Part shown: one piece after another, positions 1-64,000 of the stretch
Layout: every line of letters begins with the position of its first letter
Position numbering within the stretch: position 1 is the stretch's first letter
NCBI GenBank assembly: GCA_015060865.1
Contig: SUXS01000004.1
Span: 1 to 64,000 of the forward strand
Length of the DNA: 64,000 bases
Direction: 5' to 3'
Source: Bacteroidales bacterium
GTDB taxonomy: Bacteria > Bacteroidota > Bacteroidia > Bacteroidales > Bacteroidaceae
Translations under genes and position numbers: made by a program
The notes under the pieces: model-generated
Told to the model about the DNA's origin: nothing
The model's database searches: none
What the model saw: the letters and a program-made list of their open reading frames with translations, nothing else

Positions 1-128
1 AGAAATGTGAATAAAGGAATAACCTTCTTCGAGCATTCTCATATACTTGAGCAATGCTGCATAATCGTGTTTTTTGTTCATAAAGAAACCCCTAAAGTTT
101 TTTGTCCAAACTCTTGGGGTCACTTCAC
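1..128 (-). mobile_element. Left-truncated IS3-family-like (IS150-type) element: transposase OrfA N-terminus plus terminal sequence
   Basis: Minus-strand ATG at 81 reads MNKKHDYAALLKYMRMLEEGYSFIHIS..., running off the window edge; just upstream is GTGACCCCAAGAGTTTGGACAAAAAACT, which resembles IS150-group IS3 termini (TGACCCC..AAGTTTGGACA). Confidence 0.55.
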
Positions 129-613
129 ATTGAGGGGTGTCGGTCAATGATGCTGTTCAACTTTCTTCAGTTGTCACGATTTATCATAGACTGCGATGGC
201 GTCATCCTGAGTAGAACGAAGGATCTCGCAGTGGACTCTGCTTGACAAAATAATTATCACAGGCTTGAAAAAGAATTTTCACACCTATGAAAAAACAATT
301 TGGATAGTTCCAAATTCCAGTTTTTACAAAGAAAAACTCCAGTTTGCAAGGCTCTGATCAAAATGTCACAGCCTTGTAATAGAAAAATTCTCTTTGTCTG
401 ATTTGAAAAATGCATGTATGCAATTCAAAAACCGCCTTTTTCGGCCTCCCCAAATCTGACGTTTTGCTACCGATATTGCCGATTTGCTGACATTATGCTA
501 CACCTTGCCCCACCGACACCCCGCAACGGGGGTGTCGGTCGATAAACCAAATATATTCAATGCTTTACATACAATTACCGATACCTACGCCAAGAACAGG
601 AGAACATCATTTT

Positions 614-637
614 GTCAACGTCAACGTTATCGTTGAA
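614..637. repeat. Hexamer array GTCAAC GTCAAC GTTATC GTTGAA
   Basis: Direct reading of sequence; period 6. Confidence 0.6.
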
Positions 638-662
638 AAGCCACGCTCTCTATTCATTATAT

Positions 663-710
663 AACAACTCCCGACTTCGTTGTTGAATTGAGGTCGGGAG
701 TAGTTGTTTT
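663..710. terminator. Hairpin terminator-like
   Basis: ACTCCCGAC...GTCGGGAGT stem followed by TTGTTTT. Confidence 0.55.
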
Positions 711-772
711 ATTGTGCATCAAGTCTTTTCGTTCATACAGAACTTTCAAGAAAGGGAAAGAATCAGCTTATC

Positions 773-1030
773 TTAAGCTTCTGCGCCTATTTCATACAAG
801 AATTCGGGTGCAAGGTCTGCACCGTTAGCCCACTCTATAGTTACGGGAGTCAATGCATATTGGATAAATAGCTTTTTATCCAATAATTCCCCAAAGACCT
901 CACCAGTCAAGTGGGGCTGAAGGTCTACAATCTTCTTTTTGCCATCATTGAAAGTCAAGGCCAATTCATATCCCTTGATATAGTCCACATCGATAACTTT
1001 CAGCATAGTCTTATTATTTAAGAGGTTCAA
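773..1030 (-). CDS. DUF2442-like protein
   Basis: 85 aa; DYIKGYELALTFNDGKKKIVDLQPHL...F..yalTPVTIEWANGADLAPEFLYE is DUF2442-like. Internal ATG at 1006 is an alternative start. Confidence 0.75.
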   Translation of the reverse strand: MNLLNNKTMLKVIDVDYIKGYELALTFNDGKKKIVDLQPHLTGEVFGELLDKKLFIQYALTPVTIEWANGADLAPEFLYEIGAEA

Positions 1031-1271
1031 TTCTTCCTATTTTCTCTCCGCGTTGGGCCTTCTCCCATAAAGCCAGGATAGCACTTTCGTTTTGGTCCAT
1101 CCACTCGTTTACTTTAGCAATCACTTTTGCCGGAGCTTGCCCATCTACAACTCTATCTATAACGCTTATGGAACACTCATAGTTTCCGTAGTTGAAGTGC
1201 ACATGAGGAGGATTGTGATCCTTCCAATAGAGGTAGATGATGATTCCGTAAAATCTACATATCTCAGGCAT
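1014..1271 (-). CDS. DUF4160-like protein
   Basis: Internal start MPEICRFYGIIIYLYWKDHNPPHVHFNYG...; 'DHNPPHVHF' is the DUF4160 hallmark. Overlaps or abuts the DUF2442 gene. Confidence 0.8.
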   Translation of the reverse strand: MPEICRFYGIIIYLYWKDHNPPHVHFNYGNYECSISVIDRVVDGQAPAKVIAKVNEWMDQNESAILALWEKAQRGEKIGRIEPLK

Positions 1272-1370
1272 AGTCTTATTTTTTATGATTGATTGCTCTG
1301 CAAATATAATTAATAAATAAAATAACAACAAATATCCCTCGAAAAAATCAGCACAAAGATTACTGTTTTC

Positions 1371-1394
1371 GTTTACGTTAACGTCAACGTACAG
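1371..1394. repeat. Hexamer array GTTTAC GTTAAC GTCAAC GTACAG
   Basis: Direct reading; period 6. Confidence 0.6.
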
Positions 1395-1528
1395 CCAAGG
1401 CTGTCCTAACGTTGCAATCTCCGATTGCCTTAAAATAATTACCTACAGTATGACACACCTCGGTAATTTGTTTGAATAAAAACGGGGAATCAATAAGCTT
1501 TTTCGGAGATAATCATTAAATGAGATTA

Positions 1529-1560
1529 CCCTCACTATCCGAGCAGTAGGATGGTGAGGG
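1529..1560. terminator. Hairpin CCCTCACTATCC-gagcagta-GGATGGTGAGGG
   Basis: 12-bp stem with one mismatch, 3' of the minus-strand open frame at 1577-1876. Confidence 0.45.
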
Positions 1561-1576
1561 CGATTAATTGCGATGC

Positions 1577-1876
1577 TTATGCTATCGGTAGCAGTGCATG
1601 GGAGTCCTCATCGTATGCCACACGGACGTAGCGTATAGTCTGCTGTCTCGTGTCATTGTTCATGATGGCCGTGAGGTCGATGCCGCGCCGCAGCATCTCA
1701 CGAGTGAGAGCGGCAGAATAGTAGGAGCGCTCTGCTGTCCATCCATGCGAGGAGGCGAGGCTGTTGAAGTTAGTTACTAGTTGGCTGATTGTTTCGCTTG
1801 CGAAACGTGCTTCATAGAAGCCGATACGCTCTTGGGCGTAGGAGTTTGGTTTGTCATAATCAGATGTTTTTTGACG
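1577..1876 (-). pseudogene. Start-less open frame, probable gene fragment
   Basis: Frame between two stops reads RQKTSDYDKPNSYAQERIGFYEARFASETISQLVTNFNSLASSHGWTAERSYYSAALTREMLRRGIDLTAIMNNDTRQQTIRYVRVAYDEDSHALLPIA*; protein-like composition but no upstream ATG. Confidence 0.4.
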
Positions 1877-2197
1877 TTAATAAATCTGTCCACATCGTAA
1901 CTTGACCACCGTGCATCCCTGCTCGGTTGGTGCAGTGCTACACTGTTCTTGATGTTTCGGGGGCGAAGATAGGAGTAAATACGCAGCAAGATAATATTAC
2001 TTAATTCTTGCGACTGCAAAAAGTTTTCTTACTAACAATGTTGGTTAGATTGGGATAGATTCCCCTATTTATGGATTTGCTTGATTGGGGAACACAGGAT
2101 CTTATACCATTTTTGAAGAAACTATGTTTAAATGTTAAAAAACAGGTTAACATACAATTTTGCGATAATCCTTCAATATTATTTCAATTTATTCTAT

Positions 2198-2205
2198 TAT
2201 ATTTG
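2198..2205 (+). promoter_or_regulatory. Bacteroidetes -7 element TATATTTG upstream of the RM locus
   Basis: Matches TAnnTTTG; 26 bp before the XRE start. Confidence 0.5.
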
Positions 2206-2230
2206 CGCCTAGGTTAAAACTTTTTACGAA

Positions 2231-2434
2231 ATGGCAGACTTCAATCAGATTAAAGTAGTACTGGTAAAGAAGAAAAGAACAGGAAAATGGCTTGCAGAAC
2301 AGATTGGCAAGAGCAATTGTACGGTGAGTAAGTGGTGTTCAAATGCTGCACAACCCGACATTCCAACCTTATCAAAGATTGCCAGAGTCCTTGAAGTTGA
2401 TATAAGAGAATTGCTTGTAGGCAACGAAGTATAA
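2231..2434 (+). CDS. XRE-family HTH regulator (RM controller-like)
   Basis: 67 aa; GKWLAEQIGKSNCTVSKWCSNAAQPDIPTLSKIARVLEVDIRELL is a classic HTH_3. Confidence 0.9.
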   Translation: MADFNQIKVVLVKKKRTGKWLAEQIGKSNCTVSKWCSNAAQPDIPTLSKIARVLEVDIRELLVGNEV

Positions 2435-2520
2435 TAAATTTCAAAAACAGACAAGTTCATATTTCAATATATCAGTTCATTTATATCTCTTTTGTTAATG
2501 AGCATCGTAAAGTTTCAATT

Positions 2521-5500
2521 ATGGGCACCATACATATTCTTCAGGACTTGATTAATCGCTTTCAGGTTGCAAAGAAAGATGGCAGCTTAGAGGGCGCATC
2601 GGAAGCAACTATACGAACATGGATAGATGAACTTCTTTCTGTGTTCGGATGGAATGTGCAGGATACTCATCAGGTTCTAACAGAACGTACGCTAAATAAA
2701 GAGGAACGTCAGAAGTTAAAATCGATTGGTTCTACTAATGTGCGTCCCGACTATACGCTTGTCAATGGTAAAGTCCCCTTGGCATTCGTAGACGCAAAAA
2801 GCCTTGACGTAAACATTGAGACAAACAAGGAGGTTGCTTTCCAGATTCGCTCCTATGGTTGGTCTATAGGAGCACCATTTTCACTCGTCACCAACTTTGA
2901 GCAGTTAGCCATTTATGACTGTTCATACATGCCGCGTATTAACGATGAAGCAAGTTTTGCAAGACGTTTTTATGCGACTATTGATGAATTTATTGAAAAG
3001 TTTGATGCTTTAGATACGTTCCTTTCTCGCAGCAATGTTTTGGCTGGTAATGTGAAATTTGTTCAGCAGAAAGGTAATGCTCTTGACGAAAATTTCTCAA
3101 AAATGCTTGGCGCGGCACGTATCGAATTTGCAAAAGCTATTATAGAGAAAAATGCAATCGAGAGTGTTGGCGTGCTCAGCTATTATGTACAAACAATTAT
3201 AAATCGTATTCTGTTCATTCGTGTTTGTGAGTCTAGAGGATTAGAAGTTGAAGGTTTGTTAAACAAATTCGCTCAGAACAATTTCTGGGAGGAGTTTAAG
3301 AATAGTTCGTATGGTGATTTTTATAACCATTACGATGGACCTATGTTCAAAAAGATACCTTCGCTACAATCCTTGCAGATTGACAATGCCGTATTTGAGT
3401 CTTTTCTCGCTAATCTATACTATCCTTCACCTTATCGTTTTGATGTTATTCCATTGAAAACACTGAGCGATATCTATGATCTTTTTCTTGGTTACCAACT
3501 TGTAGTAAACGGTTCGTCTGTTACAGATGAGCTAAAGTCTGAGTTCAAGAAAAGTAACGGAGCAGTAACAACACCAGAATCGCTAGTCAATCAAGTTATT
3601 GAATGTACCATTCCCTTAAACACGATAGAAAACCTCACCATAGAGCAAATTTTCGACCTTAAAATTATTGATATTGCTTGTGGTAGCGGTGTATTTTTGG
3701 TTGGCGTATATGACTATTTGGTTAAACAAATAGAAAAGAAACTCGAATGTAAGCAAGATTGTGATTCTGAGCTCTATGCAGACTTAGCGTATCCTATTTT
3801 GAATATCAATGGCAGACGAAAACTGATTAATAATTGTATCTATGGGGTGGATATAAATCCTGAAGCCGTAGAGGTTTCTAAGATGTCGCTTTGCCTGCGA
3901 CTTATTGACAACTATTCTCCGGAAGACTTTGATACCGTTGGCCTGCTCGGTTCTCAAATACTCAAAGGAATCGGTGGAAATATCCGTTGTGGAAATACCT
4001 TGGTGGAAGTTGACATAGAGCATCATTTCCCTGCAATTACTGACAATATGAGGGAACTTCAGGAAACAAATGCTTTTGATTGGGAATCATCTTTTCCTGC
4101 AGTGTTTGAAAATGGTGGATTTGATTTTGTTATAGGTAACCCACCATATGTTGAGGTTAAGCACTACAATGTCGGCTTGCCTCATATGGCAGCTTACATA
4201 AAAAAGAATTATTCTTCTAGCAAAAATGGGAAAATTGACCTTGCTATTCCATTCATAGAGAAGGGGATCAATTTACTCAATGCCAATGGGCGCTTGGGCT
4301 TTATTGTACAGAAGCGTTTCTTCAAGACTGATTATGGCAAAGGTATTCGTGAACTTCTTACAACTCGTAAGTTGTTGAACGGAGTATATGATTACGAAGA
4401 AACAAATCTCTTCGCAGGTAGACTTACCTACGTGGCAATTGTCGTGTGTGATAATGATAGCGCAAACAATAAACACGTTTGGTATTGTAACTCTAGTTCG
4501 CACGATACAATGTTATTGAGTGCAGAAACACTTTCTGATACCCCTTGGAATTTTGAGAGTGCTCAATTGAATGACCTTCGTCTTCGTTTGACAAAAAGTT
4601 TAGGTACGCTGAAGGATGTTTGCAATGTGAAGGTTGGCGTACAAGTTCTGTGGAATAATGCATTTCAAATTCATGTTGACAAGATAGAAAATGATTTTAT
4701 CTATGGCCATAGTTTGATTGACAAGAACATTGTAATTGAAAAAGATGCTTGCAAACCGCTTTTATGCAATGAGCATTTTGCTCCACTGACAAAGCGCGAA
4801 TACACAACATATGCATTATTCCCATACGATGTAACAGATGAGGGAGAAGTAACAGAATTAAGTATTAGCGACATTGAGAATAGATATCCTCGAGCATACA
4901 ACTATCTAACAAGACATAAGTCACTCATTACGTCAAAGGTTCAAACATTACCAGAAAAGAACAGATTGTACAATGCTGCCGATCATTGGCACTTGTTTAC
5001 CCGTGCGAACAATCATGGAGCGGTTTACAAGAAGATTGTTGTTCCCATGACGGCTCAATACCCTCAGGCTGCCGTAATTACAGATAGTCATGTGTATTGC
5101 GACAACGCTAACATGTTTTTCATTCAAGTTCCCTTCATGACTGAAGAAAAACTCTACGCATTGTCTGCCATTATCAATTCTACAATCTTCTGTGCTTTCG
5201 CTCGTTCAATCGCTAATCCACAACAAGGTGATTACTATAAGTTTAACAAACAGTTCCTTAATCCAGTGCCCGTTCCTAAAGATGCATTTGTTGAGTACAA
5301 ACCGCAGATAAAGAAGTTGGCTAAGATTGCAAAAAGGATTGAAGAAACTAACGAGCAGATTCGTACTAGCATTGGTGGACAGACAACAGGTCTTGAAAAT
5401 TCCTTAAAATCACTTTGGTCAGAGTTAGATAAAATTTGCGATAAACTCTATGGATTGACCAAAGAAGAGAAGTGCATCGTTTATTCAACTCACAGGTATG

Positions 5501-5529
5501 ACAGAAATCCCTATGGACAAGAAGATTAA
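2521..5529 (+). CDS. Eco57I-like type IIG restriction endonuclease/N6-adenine methyltransferase
   Basis: 1002 aa; N-terminal RPDYTLVNGKVPLAFVDAKSL (PD-(D/E)XK-like), IACGSGVFL (motif I), VIGNPPYVEVKHY (motif IV NPPY), C-terminal specificity region. Confidence 0.9.
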   Translation: MGTIHILQDLINRFQVAKKDGSLEGASEATIRTWIDELLSVFGWNVQDTHQVLTERTLNKEERQKLKSIGSTNVRPDYTLVNGKVPLAFVDAKSLDVNIETNKEVAFQIRSYGWSIGAPFSLVTNFEQLAIYDCSYMPRINDEASFARRFYATIDEFIEKFDALDTFLSRSNVLAGNVKFVQQKGNALDENFSKMLGAARIEFAKAIIEKNAIESVGVLSYYVQTIINRILFIRVCESRGLEVEGLLNKFAQNNFWEEFKNSSYGDFYNHYDGPMFKKIPSLQSLQIDNAVFESFLANLYYPSPYRFDVIPLKTLSDIYDLFLGYQLVVNGSSVTDELKSEFKKSNGAVTTPESLVNQVIECTIPLNTIENLTIEQIFDLKIIDIACGSGVFLVGVYDYLVKQIEKKLECKQDCDSELYADLAYPILNINGRRKLINNCIYGVDINPEAVEVSKMSLCLRLIDNYSPEDFDTVGLLGSQILKGIGGNIRCGNTLVEVDIEHHFPAITDNMRELQETNAFDWESSFPAVFENGGFDFVIGNPPYVEVKHYNVGLPHMAAYIKKNYSSSKNGKIDLAIPFIEKGINLLNANGRLGFIVQKRFFKTDYGKGIRELLTTRKLLNGVYDYEETNLFAGRLTYVAIVVCDNDSANNKHVWYCNSSSHDTMLLSAETLSDTPWNFESAQLNDLRLRLTKSLGTLKDVCNVKVGVQVLWNNAFQIHVDKIENDFIYGHSLIDKNIVIEKDACKPLLCNEHFAPLTKREYTTYALFPYDVTDEGEVTELSISDIENRYPRAYNYLTRHKSLITSKVQTLPEKNRLYNAADHWHLFTRANNHGAVYKKIVVPMTAQYPQAAVITDSHVYCDNANMFFIQVPFMTEEKLYALSAIINSTIFCAFARSIANPQQGDYYKFNKQFLNPVPVPKDAFVEYKPQIKKLAKIAKRIEETNEQIRTSIGGQTTGLENSLKSLWSELDKICDKLYGLTKEEKCIVYSTHRYDRNPYGQED

Positions 5530-7336
5530 AGCACTTGTGGCAAAATATTCCAATAACGAGACTTTACTGATTCAACTCGTCGTTAAGGCATTCGTAAGGT
5601 TCAATCATTTAGAACTTGGAAACGGTTTCCTTTCTGCGTTCGTGTGTACTGCAAACGAGGAGTTAGAAGCAGACATTGAACTACTATCTGCTCAATGTGC
5701 AATAGAAGATGTCATCAGTATCTTTGAACTTGCTATTCCAGATATGGAGAAGACTGCTAACGGAGCAGTTTATACACCTAAGTATATTCGTGACTATATA
5801 GTACGTCAGGTAATGCATTCTGTTGAAAAGCCTTTGGAAGAATGCCTTTGTGCAGATATTTCCTGCGGTTGTGGTGCATTCTTGTACACGTTGGCAGAGT
5901 ACATTCATAAACACACGGGGGAGCCGTACTGCAATATCTTCAAGCATCTCTATGGTGTAGATATTAGTACAACAAGTATAAATCGTGCAAAGATAATGTT
6001 AGCACTTGTCGCTTTACTGAATGGTGAAATTATTAAGGACGATTTGTTCAATCTGTTTGCGGGAGATTCACTCACATTCGATTTCCAATCAATGCCGAAT
6101 GTTGCGACAAACAATGGTTTAGATATTATTGTCGGTAATCCTCCATACGTCCGTTCAAGGCATATTGACAAAGATACAAAGAAGAATCTCCCTCTTTGGA
6201 GTTCGTCAAAAGTGGGCAATGCAGACCTCTATATTCCTTTCTTTGAAATAGGCTTAACGGCTTTGAATGACAAAGGATTGCTTGGGTATATAACAGTCAA
6301 TACGTTCTTCAAGAGTGTAAACGCACGCGCTTTACGAAACTATTTTGTTGATAATCAATTATCATTGAGCATAGTTGATTTCGGTCAGCAGATTGTGTTT
6401 AAGAAGAAACTAGCGTACACTTGTTTGGCCTTCATTTCAAAGAAACAAAGTAAATCGTTGTTATACGTAAAGGCTGATGTTGCCGACGTAGAGGCACAGA
6501 AAAATTTTGTTTACAGCAGAATTGCTTACTCTACGTTGGACAGTCATCGAGGATGGCACTTGAACAGAAATGATGTGTTAGAAAATATCCGTCTTATAGA
6601 AAATGCAGGAGAGGCACTTGGTGATAAATATGTTATCAAGAATGGTATTGCAACACTTGCAAATGATGTGTTCATCTTTCGGCCTGTACGTACAGATGAA
6701 AACTTCCACTATCTTCTCCGAAAAGGAAAGGAATATACCATTGAGAAAGGGGTTTGCAGAGACATCATTAAGCCGAATATATTAAAGAGTGAAGAAGAAA
6801 TTAGCGAAAAGGAGGAGAAAATAATTTCTCCTTACGATGTTGATTGTAATATAATTTCAGAAGAATTCTTCATGGATAATTATCCTAATGCATACAAATA
6901 CCTGCAGGACTGTCGTGATGTTCTTGATAAACGAGATAAGGGGGAAGGTGATTACGAAGCGTGGTATGCTTTTGGACGTACCCAAGCAATCGCCGACTCA
7001 GGGAAGAAGTTGCTTTTCCCTTATATGAGTGACTTACCGCATTTTGTATATACTTCTCAAAAAGATATGATGATCTACTGCGGTTATGCTATCTACAACG
7101 ATTCGGAAACTGAACTACTGTTCTTAAAGAAGATATTGGAATCAAGTGTATTTGACTACTATATGAAGAATACGAGCAAACCATATTCGACTGGTTATTA
7201 TTCGTATGCAAAAAATTACGTAAAATCATTCGGTATTTATCCCTTTACGGATGAAGAGAAACAACATCTCCTATCGTTGAAGTCAAAAGAGGAGATAGAT
7301 GAATATATACGAGGTATTTACCAAGTTGCAATATAA
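5498..7336 (+). CDS. Second Eco57I/TaqI-like N6-adenine DNA methyltransferase
   Basis: 612 aa; ADISCGCGAFLYTLAEYI and IVGNPPYVRSRHI. Overlaps the upstream gene by up to 32 nt (alternative ATG at 5513); no obvious nuclease domain. Confidence 0.88.
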   Translation: MTEIPMDKKIKALVAKYSNNETLLIQLVVKAFVRFNHLELGNGFLSAFVCTANEELEADIELLSAQCAIEDVISIFELAIPDMEKTANGAVYTPKYIRDYIVRQVMHSVEKPLEECLCADISCGCGAFLYTLAEYIHKHTGEPYCNIFKHLYGVDISTTSINRAKIMLALVALLNGEIIKDDLFNLFAGDSLTFDFQSMPNVATNNGLDIIVGNPPYVRSRHIDKDTKKNLPLWSSSKVGNADLYIPFFEIGLTALNDKGLLGYITVNTFFKSVNARALRNYFVDNQLSLSIVDFGQQIVFKKKLAYTCLAFISKKQSKSLLYVKADVADVEAQKNFVYSRIAYSTLDSHRGWHLNRNDVLENIRLIENAGEALGDKYVIKNGIATLANDVFIFRPVRTDENFHYLLRKGKEYTIEKGVCRDIIKPNILKSEEEISEKEEKIISPYDVDCNIISEEFFMDNYPNAYKYLQDCRDVLDKRDKGEGDYEAWYAFGRTQAIADSGKKLLFPYMSDLPHFVYTSQKDMMIYCGYAIYNDSETELLFLKKILESSVFDYYMKNTSKPYSTGYYSYAKNYVKSFGIYPFTDEEKQHLLSLKSKEEIDEYIRGIYQVAI

Positions 7337-7716
7337 CTAGACGGGACTATCCAGTAATAGACTTAAAAACATGCAACAACTATTCTTCTTGACCTGCTCA
7401 TCGTAATAATATGATTATCAAGACATACGAAGTTTATGATCTCACTTACGATGAAATCCTCATTTCGTCAAGACAGTACTGCCCATATCGTAAACGAATA
7501 AAATGATTCCACAAAGGCTATGAATGAACTGCCGAAAGCTCCACTTATATAATATGGTGAAGTTTTATGAAACATATAGCAGAGACGAATTTATAGGCAT
7601 TACGGAAACGCTGAAGCTCTCTCCAACTGTGCAATTGGGAATTGCACAAATAAACGAGTCACATCCTATGATGCCCGCCTTGTTGACCTTGAACAGAATG
7701 GTAGAAGCTAGCAAAA

Positions 7717-8100
7717 TGTAGGGTTCGTATCCTACGTGCTTACGGAGAAGATTGCTTCAAGTTTACAGATAACTTTATCCGCATAACTTTGCCTATCAGT
7801 GCTCATGACCATGCAAGTGACCATGCAAGTAACCATGCAAGTAACCATGCAAGTGACCATGCAAGTGTACAAGTTGAAAAACTTGTTTCTGCATTGATAG
7901 GGGAAATGGGACGTTCTGAACTACAAGAACTGCTATCTATCAAGAATAGAGATTATTTTAGAACGGATTATCTAAATCCTGCTATCAATACCGGCTATAT
8001 AGAACTTACAATCCCTGATAAACCCAATAGTCAGAATCAGAAATATCGCCTTACGGCAAAGGGCATTGCATTGAAAGAGCACCTTAAAGATAGCAAGTGA
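7717..8100 (+). pseudogene. C-terminal remnant of an AlbA_2/RecG-like ATP-binding protein with winged-helix tail
   Basis: Frame continues upstream of the tracked ORF: RVRILRAYGEDCFKFTDNFIRITLPISAHDHASDHAS...RDYFRTDYLNPAINTGYIELTIPDKPNSQNQKYRLTAKG, matching the tail of Schlafen/AlbA_2 ATPases; N-terminal domain missing. Confidence 0.6.
7807..7866 (+). repeat. Five 12-bp tandem repeats (g/a)accatgcaagt
   Basis: Encodes DHAS/NHAS x5, like the low-complexity linker of AlbA_2/Fic-type proteins. Confidence 0.9.
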
Positions 8101-8453
8101 CATCAGTCCTCTAAATCCATTCATGAAAATTTATGGCCAATTTATGGCAATTTATGTTCACAAGAGAAAAAGAATAGGGGAATCCTTGCCATCTTCTCGC
8201 CCAACCCCCAGGCCAAGTGAAAAGAACGCAGCCATGAGCGATTAGAGGAATGCAAAAAGTAAGCGTAAACGTGAGTTTTTGAGTTAATAAGTTTTTGAGT
8301 TGGGCAAGTCTATACTTCCGATTTCTGTGCCGTGTAAGCAATCCGCAGGATTTGCTTTACAATCTGCTACGAATTTTCTGTACAGGATTTCCTCACGTTT
8401 CGTTACAATTGCCCTACTTGTCTTATAGAACATCTATGATGCTTACCCCCAAA

Positions 8454-8490
8454 AAGTGAGGCCGACTAAAATTCATAGTCGGCCTCACTT
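8454..8490 (-). terminator. Rho-independent terminator of V-ATPase operon
   Basis: Perfect 15-bp stem AAGTGAGGCCGACTA/TAGTCGGCCTCACTT with T-run on the minus strand. Confidence 0.9.
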
Positions 8491-8508
8491 GATTATGTAC
8501 AGGATAAA

Positions 8509-8988
<480 letters not shown>

Positions 8989-9005
8989 TTATTAATTTTT
9001 TTGTT

Positions 9006-10832
9006 TTATTTCTTAAAAGGTTTATACGCATTACCGCCACCCTCGTAACCCGAGTTCTTGAAGAACTCCACGAACGTCAGACGCATGGGGTGAACCATAG
9101 AGCCGAGGATATTCATGAAGATATTCAAGCCGTGACCGATGACGAAGATGATAGCGGTTACGATGAAGCCCAATACGGGTACATCGGGACTCATACCTGT
9201 AGCCAAGCTGTTGAACACGCTGGCCAGGATACCTCCCGAGAGACCGAGGGCAAAGAGACGTACGTAGGAGAGCACGTCGCCCAACAGGCCGGTTACCATA
9301 TTATAGGCATCCCACAGGCCAAGGCCAATGTTGAGGAAGATGTTCTTACCGGGGCTGTTGTAAAGGAGTACCATGCAGCCGGCAAGAATCATCACTACCA
9401 TAAACCACAGAGAACCAGTGGATCCCGTGAGTACACCTACGGCAACACCAACGAGCAGCAGTATCCATCCGATAGTGCTCACCGCATACTTGAAGCCCAA
9501 CTGAATGGTGAGGTTCACGGCCTTGAGCATCATGCCGAAGAGTATCTGCACGCATCCGATGATGAGCGAGAGGTAGAACATGGCCTGATTGTCCTGGAAG
9601 AGCAACGCCTTCATCTTCTGGAAGAAGGGAAGGTCGATGTCGTACAGGCTGAAGCCGAATGCCGTACCTGTGAGTGTACCGCAAATCACCGTAGAGAGTC
9701 CAAAGAGGAATACCAACGAGCTCTTGAACTCGGGATTGATGAGCTGGAAGAGCTTGGTGAAGATGGGCAATGCCAACATAATCAGTGCTCCGTAGCCCAT
9801 GTCGCCAAGGCAAAGGCCGAAGAACACGAGGAAGAAAGGTGCGAAGAACATCGTCAGGTCCAACTCGCCATACTTGGGCAACATATACAGCTTGGTCAGC
9901 GGCTCGAAGAGTCGGAAGAACTTGTTGTTGCTCAGTTGGATGGGTATATCATCCTCGGGAGTAGGATCATCAACCTGATAGAAATGTCCTGTCTTGTCAA
10001 GGCTCTCGCGCACCTCGGGCAGCACTTTCTCGGGAGCCCATCCCTGGAGCAGCATGAGCTTGTCGCCAGCCACGCTATCGGCACTGAGGGCAACCTTGGC
10101 AAAGCTGATCTCGCTCTGCAAAGCCTCGTGGGCAGCCTTGAGGTCGGCCAGATGGTTGGCGGCAAAGGCTGCAATCTTCTGTTCTATAGCTGCATTGCCA
10201 GTCTTGAGCGCTTCGAGTTCGGCTACCACATTACCCAATGAGGATTGCGGCAGTCGGCACATCTCGGCTTCGATGCTGATTTCGGTACCTGGAGCAGTAA
10301 CGGTGATGAAGTAGACCTTCGACTTGTCCTGATTGATGACAATGGCATTGTACTCGCTTTCCCACTCCTCTTTATATAGGCGGGGAGCGCAAGCAAAGAA
10401 GTTGATGTCATAGCCTGCCTTCACGAGACGCTCTACCGATGCGGGGTCAAAGTCGCCCCATGGCATCAATGCCTGCTCGTCCTTGATGAGGAGCTGCTGA
10501 CGCTGCTCGTTGACGGCCTTGTCGGCGAGGAGTTGGTCGTATTGCTCAAGCAACTGGCCCCCCTCGTTCCCCCCAAAGGGGGATGACTTGACTGCAGCAG
10601 ACGCTGAATCCTCCCCCTTGGGGGAGTTAGAGGGGGCCACCTTCTGCAAAGCCTCAATAGCTGTAGCATAGCGCGACAAGAGTCGCATCTGCTCCTGAAC
10701 TTCTGCATCATCAAGTGCGCCCTGCTGCTTCTCAATCACGTGAAGCACGCCAAGTTCACCCATTCTGTCGAGGAATTCCTTATACTCCTTATAGAATACG
10801 AGGAATGTGAGTTTTTTCATTCTTGTTATCAT
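9006..10832 (-). CDS. atpI: V-type ATP synthase subunit I
   Basis: 608 aa; FGLCLGDMGYGALIML, GxxLSYVRLFALGLSGG..A conserved region of V-ATPase a/I. Confidence 0.92.
   Translation of the reverse strand: MITRMKKLTFLVFYKEYKEFLDRMGELGVLHVIEKQQGALDDAEVQEQMRLLSRYATAIEALQKVAPSNSPKGEDSASAAVKSSPFGGNEGGQLLEQYDQLLADKAVNEQRQQLLIKDEQALMPWGDFDPASVERLVKAGYDINFFACAPRLYKEEWESEYNAIVINQDKSKVYFITVTAPGTEISIEAEMCRLPQSSLGNVVAELEALKTGNAAIEQKIAAFAANHLADLKAAHEALQSEISFAKVALSADSVAGDKLMLLQGWAPEKVLPEVRESLDKTGHFYQVDDPTPEDDIPIQLSNNKFFRLFEPLTKLYMLPKYGELDLTMFFAPFFLVFFGLCLGDMGYGALIMLALPIFTKLFQLINPEFKSSLVFLFGLSTVICGTLTGTAFGFSLYDIDLPFFQKMKALLFQDNQAMFYLSLIIGCVQILFGMMLKAVNLTIQLGFKYAVSTIGWILLLVGVAVGVLTGSTGSLWFMVVMILAGCMVLLYNSPGKNIFLNIGLGLWDAYNMVTGLLGDVLSYVRLFALGLSGGILASVFNSLATGMSPDVPVLGFIVTAIIFVIGHGLNIFMNILGSMVHPMRLTFVEFFKNSGYEGGGNAYKPFKK
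10556..10638. repeat. GC-rich palindromic element inside atpI
   Basis: GGCCCCCCTCGTTCCCCCCAAAGGGGGATGA...TCCTCCCCCTTGGGGGAGTTAGAGGGGGCC, ~30-bp imperfect terminal inverted repeats, reading frame kept. Confidence 0.75.
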
Positions 10833-11470
10833 AGCTCTTCCTCCATCTCATTAGAGGCCTCGGCGGGTTGCTCCGCTTCGGCACGTTTTTCCAACAGCGT
10901 CTTCAGGATCTTCTGTGATGACTTGGAGAGGTTCTCCTCATCCTCCATGAAGCGCTTAATCTTACGCACTGCATCTTGATAACCGGGTATCTGCACCTTC
11001 TCGAAGAGGTTCACCTTCTGGGTGGTCTTCTTACGGGCATGCTCGAGCAATCCCAACTTGGCCTCCATGAACTCGCTCGCAAGGGCCGTCTTGGCCAATC
11101 CCTGCAGGAGGTTGATACCATCGAAATACCACTTGGGGGCATTGAAGAGGCTGAAGGGCTTGATGTCGAAGTCGACATCGCCCAACACGGGCACTCGCAC
11201 ACCGGCTATCTTCTTCACTTCAAGATGCACATCCTTCACGCGGATGAGCGAAGCATCGAACTCGTTCCAAAGGGCAAACATGTACTCGTAGGCCTGAATC
11301 TGCTCTTCGAGCTGGGCTTCAAGCCGACGTACATCCTCCTTGCACTTCTTCACCTCCATACGCAGGGCACTCTCCTTATTCTTAATAATAGGCAGTGTGC
11401 GCTGACGTACCTTGAGCTGCTTCTCTATCTGCTGAAGTGACGTCTTGTTATATTGAAATTTTATAGCCAC
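10829..11470 (-). CDS. atpD: V-type ATP synthase subunit D
   Basis: 213 aa, position in operon and coiled-coil D-subunit pattern (KFQYNKTSLQQIEKQLKVRQRTLPIIKNKESAL). Confidence 0.9.
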   Translation of the reverse strand: MAIKFQYNKTSLQQIEKQLKVRQRTLPIIKNKESALRMEVKKCKEDVRRLEAQLEEQIQAYEYMFALWNEFDASLIRVKDVHLEVKKIAGVRVPVLGDVDFDIKPFSLFNAPKWYFDGINLLQGLAKTALASEFMEAKLGLLEHARKKTTQKVNLFEKVQIPGYQDAVRKIKRFMEDEENLSKSSQKILKTLLEKRAEAEQPAEASNEMEEEL

Positions 11471-11488
11471 GAAATTATCTTATAATTT

Positions 11489-11523
11489 AATTATGAATTA
11501 TGAATTGTGAATTATGAATGCAT
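11489..11523. repeat. Heptamer array AATTATG x~5
   Basis: AATTATG AATTATG AATTGTG AATTATG AATGCAT. Confidence 0.7.
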
Positions 11524-11560
11524 AACTAATATACATTATATATAAATAAGGCATCAAACA

Positions 11561-11595
11561 AATTATGAATTCATAATTCCTAATTCTTAATTGAA
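11561..11595. repeat. Heptamer array AATTNNN x5
   Basis: AATTATG AATTCAT AATTCCT AATTCTT AATTGAA. Confidence 0.7.
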
Positions 11596-11600
11596 GAGAA

Positions 11601-12929
11601 TCAGAGATTCTCTTTCGGCCAATACTGCTCTACCAACTCACGCTTGATATTTACCTCTTCGGGTTGGAAGTACTTACCAAACAGGCCCCAGGTAACATCG
11701 AGCATCTCGGTGGTGTTGAGGTTCACGTCGATAGCAAGGAGCTGGTTTGAGTAGTCCTTGGCAAAGTCGAGTGTACGCTCATCGTAGTCGGTGAGGTCGA
11801 AACCGTTCTCCATCTTGGTCTTGGCGTTGGCGGCGTCGGCATACAGACGTACGGCAGCGTTCATCACCTGCGGATGATCCTTACGGGTCTTCTTACCCGA
11901 CACGAGTTGCTTCAGACGTGAGAGTGAACGGAACGGGTCGACGATAACCTTACCGATATCGCTGTCGCGACGGAGGAAGAGCTGACCCTCGGTGATGTAA
12001 CCGGTGTTGTCGGGTACGGCGTGTGTGATGTCGCCACCGGACAGTGTGGTCACAGCGATGATGGTGATAGAACCGCCTGAGGGGAACTGCACGGCCTTCT
12101 CGTAAATCTTGGCCAAGTCAGAGTAGAGCGAACCGGGCATAGAGTCCTTAGAAGGAATCTGGTCCATACGGTTCGACACGATAGCCAAGGCATCGGCATA
12201 AGAGGTCATGTCGGAGAGGAGCACGAGCACCTTCTCGTTCTTCTCTACAGCAAAGTATTCGGCAGCGGTCAAGGCCATATCGGGAATCAGCAAGCGCTCT
12301 ACAGGAGGATTCTCTGTAGTATTGATGAAGCTGATGATACGGTCGAGAGCACCGGCGTTAGAGAACACATTCTTGAAGTAGAGGTAGTCGTCGTTGGTCA
12401 TACCCATGGCACCGAGGATAATCTTGTCGGTCTCGGCACGCAGGGCTACGTTGGCCATTACCTGGTTGAACGGCTGGTCGGGGTCGGCAAAGAAGGGAAT
12501 CTTCTGACCAGATACCAGTGTGTTGTTCAAGTCGATACCGGCAATACCTGTTGCAATGAGCTCAGAGGGCTGCTTACGACGTACGGGGTTCACAGAGGGA
12601 CCACCAATCTCCACTTCCTTACCCTCGATCTGAGGACCGCCATCGATAGCGTTACCGTAGGCATCGAAGAAACGTCCGGCCAACTGGTCGCTTACCTTGA
12701 GCGAAGGAGCCTTACCGAGGAATACCACTTCGGCATTGGTGGGGATACCGCCTGTACCCTCAAACACCTGCAGGGTAACCTCGTCGCCGGCAATCTTTAC
12801 CACCTGAGCCAACTTGCCGTCGATAGTGGCAAGTTCGTCATAACCAACACCCGTTGCCTTCAGAGAGCAAGTAGCCTTGGTGATCTGACTAATCTTTGTA
12901 TATATCTTTTGAAATGCTTTTGTTGCCAT
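11601..12929 (-). CDS. atpB: V-type ATP synthase subunit B
   Basis: 442 aa, V/A-type B subunit signatures. Confidence 0.95.
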   Translation of the reverse strand: MATKAFQKIYTKISQITKATCSLKATGVGYDELATIDGKLAQVVKIAGDEVTLQVFEGTGGIPTNAEVVFLGKAPSLKVSDQLAGRFFDAYGNAIDGGPQIEGKEVEIGGPSVNPVRRKQPSELIATGIAGIDLNNTLVSGQKIPFFADPDQPFNQVMANVALRAETDKIILGAMGMTNDDYLYFKNVFSNAGALDRIISFINTTENPPVERLLIPDMALTAAEYFAVEKNEKVLVLLSDMTSYADALAIVSNRMDQIPSKDSMPGSLYSDLAKIYEKAVQFPSGGSITIIAVTTLSGGDITHAVPDNTGYITEGQLFLRRDSDIGKVIVDPFRSLSRLKQLVSGKKTRKDHPQVMNAAVRLYADAANAKTKMENGFDLTDYDERTLDFAKDYSNQLLAIDVNLNTTEMLDVTWGLFGKYFQPEEVNIKRELVEQYWPKENL

Positions 12930-12936
12930 AATTTTT

Positions 12937-14691
12937 CTATTTTTTCTTGCTTGCTACCAACTCCTCGAGCTGCTTCATGAACTCGTTGTACTTATCAGAC
13001 TTGTACTCGCTATAGTTGATCTGCTTGCAGACGTTGATGACACGCTTGAAGAAGTTCATTACATCGAGGAAGGTCTCGAACTCGAACTCGGCATGGCAGA
13101 TATCCATTACCATGTTGACGATATCCTCCTGGCGCTCCATCGAACTTACTGAGTCGATATCGTCGAACGCATCCTGCTGCAGGATAACGAAGTCGATGAG
13201 CTCAGACTTCCAGAATACTACGTGGTACTCTACGGGTACACCGTCGTCACCAAGGATGTTGATCTGCTCGGCAATCTCCTTACCACGGAGCAGGCGGGTC
13301 TTGATCTCGTTGACCTTAGCAAGCCACTGGTCGTTGATGCGCTTAGAGATATAAGACTCAAACTCGGGATACTCCAGGTACTTTGAATAAGAGTCGATGG
13401 GGTTCACGGCGGGGTAGCGCTTCTTGTCGGCACGCTCCTGCTCCAGAGCATAGAAGCAGCGGGCCACCTTCTTGGTGTTCTCGGTCACAGGCTCCTTGAG
13501 GTTACCACCGGCAGGTGATACGGTACCGAGGAAGGTTACTGAGCCTACCTCACCATTGTTCAAGGTAACATAACCGGCACGGCCGTAGAAGTTAGAGATG
13601 ATAGATGAGATATCCATCGGGAAGGCGTCGGGACCAGGGAGCTCCTCCATACGGTTCGACATCTCACGCAATGCCTGTGCCCAACGTGAAGTAGAGTCGG
13701 CCATGAGCAATACGCGTAGACCCATCGAGCGATAATACTCGGCCATGGTCATGGCGGTATACACAGAGGCCTCACGAGCCGCAACGGGCATGTTTGATGT
13801 GTTGGCAATAATGATGGTACGCTCCATCAGCTTGCGGCCTGTGTGGGGGTCGATGAGTTCGGGGAACTCGGTGAAGATTTCTACTACCTCGTTGGCACGC
13901 TCACCGCAGGCTGCGATGATAACGATGTCGGCCTCGGCCTGCTTGGAGATAGCGTGCTGGAGCACGGTCTTACCTGTACCGAAGGGACCAGGGATGAAGC
14001 CTGTACCACCCTCTACGATGGGGTTCACGGTGTCAATAACACGTACACCGGTCTCAAGCAACTTGAAGGGACGGGGTTTGTCTACATAGTTGGTCATAGC
14101 CACCTTTACGGGCCAACGCTGAATCATGTTCACCTCAACATCGTTGCCCTGCTCGTCGGTGAGTACGGCGATAGTATCCTTAATAGTATACTCACCCTCC
14201 TTGGCGATAGACTTCACGGTGCATACACCCTTCTGCTGGAAGGGAACCATGATCTTCAGCGGCTGTGAGTTCTCCTCTACGGCACCGAGCCAGTCAGAAG
14301 CCTTCACCTTGTCGCCTACCTTGGCAAGGGGTTTGAACTCCCACTTGCGGTCGTCGTCAAGAGCGTAGGTATACTGTCCGCGCTTGAGGAATACACCATC
14401 CATCTTGTCGAGGTCGTTCTGCAGACCATCGTAGTTCTTAGAGAGCATACCGGGACCCAATGTCACCTCGAGCATGTGGCCGGTAAATTCGGCAGGAGCA
14501 CCCACCTTCAGTCCGCGTGTGCTCTCAAACACCTGCACAAACACGTCGCTACCCACTACCTTGAGCACCTCGGCCATCAGCCTGTCGCCTCCGGTGGTGA
14601 TGTAGCAGATTTCGTTCTGTGCCACGGGACCGTCTACTGTCAGCGTTACCAAGTTCTGGACAACGCCTTTCACTTTTCCTGTTGTAGCCAT
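12937..14691 (-). CDS. atpA: V-type ATP synthase subunit A
   Basis: 584 aa; Walker A GPFGTGKTV, ADSTSRWAQALREMSNRMEELPG. Confidence 0.97.
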   Translation of the reverse strand: MATTGKVKGVVQNLVTLTVDGPVAQNEICYITTGGDRLMAEVLKVVGSDVFVQVFESTRGLKVGAPAEFTGHMLEVTLGPGMLSKNYDGLQNDLDKMDGVFLKRGQYTYALDDDRKWEFKPLAKVGDKVKASDWLGAVEENSQPLKIMVPFQQKGVCTVKSIAKEGEYTIKDTIAVLTDEQGNDVEVNMIQRWPVKVAMTNYVDKPRPFKLLETGVRVIDTVNPIVEGGTGFIPGPFGTGKTVLQHAISKQAEADIVIIAACGERANEVVEIFTEFPELIDPHTGRKLMERTIIIANTSNMPVAAREASVYTAMTMAEYYRSMGLRVLLMADSTSRWAQALREMSNRMEELPGPDAFPMDISSIISNFYGRAGYVTLNNGEVGSVTFLGTVSPAGGNLKEPVTENTKKVARCFYALEQERADKKRYPAVNPIDSYSKYLEYPEFESYISKRINDQWLAKVNEIKTRLLRGKEIAEQINILGDDGVPVEYHVVFWKSELIDFVILQQDAFDDIDSVSSMERQEDIVNMVMDICHAEFEFETFLDVMNFFKRVINVCKQINYSEYKSDKYNEFMKQLEELVASKKK

Positions 14692-14762
14692 ATTCTATAT
14701 TTACTATTTTACAATTTACAAATTACGATTGATTTACGATTTTGAGAATTATCCATCGTTGC

Positions 14763-14853
14763 TGTCATCCTGACAGAGCGTAGCGGCGGAAGGATCTCAC
14801 AGTAGACCTTAGTAGAATTTCTGCGAGATTCTTCACTGCGTTCAGAATGACAC
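14763..14853. repeat. TGTCATCCTGA...TTCAGAATGACA inverted-repeat element
   Basis: ~90-bp element with TGTCAT/ATGACA ends and internal GGATCT/AGATTC motifs. Confidence 0.7.
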
Positions 14854-14889
14854 GAGACGTTTGATAAATTCCATACAATTGTACATCAA

Positions 14890-15735
14890 TTATACTTTAA
14901 ACTCTTGAGGTACCTTAACCTCCTCTTTTAACTGACGTATCATGCTGCGCAGCAGCTCGCCTCCGGCCTCGGCATCAAGTGATATCCAACGCTCGATAAT
15001 CTGTACCTTGACGAGGAATGCAAACAGCTTCTCCACACTGAAGTAGTCGAAGAATGAAGCCTCTTCCATCCACTCCCACTTGAAGACGTCGAGACGACGC
15101 TCACGCTCCACGAGATTCTCAATCTCGCTGATGCGCATAATCTCCTCGAACGAGTCCATCAAACCTGTCAGGCCAAAGTCGCGGCTGTTTGATGTACGCA
15201 ACGCCTTAGCTACCTCATTGTTACCCACAATCAGGTTCTTCACATCGAGTTTGTATCGGCGTGCAGTGATAGCGGTAAGGAAGTTATTGAGATCGAGGTT
15301 AAACTGGAACCAACGTGTCACGAAAGCATTGCCCTGATTCATCGCATACGCATAGTAGAGCTGTGCCAGGCGGTCTTCCGGGAAGAGTGTCTCAGCAACC
15401 TCCTCTTCATCTTCCACTTCGGCCACAAAGTCATACATATAACGCGGATAGTTGCGGTCAGGAGCCTCTTGGGCACGGGCAGCCTCGATGATGCCGAGCA
15501 ATTCATCGCGTGTATACAAACCCTCCTCGCCAAGTGCAGCCTCTCTATCCTTTATTAATAATAGGAGATTGGCATTGTCGTAGCTCAGGTACACGAGGTC
15601 GAGCAGTGCACGGTCATCGGCAGCCAGCTCGGGATAGTACAACTCGCGGAACCCACGCACGGTGAGGTTCAGCTTGTTGTCGTCGAGCGACAATTCCGGC
15701 AGTCCGGCTATGAGATAATAATAGTTTGTTTTCAT
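14890..15735 (-). CDS. DUF2764 family protein of V-ATPase operon
   Basis: 281 aa, NYYYLIAGLPELSLDD.., located between E and A as in other Bacteroidetes V-ATPase operons. Confidence 0.85.
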   Translation of the reverse strand: MKTNYYYLIAGLPELSLDDNKLNLTVRGFRELYYPELAADDRALLDLVYLSYDNANLLLLIKDREAALGEEGLYTRDELLGIIEAARAQEAPDRNYPRYMYDFVAEVEDEEEVAETLFPEDRLAQLYYAYAMNQGNAFVTRWFQFNLDLNNFLTAITARRYKLDVKNLIVGNNEVAKALRTSNSRDFGLTGLMDSFEEIMRISEIENLVERERRLDVFKWEWMEEASFFDYFSVEKLFAFLVKVQIIERWISLDAEAGGELLRSMIRQLKEEVKVPQEFKV

Positions 15736-15746
15736 TTGCTTTTTTT

Positions 15747-15781
15747 GTCAACGGACAACAGACAACAGTCAACAGTCAGTT
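15747..15781. repeat. Heptamer array GACAACA/GTCAACA x5
   Basis: GTCAACG GACAACA GACAACA GTCAACA GTCAGTT. Confidence 0.75.
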
Positions 15782-15841
15782 ATATCTTTACAATCTACAA
15801 CAAACAAAACAAGCTCCCCAGTAGAATGGGGCCTATTGCCC

Positions 15842-15862
15842 GTTGTCTGTTGACTGTTGACA
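15842..15862. repeat. Heptamer array GTTGTCT GTTGACT GTTGACA, inverted relative to 15747-15781
   Basis: Period 7, complementary to the upstream array. Confidence 0.75.
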
Positions 15863-15866
15863 TCAA

Positions 15867-16457
15867 TTAGAACAACATCTCAACTAACTCGGGGCGGAGG
15901 AACGATTTGAAAAAGTTTACAAACTCCTCTTCGCCGAAGTTCACCTTGTATGAGCCATCAGCAGGCTGAATGGTGAAGAGCGCCTTCTGTCCGTTCACCT
16001 CTTCGATGGTCACGCCCTTGTCGAGCAGTGCCTTGGCCTTGGCGGCGAAGTACTTCTTCAGTGTGTCGGCATCAGCTGTAGAGATAACGATAGGCTCGTC
16101 GGCCACCCACTTCTCGGCGAGTGCAACTACAAACTTACCCATCACCTCCTTGTCAGCGGTGAGTTCCTTAACGGCATTGCCTACCACCTTGTCAGAAACC
16201 AGTGTCGCCACCTCACTCTTGAGGGCATTTACAGACTGGCCTGCAAAGAGGCGAAGCTCTGACTTTGTGTTTTCCATCAACTCTCCTGCCTGTTTCTGAG
16301 CGGCAGCAATCAAGGCGTCAGCCTCCTTGCGAGCCTTCTCAACGATTTCGGCAGCTTGGGTATTAGCAGCGGCCACAATGCGTGCAGCCTCCTCATTACC
16401 CTTTTCTACTCCATCCCGAAACATTTTTTCGGTCAATTCCTGAATATTCTTTTCCAT
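15867..16457 (-). CDS. atpE: V-type ATP synthase subunit E
   Basis: Internal start MEKNIQELTEKMFRDGVEKGNEEAARIVAAANTQAAEIVEKARKEAD. Confidence 0.88.
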   Translation of the reverse strand: MEKNIQELTEKMFRDGVEKGNEEAARIVAAANTQAAEIVEKARKEADALIAAAQKQAGELMENTKSELRLFAGQSVNALKSEVATLVSDKVVGNAVKELTADKEVMGKFVVALAEKWVADEPIVISTADADTLKKYFAAKAKALLDKGVTIEEVNGQKALFTIQPADGSYKVNFGEEEFVNFFKSFLRPELVEMLF

Positions 16458-16892
16458 ATTATTAAATAGGTATTTATATATTTTCGTATGATTGGCAAAA
16501 GTACAAAATAAATCCCAATATAATCCTAAGAAATCTCTTTTATTTCTAAAAAGCTTTATTAACCGAGAAAACACATGCAACCGCATGCTTAATCATATGC
16601 ATTCCCTCATCTTGATAATACGTTGAAGTATGATAGATACACAGACACGCAAACAAAACTGAATAAAGCCCATGAAGGATCCCCAAAAGGATTTCCTGTT
16701 TGCTTCTTCAGAATGTTGCTTTGCTTTTCCATGGTTTTGTTATAACGAAAAACAGGCAAAGCAAAAATTCATACGACCTTTTAGCCGTATATTTATTCCA
16801 ACAGATTATTCAAATACAAAAATGCAGGAAGCAGGACTCTTACAACAAGAATTCTGCTCATACCAATGATTTATTGCAGACGATACAGTTTG

Positions 16893-18212
16893 TCACCCAA
16901 GTTTCGCCGTAAATCCTAATCCCTCTACAGCTTGAACAATAGCCTCAGTTTTGGCCACACCGCGAACAAGCATCTTACCGCTTTGAAGATCCACCATCAC
17001 TGTATCTACACCTGCCAGATTGCCAACAGCACGGAGGACACTATTTCGGCAATGATTGCAATGCATCCCAGCTACGAAAAACTGTTTTTCTGACCGTTCT
17101 TCACACCTATCAGGGAAATTCACTATTTCTATCTCTTCAGGGGAAGTCTTCTCTACTCCTTGAGTTGGTATCTCTGGTTCGTGACAAATTCCATCACAAC
17201 TACATCCTTCATGTGCCGATTTACGCACAAATCTACGTATCAATGCATTGACAAGTAGTCCCAAGAGAATAACCGAGCATAGAATATTGAACCACGGAGT
17301 ATGTGTATGACACGAGGCTGAGATAACTGCCAGACTATTGGAAAACCACACACGTGGCAATAGACAATCTATACCCAAAGCAAAAGCGAAAGCACCACCA
17401 ACGATAGCTGCCAAATAGAGCCATAGCGTACGCTTACCAAGCACCTTACGGATAACGAGAATGGAAGCAACATTGACCGCAGGACCTGCCATGAGTAACA
17501 CGAGCGCAGCACCAGGAGTCATACCTTTAAGCATCAACGCAACAGCAATAGGAATAGAGCCTGTAGCACACAGATACATGGGCACAGCGCAGACCAAAAC
17601 CAACAACATGCCTAATAGAGGACGATCAAGAAAAGCAGTAAAGAATCCATCGGGGACTGCTACAGTTATAAGTCCTGCAACAAGAAGACCGATGATAAGC
17701 CATTTCCCTATATCTTGCATCATTTCCACATAACCATAACGAAGTGCTTCGACAATTTTCCCTTTGAATGAGAGAGACTTCTCATCTACTTGTACAGAAA
17801 CACAACTATCCTTTTCATTACTTTTATCAAAAAGATTGACCAATGTCCCTCCCAGCAAGGCTGTAACAAGAGCAGCCAAAGGACGTATGATAGCGAAGGG
17901 AAGTCCCATGAGAGAATAAGTAGCCATAATGGAATCGATACCTGTCTGTGGGGTTGCTATCAGAAACGAAGTCGTAGCCCCTTTAGAGGCCCCCTCACGA
18001 CGCAGTGACATGGCCGTTGGTAACACGCCACACGAGCATAAGGGCAGAGGCACACCTAACGCGGCTGCATAAAAAACAGATCGGAAGTTATGTCCCGATA
18101 GATAACGACTATACAAACGATTAGGAACGAACGTATGCATCAATCCAGCAATGCCGAAACCAAGTAACAAGTAAGGCGACATTTCATTGATAAGATTGAT
18201 AATTTCCTGCAT
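16893..18212 (-). CDS. SO_0444-type permease with C-terminal HMA domain (Cu/Zn efflux)
   Basis: 439 aa; GVPLPLCSCGVLPTAMSLRREGASKGATTSFLIATPQTG; C-terminal FFVAGMHCNHCRNSVLRAV heavy-metal domain. Confidence 0.88.
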   Translation of the reverse strand: MQEIINLINEMSPYLLLGFGIAGLMHTFVPNRLYSRYLSGHNFRSVFYAAALGVPLPLCSCGVLPTAMSLRREGASKGATTSFLIATPQTGIDSIMATYSLMGLPFAIIRPLAALVTALLGGTLVNLFDKSNEKDSCVSVQVDEKSLSFKGKIVEALRYGYVEMMQDIGKWLIIGLLVAGLITVAVPDGFFTAFLDRPLLGMLLVLVCAVPMYLCATGSIPIAVALMLKGMTPGAALVLLMAGPAVNVASILVIRKVLGKRTLWLYLAAIVGGAFAFALGIDCLLPRVWFSNSLAVISASCHTHTPWFNILCSVILLGLLVNALIRRFVRKSAHEGCSCDGICHEPEIPTQGVEKTSPEEIEIVNFPDRCEERSEKQFFVAGMHCNHCRNSVLRAVGNLAGVDTVMVDLQSGKMLVRGVAKTEAIVQAVEGLGFTAKLG

Positions 18213-18404
18213 AAATAATAGACTCTTTTATGAAGTTAATAAGATACAACTTATAATCCCAAAAAACACTGCAAAATTACGCCAAGTTCTCAAAACAGCC
18301 AAGAATCAACATGGTTTGGAATAAACTTTGCAACCTGGTTGCAGCCTTCACTTCAAGAGAAATTATTGAAAGAATACTATTTGACGCCCTACCCTAAAGA
18401 AACG

Positions 18405-18432
18405 AAAGCTCTCCGATTAATCGGAGAGCTTT
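18405..18432. terminator. Perfect 28-nt palindrome
   Basis: AAAGCTCTCCGATTAATCGGAGAGCTTT, 3' of the minus-strand wHTH gene. Confidence 0.7.
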
Positions 18433-18460
18433 GTAAAAAACTCTATAATACTTATTGCAA

Positions 18461-18661
18461 TTATTTCAATGAGTATACAATTTCTTCCTCTACCTCTACG
18501 GCAGCGATTTTGCCCTCACGGAGCAACCAACCCAAGCCAAGGAGGAAATCATCCTTCTTCTGCTTTGTTTCTTTCTTAATTTCCTTGAAGGTCAAACCTT
18601 CCTTACCGTCAAGTGCATTCCAAATGAGACCTGCATTTTCACCGGCTTTCTCTGTCAACAT
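18461..18661 (-). CDS. Winged-helix protein (DUF2582-like)
   Basis: 66 aa; AGLIWNALDGKEGLTFKEIKKETKQKKDDFLLGLGWLLREGKI. Confidence 0.85.
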   Translation of the reverse strand: MLTEKAGENAGLIWNALDGKEGLTFKEIKKETKQKKDDFLLGLGWLLREGKIAAVEVEEEIVYSLK

Positions 18662-18804
18662 AATCTTTGTAATTTTTTTAATTGTTAAACATCCATCTTT
18701 CTCCTCTCACAAGGAGCATACCTAATAATTCGTTGCAAAGGTACGAATTATTATGTTTTACAACATATTTCTGGGCTTTTTTCTCATTACTTTCACACTT
18801 TTTA

Positions 18805-19260
18805 TTACATTTTTTTCCTATTTGCCCAAATTCGTGCAGCAGTTTCTACCATTTTGACACATGGACGTTTCATATAATAAGTTTGAGTACGTTCATCAGG
18901 TACAGGTAGTTGAGGTTTCCTTTCACGCAATCCGAGGAGTTCTGCACAAATGAGCGAACCGTTCTCACAGACGAACTCTTCAGCCAACTGCTGAACGAAT
19001 GCATAGTTATCTGCCTTTCCTTGCCGATTGGTAGCATCTGTGCATCCTGTTTCCAACCCAGCGAGGATAAACATACCACAAGCAGCTCCACAGGTTTCGC
19101 GCATACGCCCGATACCACCGCCAAACGAAGCCGACATCTTCAGAGCTTGCTCCTCGGTATACCCATACTCGTCAGCAAAGGCAGCTGTCACTGATTGCGC
19201 ACAATTATATCCCATCTTAAAAAGTTCTACAGCACGCATTATCCTCTGTTCATTATCCAT
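18805..19260 (-). CDS. C_GCAxxG_C_C family protein
   Basis: 151 aa; GYNCAQSV...FGGGIGRMRETCGAACGMFILAGLETG. Confidence 0.92.
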   Translation of the reverse strand: MDNEQRIMRAVELFKMGYNCAQSVTAAFADEYGYTEEQALKMSASFGGGIGRMRETCGAACGMFILAGLETGCTDATNRQGKADNYAFVQQLAEEFVCENGSLICAELLGLRERKPQLPVPDERTQTYYMKRPCVKMVETAARIWANRKKM

Positions 19261-19275
19261 AGCTATCTTTGATTA

Positions 19276-21531
19276 TTATTTATTCATCTGTATCAATTGT
19301 TTCACGTGCGAACGTTCGCCCACTACCCATATTATATCACCTTCCTGAAATTCCAAATCAGGCACAGGCTTAATCAAAACATCTCCGCCACGATCTACGC
19401 CTACAAGCATACAGCGGAACTCCGAACGTAAGCCACTGGTCAGTACACTCTTTCCCAAAAGTACAGAATCAGGAGTTATGAGCAACTGTTGTAGATTCAT
19501 TTCGCTGTCAAACAAGTTCACTTCACCAAAATCGATCAGTTCGTTCTCTATAGCTTCTCCGAAAGCTGTAAGTTGCTCCTCATTACCAATCACCTGTAAC
19601 ACGTCGTTTGGGAAAAGTTGCATATAAGGATCAGGAATATTTATACGACGTTCACCACGTAATACCGAAACGACATGCACTCCGTATCTACGTCCCAAAT
19701 TAAGGTCTACCAAGGTCTTACCAGCCCAAGAAGACAGGGATGGAAGCTGGAAATCTGAAAGCAAGATTTCTTTGGACATCAATTGTCCTGCATACTTAGG
19801 TCGAGCCTCACCCACATGCTGCTGCATCAGTTCCTTAACGGAAAGATTATGGATAAAGTTTTGCTCCAACACATGTTGTTGTTTTCGCAATCGTCGTGAG
19901 AATACTATAGCAACGACCAATACAGCTGTAGCGCCCAAAAGCAAAGTACCTGAGGTGTTGAAATAGTGACGGATCACCAATACGATGAAAAGCACAGCCA
20001 CGCCTGTGCGCGCCAACATGAGAAGTAATAGAGGAAAGCGATTAAGGCGATTATCAGACCATAGCTCCACAAAGAGCTTCGCATAGTTGCGTTTCATAAT
20101 AATAGGACGCAGAAAAGGCGACATACATGCCAAAGTAATCACCACCCCAATCCAACAGGCCGCAGTCTTGGGAAGTATTCGATACAATAGAGGTGATAGG
20201 AAATTGGCCGACACCAGCCATATAGCAATACACAAAACCGAATAAATACCTACCACCTTGAGCATATCCATCACAATGACACGCCATTTGTTTTCATTGT
20301 TCACTGTATTGAAACTCGTAGCATAACGTTCAAGCCATGCCTTCCAATGCATAGGCATTCTATCTTCAATCCAATGTGAAACAGGATTAGAGAGGCGAAT
20401 CATATAGGGGGTAAAGAAGGTTGTGATGACTGAGGCCGAAACGATAATCGGATACAAGAAAGGACTGATAGCACCCAAGCTCACCCCAAGCGAAGCGAGA
20501 ATAAATGCGAATTCACCCACTTGGGCCAAGCTGAATCCACACATGACCGAAGTCTGCAACGATTGTCCGCCCAGTATTAATCCGAGAGCACTAAACGACG
20601 AACGAGCAAAAATAACAGCCAACGTAATTACCAAAATAGGAAGCCAATGCTCAGCTATCACTGTCGGATCAATCATCATACCCACTGACACGAAGAATAT
20701 TGCACCAAAAAGATCCTTAATTGGTTGAATGAGATGTTCTATTTTCTCGGCTTCAAGTGTTTCGGCTAAGATGGAACCCATCACAAAAGCGCCAAACGCA
20801 GCCGAGAACCCCACATGGTCGGCAAACACCACCATACCGAAACAAAGGCTGAGCGAAACAATAAGCAACATCTCATCACTTATCCATCGCCGAATACGCT
20901 GCAATATTGTAGGAATAAGATAGATGCCCACTACAAACCATAGAATAAGGAAAAACACCAATTTCAATATACTCATTAGCATTTCTGCCCCTTGAAACTG
21001 CTTACTTGCAGCCATAGTGGAAAAGAGAAGCATTAGAATGATGGCAATGACATCTTCAAGAATAAGCACACTGAACACAATACTCGTGAAACGCTGCTTT
21101 CGCACCCCAAGGTCATCAAACGACTTTACGATAATGCTCGTTGATGACATCGCCAGCCCCCCTCCTAAATAGATACAATCCATCAACGTCCATCCAAACA
21201 ACGAGCCTATGAGTAGTCCTACCAACAACATCCCCATCAGACTTACCGTAGCCGATATGATAGGCGTGCTGCCTATGCCCATCAGCTTTTTGAACGAAAA
21301 CTCTAACCCTAACGAAAAAAGTAGGAAGATTACACCTATCTCAGCCCAAATCTTGATGCTCTCTACCTCAATAACCGACGGAGTGAAACCCACATATGGA
21401 CTAGCCAAGAATCCTGCTACGATATAGCCAAGCACCAATGGCTGCTTCAAAAGTTTAAAGACAAATGTCATTATCCCCGCACAGATCAGAATAAGGGCAA
21501 GGTCTGTAATAAGTGGTGGTAAATGGGCCAT
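19276..21531 (-). CDS. Cation:proton antiporter (KefB-like) with TrkA-C domains
   Basis: 751 aa; FSLGLEFSFKKL, GSILAET..., C-terminal TrkA_C repeats. Confidence 0.92.
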   Translation of the reverse strand: MAHLPPLITDLALILICAGIMTFVFKLLKQPLVLGYIVAGFLASPYVGFTPSVIEVESIKIWAEIGVIFLLFSLGLEFSFKKLMGIGSTPIISATVSLMGMLLVGLLIGSLFGWTLMDCIYLGGGLAMSSTSIIVKSFDDLGVRKQRFTSIVFSVLILEDVIAIILMLLFSTMAASKQFQGAEMLMSILKLVFFLILWFVVGIYLIPTILQRIRRWISDEMLLIVSLSLCFGMVVFADHVGFSAAFGAFVMGSILAETLEAEKIEHLIQPIKDLFGAIFFVSVGMMIDPTVIAEHWLPILVITLAVIFARSSFSALGLILGGQSLQTSVMCGFSLAQVGEFAFILASLGVSLGAISPFLYPIIVSASVITTFFTPYMIRLSNPVSHWIEDRMPMHWKAWLERYATSFNTVNNENKWRVIVMDMLKVVGIYSVLCIAIWLVSANFLSPLLYRILPKTAACWIGVVITLACMSPFLRPIIMKRNYAKLFVELWSDNRLNRFPLLLLMLARTGVAVLFIVLVIRHYFNTSGTLLLGATAVLVVAIVFSRRLRKQQHVLEQNFIHNLSVKELMQQHVGEARPKYAGQLMSKEILLSDFQLPSLSSWAGKTLVDLNLGRRYGVHVVSVLRGERRINIPDPYMQLFPNDVLQVIGNEEQLTAFGEAIENELIDFGEVNLFDSEMNLQQLLITPDSVLLGKSVLTSGLRSEFRCMLVGVDRGGDVLIKPVPDLEFQEGDIIWVVGERSHVKQLIQMNK

Positions 21532-22754
21532 TATTTCTCTGCTACAATTTCTGCTATTTTCACAATGGTCATCATAGCTTTCTGCATGGAACCAATGGGT
21601 ACAAACTCATATCGGCTATGGAAATTGACCCCACCTGCAAAAATATTAGGGCAAGGCAATCCCTTAAAGGAGAGTTGGGCACCATCGGTACCACCACGTA
21701 TAGGTTTTATCTTTGGCTCTACCCCTATCTCACGCATCGCCTGACAAGCAATGTCAACGACATACATCACCGGCTCTATCACTTCACGCATATTGGCATA
21801 CTGGTCAGTAATTTCAAGCGTAATCGTATCGGAGCCATATTTATTATTAAGGTCATGTACTAATAATTTGAGCAGTTCCTTGCGCTTATTAAAGGAGTCC
21901 GTGTCATGATCACGTATAATATAGTTCACCGTTGTTTGTTCCACTTCTCCCCTCAGTCCTATTAGATGAAAAAATCCCTCATACCCTTCGGTACATTCAG
22001 GCACTTCATGCTTAGGCAACATCCCCATCAGTTCTGTTGCCACACGCATTGAATTAAGCATTTTACCCTTTGCATAGCCAGGATGTACATTGCGCCCCTT
22101 AATGATGATACGTGCCGAGGCTGCGTTGAAGTTCTCATATTCCAATTCCCCTACTTCACCTCCATCCATCGTATAGGCCCAATCACAGGCAAAATGCTTC
22201 ACATCAAACTTATGAGCACCAAGACCTATCTCCTCATCGGGATTAAAACCTATACGTATCTTGCCATGCTTTATCTCGGGATGTGACTGCAAATAAGCTA
22301 TAGCCGATACGATTTCTGCCACACCCGCCTTATCGTCGGCACCCAAAAGTGTACGTCCGTCCGTCACAATAAGATCATCTCCTACGTAGTGTAGCAGTTC
22401 AGGAAATTCTTCTGCAGTCAGCACTATATGATCTTCTGCCGAGAGCAGTATATCCTTTCCATCGTATTGCTCCACTATACGAGGATTCACCTCCTTACCC
22501 GTCACATCGGGACTCGTATCCACATGAGCTATAAAACCAACCGTAGGTACCGTACGGAGAGTATTAGCTGGGAGAGATGCAAAGAGATAGCCATGACTAT
22601 CAAGTGCAATCTCCTCAAGCCCCATCTCCTCCAATTCTATACGAAGCATTTTCACAAAATCCATTTGCCCAGACGTGCTGGGGGTCACTCCTGCCTCATC
22701 GGCCGATTGAGTATCAATGCGCACGTAACGCAAAAATCTGTCCACTAAATCCAT
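21531..22754 (-). CDS. pepT: Peptidase T
   Basis: 407 aa; [58 protein letters not shown]. Confidence 0.95.
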
Positions 22755-22948
22755 AATAACACGAAAATTGTGGCTAATTTACTACAACTTTGCCATACAT
22801 GAAAGTTCTGGGGCATTTTTTTTGCGACCATCTCAATTCTTACGTTCCCTTATTCCTCACCTTCATAACCTATAAAAACAGGTCTTAGAGCAAACTTTTC
22901 TACAGCGAGGGTGTTTTTATGAAACATAAACTTAAAACCTTTACTAAG

Positions 22949-23539
22949 ATGAAAAGAATATTTTTCCTCATGAGCGCCCTGTGCCTCCTCATTAACAATG
23001 CAGCAGTTGCACAATCCAACAGATCCGAACGGGAAAAACAGTGGCGTGCCGAACGGGAACGCAAACGCGCCGAGGCCCGTGCCTTAGAACAGCAACAAGA
23101 CTCTATAGCATTCAACCAAGCAATAGAAGCCCTAAAAAGTGGCAACTGGGTGCTCGAAGCCAATAATGTCAATTTCTTCAACGGCATTACACGATTCGTA
23201 TCATCCGACACCAACTATATCAGTTGCGAAAATAGTGAGGGCACCATACAGACCGCGTTTAACAACTTCACCTATAGTCCTAACGGATTGGGCGGCGTTA
23301 CCGTGCAAGGCGACATCAATGGCATCCGAATGTCAACAGACAAGGAAGGTAATGTTTACTACAGTTTCAATATCATTGGCAGTGCAGTATCAGCCACCGT
23401 ATATCTAACACTAACCGGAGGCACTAACCAAGCAAGCGCCATGATAAACCCCAACTTTTCTGGACGATCAATGACCCTTGACGGCTATCTAGTACCCTAC
23501 AGCCAAGCCTCCATTTTCCAAGGAACACCATCATGGTAG
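22949..23539 (+). CDS. DUF4251-like secreted protein
   Basis: Signal peptide MKRIFFLMSALCLLINNAAVAQ; C-terminal DUF4251-like region. Confidence 0.75.
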   Translation: MKRIFFLMSALCLLINNAAVAQSNRSEREKQWRAERERKRAEARALEQQQDSIAFNQAIEALKSGNWVLEANNVNFFNGITRFVSSDTNYISCENSEGTIQTAFNNFTYSPNGLGGVTVQGDINGIRMSTDKEGNVYYSFNIIGSAVSATVYLTLTGGTNQASAMINPNFSGRSMTLDGYLVPYSQASIFQGTPSW

Positions 23540-23565
23540 AAATACAATATCAATAACAAATGAAG

Positions 23566-23602
23566 AGGAGTAGCCTATCAACGGTAAGTCCTCTTCATTT
23601 GT
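23566..23602 (+). terminator. Hairpin terminator
   Basis: ACAAATGAAGAGGA/TCCTCTTCATTTGT perfect 14-bp stem. Confidence 0.8.
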
Positions 23603-23817
23603 TTTTCCATCAATTGCCCCACACTCACAGACAGCGGCATCAAGGTCGCATAGCAAAATGAACGTGCATCATAGCCATAGGAACAAGTAATTGCGTAAAA
23701 TCTGCGACATACTTTTTTCATCATAAAAGATGTAATATTTATCATCCCAATATCGGATGAACCAGTTTTTTTATGTAAGTTTGCACTATTATTGAAGCAT
23801 ATAACCACTAGAACACA

Positions 23818-25158
23818 ATGACCACCCTCATCAACAATGCCACCATCATCAACGAAGGCGAACAATATATAGGTAGTTTACTCATCGAAGATAATAGGAT
23901 TGCCGCTATCATCCGCGGCAATGATACTCAAGGCATTGTAGCCGACCAAACGATTGATGCTACGGGACAATACCTACTTCCTGGAGTCATCGATGATCAT
24001 GTACACTTTCGCGACCCAGGCCTCACCCACAAGGCTGACATGGCTAGTGAGAGCCGTGCTGCAGCACGAGGAGGCATAACCTCAATAATGGACATGCCCA
24101 ACTGCAATCCGCAAACTACCACCATAGAGACGTTAGAGGCCAAGTTTGCTGATGCGCAGGAGAAATGCCTCGTCAACCATAGTTTCTACCTTGGTGCCAC
24201 AACGGACAACATAGAGGAGATACGCCGTGTAGACCCACGCACGGTATGCGGTGTGAAGCTCTTTATGGGCAGTAGCACGGGCGGCATGCTGGTGGATCAG
24301 AAGGAACGTATTGAAAATATCTTTCACGAGTCGCCAACCATCATCGCCCTACATTGCGAGGATCAGGGAATCATATCGGCTAATACTGCCAAATACAAGG
24401 AGGAGACCCACAACAATGATCCTGATGTACGTTACCACCCTTTAATACGTAGCGAGGAGGCCTGTTTCCTGTCGACAGCCAAAGCAGTAGAGTTAGCCAA
24501 AAAGACAGGAGCACACATACACATCTTACATATCACCACAGCCCGCGAACTAGAGCTACTCGAAAGTGGAAATTTGCAGAACAAGCATATCACAGCAGAA
24601 GTATGCCTACCTCATCTCTACTACACCTGTTCCGATTATGCCACCTACGGTACACGCATCAAGTGTAATCCCGCAATAAAGACGGCTACTGACCGTGATG
24701 CGCTGCGTCAGGCATTGCGCGACGGACGTATCGACGTTATCGGAACCGACCACGCACCTCACCTTCTTCAGGAAAAGGAGGGTGGATGTCTAAAAGCAGC
24801 CTCGGGCATCCCCACCATACAATATGTATTACCAGCCATGCTGGAACTCAGCGACAAAGGCATCATCAGTCTTCCCGAAATCGCGGAAAAGATGGCGCAC
24901 AACCCCGCCACACTGTATAAGGTCAAGGAGCGTGGTTTCCTGCGCCCAGGCTATCGTGCAGATCTTGTACTTGTGAAGCCAAACGAACCACATATGGTGA
25001 GCGCCGATACTATCGTCAGTAAATGTGGATGGAGCCCCTTCGAGGGACACACCTTTCGGTGGAACATCACCCACACCTGGGTAAATGGCCATGCAGTATA
25101 CGAAGTAGGAGAGTTCAATGAACAATACATGGGAGAACGACTGACGTTTGACAGATGA
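23818..25158 (+). CDS. pyrC: Dihydroorotase
   Basis: 446 aa; GVIDDHVHFRDPGLTHKADMASESRAAARGGITSIMDMPN; GTDHAPH. Confidence 0.93.
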   Translation: MTTLINNATIINEGEQYIGSLLIEDNRIAAIIRGNDTQGIVADQTIDATGQYLLPGVIDDHVHFRDPGLTHKADMASESRAAARGGITSIMDMPNCNPQTTTIETLEAKFADAQEKCLVNHSFYLGATTDNIEEIRRVDPRTVCGVKLFMGSSTGGMLVDQKERIENIFHESPTIIALHCEDQGIISANTAKYKEETHNNDPDVRYHPLIRSEEACFLSTAKAVELAKKTGAHIHILHITTARELELLESGNLQNKHITAEVCLPHLYYTCSDYATYGTRIKCNPAIKTATDRDALRQALRDGRIDVIGTDHAPHLLQEKEGGCLKAASGIPTIQYVLPAMLELSDKGIISLPEIAEKMAHNPATLYKVKERGFLRPGYRADLVLVKPNEPHMVSADTIVSKCGWSPFEGHTFRWNITHTWVNGHAVYEVGEFNEQYMGERLTFDR

Positions 25159-26039
25159 AAAGAGTGTTGAGCTACTCCGTCCGTGAGGTAGCACCCTACA
25201 TCAATTGGACATATTTCTTCCACGCGTGGGGTATGGAGTCACGTTTTGCCACAGTGGCAGATGTGCACGATTGTCTGGTCTGCCAGTCCCAATGGACAAA
25301 TTCTTTTAACAAAGAAGAACGTGCCAAGGCACACGAAGCCTTGAATCTGTACCAAAACGCCTTGGAACAATTACGGCTCATGGGCCATCAAAAGCTATTA
25401 AAAACCACGTTCCGGATAGTTTCAGCTAATAGTATTGACGATGACATTATTGCCGAAGGCATACGTATACCTTGTTTGCGGCAACAACATCCCAACAAAG
25501 AGGGATACACACTCTGCTTGAGCGATTTCATACGTCCTTACTCCTCTGGCATACTAGACACAATAGGATTATTCGCTACCAGCATTGACAAAAATATCTA
25601 CGCCCTATACCCAGAAGATCCCTACCGACAATTATTGGTAGAAACACTAGCCTCGCGTCTTACCGAAGCAGCCACAGAGAAAATGCACCTAGAGGTACGC
25701 ACCAATTACTGGGGATATGCTCCAAACGAACGACTCAGCATAGCAGAGTTACACAATGAACGCTTCCAGGGCATACGCCCTGCTGTAGGATACCCTTCCC
25801 TACCCGACCAATCCATCAACTTCATCATTGACGAAATGGTCGACATGCTGTCTGTCGGGATTACTCTCACCGAACATGGAGGCATGTACCCACCGGCATC
25901 AGTCTCGGGCCTCATGATAGCTCATCCTCAAGCGCGCTACTTTTCTGTAGGCAACATAGGAGATGATCAATTTACCGAATATGCGCAACGACGTGGCATA
26001 GAAAAAGAACATCTACGCAAGTACATGCCTATAATATAA
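25155..26039 (+). CDS. Stand-alone protein resembling the methionine synthase (MetH) activation domain
   Basis: 294 aa; GIRPAVGYPSLPDQS and GMYPPASVSGLMIAHPQARYFSVGNIGDDQ match MetH reactivation-domain motifs. Confidence 0.8.
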   Translation: MKRVLSYSVREVAPYINWTYFFHAWGMESRFATVADVHDCLVCQSQWTNSFNKEERAKAHEALNLYQNALEQLRLMGHQKLLKTTFRIVSANSIDDDIIAEGIRIPCLRQQHPNKEGYTLCLSDFIRPYSSGILDTIGLFATSIDKNIYALYPEDPYRQLLVETLASRLTEAATEKMHLEVRTNYWGYAPNERLSIAELHNERFQGIRPAVGYPSLPDQSINFIIDEMVDMLSVGITLTEHGGMYPPASVSGLMIAHPQARYFSVGNIGDDQFTEYAQRRGIEKEHLRKYMPII

Positions 26040-26042
26040 AAA

Positions 26043-26062
26043 GGGGCTGTTGTCTCAGCCCC
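26043..26062 (-). terminator. Terminator of 26075..26653
   Basis: GGGGCTG/CAGCCCC with T-run on the minus strand. Confidence 0.8.
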
Positions 26063-26074
26063 ATATAATAGAAA

Positions 26075-26653
26075 TCAACATTTCGGAAAATCGCCCAAAT
26101 AGGGTGGAAGTTCTACATGTTCAAACCTATACCCAAGTCGTTTAAGTTCCATTGCTGCACCTATGCGATACATCACCTTAACAGCGCGTGCGAACACATG
26201 AAAAGCAATTGGACTCTGAGGCTCTATCTGTTCACGACGAATAATAGTAACTGCCGTTTGCGCACAACTTCGTATCACACTCTCCAAGCGAACAGCCTCA
26301 TGACTATCCAAAGAAAGCCCCAAGACCTGTTGGACAATATGCTCATCCATATCATCAAAGCCCTGATCACCATAGTACGATCGGTAAGGCATCTTCAAAC
26401 ATTCCTGCCAATTCTTATCCCAACCATGAGCTATAGCCAGTCCTAGATAGCCAGCCCAAGCAATCGAGACAGTTGGATAATCAGCAATCTGTACCACAGC
26501 ATCGGCAACATACTCTGGAGCCAAGAAATCCCAGTGACCAGTGAGATCATCTATAGCTAGCAATACTCCATCGAGCATGCCATACGAGGTGCAGATACGT
26601 AACAACTCGTTCTCTATTTTTTCCTCGAATCGATTGAGAAATCCTATATCCAT
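26075..26653 (-). CDS. Conserved hypothetical protein
   Basis: 192 aa intact ORF with own terminator; no family assigned with confidence. Confidence 0.7.
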   Translation of the reverse strand: MDIGFLNRFEEKIENELLRICTSYGMLDGVLLAIDDLTGHWDFLAPEYVADAVVQIADYPTVSIAWAGYLGLAIAHGWDKNWQECLKMPYRSYYGDQGFDDMDEHIVQQVLGLSLDSHEAVRLESVIRSCAQTAVTIIRREQIEPQSPIAFHVFARAVKVMYRIGAAMELKRLGYRFEHVELPPYLGDFPKC

Positions 26654-26668
26654 TTGAATGAATTAAAA

Positions 26669-26696
26669 AAGCCCCACAACGGAAGTTGAAGGGCTT
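26669..26696 (-). terminator. Terminator of L28-L33-DUF4295 operon
   Basis: AAGCCC...CAAC/GTTG...GGGCTT with T-run on the minus strand. Confidence 0.65.
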
Positions 26697-26719
26697 CGCT
26701 ATACATATTGTAATGTTTA

Positions 26720-26872
26720 TTACTTCTTGAGATACTCTTGTACTTTCTCTGAAGGAACCATTTGCTCATCGAAAATATAAGCGCCAGTCTTCGGAGACTT
26801 AACCATCTTAATCACTTTAGAGTAAGAACTTGACTTACCCGTTTGAAGAGATGCAACCGCTTTCTTTGCCAT
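26720..26872 (-). CDS. DUF4295 family small protein (missing from ORF track)
   Basis: 50 aa MAKKAVASLQTGKSSSYSKVIKMVKSPKTGAYIFDEQMVPSEKVQEYLKK, downstream of rpmG as usual in Bacteroidetes. Confidence 0.92.
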   Translation of the reverse strand: MAKKAVASLQTGKSSSYSKVIKMVKSPKTGAYIFDEQMVPSEKVQEYLKK

Positions 26873-26885
26873 AATCTATATTGTA

Positions 26886-27074
26886 TTACTTAATTTCCTT
26901 GTGTACTGTTACTCGCTTCAAGATAGGATTATACTTCTTCAACTCCAATCTTTCAGTTGTATTCTTTCTGTTCTTAGTGGTGATATATCGAGATGTACCC
27001 GGCATACCGCTTTCCTTGTGCTCGGTGCACTCAAGAATAACTTGAACTCTGTTACCTTTAACTTTCTTTGCCAT
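26886..27074 (-). CDS. rpmG: 50S ribosomal protein L33
   Basis: 62 aa; [41 protein letters not shown]. Confidence 0.97.
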
Positions 27075-27088
27075 AATTAGTCTCTCCT

Positions 27089-27349
27089 TTACGCAATTAC
27101 TTTAATGTCGTTCGGAGTGCAGTGACCCTCAGCAAAAGCTTGCTTCAAAGCAGCGTCCAAACCTTTCTTGTTAATCAAACGAAGACCAGCGGCGCTCAAG
27201 CGCAACTGAATCCAACAATTCTCTTCTACATAGAAGAATTTCTTTCTAAACAAGTTCACCTCAAATGTACGCTTTGTTCTACGCTTAGAGTGTGAAACGT
27301 TGTTGCCAATCATGGCTTTCTTACCGGTAATTTGACAAATCTTCGACAT
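27089..27349 (-). CDS. rpmB: 50S ribosomal protein L28
   Basis: 86 aa; [35 protein letters not shown]. Confidence 0.97.
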
Positions 27350-27453
27350 TTCTATCTAATTTTGATGTTTATTTTGCTCTGCATTCAAATTTCAGCGTGC
27401 AAAATAACTACTTTTTTACGGAATAGCCAAATAAATCAGTCATTAATTTCACT

Positions 27454-28008
27454 TTACGATTGAAATTCTTCTTTTTTCACTATTTCCCGTAAAACTTCGA
27501 GGGCTACAAGCACAGCATTTCGGGTATTTTCTTCTCTCCCTCTATCAAAATGCCGGATACAATACGTACGCATCTCGTTATGCGATATTGCCGCCACCCA
27601 TATAGTACCAACGGGAATTTTCTCTGTACCCCCCGAAGGTCCAGCCATCCCTGTTGTAGCCACGGCAAAGTCGGTGTTCATGGATTGCATAACTCCTCGC
27701 GCCATCTCTACGACCGTCAGTTCACTTACCACGCCTTCCTCATTCAACGTCTTAGGCAACACACCCAATAAACGCACCTTCACCTCCTCAGCATAAGCTA
27801 CTACGCCTCCCTTAAAACATGCTGAGCTGCCGGGCACTGCAGTCAAAGCTGCAGCAATACGACCTCCCGTACAACTCTCAGCCGCAGCAACACTCCACCC
27901 CTTGGCCAAAAGAACAGCTTCGATGGATTGGGCTATTTTATATATCTTGTCTTCCACATTTATGAAGGTTTTAGCCGATGGAAACACGCGAATACGCAGG
28001 TTTGTCAA
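27454..28008 (-). CDS. CinA C-terminal domain protein (nicotinamide-nucleotide amidase-like)
   Basis: AAESCTGGRIAAALTAVPGSSACFKGGVVAYAEEVK; ATTGMAGPSGGTEKIPVGTIWVA. Confidence 0.92.
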   Translation of the reverse strand: MTNLRIRVFPSAKTFINVEDKIYKIAQSIEAVLLAKGWSVAAAESCTGGRIAAALTAVPGSSACFKGGVVAYAEEVKVRLLGVLPKTLNEEGVVSELTVVEMARGVMQSMNTDFAVATTGMAGPSGGTEKIPVGTIWVAAISHNEMRTYCIRHFDRGREENTRNAVLVALEVLREIVKKEEFQS

Positions 28009-28999
28009 TTGAGCAGAAATCCTTATCCATAAACTTATAATAGCCTGTAATAGCTATCATGGCAGCATTGTCTGTGGTGTAGCCAAACTTGGGGATATAC
28101 ACATTCCATTTAAAACGGCGCGCATGATCAAGAAAAGCATTGCGAAGTCCCGTGTTTGCAGAAACACCTCCCGCCACAGCAACCTCCTTAATACCGAGTT
28201 CCTTGGATGCAAGGCGCAACTTCTTCATCAGAACACCCACAATGGTCGCTTCAAGTGACGCTGCTAAATCTTCCTTATTTTGTTCGATGAAATCGGGGTT
28301 TTCTTTCAGCCTGTCGCGCAGGAAATAGAGGAACGAGGTCTTCAGTCCGCTGAAGCTATAGTCGTAGCCTGCGATATTAGGCTTGCTGAATGTGAAGGCC
28401 TTGGGATTTCCCAGACGAGCCAGTCGGTCGATAATAGGTCCGCCCGGATAACCCAGCCCCATCACCTTGGAGCATTTGTCGATGGCCTCGCCAGCCGCAT
28501 CATCAATCGTCTGCCCTATCACCTCCATATCATTATAAGCCTTAACAAGGACTATCTGCGAATTCCCCCCTGAAACCAATAGACATAAGAAAGGATACTT
28601 GGGTGTATCCTTCTTAGCCTCGGGTTCTTGAATGAAATGAGCCAGAACATGTCCTTGCAAATGATTCACATCAATCAAAGGAATACCCAAAGAGCGCGCA
28701 AAACCTTTTGCAAATGACACACCAACAAGCAAAGAACCCATCAAGCCTGGACCGCGAGTAAAGGCCACGGCAGAGATATCTTCCTTAGTTACCCCCGCCT
28801 TCCTTATTGCCTGATCAACCACCGGCACAATATTCTGCTCATGAGCACGAGAGGCCAGTTCGGGCACTACTCCACCATAGTTTTCATGCACCGCCTGACT
28901 AGCTGTCACGTTTGAAAGCAGTTCACCATTTTTTATTACCGCCGCAGAGGTATCATCACATGAAGACTCTATACCCAAGATAATAATATCCGTCATCAC
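27971..28999 (-). CDS. tsaD: tRNA threonylcarbamoyladenosine transferase subunit
   Basis: IILGIESSCDDTSAAV; VNHLQGHVLAHF; VAVAGGVSANTGLR. Confidence 0.97.
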   Translation of the reverse strand: MMTDIIILGIESSCDDTSAAVIKNGELLSNVTASQAVHENYGGVVPELASRAHEQNIVPVVDQAIRKAGVTKEDISAVAFTRGPGLMGSLLVGVSFAKGFARSLGIPLIDVNHLQGHVLAHFIQEPEAKKDTPKYPFLCLLVSGGNSQIVLVKAYNDMEVIGQTIDDAAGEAIDKCSKVMGLGYPGGPIIDRLARLGNPKAFTFSKPNIAGYDYSFSGLKTSFLYFLRDRLKENPDFIEQNKEDLAASLEATIVGVLMKKLRLASKELGIKEVAVAGGVSANTGLRNAFLDHARRFKWNVYIPKFGYTTDNAAMIAITGYYKFMDKDFCSIDKPAYSRVSIG

Positions 29000-29232
29000 T
29001 TGCTTACTAATAATAAATACAAAACATCCATTTGATTAGGGTATCATCCATATACCCTACCAATACATTTATATTCGGATGCAAAAATAAAGAAAAAAGT
29101 CCGCCCCACAAAACAGAAATGAAATTAACCCTCTATGAAACACCAATACACCATCTACTGTACCTTCATATCACAAAAACAAGGAGGAAAGTTCACATGC
29201 CAATCTGCACGGCAGCAGCAAGGAAAACAAAG

Positions 29233-29272
29233 AAGTCCGTCACATAAACCCATAAGGAATAGTAACGGACTT
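29233..29272 (-). terminator. Hairpin AAGTCCGT/ACGGACTT
   Basis: 8-bp stem 3' of the minus-strand gene at 29294. Confidence 0.45.
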
Positions 29273-29293
29273 TTCAAGAAAGCTAAGTATTTC

Positions 29294-29596
29294 TTACTCT
29301 GCAGCAGGAGCTTCTTCTTCAGCAGCCTCAGATACAGTTTCCGCAGCCTTCACCTCCTCAAGAATAGCCAATGCTTTATCAAGTACAGTTGTATCATCGA
29401 TGCGAACGAGACCACCGTCAGGACCTGGCTCAAGATGGATACCCACACTTTGACCTAACTGGAAGTTCTGGCCGCCAAAGAAGTTTCTTACGGTTTCTAC
29501 AGTTACACCAAGCTCGTCGGCGATACGGTGCATACTACCATCAGGCAATGAATCTTTAAGATTGCGCAGTTCATTGAATGTCATTAACTTGCTCAT
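29294..29596 (-). CDS. Small DNA-binding protein with acidic tail (Bacteroidales conserved)
   Basis: HRIADELGVTVETVRNFFGG resembles a DNA-binding helix; AEEEAPAAE tail. Confidence 0.7.
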   Translation of the reverse strand: MSKLMTFNELRNLKDSLPDGSMHRIADELGVTVETVRNFFGGQNFQLGQSVGIHLEPGPDGGLVRIDDTTVLDKALAILEEVKAAETVSEAAEEEAPAAE

Positions 29597-29636
29597 AATC
29601 GTAAAATTTTATTATTACTAATAGTGTTGATTGTGT

Positions 29637-30359
29637 TTATAGTATATTGTTATTAATATATATCAATGCATATATCGTGATGAACACGAAAGTTAAGTAT
29701 ATGGCAGAGGTCATTATATTGACGTCTTCGACTAGGAATCCCGAACGAGTATAATTGGCGGACATATGAGCCGGACGAAATTCAATCTTATTATGCACAA
29801 ATGTATATAAAAGATACACAATCCATCCGATTGCCATACCAACAATGGCACCGCAGAGAATATCTCCCGGATAATGAACACCAAGATAGATACGCGAAAA
29901 ACTATTTACGATTGCCCATAGAAGAAGCGTAAACGATAGTGTACGATTCTTAACAAGCAAAGAAAGAAACATAAATAACCCAAAAGAATTGCATGCATGA
30001 CTCGAGGTAAAACTAAAACCTCCACTACGATATCCATTAAAGGTATCTATAAGATGCATTATCGACGGATCGTAACTTGGACGCAAACGACCAACTAAAG
30101 GTTTTATAACATCAGAAGAAATATTATCTGTAAGCAACACTGTAAGAGCAACTCCTAAAATGATGAGAAGTGTATTACGAGGAGTGGTGTTCTTAAAGAC
30201 AATAAAAAGAAGTACTGCAGCCACTGGTATCCAAACCGAAGTAGTCGTATAAATCTTCATTACACCATCCATATACAGCGAATCACTGCCGTTGAGGGCA
30301 AGCATTATTTGTTTATCTATGTCGATTAATCGCTGTATATCCATCGCTTCTGTTATCAA
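29637..30359 (-). CDS. PAP2-family phosphatase
   Basis: KPLVGRLRPS; FSFTSSHACNSFGL; SRIYLGVHYPGDILCG. Confidence 0.92.
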   Translation of the reverse strand: MITEAMDIQRLIDIDKQIMLALNGSDSLYMDGVMKIYTTTSVWIPVAAVLLFIVFKNTTPRNTLLIILGVALTVLLTDNISSDVIKPLVGRLRPSYDPSIMHLIDTFNGYRSGGFSFTSSHACNSFGLFMFLSLLVKNRTLSFTLLLWAIVNSFSRIYLGVHYPGDILCGAIVGMAIGWIVYLLYTFVHNKIEFRPAHMSANYTRSGFLVEDVNIMTSAIYLTFVFITIYALIYINNNIL

Positions 30360-31138
30360 ATTTGTTCGATAGCCGAAGCGGGAAGCCAGCCGATGTTGCC
30401 ATCTTCTATTTCAATTTCTTTCCACTCTTTCATACTATCGTCCTTTATCGTTACTTTTTTGCCTTCATGGAGGATGAAGAGTTCGGTACCTGAGGTACTG
30501 GGTGTACTGCGTACCGTCACACTCGGCTCCATGATGATAGCGCTCTCTCGATGCTGCAATTTATCCTTTTGGTTCAATGCAATCACATTGGCCAAAATAG
30601 TGCATGCCAAAGAGAGTAATGCAAATATAAAGATAATTTTTTTAGTTTTGCTCTTTTTATTAAAAATAAATAACGTCAAGCATAGAATTAATACTATAAA
30701 ACATAAAATTCCACATTTTGCCCATCCATCCACAGGCATTATGGAGGAGAAATCGCGGAACCAACGTACAAAGAAGAGTTCGCTCACGATAGCATTTTTG
30801 TCCACTGCCTTGCTACGTGCCAGTTCGAGATTGAACTGTATATCCTCATTCGATGGGTCGAGCAACAAGGCTCGTTCATAGTTGAGGATTGAGTGAGCTA
30901 TATCGTTGGATTTATAGTAAGCATTGCCCAGATTGTAATACACCGAAGCAGCCTCTCCTTCGGCGGCGAGCAACTGCTCATAGATGTGTATGGCAGTAGC
31001 ATAGTCGGCCGTGGCATAGGCACTATCGGCCATAGCCTTGGTATAAACCACGGTACTGTCACTAAAGGTCGTGCTTTGTGCGCACAGACTAATACTGGCA
31101 CACACGCATACACACATATATATAAGGAGTCGTTTCAT
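30356..31138 (-). CDS. batE: TPR/SH3 protein, BatE-like
   Basis: TPR repeat (YYNLGNAYYKSNDIAHSILNYERALLLDPSNEDIQFNLELAR), C-terminal SH3-like; position in Bat operon. Confidence 0.8.
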   Translation of the reverse strand: MKRLLIYMCVCVCASISLCAQSTTFSDSTVVYTKAMADSAYATADYATAIHIYEQLLAAEGEAASVYYNLGNAYYKSNDIAHSILNYERALLLDPSNEDIQFNLELARSKAVDKNAIVSELFFVRWFRDFSSIMPVDGWAKCGILCFIVLILCLTLFIFNKKSKTKKIIFIFALLSLACTILANVIALNQKDKLQHRESAIIMEPSVTVRSTPSTSGTELFILHEGKKVTIKDDSMKEWKEIEIEDGNIGWLPASAIEQI

Positions 31139-31144
31139 AGGATT

Positions 31145-32992
31145 TTATCTTTTAATTGTATTTTCCAATTTGTTCATCAGCGCAGCAACCATCTCATAGA
31201 TTTGTTCTACAGAATCCTTGGATAATGTAGGCGCATAGCGGGCAAATTCGCATTCGTTGAGCAGCTTATCACACTCTTCTATCAAAGACTCGGGTACTTG
31301 ACAAGCAGCCAGTTCTGCAGCAATATTATCCTTGGAGAGTTCCGATTGCGGCATATTCAGTTTGTCGCTAAGGTATCCCCAGATAGCTTTAAGCACTTCA
31401 TCATAGAATCCGCTCTTGTCCTTCTCGGCCATTTTCTTTTTAGCAATCTTGAGTCGGCGAGTTGCCACCTTTCCTGCCTTCTTGGTGCGTGCCTTAGCAA
31501 TATTGGCATTCTCCACAGCCTGCTTGCGATACACAATCATCAGAACAGTAAACAGGAGGAGGGGAACGATATACCACAGCCAATAGTTCAGCGAGCCAAA
31601 GAAGAAGACTCCACGAGGACGATAGTAAGTATCTTTAAGGTTGATGTATCGGATATCCTGTCCCAACAAGCGCAATTCCTCTTTGCTAACATATCCCACA
31701 GGAGCCGATGAGCTTGACGAGCCACTTCCCTTGGCTACGTTGAGCGTATATTCAGGTGTCGTAAGTGTCTTGTAAGCACCACTCTTGACATCAAAGTAGG
31801 AAAACTCTACAGGCGGTATAGTATAGGTGCCTCCAAAGCGCGGTATAGCAAGGTATTCAATAACCTTATTACCCGACTGTCCACCCTTCTTGAGCGTAAA
31901 CTTATTGTCAATCTTCGGATCATACACCTCAAAGTCCGCCGGGAAGTTTACTTCAGGTGTCTTGATAAGTTTCATGTTACCAGTTCCCGAGATGATGAGT
32001 TTGAGCGTAACGGCCTCATTTTCCTTTAGCTCAGTAGTGCTGATAGAAGAAGAGATAGAGAACTCTCCCACTCCACCGCTATATGATGCGGGTTTTCCTG
32101 TCGGTAATGGACTGACATCAATGGTCAGTTTAGGCGTACGGATAGGTTTCTGCACATTGACATAGCTGCTACCTCCATTAAAGAAAGCTTCGAATGGGTC
32201 ATAGTTCTGTACACGCTGTGCCACGGTACCTTCAAAGGTGATAGAAGGGATTTCCAACTTTCCGCTTTGTTGCGGGAAGAGCACATACTGACTCCATACG
32301 ATGGTACGATAGTTGCGTCCCTGGTAGTGTTCGAGCTGGAACTCACGGTTCCCTTTAGGCATCTCCACCTCTTGGGTATGGAATCCCTTGAGGTCGGGCA
32401 TCTTACCGCTGACATTGGTGAGGTTTACCGTTGTATATATCTTATAGGTCAGGAGTATGGCTTCTTGCTCATACACTTTCTTCTTGTTGACTGTAGCCAC
32501 AATGAAAAGGTCTTCATCGCTAATCTTTCCGCTTTGCGAAGAGGCAGATGCTCCCCTACCCGATGACTGGGAACCGGATTGCTGTGCCGATGAACCGCGC
32601 TGATCAGGAGGCAACACCTTCACCGTAAGTTCCTTGGAGGTCATCTGCTTACCATCTGCACTGATTGTTGCTGCAGGAATCTTATAGGTACCCTCTTTCT
32701 TGGGTCGAAGGATACAGGTAAAGGTCAGTGTATGCGATGAGGTACGTACTCCATTGATGATTGACGTACTCGACGAACTGGATTGTGTAGGACCCATGAG
32801 AATGTCGAAGTCCGTGATATCGCCTACTCGGAAATTCTTGGCCTTATGCGTATTGATGGTATAGCTCAGGCGAAAGGTCTCGCCCATCACTACTGCCGAT
32901 GGTGCATCGGCAGTAAATGTCACCTCATCGGCCTTTATTTGTGTAAAGGCAGCAATAAGTAGTGTGAATGTTAAAAGTAACTTCTGTTTCAT
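31145..32992 (-). CDS. batD: BatD-like protein
   Basis: 615 aa oxygen-tolerance BatD pattern, signal peptide, TM near the C-terminus. Confidence 0.9.
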   Translation of the reverse strand: MKQKLLLTFTLLIAAFTQIKADEVTFTADAPSAVVMGETFRLSYTINTHKAKNFRVGDITDFDILMGPTQSSSSSTSIINGVRTSSHTLTFTCILRPKKEGTYKIPAATISADGKQMTSKELTVKVLPPDQRGSSAQQSGSQSSGRGASASSQSGKISDEDLFIVATVNKKKVYEQEAILLTYKIYTTVNLTNVSGKMPDLKGFHTQEVEMPKGNREFQLEHYQGRNYRTIVWSQYVLFPQQSGKLEIPSITFEGTVAQRVQNYDPFEAFFNGGSSYVNVQKPIRTPKLTIDVSPLPTGKPASYSGGVGEFSISSSISTTELKENEAVTLKLIISGTGNMKLIKTPEVNFPADFEVYDPKIDNKFTLKKGGQSGNKVIEYLAIPRFGGTYTIPPVEFSYFDVKSGAYKTLTTPEYTLNVAKGSGSSSSSAPVGYVSKEELRLLGQDIRYINLKDTYYRPRGVFFFGSLNYWLWYIVPLLLFTVLMIVYRKQAVENANIAKARTKKAGKVATRRLKIAKKKMAEKDKSGFYDEVLKAIWGYLSDKLNMPQSELSKDNIAAELAACQVPESLIEECDKLLNECEFARYAPTLSKDSVEQIYEMVAALMNKLENTIKR

Positions 32993-33110
32993 ATTCTTCT
33001 ACGAGTGCAGGAGTCTGTATTGCAGGAGTACAGGCCAGTACCTGTTCGCCGCTTTCTTCTTCCTTGGTTCTCTATTTCTTTTCTTATTATTATCTAGTTG
33101 TATGTAAGTA

Positions 33111-33917
33111 TTACCAGTCCTTATCAAAAGTCTTGCCTTGGTGCTGTTGCATCATTTTCTTTTGTTTTTCCTGTATATCCTTTTCATCCTGCATCAGGGC
33201 ATTGAGTATCTGCTCGGCATTCTCTTTGGATATCTGCTCCTCGTTTTGTTGAGATTGCTGCTGCTCCTGCTGTTCCTGCTGCTGTTGTTGTTGCTCTTGT
33301 TGCTGTTGTTCTTGCTGTTGCTGCTCCTGTTGCTGTTGCTCCTGTTGCTGTTGCTCCTGTTGCTGTTGCTCTTGTTGCTGCTGTTCTTGTTGCTGTTGCT
33401 CTTGATTTTGTTCCTGATCCTGATTCTCTTGCTGTTGGTCTTGCTGATTCTGTTGTTGTTTCTTGTTCATGTACATGGCTTTAGCAAGGTTATAGCGAGT
33501 CTCATGGTCATGCGGATTGTTTCGCAGCGATTCCTTGTATGCCTCCACGCTTTGTGGATATTGCTGTGCGCTATAGAGCAGTGTACCAAGGTTATGATAG
33601 ATCTGAGCCAGTTTGCTCTTGTCGGTTTCGAGCTTGGCCGCTGTGGCATATTGCTTCAAGGCCTCATTGCCCTTTTCCTCCGACTTTGCCGCCTGGCTGA
33701 AAAGTGCGTTACCCAAGTTATACATGGCATCGACCGATGTTGGATTCAGTTCCAATGCCTTACGGTATTCAATCTCCGCCTTTTCAAAAAGGCTGTCGGC
33801 ATACAACTTATTGCCATTGCGTATATGATCACTCTCAGTCATTGTCTGTGCTGTGGCACACAGTGTGCAACAGAGCATGATATATAGATATGAAATTCTT
33901 CGCTTCATGGTCATCAT
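33111..33917 (-). CDS. batC: BatC-like TPR protein with QQQQE repeats
   Basis: TPRs followed by a (QQQQE)n tract; Bat operon position. Confidence 0.85.
   Translation of the reverse strand: MMTMKRRISYLYIMLCCTLCATAQTMTESDHIRNGNKLYADSLFEKAEIEYRKALELNPTSVDAMYNLGNALFSQAAKSEEKGNEALKQYATAAKLETDKSKLAQIYHNLGTLLYSAQQYPQSVEAYKESLRNNPHDHETRYNLAKAMYMNKKQQQNQQDQQQENQDQEQNQEQQQQEQQQQEQQQQEQQQQEQQQQEQQQQEQQQQEQQQQQQEQQEQQQSQQNEEQISKENAEQILNALMQDEKDIQEKQKKMMQQHQGKTFDKDW
33259..33420 (-). repeat. 15-bp-period CAA/CAG/GAG coding repeat (QQQQE)n
   Basis: tgttgctgttgctcc-type units on the plus strand. Confidence 0.85.
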
Positions 33918-33923
33918 GTCTAT

Positions 33924-34943
33924 TTATTTAAACAAATTGAAATCCTTCAACTTCGGGTTCTTCTTCACCATAAGCAGCATTTCCAGCAACAGGAGTATGA
34001 ATGCTATCCATGCCATTACGGAGAACTGTTCGTCATATTCAGAGTAGATGGTGGTTTCCACATCAGCCTTGGCCAGCTTGTCAATCTCGCGCTGCAGTAT
34101 GCGCTGTGCGTTGTTGGTATTGTCAATGCGGATATATACTCCATTACCAGCAGCCGCTATCTCCTGGCACATCTGTTCGTTGAGTTTGGTGACGATGACG
34201 TTGCCCTCCTTGTCGCGACGGAAGTCGTTGGCACGCTCCCTGGGAATAGGTGCGCCCTCAGGTGAGCCAACTCCCATCACATACACCATCATACCCTTCT
34301 CCACAGCAGCCTTGGCAGCCTCTACAGCACCTCCTTCGTGGTTCTCGCCATCGGTGATGATAATGATAGCCTTCCCCACTCCCTCTTTTGGAGTAAAGCT
34401 GCGCGTAGCCATATCAATGGCAGCTTTTATATTGGTACCCTGACGAGCGATGAGGTCCGGGTCAATGGATTCGAGGAACATCTTGGCTGAGATGAAGTCA
34501 CTCGTGATAGGTAGCTGTATGAATGCATCGCCAGCAAAGACTATGAGTCCCACCTTGTCATCCTCAAAACCATCAACGAGCTTGGATACGATATTCTTCG
34601 ATTTCTCCAGTCGGTTGGGAGCCACATCTTCGGCCATCATGGAGTTAGAGATATCGAGAGCTATCACGGTTTCAATACCCTGACGCTTGACGGTCTCCAT
34701 CTTGGACCCGAATTGTGGACGCGCAAGCAACAACACCATGAAGCAAAGGGCTACAAAGGTGAGCCAGAACTTGAGTGCGGGTCGAAAGCGCGACACTTCA
34801 GGCATCATGGCACCGAGCAACTCAGGTGATCCATATCTACGGATGGCACTCCTGCGCTTGTGGCCGGCATAGAAATATACCGCCAAGATAACAAGGAGCA
34901 GGATATATAGAAACAGGGCGTTAGGATTTGCAAACTTGAACAT
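33924..34943 (-). CDS. batB: VWA-domain protein BatB
   Basis: VIALDISNSMMAEDVAPNRLEKSK MIDAS (DxSxS); TM ends. Confidence 0.92.
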   Translation of the reverse strand: MFKFANPNALFLYILLLVILAVYFYAGHKRRSAIRRYGSPELLGAMMPEVSRFRPALKFWLTFVALCFMVLLLARPQFGSKMETVKRQGIETVIALDISNSMMAEDVAPNRLEKSKNIVSKLVDGFEDDKVGLIVFAGDAFIQLPITSDFISAKMFLESIDPDLIARQGTNIKAAIDMATRSFTPKEGVGKAIIIITDGENHEGGAVEAAKAAVEKGMMVYVMGVGSPEGAPIPRERANDFRRDKEGNVIVTKLNEQMCQEIAAAGNGVYIRIDNTNNAQRILQREIDKLAKADVETTIYSEYDEQFSVMAWIAFILLLLEMLLMVKKNPKLKDFNLFK

Positions 34944-35027
34944 AAATTCAATCTACTATTTACAGATTTACTATTTACAACTTATTTTTCAACCTTTACG
35001 TTTTCAATCAGTATAAGCGAAGCCTTC

Positions 35028-36026
35028 TTACGGTATTCTTCTCAAAATCGTCAGGCGCAGCAGAACCTCCAATACGAGACACGCCATAGCCCATAGCGCA
35101 AAGGGCATATACTCCTCTGACTTGCGGCTGAAGTCCTTGACGTTGAGCTTGGTCTTCTCCAGTTTGTCAATCTCTTCGTACACCTCCTTGAGCTTCGAGT
35201 TACTGGTGGCACGGTAGTACTGGCCATCGGCAGTCTTGGCTATCTGTTGCAAGGTACTCTCATCAATCTCTACCGGCAGGTTGATATACTGTACGCCACC
35301 CATCGTACGATAGGGGTAAGGCGCTGTACCATTACTACCTACACCAATGGTGTACACACGGATTCCGTAGGTCTTGGCTATCTCGGCGGCAGTGAGGGGC
35401 GATATGTCGCCACGGTTGTTCGAGCCATCGGTAAGGAGGATGACCACCTTCGACTTGGCCTTGCTGTCCTTGAGTCGGCTCACCGCATTGGCTATACCGA
35501 GGCCAATGGCCGTACCGTCTTCGATGATACCATTCATCGCCATGTCACAGCTCACGCTATTGAACAGATTGAGCAACACGGCATGGTCAACTGTCAAGGG
35601 CGACTGAGTGAAGCTCTGTCCTGCAAAGATGGTCAGACCGATATTGTCGTTAGGACGCCCGTTGATAAAGTCGGCAGCTACCTGCTTGGCCGCTTCCAGT
35701 CGGTTGGGCTTCAAGTCCTCGGCCAACATACTGGTCGATACGTCCACAGCCAACATGATATCGATACCTTCCACCTCGCTGCTCTGCCAGCTGTCGGTCG
35801 ATTGGGGACGAGCAAGCACCACGATGAGCAACGACAGTGCCACCATACGCAGCACAAACGGGACGTGACGCAGATACACCTTGTAGCTCTTGGGCATGGT
35901 GGCGTACATTCGCGTTGTAGATACACGCATCGAAGGCTCGCTCCTTCTTCCTCTCAGGATATACCATATTATATAAGGAACGAGGAGGAGCAGTAATAGA
36001 AAATATGCGGGATGGGCAAATGTCAT
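35028..36026 (-). CDS. batA: VWA-domain protein BatA
   Basis: IMLAVDVSTSMLAEDLKPNRLEAAK; LLTDGSNNRGDISP. Confidence 0.92.
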   Translation of the reverse strand: MTFAHPAYFLLLLLLVPYIIWYILRGRRSEPSMRVSTTRMYATMPKSYKVYLRHVPFVLRMVALSLLIVVLARPQSTDSWQSSEVEGIDIMLAVDVSTSMLAEDLKPNRLEAAKQVAADFINGRPNDNIGLTIFAGQSFTQSPLTVDHAVLLNLFNSVSCDMAMNGIIEDGTAIGLGIANAVSRLKDSKAKSKVVILLTDGSNNRGDISPLTAAEIAKTYGIRVYTIGVGSNGTAPYPYRTMGGVQYINLPVEIDESTLQQIAKTADGQYYRATSNSKLKEVYEEIDKLEKTKLNVKDFSRKSEEYMPFALWAMACLVLEVLLRLTILRRIP

Positions 36027-36035
36027 ACTATACGA

Positions 36036-37115
36036 TTAAAAAAATAAATGAATAACCCGGCTCAAGGCCACATACAACGCCGCAATACCACAAACCGACA
36101 GGAGTACGATGCCGGCAATCAGCAATATACGCTGCTGCTTTGAGCGTCCCTCCTTGACAACGATTTCCTGCACCTCAGGAGCTGCGGGAGCTACCTCTTC
36201 CATCTTCGTCTTGTTGATGAACTCAATGGCATTGATGAGGTTCATGTCATTCTCGTTGATGAGTGGCTTGTACTTGGCAAACTTCACGAGGTCCGACATA
36301 TTGAAGAGGCTACGCAGTTCGCCTATCCACTCCTTGTCGGGCTGTTCATTCAGCTTGTAGATAATCTCATCCGATGTCATCTCCATAGCGTTGAAGCCAA
36401 AGCGGTCCTGCATGTATATGCGCAGTGCATCGGTGAGCTCGGTATAATAGCCCTTGACATCCTCTTTCTGCCAGCCCTTTTCCTCCTTGATGCGCTCCAT
36501 CTCCTTGAGTGCCACTTGGTGGGGCGGCAGCTTGGGTGCTATGGTCACACGACGCAGGATAGGTTTATTATCCTTATAGCGTCCCAACAGATAAGGTATG
36601 AGGAAACAGAGTCCAATAATCAGAAGCACCGAAATCAACATGGGTAACACCTCTGTAAATGTTATAGGACGCTCCATGATTCCCTTAATAGGGAATATGG
36701 CCTCTACGTTCACCGTATCTATTTCAAAGGTAAACACTTTCAATGCCAAAGGATTTGATGCATACGATTGGCTATCTACCAACACCTCGAATGGAGGGAT
36801 AAAATAAAAGGCTGTATCGAAAGAGGTCACCGTAAACTCCTGCGTTACAAGCATCTGCTTATCCTTGTTCAGATATTGCGTGTCGGCCTTTACCTCACCC
36901 ACGATTTCTATACCATCCATCAAGTGATTGTTGGGGTATGTAGGCATAATGAGTTGTCCATCCGTAGGGCAGCTCACCTCAAGCTTTACATGGGCTTGCT
37001 CGCCAATATATAATTGCAGTGAGTCAATGCTGGCATTGACGGTGACTTGTGCCTGCAATGGCATGACAAGCATAAGCAACGCCAACATAAGGGAGTGTTT
37101 TTTTAATATCTTCAT
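36036..37115 (-). CDS. BatD-like membrane protein of the Bat operon
   Basis: 359 aa, signal peptide, periplasmic domain, TM segments; between DUF58 and batA. Confidence 0.7.
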   Translation of the reverse strand: MKILKKHSLMLALLMLVMPLQAQVTVNASIDSLQLYIGEQAHVKLEVSCPTDGQLIMPTYPNNHLMDGIEIVGEVKADTQYLNKDKQMLVTQEFTVTSFDTAFYFIPPFEVLVDSQSYASNPLALKVFTFEIDTVNVEAIFPIKGIMERPITFTEVLPMLISVLLIIGLCFLIPYLLGRYKDNKPILRRVTIAPKLPPHQVALKEMERIKEEKGWQKEDVKGYYTELTDALRIYMQDRFGFNAMEMTSDEIIYKLNEQPDKEWIGELRSLFNMSDLVKFAKYKPLINENDMNLINAIEFINKTKMEEVAPAAPEVQEIVVKEGRSKQQRILLIAGIVLLSVCGIAALYVALSRVIHLFF

Positions 37116-37128
37116 ATTTCATCCAGTT

Positions 37129-37232
37129 TGTCATTTTGAAACGAAGTTCGCCGCAACACAGTGAAAAAACTCTCTATCAGCAGTTACCAAAACTCTCATT
37201 GCAAAGAGCAAGATCCTTCGTTTCACTCAAGA
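37129..37232. repeat. TGTCATTTTGAAACGAAG...CTTCGTTTCACTCAAGATGACA element
   Basis: Same family ends (TGTCAT/ATGACA) as 14763-14853. Confidence 0.6.
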
Positions 37233-37244
37233 TGACATTCATTC

Positions 37245-38114
37245 TTAATTTCTTTTAGCAAAAAGACTCATTAGTGACTTCACGTAATCCTGGTCGGTGC
37301 GTACGGAGATGGCATCCACTCCCGATTTGGTAAACGTATCGTGCAATCGCTCTTGGCTTGCCACCCACCATTGATGATGATGGGCACGCACCTTGCGCGA
37401 AGAGGTGTCGATATACATATCCTCGCCACTCTCGGCATCCACTATCTTCATCAGCCCCACATCGGCGAGCTCCTCCACACGCTTGTCATACACCTGGATA
37501 GCCACTACGTCATGCTTGCGGTTGGCAATGGTGAGCGGACTCTTGAAGTCCTTGTCTCCGATAAAGTCGCTGAGCAAAAAGGTGGTGCAACGCTTCTTGA
37601 TGGCGTTGGTCAGGTACTGCAAGGGCACGGTAATATCCGTTTGCATACTCTCGGGCTCGAAGCTGAGCAGTTCGCGTATGATATATAGGATATGCTTGCG
37701 TCCCTTCTGTGGCGGGATAAATTTCTCTATACGGTCGGTAAAGAAGACAGCCCCGATTTTGTCGTTGTTCTGTATGGCAGCAAAGGCCAGCGTAGCGGCA
37801 ATCTCGGTTACCATATCCCGCTTATACATCCCCGATGTACCGAAGTCGAGACTCCCCGACATGTCCACGAGCAGCATCACCGTGAGTTCACGCTCCTCCT
37901 CAAACACCTTCACGTAGGGTTTGTTGAAGCGCGCCGTCACGTTCCAATCGATATCGCGCACGTCATCACCGTACTGATACTCGCGCACCTCTGAGAAAGC
38001 CATACCACGCCCCTTGAAGGCTGAATGGTACTGACCAGCAAAGATGTTGCTCGACAGTCCACGTGTCTTGATCTCAATCTTACGTACCTTTTTTATCAGT
38101 TCGTTTGCGTCCAT
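37245..38114 (-). CDS. DUF58 domain protein
   Basis: Start MDANELIKKVRKIEIKTRGL; GRGMAFSEVREYQYGDDVRDIDWNVTAR. Confidence 0.92.
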   Translation of the reverse strand: MDANELIKKVRKIEIKTRGLSSNIFAGQYHSAFKGRGMAFSEVREYQYGDDVRDIDWNVTARFNKPYVKVFEEERELTVMLLVDMSGSLDFGTSGMYKRDMVTEIAATLAFAAIQNNDKIGAVFFTDRIEKFIPPQKGRKHILYIIRELLSFEPESMQTDITVPLQYLTNAIKKRCTTFLLSDFIGDKDFKSPLTIANRKHDVVAIQVYDKRVEELADVGLMKIVDAESGEDMYIDTSSRKVRAHHHQWWVASQERLHDTFTKSGVDAISVRTDQDYVKSLMSLFAKRN

Positions 38115-38251
38115 TTTATATTTTGAGGAGTTAAACGTAGTTAAATGAAGATAGTCGCATTGCTCCTTGAGGAGATAAAGGCAAATAGTTCTTTCTCGTA
38201 CAACGACATTCGGCATTTAACTCCATTCATCTCCATTTATCTCCTAAATAA

Positions 38252-39247
38252 TTAAGGTACCTCTACCCTATTAAGAATCATGCTGATAATCTCTTCTGTT
38301 GTCAGGTTGCTTGCCTCGGCTTCGTAAGAGAGACCGATACGATGGCGCAGCACATCGTGAGCCACGGCACGCACATCCTCGGGAATCACGTAGCCACGAC
38401 GCTTGAGGAAAGCATATGAGCGGGCCGCCAATGCCAAGCTGATAGAGGCACGAGGCGAACCACCGAATGAGATCATCTCCTTCAGCTCCTTCAGCCCATA
38501 CTTCTCCGGATAGCGGGTAGCGAACACGATGTCGGCGATATAACGTTCAATCTTTTCATCAATGTAAACCTCCTTCACCACCTCACGAGCCTTGATTATC
38601 TCATCGGCATGCATGATAGGACGAACTTCGTACTTCTCACCATTGATATTCTGGCGGATGATGCGCATCTCCTCCTCCAGCTTCGGATAGTCGATAACCA
38701 CCTTAAGCATGAAACGGTCAACCTGTGCTTCGGGCAACGGATAGGTACCCTCCTGCTCGATGGGGTTCTGTGTTGCCAATACGAGGAAAGGCTCGGGCAG
38801 ACGGAAGGTCTCTTTGCTCAGTGTCACCTGACGCTCCTGCATAGCTTCGAGCAAAGCACTCTGCACCTTGGCCGGAGCACGGTTGATTTCATCAGCCAAT
38901 ACAAAGTTAGCGAAGATGGGGCCCTTCTTGGAGATGAAGGTCTCATCCTTCTGACTATAGATCATGGTACCCACCACGTCGGCAGGCAGCAAGTCGGGAG
39001 TAAACTGTATACGGCTATACTGTGCATCGATGAGCGAAGCCAGTGTCTTGATGGCCAATGTCTTGGCCAAGCCCGGCACACCTTCGAGCAACACGTGACC
39101 ATCAGAGAGCAATCCGATGAGCAGTGACTCCACCAAATGTTTCTGACCAACAATCACTTGGTCCATACCAGCCATCAGGTTGGTAACAAAGGCACTATGC
39201 CTTTCAATCTTTTCGTTTAGTTCACGGATATCGATTCTTCCACTCAT
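38252..39247 (-). CDS. MoxR-family AAA ATPase
   Basis: HVLLEGVPGLAKTLAIKTLA; LADEINRAPAKVQSALLEAMQERQVT; ATQNPIEQEGTYPLPEAQVDRFM. Confidence 0.96.
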   Translation of the reverse strand: MSGRIDIRELNEKIERHSAFVTNLMAGMDQVIVGQKHLVESLLIGLLSDGHVLLEGVPGLAKTLAIKTLASLIDAQYSRIQFTPDLLPADVVGTMIYSQKDETFISKKGPIFANFVLADEINRAPAKVQSALLEAMQERQVTLSKETFRLPEPFLVLATQNPIEQEGTYPLPEAQVDRFMLKVVIDYPKLEEEMRIIRQNINGEKYEVRPIMHADEIIKAREVVKEVYIDEKIERYIADIVFATRYPEKYGLKELKEMISFGGSPRASISLALAARSYAFLKRRGYVIPEDVRAVAHDVLRHRIGLSYEAEASNLTTEEIISMILNRVEVP

Positions 39248-39406
39248 AACTTATGTATTTTATTTTTTACTTAATATTCCTTACTGTATATTCGAAGATA
39301 ATCATTATATCATTTTTACCATTTACATAACTAAAATCAGCGCCAAAATTACCTCTTATTCCTATATAATATATCTAATATTTATTAAAATATCTTGTAC
39401 TGCCAT

Positions 39407-40750
39407 TTATTTTGTTTTACGAACCAACTTGGGTATTTCTATTTTCTTGCCTATACCGACCTTATTAAAGTCATCAACATGATTATATTTCACAATATAG
39501 GGCCACAATCGCTTATCTCCATAATATTTCTGAGCCAGACGGATTATGGTTTCCCCATTGCCCAATGTATGCGTAGTGAGTACACCATCATACACATATT
39601 CCGTTGTATCAGCTATAGTTATATCTTTAATATCCTTAGCCAACAGTGATTCAGACAACACTATTTGTTGCACAACAGAAGTTGGCTTTGTTGGCAATGC
39701 ACTCACATTCTTATCTGTTTTCTTCGCATTATCCGATTCGGTTTCAGGTTTATTTTTAACTGGTTCAGAAGGAGTTACTCCTTTCGAAGATATTTTTTCT
39801 GTCGAAGACTCCACCTTTGTATTCCACTCAGCCTCCAATTCTTTACCCAAATTTGGCTTTACAGTTATTTCATTCTCGTATTCCTTGCTTAGTTGTTTGC
39901 TATAATCATTGACTACGGCATCCTTACTTATAGAACCGAGAATATGTATACCAATAATTATCAACACCAACAATACAGAAAGCAAGCACCCGAAGTTACT
40001 ACCATTATGTTCATTTTCACTTCGATGATGGTGCGATTCTGAATATGCTTTATCCATATCCATTTCTTCTGGATATTCAGCCATATTCTCATCATTTTCA
40101 ATAGCATTTTCCTGTTCTACTGATTCATTCGCAGTATTCTGCTCGACAACAACAACTGATTCATCGGCAGTTTTTTGCCCACTCAGAATATCTTTATCCC
40201 GTTCTGCCTCTTTTTCATCCAGCAGGCACTCATCTTTCTGTTGAGATTGTTTTACAGATTCTTCTTCCGATATTTCTTCTACGGAAGGCATCATCACAGG
40301 CACACTTACATCCTCCAATGCAATCGCCTGTATCACCTCAGTCTTAGTTTGCAGAGACCGTTCTTCCCTCCCTGAAACCTCATATGAGTCAATACCACTT
40401 TCTACTGTCAACTCTTCATCTATAGGATAGTCATCACTAAGTTCAGCAGGTTCAAAATGAGCAAACGGACGATTTACAAACTCTTTGACACTACTATCAG
40501 GAGTAAAGGCCACCTTTCTATAACCCTTTATGGTAATTCGCGCACCCGTATTGACATCTACACTACCCCTATTGCTAACATCTACCAGTTTAAATGTTCC
40601 GAATCCTTTTATTTTAACAATGCCATCATTTACCAGTCCCTTCTCTATGGTCTTAAAAAAAGCATGTAGAAAAGAATCTGACAAAGATTGGGAGATGCCA
40701 TTTCTTTTTGCCAACTCCTCGATAATATTGCTCAGTGATATTTTACTCAT
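39407..40750 (-). CDS. HU-domain/TM/LysM fusion protein
   Basis: N-terminal HU-like (IVKIKGFGTFKLVDVSNRGSVDVNTGARITIKGYRKVAFTPDSSVKEFVN), TM (FGCLLSVLLVLIIIGIHILGSI), C-terminal LysM (THTLGNGETIIRLAQKYYGDKRLWPYIVKYN). Confidence 0.88.
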   Translation of the reverse strand: MSKISLSNIIEELAKRNGISQSLSDSFLHAFFKTIEKGLVNDGIVKIKGFGTFKLVDVSNRGSVDVNTGARITIKGYRKVAFTPDSSVKEFVNRPFAHFEPAELSDDYPIDEELTVESGIDSYEVSGREERSLQTKTEVIQAIALEDVSVPVMMPSVEEISEEESVKQSQQKDECLLDEKEAERDKDILSGQKTADESVVVVEQNTANESVEQENAIENDENMAEYPEEMDMDKAYSESHHHRSENEHNGSNFGCLLSVLLVLIIIGIHILGSISKDAVVNDYSKQLSKEYENEITVKPNLGKELEAEWNTKVESSTEKISSKGVTPSEPVKNKPETESDNAKKTDKNVSALPTKPTSVVQQIVLSESLLAKDIKDITIADTTEYVYDGVLTTHTLGNGETIIRLAQKYYGDKRLWPYIVKYNHVDDFNKVGIGKKIEIPKLVRKTK

Positions 40751-40763
40751 ATTAAAAAAAGGA

Positions 40764-41042
40764 CTACTCTTCGTTAATCTTATCTTTCAAGACATTACTC
40801 TGTTTAAAACCTAAAACTAATTTAGGGGGAATCAGATAACGTTTTCCAGTGACAGGATTGACGGAAATACGTTCCATTTTCTTTTTTACCTCAAAGTTGC
40901 CAAACCCCGTGACTATAATAGCATCATCTTGCTCAAAATGTTCTTCAAGCAACTGAATGGTATCAGTAATCAATTGGGTCGTCACACCAACCGATTGGTT
41001 AGTCTGTTTAGACAACTCATTGATAAATTCCTTATTATTCAT
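40764..41042 (-). CDS. HU-family DNA-binding protein
   Basis: 92 aa; DAIIVTGFGNFEVKKKMERISVNPVTGKRYLIPPKLVLGFKQSNVLKDKI. Confidence 0.92.
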   Translation of the reverse strand: MNNKEFINELSKQTNQSVGVTTQLITDTIQLLEEHFEQDDAIIVTGFGNFEVKKKMERISVNPVTGKRYLIPPKLVLGFKQSNVLKDKINEE

Positions 41043-41049
41043 TCTTGTA

Positions 41050-51296: not shown

Positions 51297-51328
51297 ATAA
51301 AGGCTGCGCCCCACGGTGCAGCCTTTAT
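51297..51328 (+). terminator. Hairpin terminator
   Basis: ATAAAGGCTGC/GCAGCCTTTAT. Confidence 0.88.
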
Positions 51329-51386
51329 CTATATTATCCCAACCGTCCACACAACCAAGCAAGCACATACGCCATGACAAAAGAGG

Positions 51387-51470
51387 TTATTACACTAAAC
51401 GATTATTGACACAAAACGTTTATCACACTAACCGATTCTGAGCAAAAATCGGTTATCAGACTAAACGATT
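51387..51470. promoter_or_regulatory. Phased repeat array (3 x 18 bp at 33-bp spacing, weaker intermediates)
   Basis: TTATTACACTAAACGATT (51387), TTATCACACTAACCGATT (51420), TTATCAGACTAAACGATT (51453). Confidence 0.85.
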
Positions 51471-51483
51471 TTCCACATTTTCC

Positions 51484-51514
51484 TTTGTTTTTAGAATAAG
51501 TTGTTCTATATTTG
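51484..51514 (+). promoter_or_regulatory. Bacteroidetes promoter TTTG-N19-TATATTTG
   Basis: -33 TTTG at 51484, -7 TATATTTG at 51507, directly upstream of the ATPase ORF. Confidence 0.7.
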
Positions 51515-51541
51515 CCGTAAAATTACAAAAAGCAGAGATCT

Positions 51542-52738
51542 ATGGAGACGCTTTATAACAAACATCGGCTATTGATATCGCAGGCGAGTCTTGATATCGT
51601 TCGCGAGGTGATGCACACGATTTCGTGGGACCGCCAGCTGGTAGCTATCCGCGGTTCGCGCGGTGTGGGAAAGACCACCCTCATGCGCCAATACATCAAG
51701 CAGCGGTATGGCAATAACGCTGGCGAAGCGCTCTACTGCGTGATGGACAGCATCTACTTTACCAATCATTCGCTACTCGACCTTGCCGAGCGCTTCCACA
51801 CCATGGGCGGCAAGCATCTCTTCCTCGACGAAGTACACAAGTACCCCACGTGGAGCAAGGAGGTGAAGGAGATAATCGACCTGTGGCCCGACATGAAGGT
51901 AACGTTCACCGGCTCATCGCTCATACAGATACTCAATGCCGATGCCGACCTCTCGCGCCGCGTGCTCAGCTACACCATGCCCGGGCTCTCGTTCCGCGAG
52001 TATCTGCGTTTCTACAAGAACATCCATCTGCCCGCCCATACCTTGCAGGAGCTGCTCACCGATGCCGACGGCATCTGCGACGAGGTGTGCCGCGTATGCC
52101 ATCCCCAGCCTCTCTTCGAGGAGTATCTGCGCGTGGGCTACTACCCCTTCTACGATGGCGAGGAAGTGGAGTACTACAGCCGCATAGAGAATGTCGTCAG
52201 CTTCATCATCGACCAGGAGATGACGCAGTTCTGCGGTGTAGACTCCGCATATACCCGCAAGCTGAAGGCCATGCTGCTCTACCTTGCCGACAACATCCCC
52301 TACGAGGTGAACATCGCCAAGCTGTCGTCCTACCTCGAGCTCAACAAGACCACCGTGCTCAGCTACCTGTCGAGCATGCAGCGTGCCGAGCTGCTCCACC
52401 TGCTCTATACCGACAACAAGTCGGTAACCAAGATGCAGAAGCCCGACAAGATCTACGTGCATAACCCCAACATCCTCTGTGCCCTCAGCTCGCAGCTCAA
52501 CATCGGCACCTTGCGCGAGTGCTTCGTGGTGAACCAACTCTCTACCCGCCACACCGTAGAGTATGGCAAGGAGCAGGGCGACTTCAAGGTCGACGGCAAG
52601 ATAACCTTCGAGGTGGGCGGACGCGACAAGTCGTTCGAGCAGATTGCCGACCTCCCCCACTCCTACATCCTGGCCGATGGCATAGAGCATCCCATAGGCA
52701 AGAAACTCCCCCTGTGGATAGTGGGATTGCTGTATTGA
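51542..52738 (+). CDS. AAA ATPase (ATP-binding protein, DUF4143-like)
   Basis: AIRGSRGVGKTTLMRQYIKQRY; HLFLDEVHKYPTWSKEVKEI; FTGSSLIQI. Confidence 0.93.
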   Translation: METLYNKHRLLISQASLDIVREVMHTISWDRQLVAIRGSRGVGKTTLMRQYIKQRYGNNAGEALYCVMDSIYFTNHSLLDLAERFHTMGGKHLFLDEVHKYPTWSKEVKEIIDLWPDMKVTFTGSSLIQILNADADLSRRVLSYTMPGLSFREYLRFYKNIHLPAHTLQELLTDADGICDEVCRVCHPQPLFEEYLRVGYYPFYDGEEVEYYSRIENVVSFIIDQEMTQFCGVDSAYTRKLKAMLLYLADNIPYEVNIAKLSSYLELNKTTVLSYLSSMQRAELLHLLYTDNKSVTKMQKPDKIYVHNPNILCALSSQLNIGTLRECFVVNQLSTRHTVEYGKEQGDFKVDGKITFEVGGRDKSFEQIADLPHSYILADGIEHPIGKKLPLWIVGLLY

Positions 52739-52798
52739 TGAGTTATAGTTCATCCTCTGCAGCCGTTAGATAAAAGACTTGTCCTGTTTATCGTTTGT

Positions 52799-53389
52799 TT
52801 ATATTACCAAGACTTGCGGCTTATATATAATCTTCATACCACTTACGAGGCTGCCGTTTACATATAGGGTATTGTGTGCTTCGAGTTTCCCGTTGGCTTT
52901 GTGGACGTGTCCGAAAAGGTGGAGGCGGGGCTTGATGCAGAGCACCCGGCTGAGTAGTGAGACATTGCCGTAGTGAACTCCTTCCGTAAAGTCCAGTATG
53001 CCATAGGATGGTTGGTGGGTAATGAGCACGTCTGTATCGGATGGAATACGGCTTATAGCCTTTTCATAATCTCCGTTCAATTCGTCGGCCACAAACATGG
53101 GCAATCCGTAGAAGTTCACGCCATCAATCTCTATACCTGAGCAGCAAAGGTAATGTACCCCATCGGGGAGGCCTTCAATAGCAGCACCATGGAGGCAGTC
53201 GTCGTGGTTGCCTGCCACAAATATCTTATGTTTGTGGGGCAGTGAGGCAAACCATTCCACAAAGTCCTCCACCTCCTCAATAGAACCCAGTTCGCAGAAG
53301 TCACCAGTATGAACGATGACATCTGCCATAGGGAGGTTTTCTATCTGGCAGTGAAGGCCGTGGGTGTCGGAGAGGTGGAGGAGGGTCAT
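52799..53389 (-). CDS. Metallophosphoesterase
   Basis: HLSDTHG, HTGDF, AGNHDD, THQPSYG, FGHVHKANG. Confidence 0.93.
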   Translation of the reverse strand: MTLLHLSDTHGLHCQIENLPMADVIVHTGDFCELGSIEEVEDFVEWFASLPHKHKIFVAGNHDDCLHGAAIEGLPDGVHYLCCSGIEIDGVNFYGLPMFVADELNGDYEKAISRIPSDTDVLITHQPSYGILDFTEGVHYGNVSLLSRVLCIKPRLHLFGHVHKANGKLEAHNTLYVNGSLVSGMKIIYKPQVLVI

Positions 53390-54414
53390 TTGTATAATTC
53401 GTAGAACTTCAATACTTTCGAGTTAAATTTATCTTTATTTTCCCCAACAAGTTTTTGATATGTTAACAACTCTCCTATCACTGAGAATTTTCGCGGAGCA
53501 CCATGTAGAATATTATCCGCCTCACACTCTTTAAGAATAGAACCGTTTCCTGTTCGTTTAGTATCTCGTAATAATTCGTTCATTTTTTCTGCCATATTCT
53601 TGTAAAGTTTCGAATATGCATCCAATCTTTCCAACTTGTCTATTTCCTTATTGAACTGATATACTATACATCCTAGTTTGACTTCATAACCTTTTTTAAT
53701 GTATACATCAACAATATTATGGGATGTTCCCCCTTTGCAAACACCTATAAAATGGGCTATCATTTGTTTAATTCCTTCACCATAAACAATGTCTATATCA
53801 TCAAGCTTTCCTCTAATATAAAATTGGTTGTTTTCTTCAGCTGGTTGATTATCTCCTAAAATTTTCCTAACCATATTTTTATATTTATCACTAAAACTGT
53901 TAGAAGATTTTCCTAATAAATACTCCGTAAACTTTGACTCAAGATAAAGAACTGCCTGTTCTTTGTGAGAAATCAACGCCACATCTATCTTCGAGGGACG
54001 TTTCGAATTGAATACTTTATTAGGAACCTCAAAACGCACATCATCATACTCTATGCCTGAAATTCTAATTGTATTTGTAGGACTGATTGAATGAAACAAA
54101 AGAAGAGGAAGAAGAGCAGATGAATGTAGAACTAAAATTCTTGAGTCCATACCCTCCATGTAAGAAGAGATATAATTGTTTAGCTCAAAAATTCTTATTA
54201 GATCAGCTTTTTTCTTAAAACATAGTGAATGCTCGGATTCTACATTTTCTTTGGGTTTCCATAATGTATACTTTAGGGAACTGCGGTTATCATCTATGAA
54301 TTCTTTCCATAAAGCATAAGCTTTATTGACTTTAGCACTCCCTATCATAGAACAAAACTCTTCCAACTTAATCGCTTTCTCTTTTTTCATAACATCATGT
54401 TTTTTTGTTTGCAT
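53386..54414 (-). CDS. Hypothetical protein, possible PD-(D/E)XK nuclease
   Basis: 342 aa, AT-rich; SKIDVALISHKEQAVLYLESKF resembles a D-x(n)-ExK nuclease core; ATGA overlap with the downstream phosphoesterase. Confidence 0.5.
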   Translation of the reverse strand: MQTKKHDVMKKEKAIKLEEFCSMIGSAKVNKAYALWKEFIDDNRSSLKYTLWKPKENVESEHSLCFKKKADLIRIFELNNYISSYMEGMDSRILVLHSSALLPLLLFHSISPTNTIRISGIEYDDVRFEVPNKVFNSKRPSKIDVALISHKEQAVLYLESKFTEYLLGKSSNSFSDKYKNMVRKILGDNQPAEENNQFYIRGKLDDIDIVYGEGIKQMIAHFIGVCKGGTSHNIVDVYIKKGYEVKLGCIVYQFNKEIDKLERLDAYSKLYKNMAEKMNELLRDTKRTGNGSILKECEADNILHGAPRKFSVIGELLTYQKLVGENKDKFNSKVLKFYELYK

Positions 54415-54729
54415 TATATAATACGAACTAGAAATTTAATACTACCGCAAATATAGCGTTTTCTAACAAACGTTCATTGTTTTTAGCAAGAAATAACATT
54501 TCATCAAAAAAGGGGTTGCAAGTCAGATTTAGTCTCTATCACCCCACCATTCCGACCTAAAAAAGAGTTTGGAACGCCATTAATTGTTAAACTTTCTTAA
54601 CGCGGAGCACCAAACACCCCGAAAAGGGCCGTTTTTGGCTCTTCATAAAATTTCTCATTCGTACTATATATTATACGTTCTTCGAACGTGGGCGCTCTTT
54701 GTCTTTATTTGTCATTTAAATATGTTTTT

Positions 54730-55074
54730 ATGAAAGTTGCTATTGTTGGTTCTCGGTCGGCCTCTGATTATGAGGCTTGGAAAAAGTTGGCTTTGGGTGT
54801 GTTGCCTGAAAACATTTCTATGGTTGTGTCGGGCGGTGCGAAGGGTATCGATGCCTTTGCGGCCCGCTTGGCTGAGGAGCTGGGACTTCCGCTCCTGGAG
54901 TTTAAGCCCGATTACGGGAAGTATGGACGAGGTGCTCCGCTCGTACGGAATACGGAGATTGTAAATGCGGCGGACTATGTGCTTGCCTTCCCCTCGGGGG
55001 AATCGAAAGGCACGTACGACGCCATTCGGAAAGCACGCAAACAGAACAAAAGGCTGCGTGTGTGTGCTCTTTGA
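54730..55074 (+). CDS. DUF2493/SLOG-like nucleotide-binding protein
   Basis: MKVAIVGSRSASDYEAWKKL..MVVSGGAKGIDAFAARLAEELGLPLLEFKPDYGKYGRGAPLVRNTEIV. Confidence 0.85.
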   Translation: MKVAIVGSRSASDYEAWKKLALGVLPENISMVVSGGAKGIDAFAARLAEELGLPLLEFKPDYGKYGRGAPLVRNTEIVNAADYVLAFPSGESKGTYDAIRKARKQNKRLRVCAL

Positions 55075-55105
55075 CACGATTTATTAACAAAAACAGAAAA
55101 GAATT

Positions 55106-55666
55106 ATGGAGAAAATCACGATTAAGCAGTTGGTGAGTCGCTACAGATTCAAGGACATCGCAGAGGAACTGGCAACTGTATGGGAGCACAATCCCATCGG
55201 CACCGACTATCGAGACTACAAGATACTCTACCGCCGCTTACAGCAAGCGGCTACCGTGAACACCGAGCACACGATCCACGTCTCCTCCCGATGGGATAAG
55301 GAGTGGCAAGAGGGACGGTGCGTAGTTATTGGCACCGAAGAGCCACTGCCCAGTACGGTAGAGTGGCACGAATCGCTTGCCGAGGTACTGGGAATGAAGA
55401 TCGTCGTCGGCAAGGATGTGGCAATAAGCGAAAAGGAACTCCTTGCTGGGCTGTTTCACGAAATCACGAAAATGCCTATCGAGGAAAAGGTGGCGTTGGA
55501 GAAGAGGCGTTATTGGATACCGTGGTTCAACAACCCGCGCAACCAATGGCGCTTGAGAAGGCTGAAAAGCAAAATCACTCTACCGATTCGCCTGCTCTAC
55601 AGCAAATTCCTCTATAAGGAGGAGGTGGAGAACTATAAGCACCCACGGAAAAGAAAAAGAGACTAA
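55106..55666 (+). CDS. Conserved hypothetical protein
   Basis: 186 aa intact ORF downstream of the SLOG gene; no family assigned. Confidence 0.65.
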   Translation: MEKITIKQLVSRYRFKDIAEELATVWEHNPIGTDYRDYKILYRRLQQAATVNTEHTIHVSSRWDKEWQEGRCVVIGTEEPLPSTVEWHESLAEVLGMKIVVGKDVAISEKELLAGLFHEITKMPIEEKVALEKRRYWIPWFNNPRNQWRLRRLKSKITLPIRLLYSKFLYKEEVENYKHPRKRKRD

Positions 55667-55702
55667 CAGATAAAGTGTATTAATGCAAAAAACAGACAAG
55701 AA

Positions 55703-56191
55703 ATGAAAAGAACATGGATGATGATGTGTATGGCCTTTGTAGCATTGGCCATACAGGCACAAGGAGAGAAACTGAACGTGCTGAACTACAGCGGCAAGTT
55801 GTATGTATCGGGGATAGACGTGATAGAGACGCCCCGGTATATCTCGTTCACCGACCACGCTCTGCTCAGCAAGACAGCAAGCGTGCCTATGCTTGAGCGA
55901 ACAACGGTAGAGCTGGACTTTGCCAACAACCGCATCAAGGTGCAGGGAGAGGAAGAGACGCCCATCAGAGTCACCGCCATCAAGAAGCACGGCGACTGCG
56001 TAGTCATCTACGCCGTCCCTACAGACTCGAAGGACAAGTTTGAAATCGTGTTCCCCAAATACGAAAACCCCTATATGCTACAAATCACACAAGAGGACGA
56101 CAAGGTAAGCATCGCCCGATGCAATCTACAAAGCGAACCTCCTGTAATCGACCCAGAAGAGGCTATACTACAGATGCTGATGGGGTTGTGA
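55703..56191 (+). CDS. Secreted hypothetical protein
   Basis: 162 aa with signal peptide MKRTWMMMCMAFVALAIQAQG. Confidence 0.65.
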   Translation: MKRTWMMMCMAFVALAIQAQGEKLNVLNYSGKLYVSGIDVIETPRYISFTDHALLSKTASVPMLERTTVELDFANNRIKVQGEEETPIRVTAIKKHGDCVVIYAVPTDSKDKFEIVFPKYENPYMLQITQEDDKVSIARCNLQSEPPVIDPEEAILQMLMGL

Positions 56192-56316
56192 ACGGAGATA
56201 TATAACGAGTGAGAAGCACGAGGTTTACTTCAATATTTTTCACCCAAAGTGGAAATCTTATCACAGTATGCCGTAAAGAAAGCCGATTTCATCAATATGC
56301 TTTCTACCTTTTCCAC

Positions 56317-56412
56317 CTGCCACCCTCCGCCAAAGGGTGATAATCAACTGCAGATTAAAATATTAATGGCGGACACTGCGTACGATAATCCACGTATGCC
56401 AGTGTCCGCCAT
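56317..56412. repeat. Left end of HU/VapE module: CTGCCACCCTCCGCCAA plus bulged hairpin
   Basis: Inverted copy at 58824-58919; hairpin ATGGCGGACACTG/CAGTGTCCGCCAT at 56366-56412. Confidence 0.85.
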
Positions 56413-56447
56413 CAACATTCAACATTCAGCATTCATCATTCAAAGAT
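56413..56447. repeat. Heptamer array CAACATT CAACATT CAGCATT CATCATT CAAAGAT
   Basis: Period 7, directly abutting the left hairpin. Confidence 0.7.
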
Positions 56448-57072
56448 TCCCCTTCACATAAAACCGTACGTTCTTTGAGCCCATGGCACGTAGCTTGCCT
56501 GAGCGCACCAGCTCCTTGAGCTTCTTCGTGGCGGTATAGCGCGAGCATTCACATACCGACTCAAACTCGCGGCGCTGCATATACTCGTGCTCATCGAGGT
56601 ACTTTGCCAAGCGGCGCTCTATCACCTCATCGGTCAGCCGCTTGTTGGGATTGGGGCCTCCGCTCACGATATCGGCACCGCGCATGGCCTGCTTCATCTC
56701 CGCGCAGGGAGTGAAGAGGATGTTCTTCACACGGATATCGTTCTTCGTCACGCGATCTTCCAGTTTCTTGCGTCCACAGGTGAGCGACAGGCTGAAGGTA
56801 CCAATGTGGTCTATCTCCACGCGGTTGCCATCGAGCAGTTCATCACACACGCACTTGCCGAGGGCCTGCAACACGGCCGCTATGTCTGACTCGGTCACGC
56901 TACACGCGAAGTTGATATACTCTGCCAGCTCCTTCGTGGTGGTGAGCTTGCTGTTCACTACGGTCACCGCCATCTGCGGATTCTTCTCTGTGGCGGTTCC
57001 CGTGAGGTCATTTTGCCTACGCAGCTGGTAGGCAATAGTGCCTGATTTCTTGGTTGTTGTCTTTTTTGTCAT
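56440..57072 (-). CDS. HU-like DNA-binding protein with C-terminal winged-helix-like extension
   Basis: 210 aa; ELLDGNRVEIDHIGTFSLSLTCGRKK (HU beta-arm-like), C-terminal EVIERRLAKYLDEHEYMQRREFESVCECSRYTATKKLKELVRSGKL. Confidence 0.8.
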   Translation of the reverse strand: MTKKTTTKKSGTIAYQLRRQNDLTGTATEKNPQMAVTVVNSKLTTTKELAEYINFACSVTESDIAAVLQALGKCVCDELLDGNRVEIDHIGTFSLSLTCGRKKLEDRVTKNDIRVKNILFTPCAEMKQAMRGADIVSGGPNPNKRLTDEVIERRLAKYLDEHEYMQRREFESVCECSRYTATKKLKELVRSGKLRAMGSKNVRFYVKGNL

Positions 57073-57110
57073 AAAGGCTTATAGTTAGTGGATTAATTCT
57101 CTTCCAATCT

Positions 57111-57200
57111 ATTTACCGCTGCCCAACAGCAACGTTATCTTTGCACAAGGGCAACCTTGCTGTTGCGCAACATCAAGGTTACCCTTGCGCAGCGGTAAAT
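57111..57200. promoter_or_regulatory. Nested palindrome / iteron-like region
   Basis: ATTTACCGCTGC...GCAGCGGTAAAT enclosing GCACAAGGGCAACCTTG/CAAGGTTACCCTTGCGC around TGTTGCGCAACA. Confidence 0.65.
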
Positions 57201-57327
57201 AACTTTGTTTGATACAAAAGTACAAAACTCTTGGCGATTTTCCAACTTCCAAGGTGCGAAATTATTCTATTGATTCCGCTTTCGTGGGATTGTATCTTTG
57301 TGACCGAATTGAGGCAGCATGGTTGAT

Positions 57328-57357
57328 GTTATCGTCATCGTCATCGTTAACGTTGGA
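57328..57357. repeat. Hexamer array GTTATC GTCATC GTCATC GTTAAC GTTGGA
   Basis: Period 6. Confidence 0.6.
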
Positions 57358-57476
57358 AAATATAACTTGTTTGTTATTTTTCCTTACGTAGCATATCAAT
57401 TGCAGAACAAACGCTGTTGGCGGCATCGTAACTTTGCGGCAGAAAACCGAAACACATTATATAAATAGGAACTACT

Positions 57477-58787
57477 ATGAAAAAATTGTTTGAAACAGTA
57501 AAGGCATGGTTGCGAAGCAGAGTTACAGCCATGAAGAGTGAAAAGGGAAGAGTGAAGAGTGAAAAGGTTACGGAGAAAAAGACATCTCGCAAACAACCTA
57601 TATCCGTTGCAAGTGAGGCCTTCCCCCTCAGGGGGAATAAGAAGGGGGCCGCTCTTACCCTGCCCGAAGTACAGGCGGTACTATGCAGCAAGTATGAGCT
57701 GCGCTACAACCTGCTCAGCGAGCAGAGCGAGTACCGCGATCGGGGCAGCGAGGGCGACTTCCTCCCCATCAGCAAACGTGTCTATATGACCTGGCTGATG
57801 GACATACAGGCCGAGGGCTACAACTACACATGGCTCGAAGGGGTGCGCATCGCCGCCGAGTCGCTACACATACCGTCGTATCATCCCGTGACGCAGTACT
57901 TCGCCACCCTGCCCCAGTGGGACGGCACCGACCGCCTACGTCCCTTGATACAGCGCCTCACCACCGACGAGACCATGGTAGGCTATCTCTGCCGCTGGAT
58001 GCTCGCTCTCGTAGCACAAGCACAGGGGCGTACCGATGCGGTGTATGCCAACAGTGTGGCGCCGCTCCTCGTGAGCGAGCAGCAGGGCCTGCACAAGAGC
58101 ACCTTCTGCCGCATGCTGTTGCCACCCGAGCTACGTGAGTACTATACCGATAACTTCGACCTCACGGCCGAGAGCCAATGCGAGCGCAAGCTGCTCGACA
58201 GCCTGCTCATCAACCTCGACGAGTTTGACCGCTACTCATCGCGCAAGCAGAGCACCTTGAAGAACCTGATGCAGATGACCTCACTACGCATGCGCAAGGC
58301 ATACCGCAACCACTCCGTCACGCTTCCGCGCATCGCCTCCTTCATCGGCACCAGCAACACCGCTGCCCTGCTCACCGACCCTACGGGCAGCCGCCGTTTC
58401 CTCTGCATAGACATCCGCGAGATGATCGATGTGGACACTCCCATCGACTATCCCCAGCTCTATGCCCAATGCATGACATCGCTCGCCGAGGGCGAGCGCC
58501 ACTGGTTCACGCCCGAAGAGGTGAAGGACATCGAGCGCCGCAACCGCGACTACCGCCGCCACCGCCCCGTGGAGGAACTCTTCTTCCGTCACTACCGCCT
58601 GCCCCGCGAGGGCGAAGCACCCACACTGCTCAGCGCCGCCCACATCTATGAGCACCTCACCCGCTGCGATGCCCGCCTGATGAAGAGCGTCTGTGCCCAG
58701 ACCTTCGGCAAGGTACTCCGTGGGCTCGGTGCCGTACGCAGCGAACATCATGACAAGAGGGTGTATGCGGTGATACCGGTCGAGTGA
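57477..58787 (+). CDS. VapE/virulence-associated-E-like helicase
   Basis: 436 aa; Walker-A-like VSEQQGLHKSTFCRMLLP, Walker-B-like LLINLDEFDRYS, IASFIGTSNTAALLTDPTGSRRFL; FATLPQWDGTDRL. Confidence 0.85.
   Translation: MKKLFETVKAWLRSRVTAMKSEKGRVKSEKVTEKKTSRKQPISVASEAFPLRGNKKGAALTLPEVQAVLCSKYELRYNLLSEQSEYRDRGSEGDFLPISKRVYMTWLMDIQAEGYNYTWLEGVRIAAESLHIPSYHPVTQYFATLPQWDGTDRLRPLIQRLTTDETMVGYLCRWMLALVAQAQGRTDAVYANSVAPLLVSEQQGLHKSTFCRMLLPPELREYYTDNFDLTAESQCERKLLDSLLINLDEFDRYSSRKQSTLKNLMQMTSLRMRKAYRNHSVTLPRIASFIGTSNTAALLTDPTGSRRFLCIDIREMIDVDTPIDYPQLYAQCMTSLAEGERHWFTPEEVKDIERRNRDYRRHRPVEELFFRHYRLPREGEAPTLLSAAHIYEHLTRCDARLMKSVCAQTFGKVLRGLGAVRSEHHDKRVYAVIPVE
57535..57567. repeat. Heptamer array AGAGTGA AAAGGGA AGAGTGA AGAGTGA AAAGG inside the vapE reading frame
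   Basis: Encodes MKSEKGRVKSEKV. Confidence 0.75.
57617..57650. repeat. GC-rich palindromic element inside vapE
   Basis: GGCCTTCCCCCTCAGGGGGAATAAGAAGGGGGCC; encodes EAFPLRGNKKGAA. Confidence 0.7.
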
Positions 58788-58788
58788 A

Positions 58789-58816
58789 AAGATGAAAGTG
58801 GAAAGATGAAAGTTAG
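58789..58816. repeat. Heptamer array AAGATGA AAGTGGA AAGATGA AAGTTAG
   Basis: Period 7, directly after the vapE stop and just before the right hairpin. Confidence 0.7.
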
Positions 58817-58823
58817 GAGCATA

Positions 58824-58919
58824 ATGGCGGACACTGGCGTACATGGATTATTGTACGCAGTGTCCGCCACTAGTTTATTATCAATCATTGCTTTACCCAT
58901 GATTGGCGGAGGGTGGCAG
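58824..58919. repeat. Right end of HU/VapE module (inverted copy of 56317-56412)
   Basis: ATGGCGGACACTG...CAGTGTCCGCCA hairpin and TTGGCGGAGGGTGGCAG. Confidence 0.85.
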
Positions 58920-59092
58920 ATAGAAAACGGGAAGACTATTTGAGACTTTCGTCACCTCGGATTTCCCAGTCCGGGTATTTTAGGTAGATATTATGAAATC
59001 ACTATACTCACGGCAGATTGAAATCCACCGTGACACCACATTCCTACTCCCGCAAACAAAGCCACAGAATATAGATGCCTGAGATATAAAAA

Positions 59093-59126
59093 GTAACGGA
59101 AGACTACAATCAGAGCCTTCCGTTAC
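59093..59126. terminator. Hairpin GTAACGGAAG/CTTCCGTTAC
   Basis: 10-bp perfect stem. Confidence 0.6.
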
Positions 59127-59352
59127 CTTCCCTTTCACAAAGGGTAATTCATCGTATTAGTATTATTTACGCTTACCCATTACCTTTAGCAGTTAAAATA
59201 TGTATTCCTATGCAGTCGCATTTCCAACTATTATGTGTATTTTTGTGTCGTCAATTTGATTACATTCAAGGCAAGCTGGCACGATGATTATCTGAAATGA
59301 GAACAAAAGCAATTGGGTCGTACTGATATAATAGAAATTGCTTATTAGATTT

Positions 59353-59424
59353 ATGCCCGAAAACAACCGCATAGAATATAAAAGAGAATTGACCTCGGAT
59401 TTGGAAACAGAGCCTAAGAAATGA
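59353..59424 (+). pseudogene. N-terminal remnant of an AlbA_2/Schlafen-like ATP-binding protein
   Basis: MPENNRIEYKRELTSDLETEPKK* resembles the start of AlbA_2 proteins (xxxxEYKREL...LE). Confidence 0.4.
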
Positions 59425-59437
59425 TTAACATTGCTAT

Positions 59438-64000: not shown

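Follow-up and report, generated by a model that had tools for sequence, protein, structure and literature searches.

A two-gene HU system with a membrane-anchored, LysM-bearing subunit as a candidate tether between nucleoid and cell wall in Bacteroidota

A gene pair in the genome of a Bacteroidales bacterium encodes a short HU protein and a membrane protein that combines an HU domain with a predicted periplasmic LysM domain. On balance, we consider it probable, if modestly so, that the two pair up as an HU heterodimer, which is anchored to peptidoglycan and tethers the nucleoid to the wall, and in which the soluble subunit holds the DNA. We infer heterodimer formation, the binding of DNA and peptidoglycan and the cellular role from sequence. 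To our knowledge, essentially nothing is known about mechanical coupling between nucleoid and envelope in the Bacteroidota, which predominate among Gram-negative bacteria in the human gut. If the proposal is true, a protein pair would physically link DNA to peptidoglycan in organisms that include Bacteroides and Phocaeicola type strains, and the long-standing debate over a DNA-wall connection in bacteria would be reduced to a two-gene test. Besides, it would reveal an HU dimer in which gripping and anchoring fall to different subunits.

Results

Domain architecture and topology of the HU-LysM protein

The window, i.e. the whole analysed stretch of 64,000 nucleotides, contains a minus-strand gene for a 447-aa protein at 39407..40750, which is defined by its open reading frame, domain matches and an AlphaFold2 model. 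An earlier note made from the sequence alone had read this protein as an HU-like domain at the N-terminus followed by an acidic linker, a single transmembrane helix and a periplasmic-type LysM domain, and this order holds. The predicted cytoplasmic HU domain (aa 1-95, 40466..40750) matches PF00216 over aa 7-93 (Pfam, E 3e-17), is modelled with a pLDDT of about 95 or more over most residues and retrieves HU/IHF chains in Foldseek (E about 1e-7). According to the alignment and a tally of arms, its beta-arm (about aa 58-76, 40523..40579, RGSVDVNTGARI) carries no intercalating proline. The following cytoplasmic linker (aa 96-252, 39995..40465), assigned from composition and AlphaFold2, is strongly acidic, with 30% D+E and 7% K+R over about aa 101-240, and is predicted to be disordered (pLDDT mostly <50). 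The sole strong hydrophobic stretch, the predicted transmembrane helix (aa 253-271, 39938..39994), has a mean Kyte-Doolittle value of 2.85, with 1.36 for the runner-up, and the AlphaFold2 helix extends to residue 288. A predicted periplasmic linker (aa 272-384, 39599..39937), placed by charge bias, leads to the LysM domain (aa 385-444, 39419..39598). In the whole model, confident HU, transmembrane helix core and LysM regions are separated by disordered stretches; since this run on 77 sequences gave a mean pLDDT of 69.5 and a pTM of 0.33, the relative placement of the domains is undefined.

In the 447-aa sequence alone the LysM match is sub-threshold (12.8 bits vs the Pfam cut-off of 20.9; E 0.12). 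The C-terminal family profile finds solved LysM structures with E-values of 1e-14 to 1e-9, 15 of 30 relatives match the Pfam LysM family PF01476 (best 8e-6), and AlphaFold2 predicts a beta-alpha-alpha-beta fold at aa 385-444 with a pLDDT of about 91-97. Together, these three lines secure the predicted LysM assignment. A chance ORF or a mis-called LysM is ruled out by the 153-member family together with profile and model, and a role as defence protein was discarded, as PADLOC gave no match.

All 153 distinct relatives, pooled from all searches, carry both HU and LysM, the latter recognised by profile, and 151 of them have a single strong transmembrane segment. The residues beside the membrane segment comprise 484 K+R on the N-terminal side vs 219 on the C-terminal side, and the charge count predicts N-in for 120 proteins, N-out for 10 and a tie for 21. 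This bias suggests that HU lies inside and LysM in the periplasm, and it argues against both domains being on one side of the membrane. The transmembrane topology on which the earlier note had built its idea of a tether thus agrees with the family-wide charge pattern.

Genomic context and spread of the family

On the minus strand, the genes follow the order ftsY (42442..43410), a rimO-like radical-SAM/TRAM gene (41050..42402), the short HU gene (40764..41042), the HU-LysM gene and a MoxR-DUF58-Bat cluster that opens with a MoxR AAA ATPase gene (38252..39247). The gaps measure just 7 bp between rimO and the short HU gene and 13 bp between the latter and the HU-LysM gene downstream of it, so that these three genes likely share one transcript, and 159 bp separate the HU-LysM stop from the start of the MoxR gene. 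In a scan of 38900-44000, promoter-like sites were not above shuffled sequence, terminator-like sites were slightly above the shuffles (6 vs 3.5), and from rimO to the HU-LysM stop the coding strand had no terminator-like site. Among 80 compared loci, some of whose missing neighbours are due to contig ends, rimO lies upstream in 80, ftsY in 77, and moxR follows downstream in 49.

The family comprises at least 569 relatives in GTDB species genomes, and the matches listed include Bacteroides, Phocaeicola, Prevotella, Segatella, Alloprevotella and other Bacteroidales. Within this class, full-length proteins occurred only in Bacteroidales among the matches listed, the other genomes giving plain HU, and about 29 of 199 sampled Bacteroidales genomes had strong HU-LysM matches. 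The identical architecture is present in some 40 of about 50 genomes of a family of another class (family f47), where other genes, in several loci one for an aconitase, take the place of rimO and moxR. In one Prevotella MAG (L106:6001-6318) the long gene ends after HU, with neither transmembrane segment nor LysM before moxR, so that the gene is either naturally truncated or wrongly assembled.

The short HU and its proposed pairing with the membrane HU

The 92-aa product of the adjoining gene, which the earlier note had put forward as a possible dimer partner, is a clear HU protein (PF00216, E 9.5e-20) with the arm VNPVTGKR and proline at position 63, and it proved to be a constant companion of the HU-LysM protein. 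It is encoded directly upstream in 79 of the 80 loci and, in a second sample, in every one of 56 loci, 27 of which are from family f47; a profile search found a short HU upstream in 148 of 153 cases. In a tree of 81 HU domains, in which few columns leave the inner forks uncertain, the membrane HUs of the two classes group in one clade (support 99/97), and so do their short HUs in a clade of their own (100/98). These separate two-class clades, and the short HU being kept despite changed neighbours, indicate that the pair is old and was inherited or moved together.

The two HU domains are encoded by separate genes in the window and are joined in a single chain only in four ORFs of one genus (g14, the genus of genome G031), which read short HU-long HU-TM-LysM (L214, identical to L201; L216; L218; L232) and in which the second HU arm is shortened or lost. 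We identified this genus as Phocaeicola, as one of its loci (L222) is identical over the compared stretch to L069, which comes from the type strain of P. coprophilus. A similar match in order is seen in the HU-HU-TM-SPOR proteins of Bacteroidota: their HU1 is closer to the short HU (E 6e-6 to 2e-5 vs 8e-4 to 6e-3 for the long HU) and their HU2 to the long HU (2e-6 to 3e-5 vs 3e-4 to 1.6e-3), a preference that is consistent in all six group comparisons and comes from seven sequences. Natural fusions and matching order are suggestive as Rosetta-stone arguments for the predicted heterodimer. It finds a third support in the loss of membrane HU arms vs the kept arms of the short HUs.

HU arms and charge

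The arm-tip proline (Pro63) of the short HU is invariant in 27 of 27 aligned members. The membrane HU arm reads V-D-V-N-T-G or similar in Bacteroidales, without proline, and N-P-Q-T in family f47, with the proline kept. In Phocaeicola, the membrane HU arm is deleted in 18 of 29 proteins, with 7 to 20 of 27 residues gone between the GTFK and FxP motifs, and several of the remaining ones have degenerate arms. All arm-less proteins retain the transmembrane segment and LysM, and since the loss is also seen in the type-strain locus L069, faulty assembly of a single MAG does not explain it. The free short HUs of the genus keep the N-P arm tip in 9 of 11 checked cases, the two without it being L226 and L242. 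As the Bacteroidales membrane HU has no intercalating proline and its arm is usually lost in one genus, it is probably the short HU that does most of the DNA gripping. Family f47 (L119-L144) differs from the remaining HU groups studied here in its short HU arms (YNPHYEQYM and similar, lacking a T-G turn), and one of its short HUs (G121) gives a weak PF18174 match. The mean net charge of the membrane HUs is about 0, and the window copies carry +5 (membrane HU) and -1 (short HU).

Discussion

A possible chromosome-to-wall tether

In the proposed mechanism, each of the two genes would supply one half of an HU-type heterodimer. The soluble short HU would contribute a full beta-arm, including the DNA-kinking proline. 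The long HU would complete the dimer body and be kept beneath the inner membrane by its transmembrane helix, which follows the long, acidic and flexible linker. Its LysM domain would reach through the periplasm and bind peptidoglycan, so that the complex would tie chromosomal DNA to the cell wall with little sequence specificity. The about 150 disordered acidic residues may keep the HU head off the phosphate headgroups and free to search the nucleoid periphery. Such a complex would likely serve to position the nucleoid or to hold it close to the envelope while the cell grows and its chromosome segregates. The arm data can be read as a division of labour, with the short subunit gripping DNA and the membrane subunit providing dimerisation and anchorage. 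The broader version of the proposal, a dedicated chromosome-wall tether as old as the phylum, consisting of a soluble DNA-gripping HU and a membrane- and peptidoglycan-anchored HU with a dispensable arm, is plausible, and we place it somewhat short of probable.

Several observations call for caution. The arm loss in Phocaeicola could reflect a loss of DNA binding in this genus, where 2 of 11 short HU arms lack N-P as well. A LysM domain is no proof of wall binding, because Kbp, a close match of the LysM family profile, is a cytoplasmic potassium-binding protein. Besides, the weakly charged HU domains of the pair count against a DNA tether. The same low charge would suit a different function, in which the HU fold serves protein-protein contacts, as suggested for CCDC81-type HUs, and the pair acts as a scaffold that joins some cytosolic protein to the envelope. 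Of the membrane HUs, 22 of 30 weakly resemble HU-CCDC81_bac_2, as do 12 of 27 short HUs, which points in this direction, and so does the loss of the membrane HU arm in Phocaeicola. We nevertheless regard a scaffold as unlikely; against it stand the DNA-arm motif of the short HU with its invariant proline, the NPQT arms of the membrane HUs in family f47 and the match of all members to PF00216.

It is still less likely that the membrane protein acts as a regulator in the manner of a one-component system, in which LysM would sense the state of the wall and the HU pair would alter local DNA structure or transcription. The transmembrane topology fits such a regulator, as does the envelope-related MoxR-Bat cluster that adjoins so many of the loci (49 of 80), but the pair contains no sequence-specific DNA-binding domain, it persists in the other class where the MoxR-Bat neighbourhood is lost, and its long disordered linkers are better suited to tethering than to signalling. 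Least probable in our estimate is a wall or division protein whose contact with DNA would be relevant at the septum alone, as a second copy of the HU-SPOR function. The domain order is the same as in HU-HU-TM-SPOR and both proteins co-occur in one genome; yet SPOR is an established reader of septal glycan and LysM is not, and most Bacteroidales with HU-LysM keep HU-SPOR too, so that the two are not simply interchangeable. A flexible connection running from DNA across the inner membrane to peptidoglycan is in our view the most parsimonious account.

Comparison with known systems

The closest counterparts are the HU-HU-TM-SPOR proteins of Bacteroidota (HU-CCDC81_bac_1/2), which likewise combine two HUs, one transmembrane segment and a peptidoglycan-binding domain in identical order. 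Burroughs et al. in 2017 reportedly predicted a role in chromosome partition for them. They differ from the window pair in carrying SPOR in place of LysM and both HUs in one chain instead of two genes, and the window HUs are assigned to PF00216 and score below the cut-offs of PF18174 and PF18175. The preferences of HU1 and HU2 are suggestive of HU-HU-TM-SPOR being the short HU/membrane HU arrangement already fused. The host genome encodes such a protein as well, a 397-aa open frame with PF18174 and SPOR on the same contig, 84 kb beyond the window (G000:C15:147658-148761; L112, L115), which is a second candidate DNA-to-wall protein. As most Bacteroidales also encode an HU-SPOR-type protein (PF18174 in 180 of 199 genomes), HU-LysM is not the sole candidate of its kind in this order. 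A simple replacement of HU-SPOR by HU-LysM was rejected within Bacteroidales, where both usually coexist. Outside this order, HU-LysM occurs in family f47 with no PF18174 protein that is clearly recognisable, and in several further families of the class PF18174 is present without a full-length HU-LysM.

HubP/FimV also has a periplasmic LysM, one transmembrane segment and a long acidic cytoplasmic region. Its LysM is N-terminal, whereas that of the window protein is C-terminal, and HubP contains a TPR/FimV domain but lacks HU, whereas Pfam finds only HU families and LysM in the window pair. The LysM of FimV binds peptidoglycan (PMC12918733), and HubP anchors oriC1 at the pole via ParA1 (PMC9140986); in the HU-LysM system the DNA contact would be direct. 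By analogy, HU-LysM would work like HubP while being unrelated to the HubP family.

With HU and IHF (PF00216), the best solved relatives, the pair shares the fold, the predicted dimer body and, where not deleted, the beta-arms; it is set apart by the membrane anchor, the proposed asymmetric partner and the missing arm proline in the Bacteroidales membrane subunit. HU proteins are numerous in the host genome, with 18 PF00216 hits in total, and the window itself contains at 56440-57072 (minus strand) a 210-aa HU-HIG protein of an expanded Bacteroidota HU family (PF18291, E 4e-27). A text search of open-licence papers found no published description of HU-LysM or of a two-gene HU heterodimer. The component families are known and the HU-TM-SPOR idea was reportedly predicted earlier; the two-gene form with LysM is a variant of that idea.

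Follow-up and report, generated by a model that had tools for sequence, protein, structure and literature searches.

A 22-bp tandem array between divergent HU-HIG and VapE genes as the putative operator and origin of a small Bacteroidales mobile element

Iteron plasmid origins of the RepA/RepE type are built from tandem units of about 22 bp located near the initiator gene. In staphylococcal elements, the Rep helicases of SaPIs recognise iterons via their C-terminal domain, and the putative origin bound by Cch2 of SCCmec has three short repeats (PMC7581432). Among the Bacteroidales, tandem repeats are a feature of BrickBuilt, a MITE of Porphyromonas gingivalis that has between 1 and 22.8 tandem 23-bp core repeats and 12-bp terminal inverted repeats (TIRs) of the IS5 type, GAGACCTTTGCA (PMC4596501).

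The locus considered here lies in a 64,000-nucleotide stretch of a Bacteroidales genome, the whole stretch being referred to as the window. It is an element of about 2.6 kb (about 56301–58941) bounded by imperfect TIRs of about 105 bp, between which only an HU-HIG gene and a VapE gene are found. These genes are divergent, and the spacer that separates them, in the middle of the element, contains a tandem array. The features are as follows.

56301–56412, plus strand: left TIR, with tip TTTTCYAYCTGCCACCCTCCGCCAA followed by an internal hairpin TGGCGGACACTGCGTAC...GTATGCCAGTGTCCGCCA
56440–57072, minus strand: HU-HIG protein, 210 amino acids, with an HU domain (residues about 46–135) and a C-terminal winged helix (residues about 148–207)
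57110–57123, no strand: left array border, TATTTACCGCTGCC
57124–57145, no strand: array unit 1, CAACAGCAACGTTATCTTTGCA
57146–57167, no strand: array unit 2, CAAGGGCAACCTTGCTGTTGCG
57168–57189, no strand: array unit 3, CAACATCAAGGTTACCCTTGCG
57190–57201, no strand: right array border, CAGCGGTAAATA, with ACTTTG immediately after
57477–58787, plus strand: predicted VapE helicase, 436 amino acids, with an AAA+ core (residues about 137–360) and a C-terminal winged-helix-like DUF3874 domain (residues about 364–434)
58824–58941, minus strand: right TIR, from the inverted-repeat alignment

Like the SaPI and SCCmec modules (SaPI Rep, SaPI5 Rep, PriRep1 and Cch2), this locus combines a predicted self-loading AAA+ helicase having a C-terminal DNA-binding domain with short repeats beside the helicase gene. 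The known SaPI and SCC origins lie downstream of that gene, whereas the 22-bp dyad units described here are upstream of it, between divergent genes and in the HU promoter region. Further differences are the dedicated HU-winged-helix protein and the presence of TIRs around only 2.6 kb of DNA, without an integrase, primase gene or phage-packaging gene. Classification as a SaPI/PICI phage satellite was rejected, as two genes in 2.6 kb provide none of the integrase, att sites and packaging functions that define these satellites. The array has the form of an iteron origin, namely tandem repeats of about 17–22 bp near an initiator gene, but its helicase does not belong to the Rep_3/RepA initiators and TIRs flank the element. 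BrickBuilt is similar in being intergenic and multicopy with tandem repeats at its core, and differs from the window element, which has composite TIRs of about 105 bp and about three repeats; the sections of PMC4596501 consulted gave no link to HU or VapE. A relationship to this IS5-type element was discarded because the period is 22 rather than 23 and the TIR is CTGCCASYSTCCGCCAA rather than GAGACCTTTGCA.

The HU protein belongs to the HU-HIG clade of the HU/IHF superfamily (PF18291; E 4e-27, 95.1 bits against a curated cut-off of 26.2), having both the HU domain and the extra C-terminal domain, here a winged helix. Its AlphaFold2 model (pLDDT 82) has an HU fold plus an H-H-H-E-E arrangement, and the Foldseek matches include Bacteroides 4fmr, HU/IHF proteins and winged-helix regulators. 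The VapE protein matches PF05272 (E 7e-32) and DUF3874 (3e-11) and retains the invariant Walker A (K207-S208), Walker B (D248-E249), sensor (N294) and R306-R307 residues. Its model (pLDDT 76) is matched best by PriRep1 bound to dsDNA (7pds, E 4e-14) and also by the SaPI5 primase-helicase (7om0), over nearly the full length and including the C-terminal winged-helix-like region, with SF3 helicases matching too. By domain, catalytic residues and modelled fold it is thus a predicted self-loading helicase of the VapE-like/PriRep type. In the literature searched, which was mostly non-subscription, we found no account tying HU-HIG proteins to a 22-bp array or to TIR elements, no description of an HU-array-VapE system and no assigned function for the divergent HU-HIG/VapE pairs of gut Bacteroidales.

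An earlier note had described the spacer as an iteron-like palindrome nested in three layers. The parts are present: the palindrome TGTTGCGCAACA lies at 57161–57172, the 17-bp arms GCACAAGGGCAACCTTG (57143–57159) and CAAGGTTACCCTTGCGC (57174–57190) share its centre at 57166.5, and the 12-bp arms ATTTACCGCTGC and GCAGCGGTAAAT are found at 57111–57122 and 57189–57200. The outer arms, however, are centred at 57155.5, which is 11 bp or half a unit off the inner centre, and the concentric three-layer palindrome was given up for this reason. What had been overlooked is the period, the region being three consecutive 22-bp units (57124–57189). The supposed degenerate direct copy, AGCAACGTTATCTTTGC at 57128–57144, exists and is now understood as unit 1 compared with unit 3, 44 bp apart. 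The term iteron-like remains apt for the form, 22-bp (two-helical-turn) tandem units beside a helicase gene. That the gene pair and array make up a mobile element with terminal inverted repeats had not been noticed. At the right border, TAACTTTG matches the Bacteroidetes -7 box, TAnnTTTG; the left border sequence TATTTACCGCTGCC also occurs in C19, C23, C18, L070, L071 and L180.

When periods of 17–27 are scanned, 22 is the top tandem period of the array with a z of 7.48, z being a search statistic whose only calibration comes from shuffles and controls. Of 200 dinucleotide shuffles, not one equalled this score (the largest reached 5.5), and the palindrome score of 6.62 compares with at most 4.86 across 40 shuffles. 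Only five sites in the 64-kb window, the array included, reach z≥7 at any period of 14–30, and the other four are simple or short-period repeats. The window contains a near-perfect 12-bp tandem repeat, TGACCATGCAAG, at 7800–7871 (z 10 at period 24) and a long simple repeat of CTGTTG/CTGCTC at 33282–33400.

Conservation at orthologous gene pairs, which had been suggested as a check, is seen for the layout of the array, while between clades nothing but this architecture is kept. The top tandem period (14–30 scanned) is 22 in all 35 distinct divergent HU/VapE spacers, taken from the window's own genome, rumen and gut MAGs, Bacteroides, Phocaeicola and Parabacteroides, with z≥5.5 in 34; the best periods of intergenic controls are scattered across the whole range, 10 of 83 being best at 22 and 4 of 83 reaching z≥5.5 there. 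Upstream of VapE, period 22 at z≥6.5 was found at 35 of 66 loci against 3 of 383 control chunks, and an array lies no more than 320 bp upstream of each of the eight HU-HIG genes in the own genome that are 27–100% identical to that of the window. Many of the units have dyad symmetry, for example TCACTTAAGTGA and CTCACCCGGGTGAG.

The earlier note left it between the VapE helicase and the HU-like protein as to which uses the repeats. The HU protein is the better-supported predicted binder, because array similarity follows HU rather than VapE and because elements with an HU gene only, found with TIRs in two related genomes (L177 and L178), retain the array. The partial rank correlation of array similarity is 0.21 with HU identity and 0.008 with VapE identity when HU is held, over 33 loci that are not independent, making the HU effect a modest one. 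About 15 VapE loci carry an array although the profile found no HU gene next to them, so the array may also be read or required by VapE. With arrays at VapE loci that lack HU and at HU-only loci that lack VapE, neither protein alone explains the array.

The TIR arms at 56309–56412 and 58824–58927 are 79% identical over 106 columns. The limits of the element are precise to about 10–15 bp: the left one (56301–56310) was set by the start of similarity to other copies and the right one (58927–58941) from L070 and G003:C90. Both ends carry the motif CAGTGTCCGCCA and variants of it in alternating orientation. Inverted repeats enclose nine of ten close HU-VapE pairs (in one of the nine, C15, the inverted pair detected is a separate 190-bp repeat outside the likely TIR), three of five HU-only loci and none of 244 control intervals. 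For the C15 pair, the outer 190-bp repeat was rejected as the TIR and attributed to a separate insertion, as a relative lacks the right copy only; the TIR is probably the inner repeat of 153 bp. Only 3 of 22 distant Bacteroides HU-VapE pairs have TIRs, so mobility may be limited to the clade of the window element. A recombinase or transposase gene was sought between the TIRs and in other copies and none was found; the element is accordingly not filed as a member of an IS or transposon family. In four loci (L148, L139, L096 and L110) inverted repeats closely flank VapE and the array but no HU gene, and these are possibly VapE-only versions.

Copies at different sites have been identified, most of the genomes compared being MAGs. 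In the MAG RGIG8693 a 93.6%-identical HU-VapE element (L070) occupies an unrelated site, its similarity to the window spanning 56310 to 58928 and stopping at the TIR ends. Several copies exist in G004 and in the own genome, where C19, C23, C16, C36 and C18 hold elements or element ends of this TIR family, for the most part gene-less. The C16 derivative, whose unit has the same letters as those of the HU-only elements L177 and L178, is absent from the orthologous site in two relatives that are 96–97% identical up to the insertion point; this empty site defines the left boundary only, the right side being cut by another insertion. A search of relatives for sites lacking the window, C19, C23 or C24 element found none, the C19, C23 and C24 sites being occupied there. 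The L070 spacer itself contains a miniature element of about 285 bp (L070:4332-4617, tip CAGGGAAAACGCATTATAAA) with an apparent duplication of about 10 bp, TTAATTCTTT, and the own genome has similar sequence in C18 and C19.

We propose, with a probability of roughly 0.5, that the palindrome acts in cis at the core of a mobile element ordered TIR, HU-HIG, array, VapE, TIR, in which the array would be operator and origin at once. This proposal draws on sequence-based findings, these being the array, the TIRs, the protein domains, the copies at different sites, the empty site of one derivative and the 22-bp period seen again at other loci. Each winged helix of an HU-HIG dimer would read one dyad unit while the HU arms bend the DNA, and the two-helical-turn spacing would align several dimers along the same side of the helix. 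The resulting complex would cover and repress the HU promoter and would help to melt the DNA and load VapE, an AAA+ helicase of the SaPI Rep/PriRep type; such loading at the array would give it a second role as the element's replication origin. Movement would depend on a recombinase encoded outside the element, for which the TIRs mark the ends, and the letters of the array would drift along with the HU protein, giving element-specific recognition. Weighing against the proposal are the position of the array upstream of the helicase gene, its occurrence with only one of the two proteins, the modest HU correlation, the scarcity of TIRs around distant Bacteroides pairs and the negative searches for a recombinase gene, a free replicon and a close viral relative.

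The main rival to a combined operator and origin is that the array is an operator only, on which HU-HIG dimers autoregulate hu and perhaps vapE, and this we regard as a serious if somewhat unlikely alternative. It fits well with the array usually starting 40–95 bp upstream of the HU start, with its retention at HU-only loci and with the array letters following HU. It does not account for the gene-less derivatives, since C19 and C23 retain all three units and C18 and C16 retain one, with nothing to regulate, nor for the VapE loci that keep an array without HU. Because derivatives without genes keep the array, it seems to matter to the element itself, which favours a role beyond regulation of the gene pair.

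A bolder form of the operator and origin proposal, which we put forward as speculative and rather doubtful, is that these are recombinase-less chromosomal mobile elements in which the HU-winged-helix protein, with or without the helicase, acts on a 22-bp iteron array of evolving specificity and copies the element from this central origin, and the TIR hairpins integrate via host enzymes only in a copy-based manner. For the origin proposal as a whole, we found no free replicon carrying the pair. The VapE matches labelled 'phage' that were inspected come from faecal scaffolds lacking verification and annotation, the one 'plasmid' match inspected has chromosomal-looking genes such as transketolase, IMG/VR contains no close viral relative and viral contigs gave no TIR match; a phage or plasmid origin of the HU-VapE pair was set aside on these matches.

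A second rival, which appears improbable, makes the HU-HIG-array complex a centromere-like partition site or a mark of self and non-self, with VapE acting on non-cognate DNA in conflict between elements. The unit letters are wholly different between clades under a constant 22-bp architecture, and at least five different arrays reside in one genome, which resembles the divergence of specificity expected between co-resident elements; yet the element encodes neither a partition ATPase nor a nuclease, and PADLOC gave no defence-system match for HU or VapE.

Still harder to sustain is an ordinary miniature transposon with the gene pair as passenger, with the TIRs mobilised by an unrelated transposase and the palindrome no more than an incidental hairpin or REP-like repeat. 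Gene-less TIR elements do exist and no recombinase was detected in any copy, but the 22-bp layout is also present at TIR-less HU-VapE loci that share no sequence, and a search of the genome found no transposase-bearing element with a matching TIR. Passenger capture would also not predict that related HU-VapE elements have quite different TIR letters, which nonetheless keep the same build of motif, reverse motif and motif. An RNA-level structure (riboswitch, terminator or small RNA) is very improbable despite the strong dyad symmetry, as there is no Rfam match near threshold, what is conserved is the tandem period and unit similarity rather than a single fold, and the near-palindromic units can be used on either strand.

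The array is probably the place where HU-HIG and VapE assemble on DNA. The presence of the 22-bp architecture in every pair examined makes the system accessible to biochemistry, since every protein pair comes with its own defined DNA substrate, and the clade-specific arrays form a natural library of matched protein and DNA specificities. An array that is an origin would reveal how an HU-type loader supports the replication of small chromosomal elements; one that is an operator only would still give the DNA-binding code of an HU family that is uncharacterised.

Some further observations concern the surroundings of these elements. A 68-bp sequence near the right end of the window element (59196–59263) is conserved in G014:C44 and G005:C16, where HU-only elements lie just upstream of it, and this suggests that it marks a region of recurrent insertion. 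Genes for AAA_14/DUF4143-type ATPases occur near several elements (window 51542–52738, which is the PADLOC candidate PDC-S01; G000:C24:150329-151687; G000:C15:99521-100699; and G004:C209 at about 1166), which may reflect an association or the mere abundance of such genes. Finally, a miniature element of about 182–190 bp, GAAGCTGTTTG...CAAACAGCTTC, is present at G000:C15:101350-101539 and 104542-104731 and also at about C36:103150; the two C15 copies flank the paralogous HU-VapE element, and the right one is missing in the relative G003 with a junction overlap of about 4 bp.
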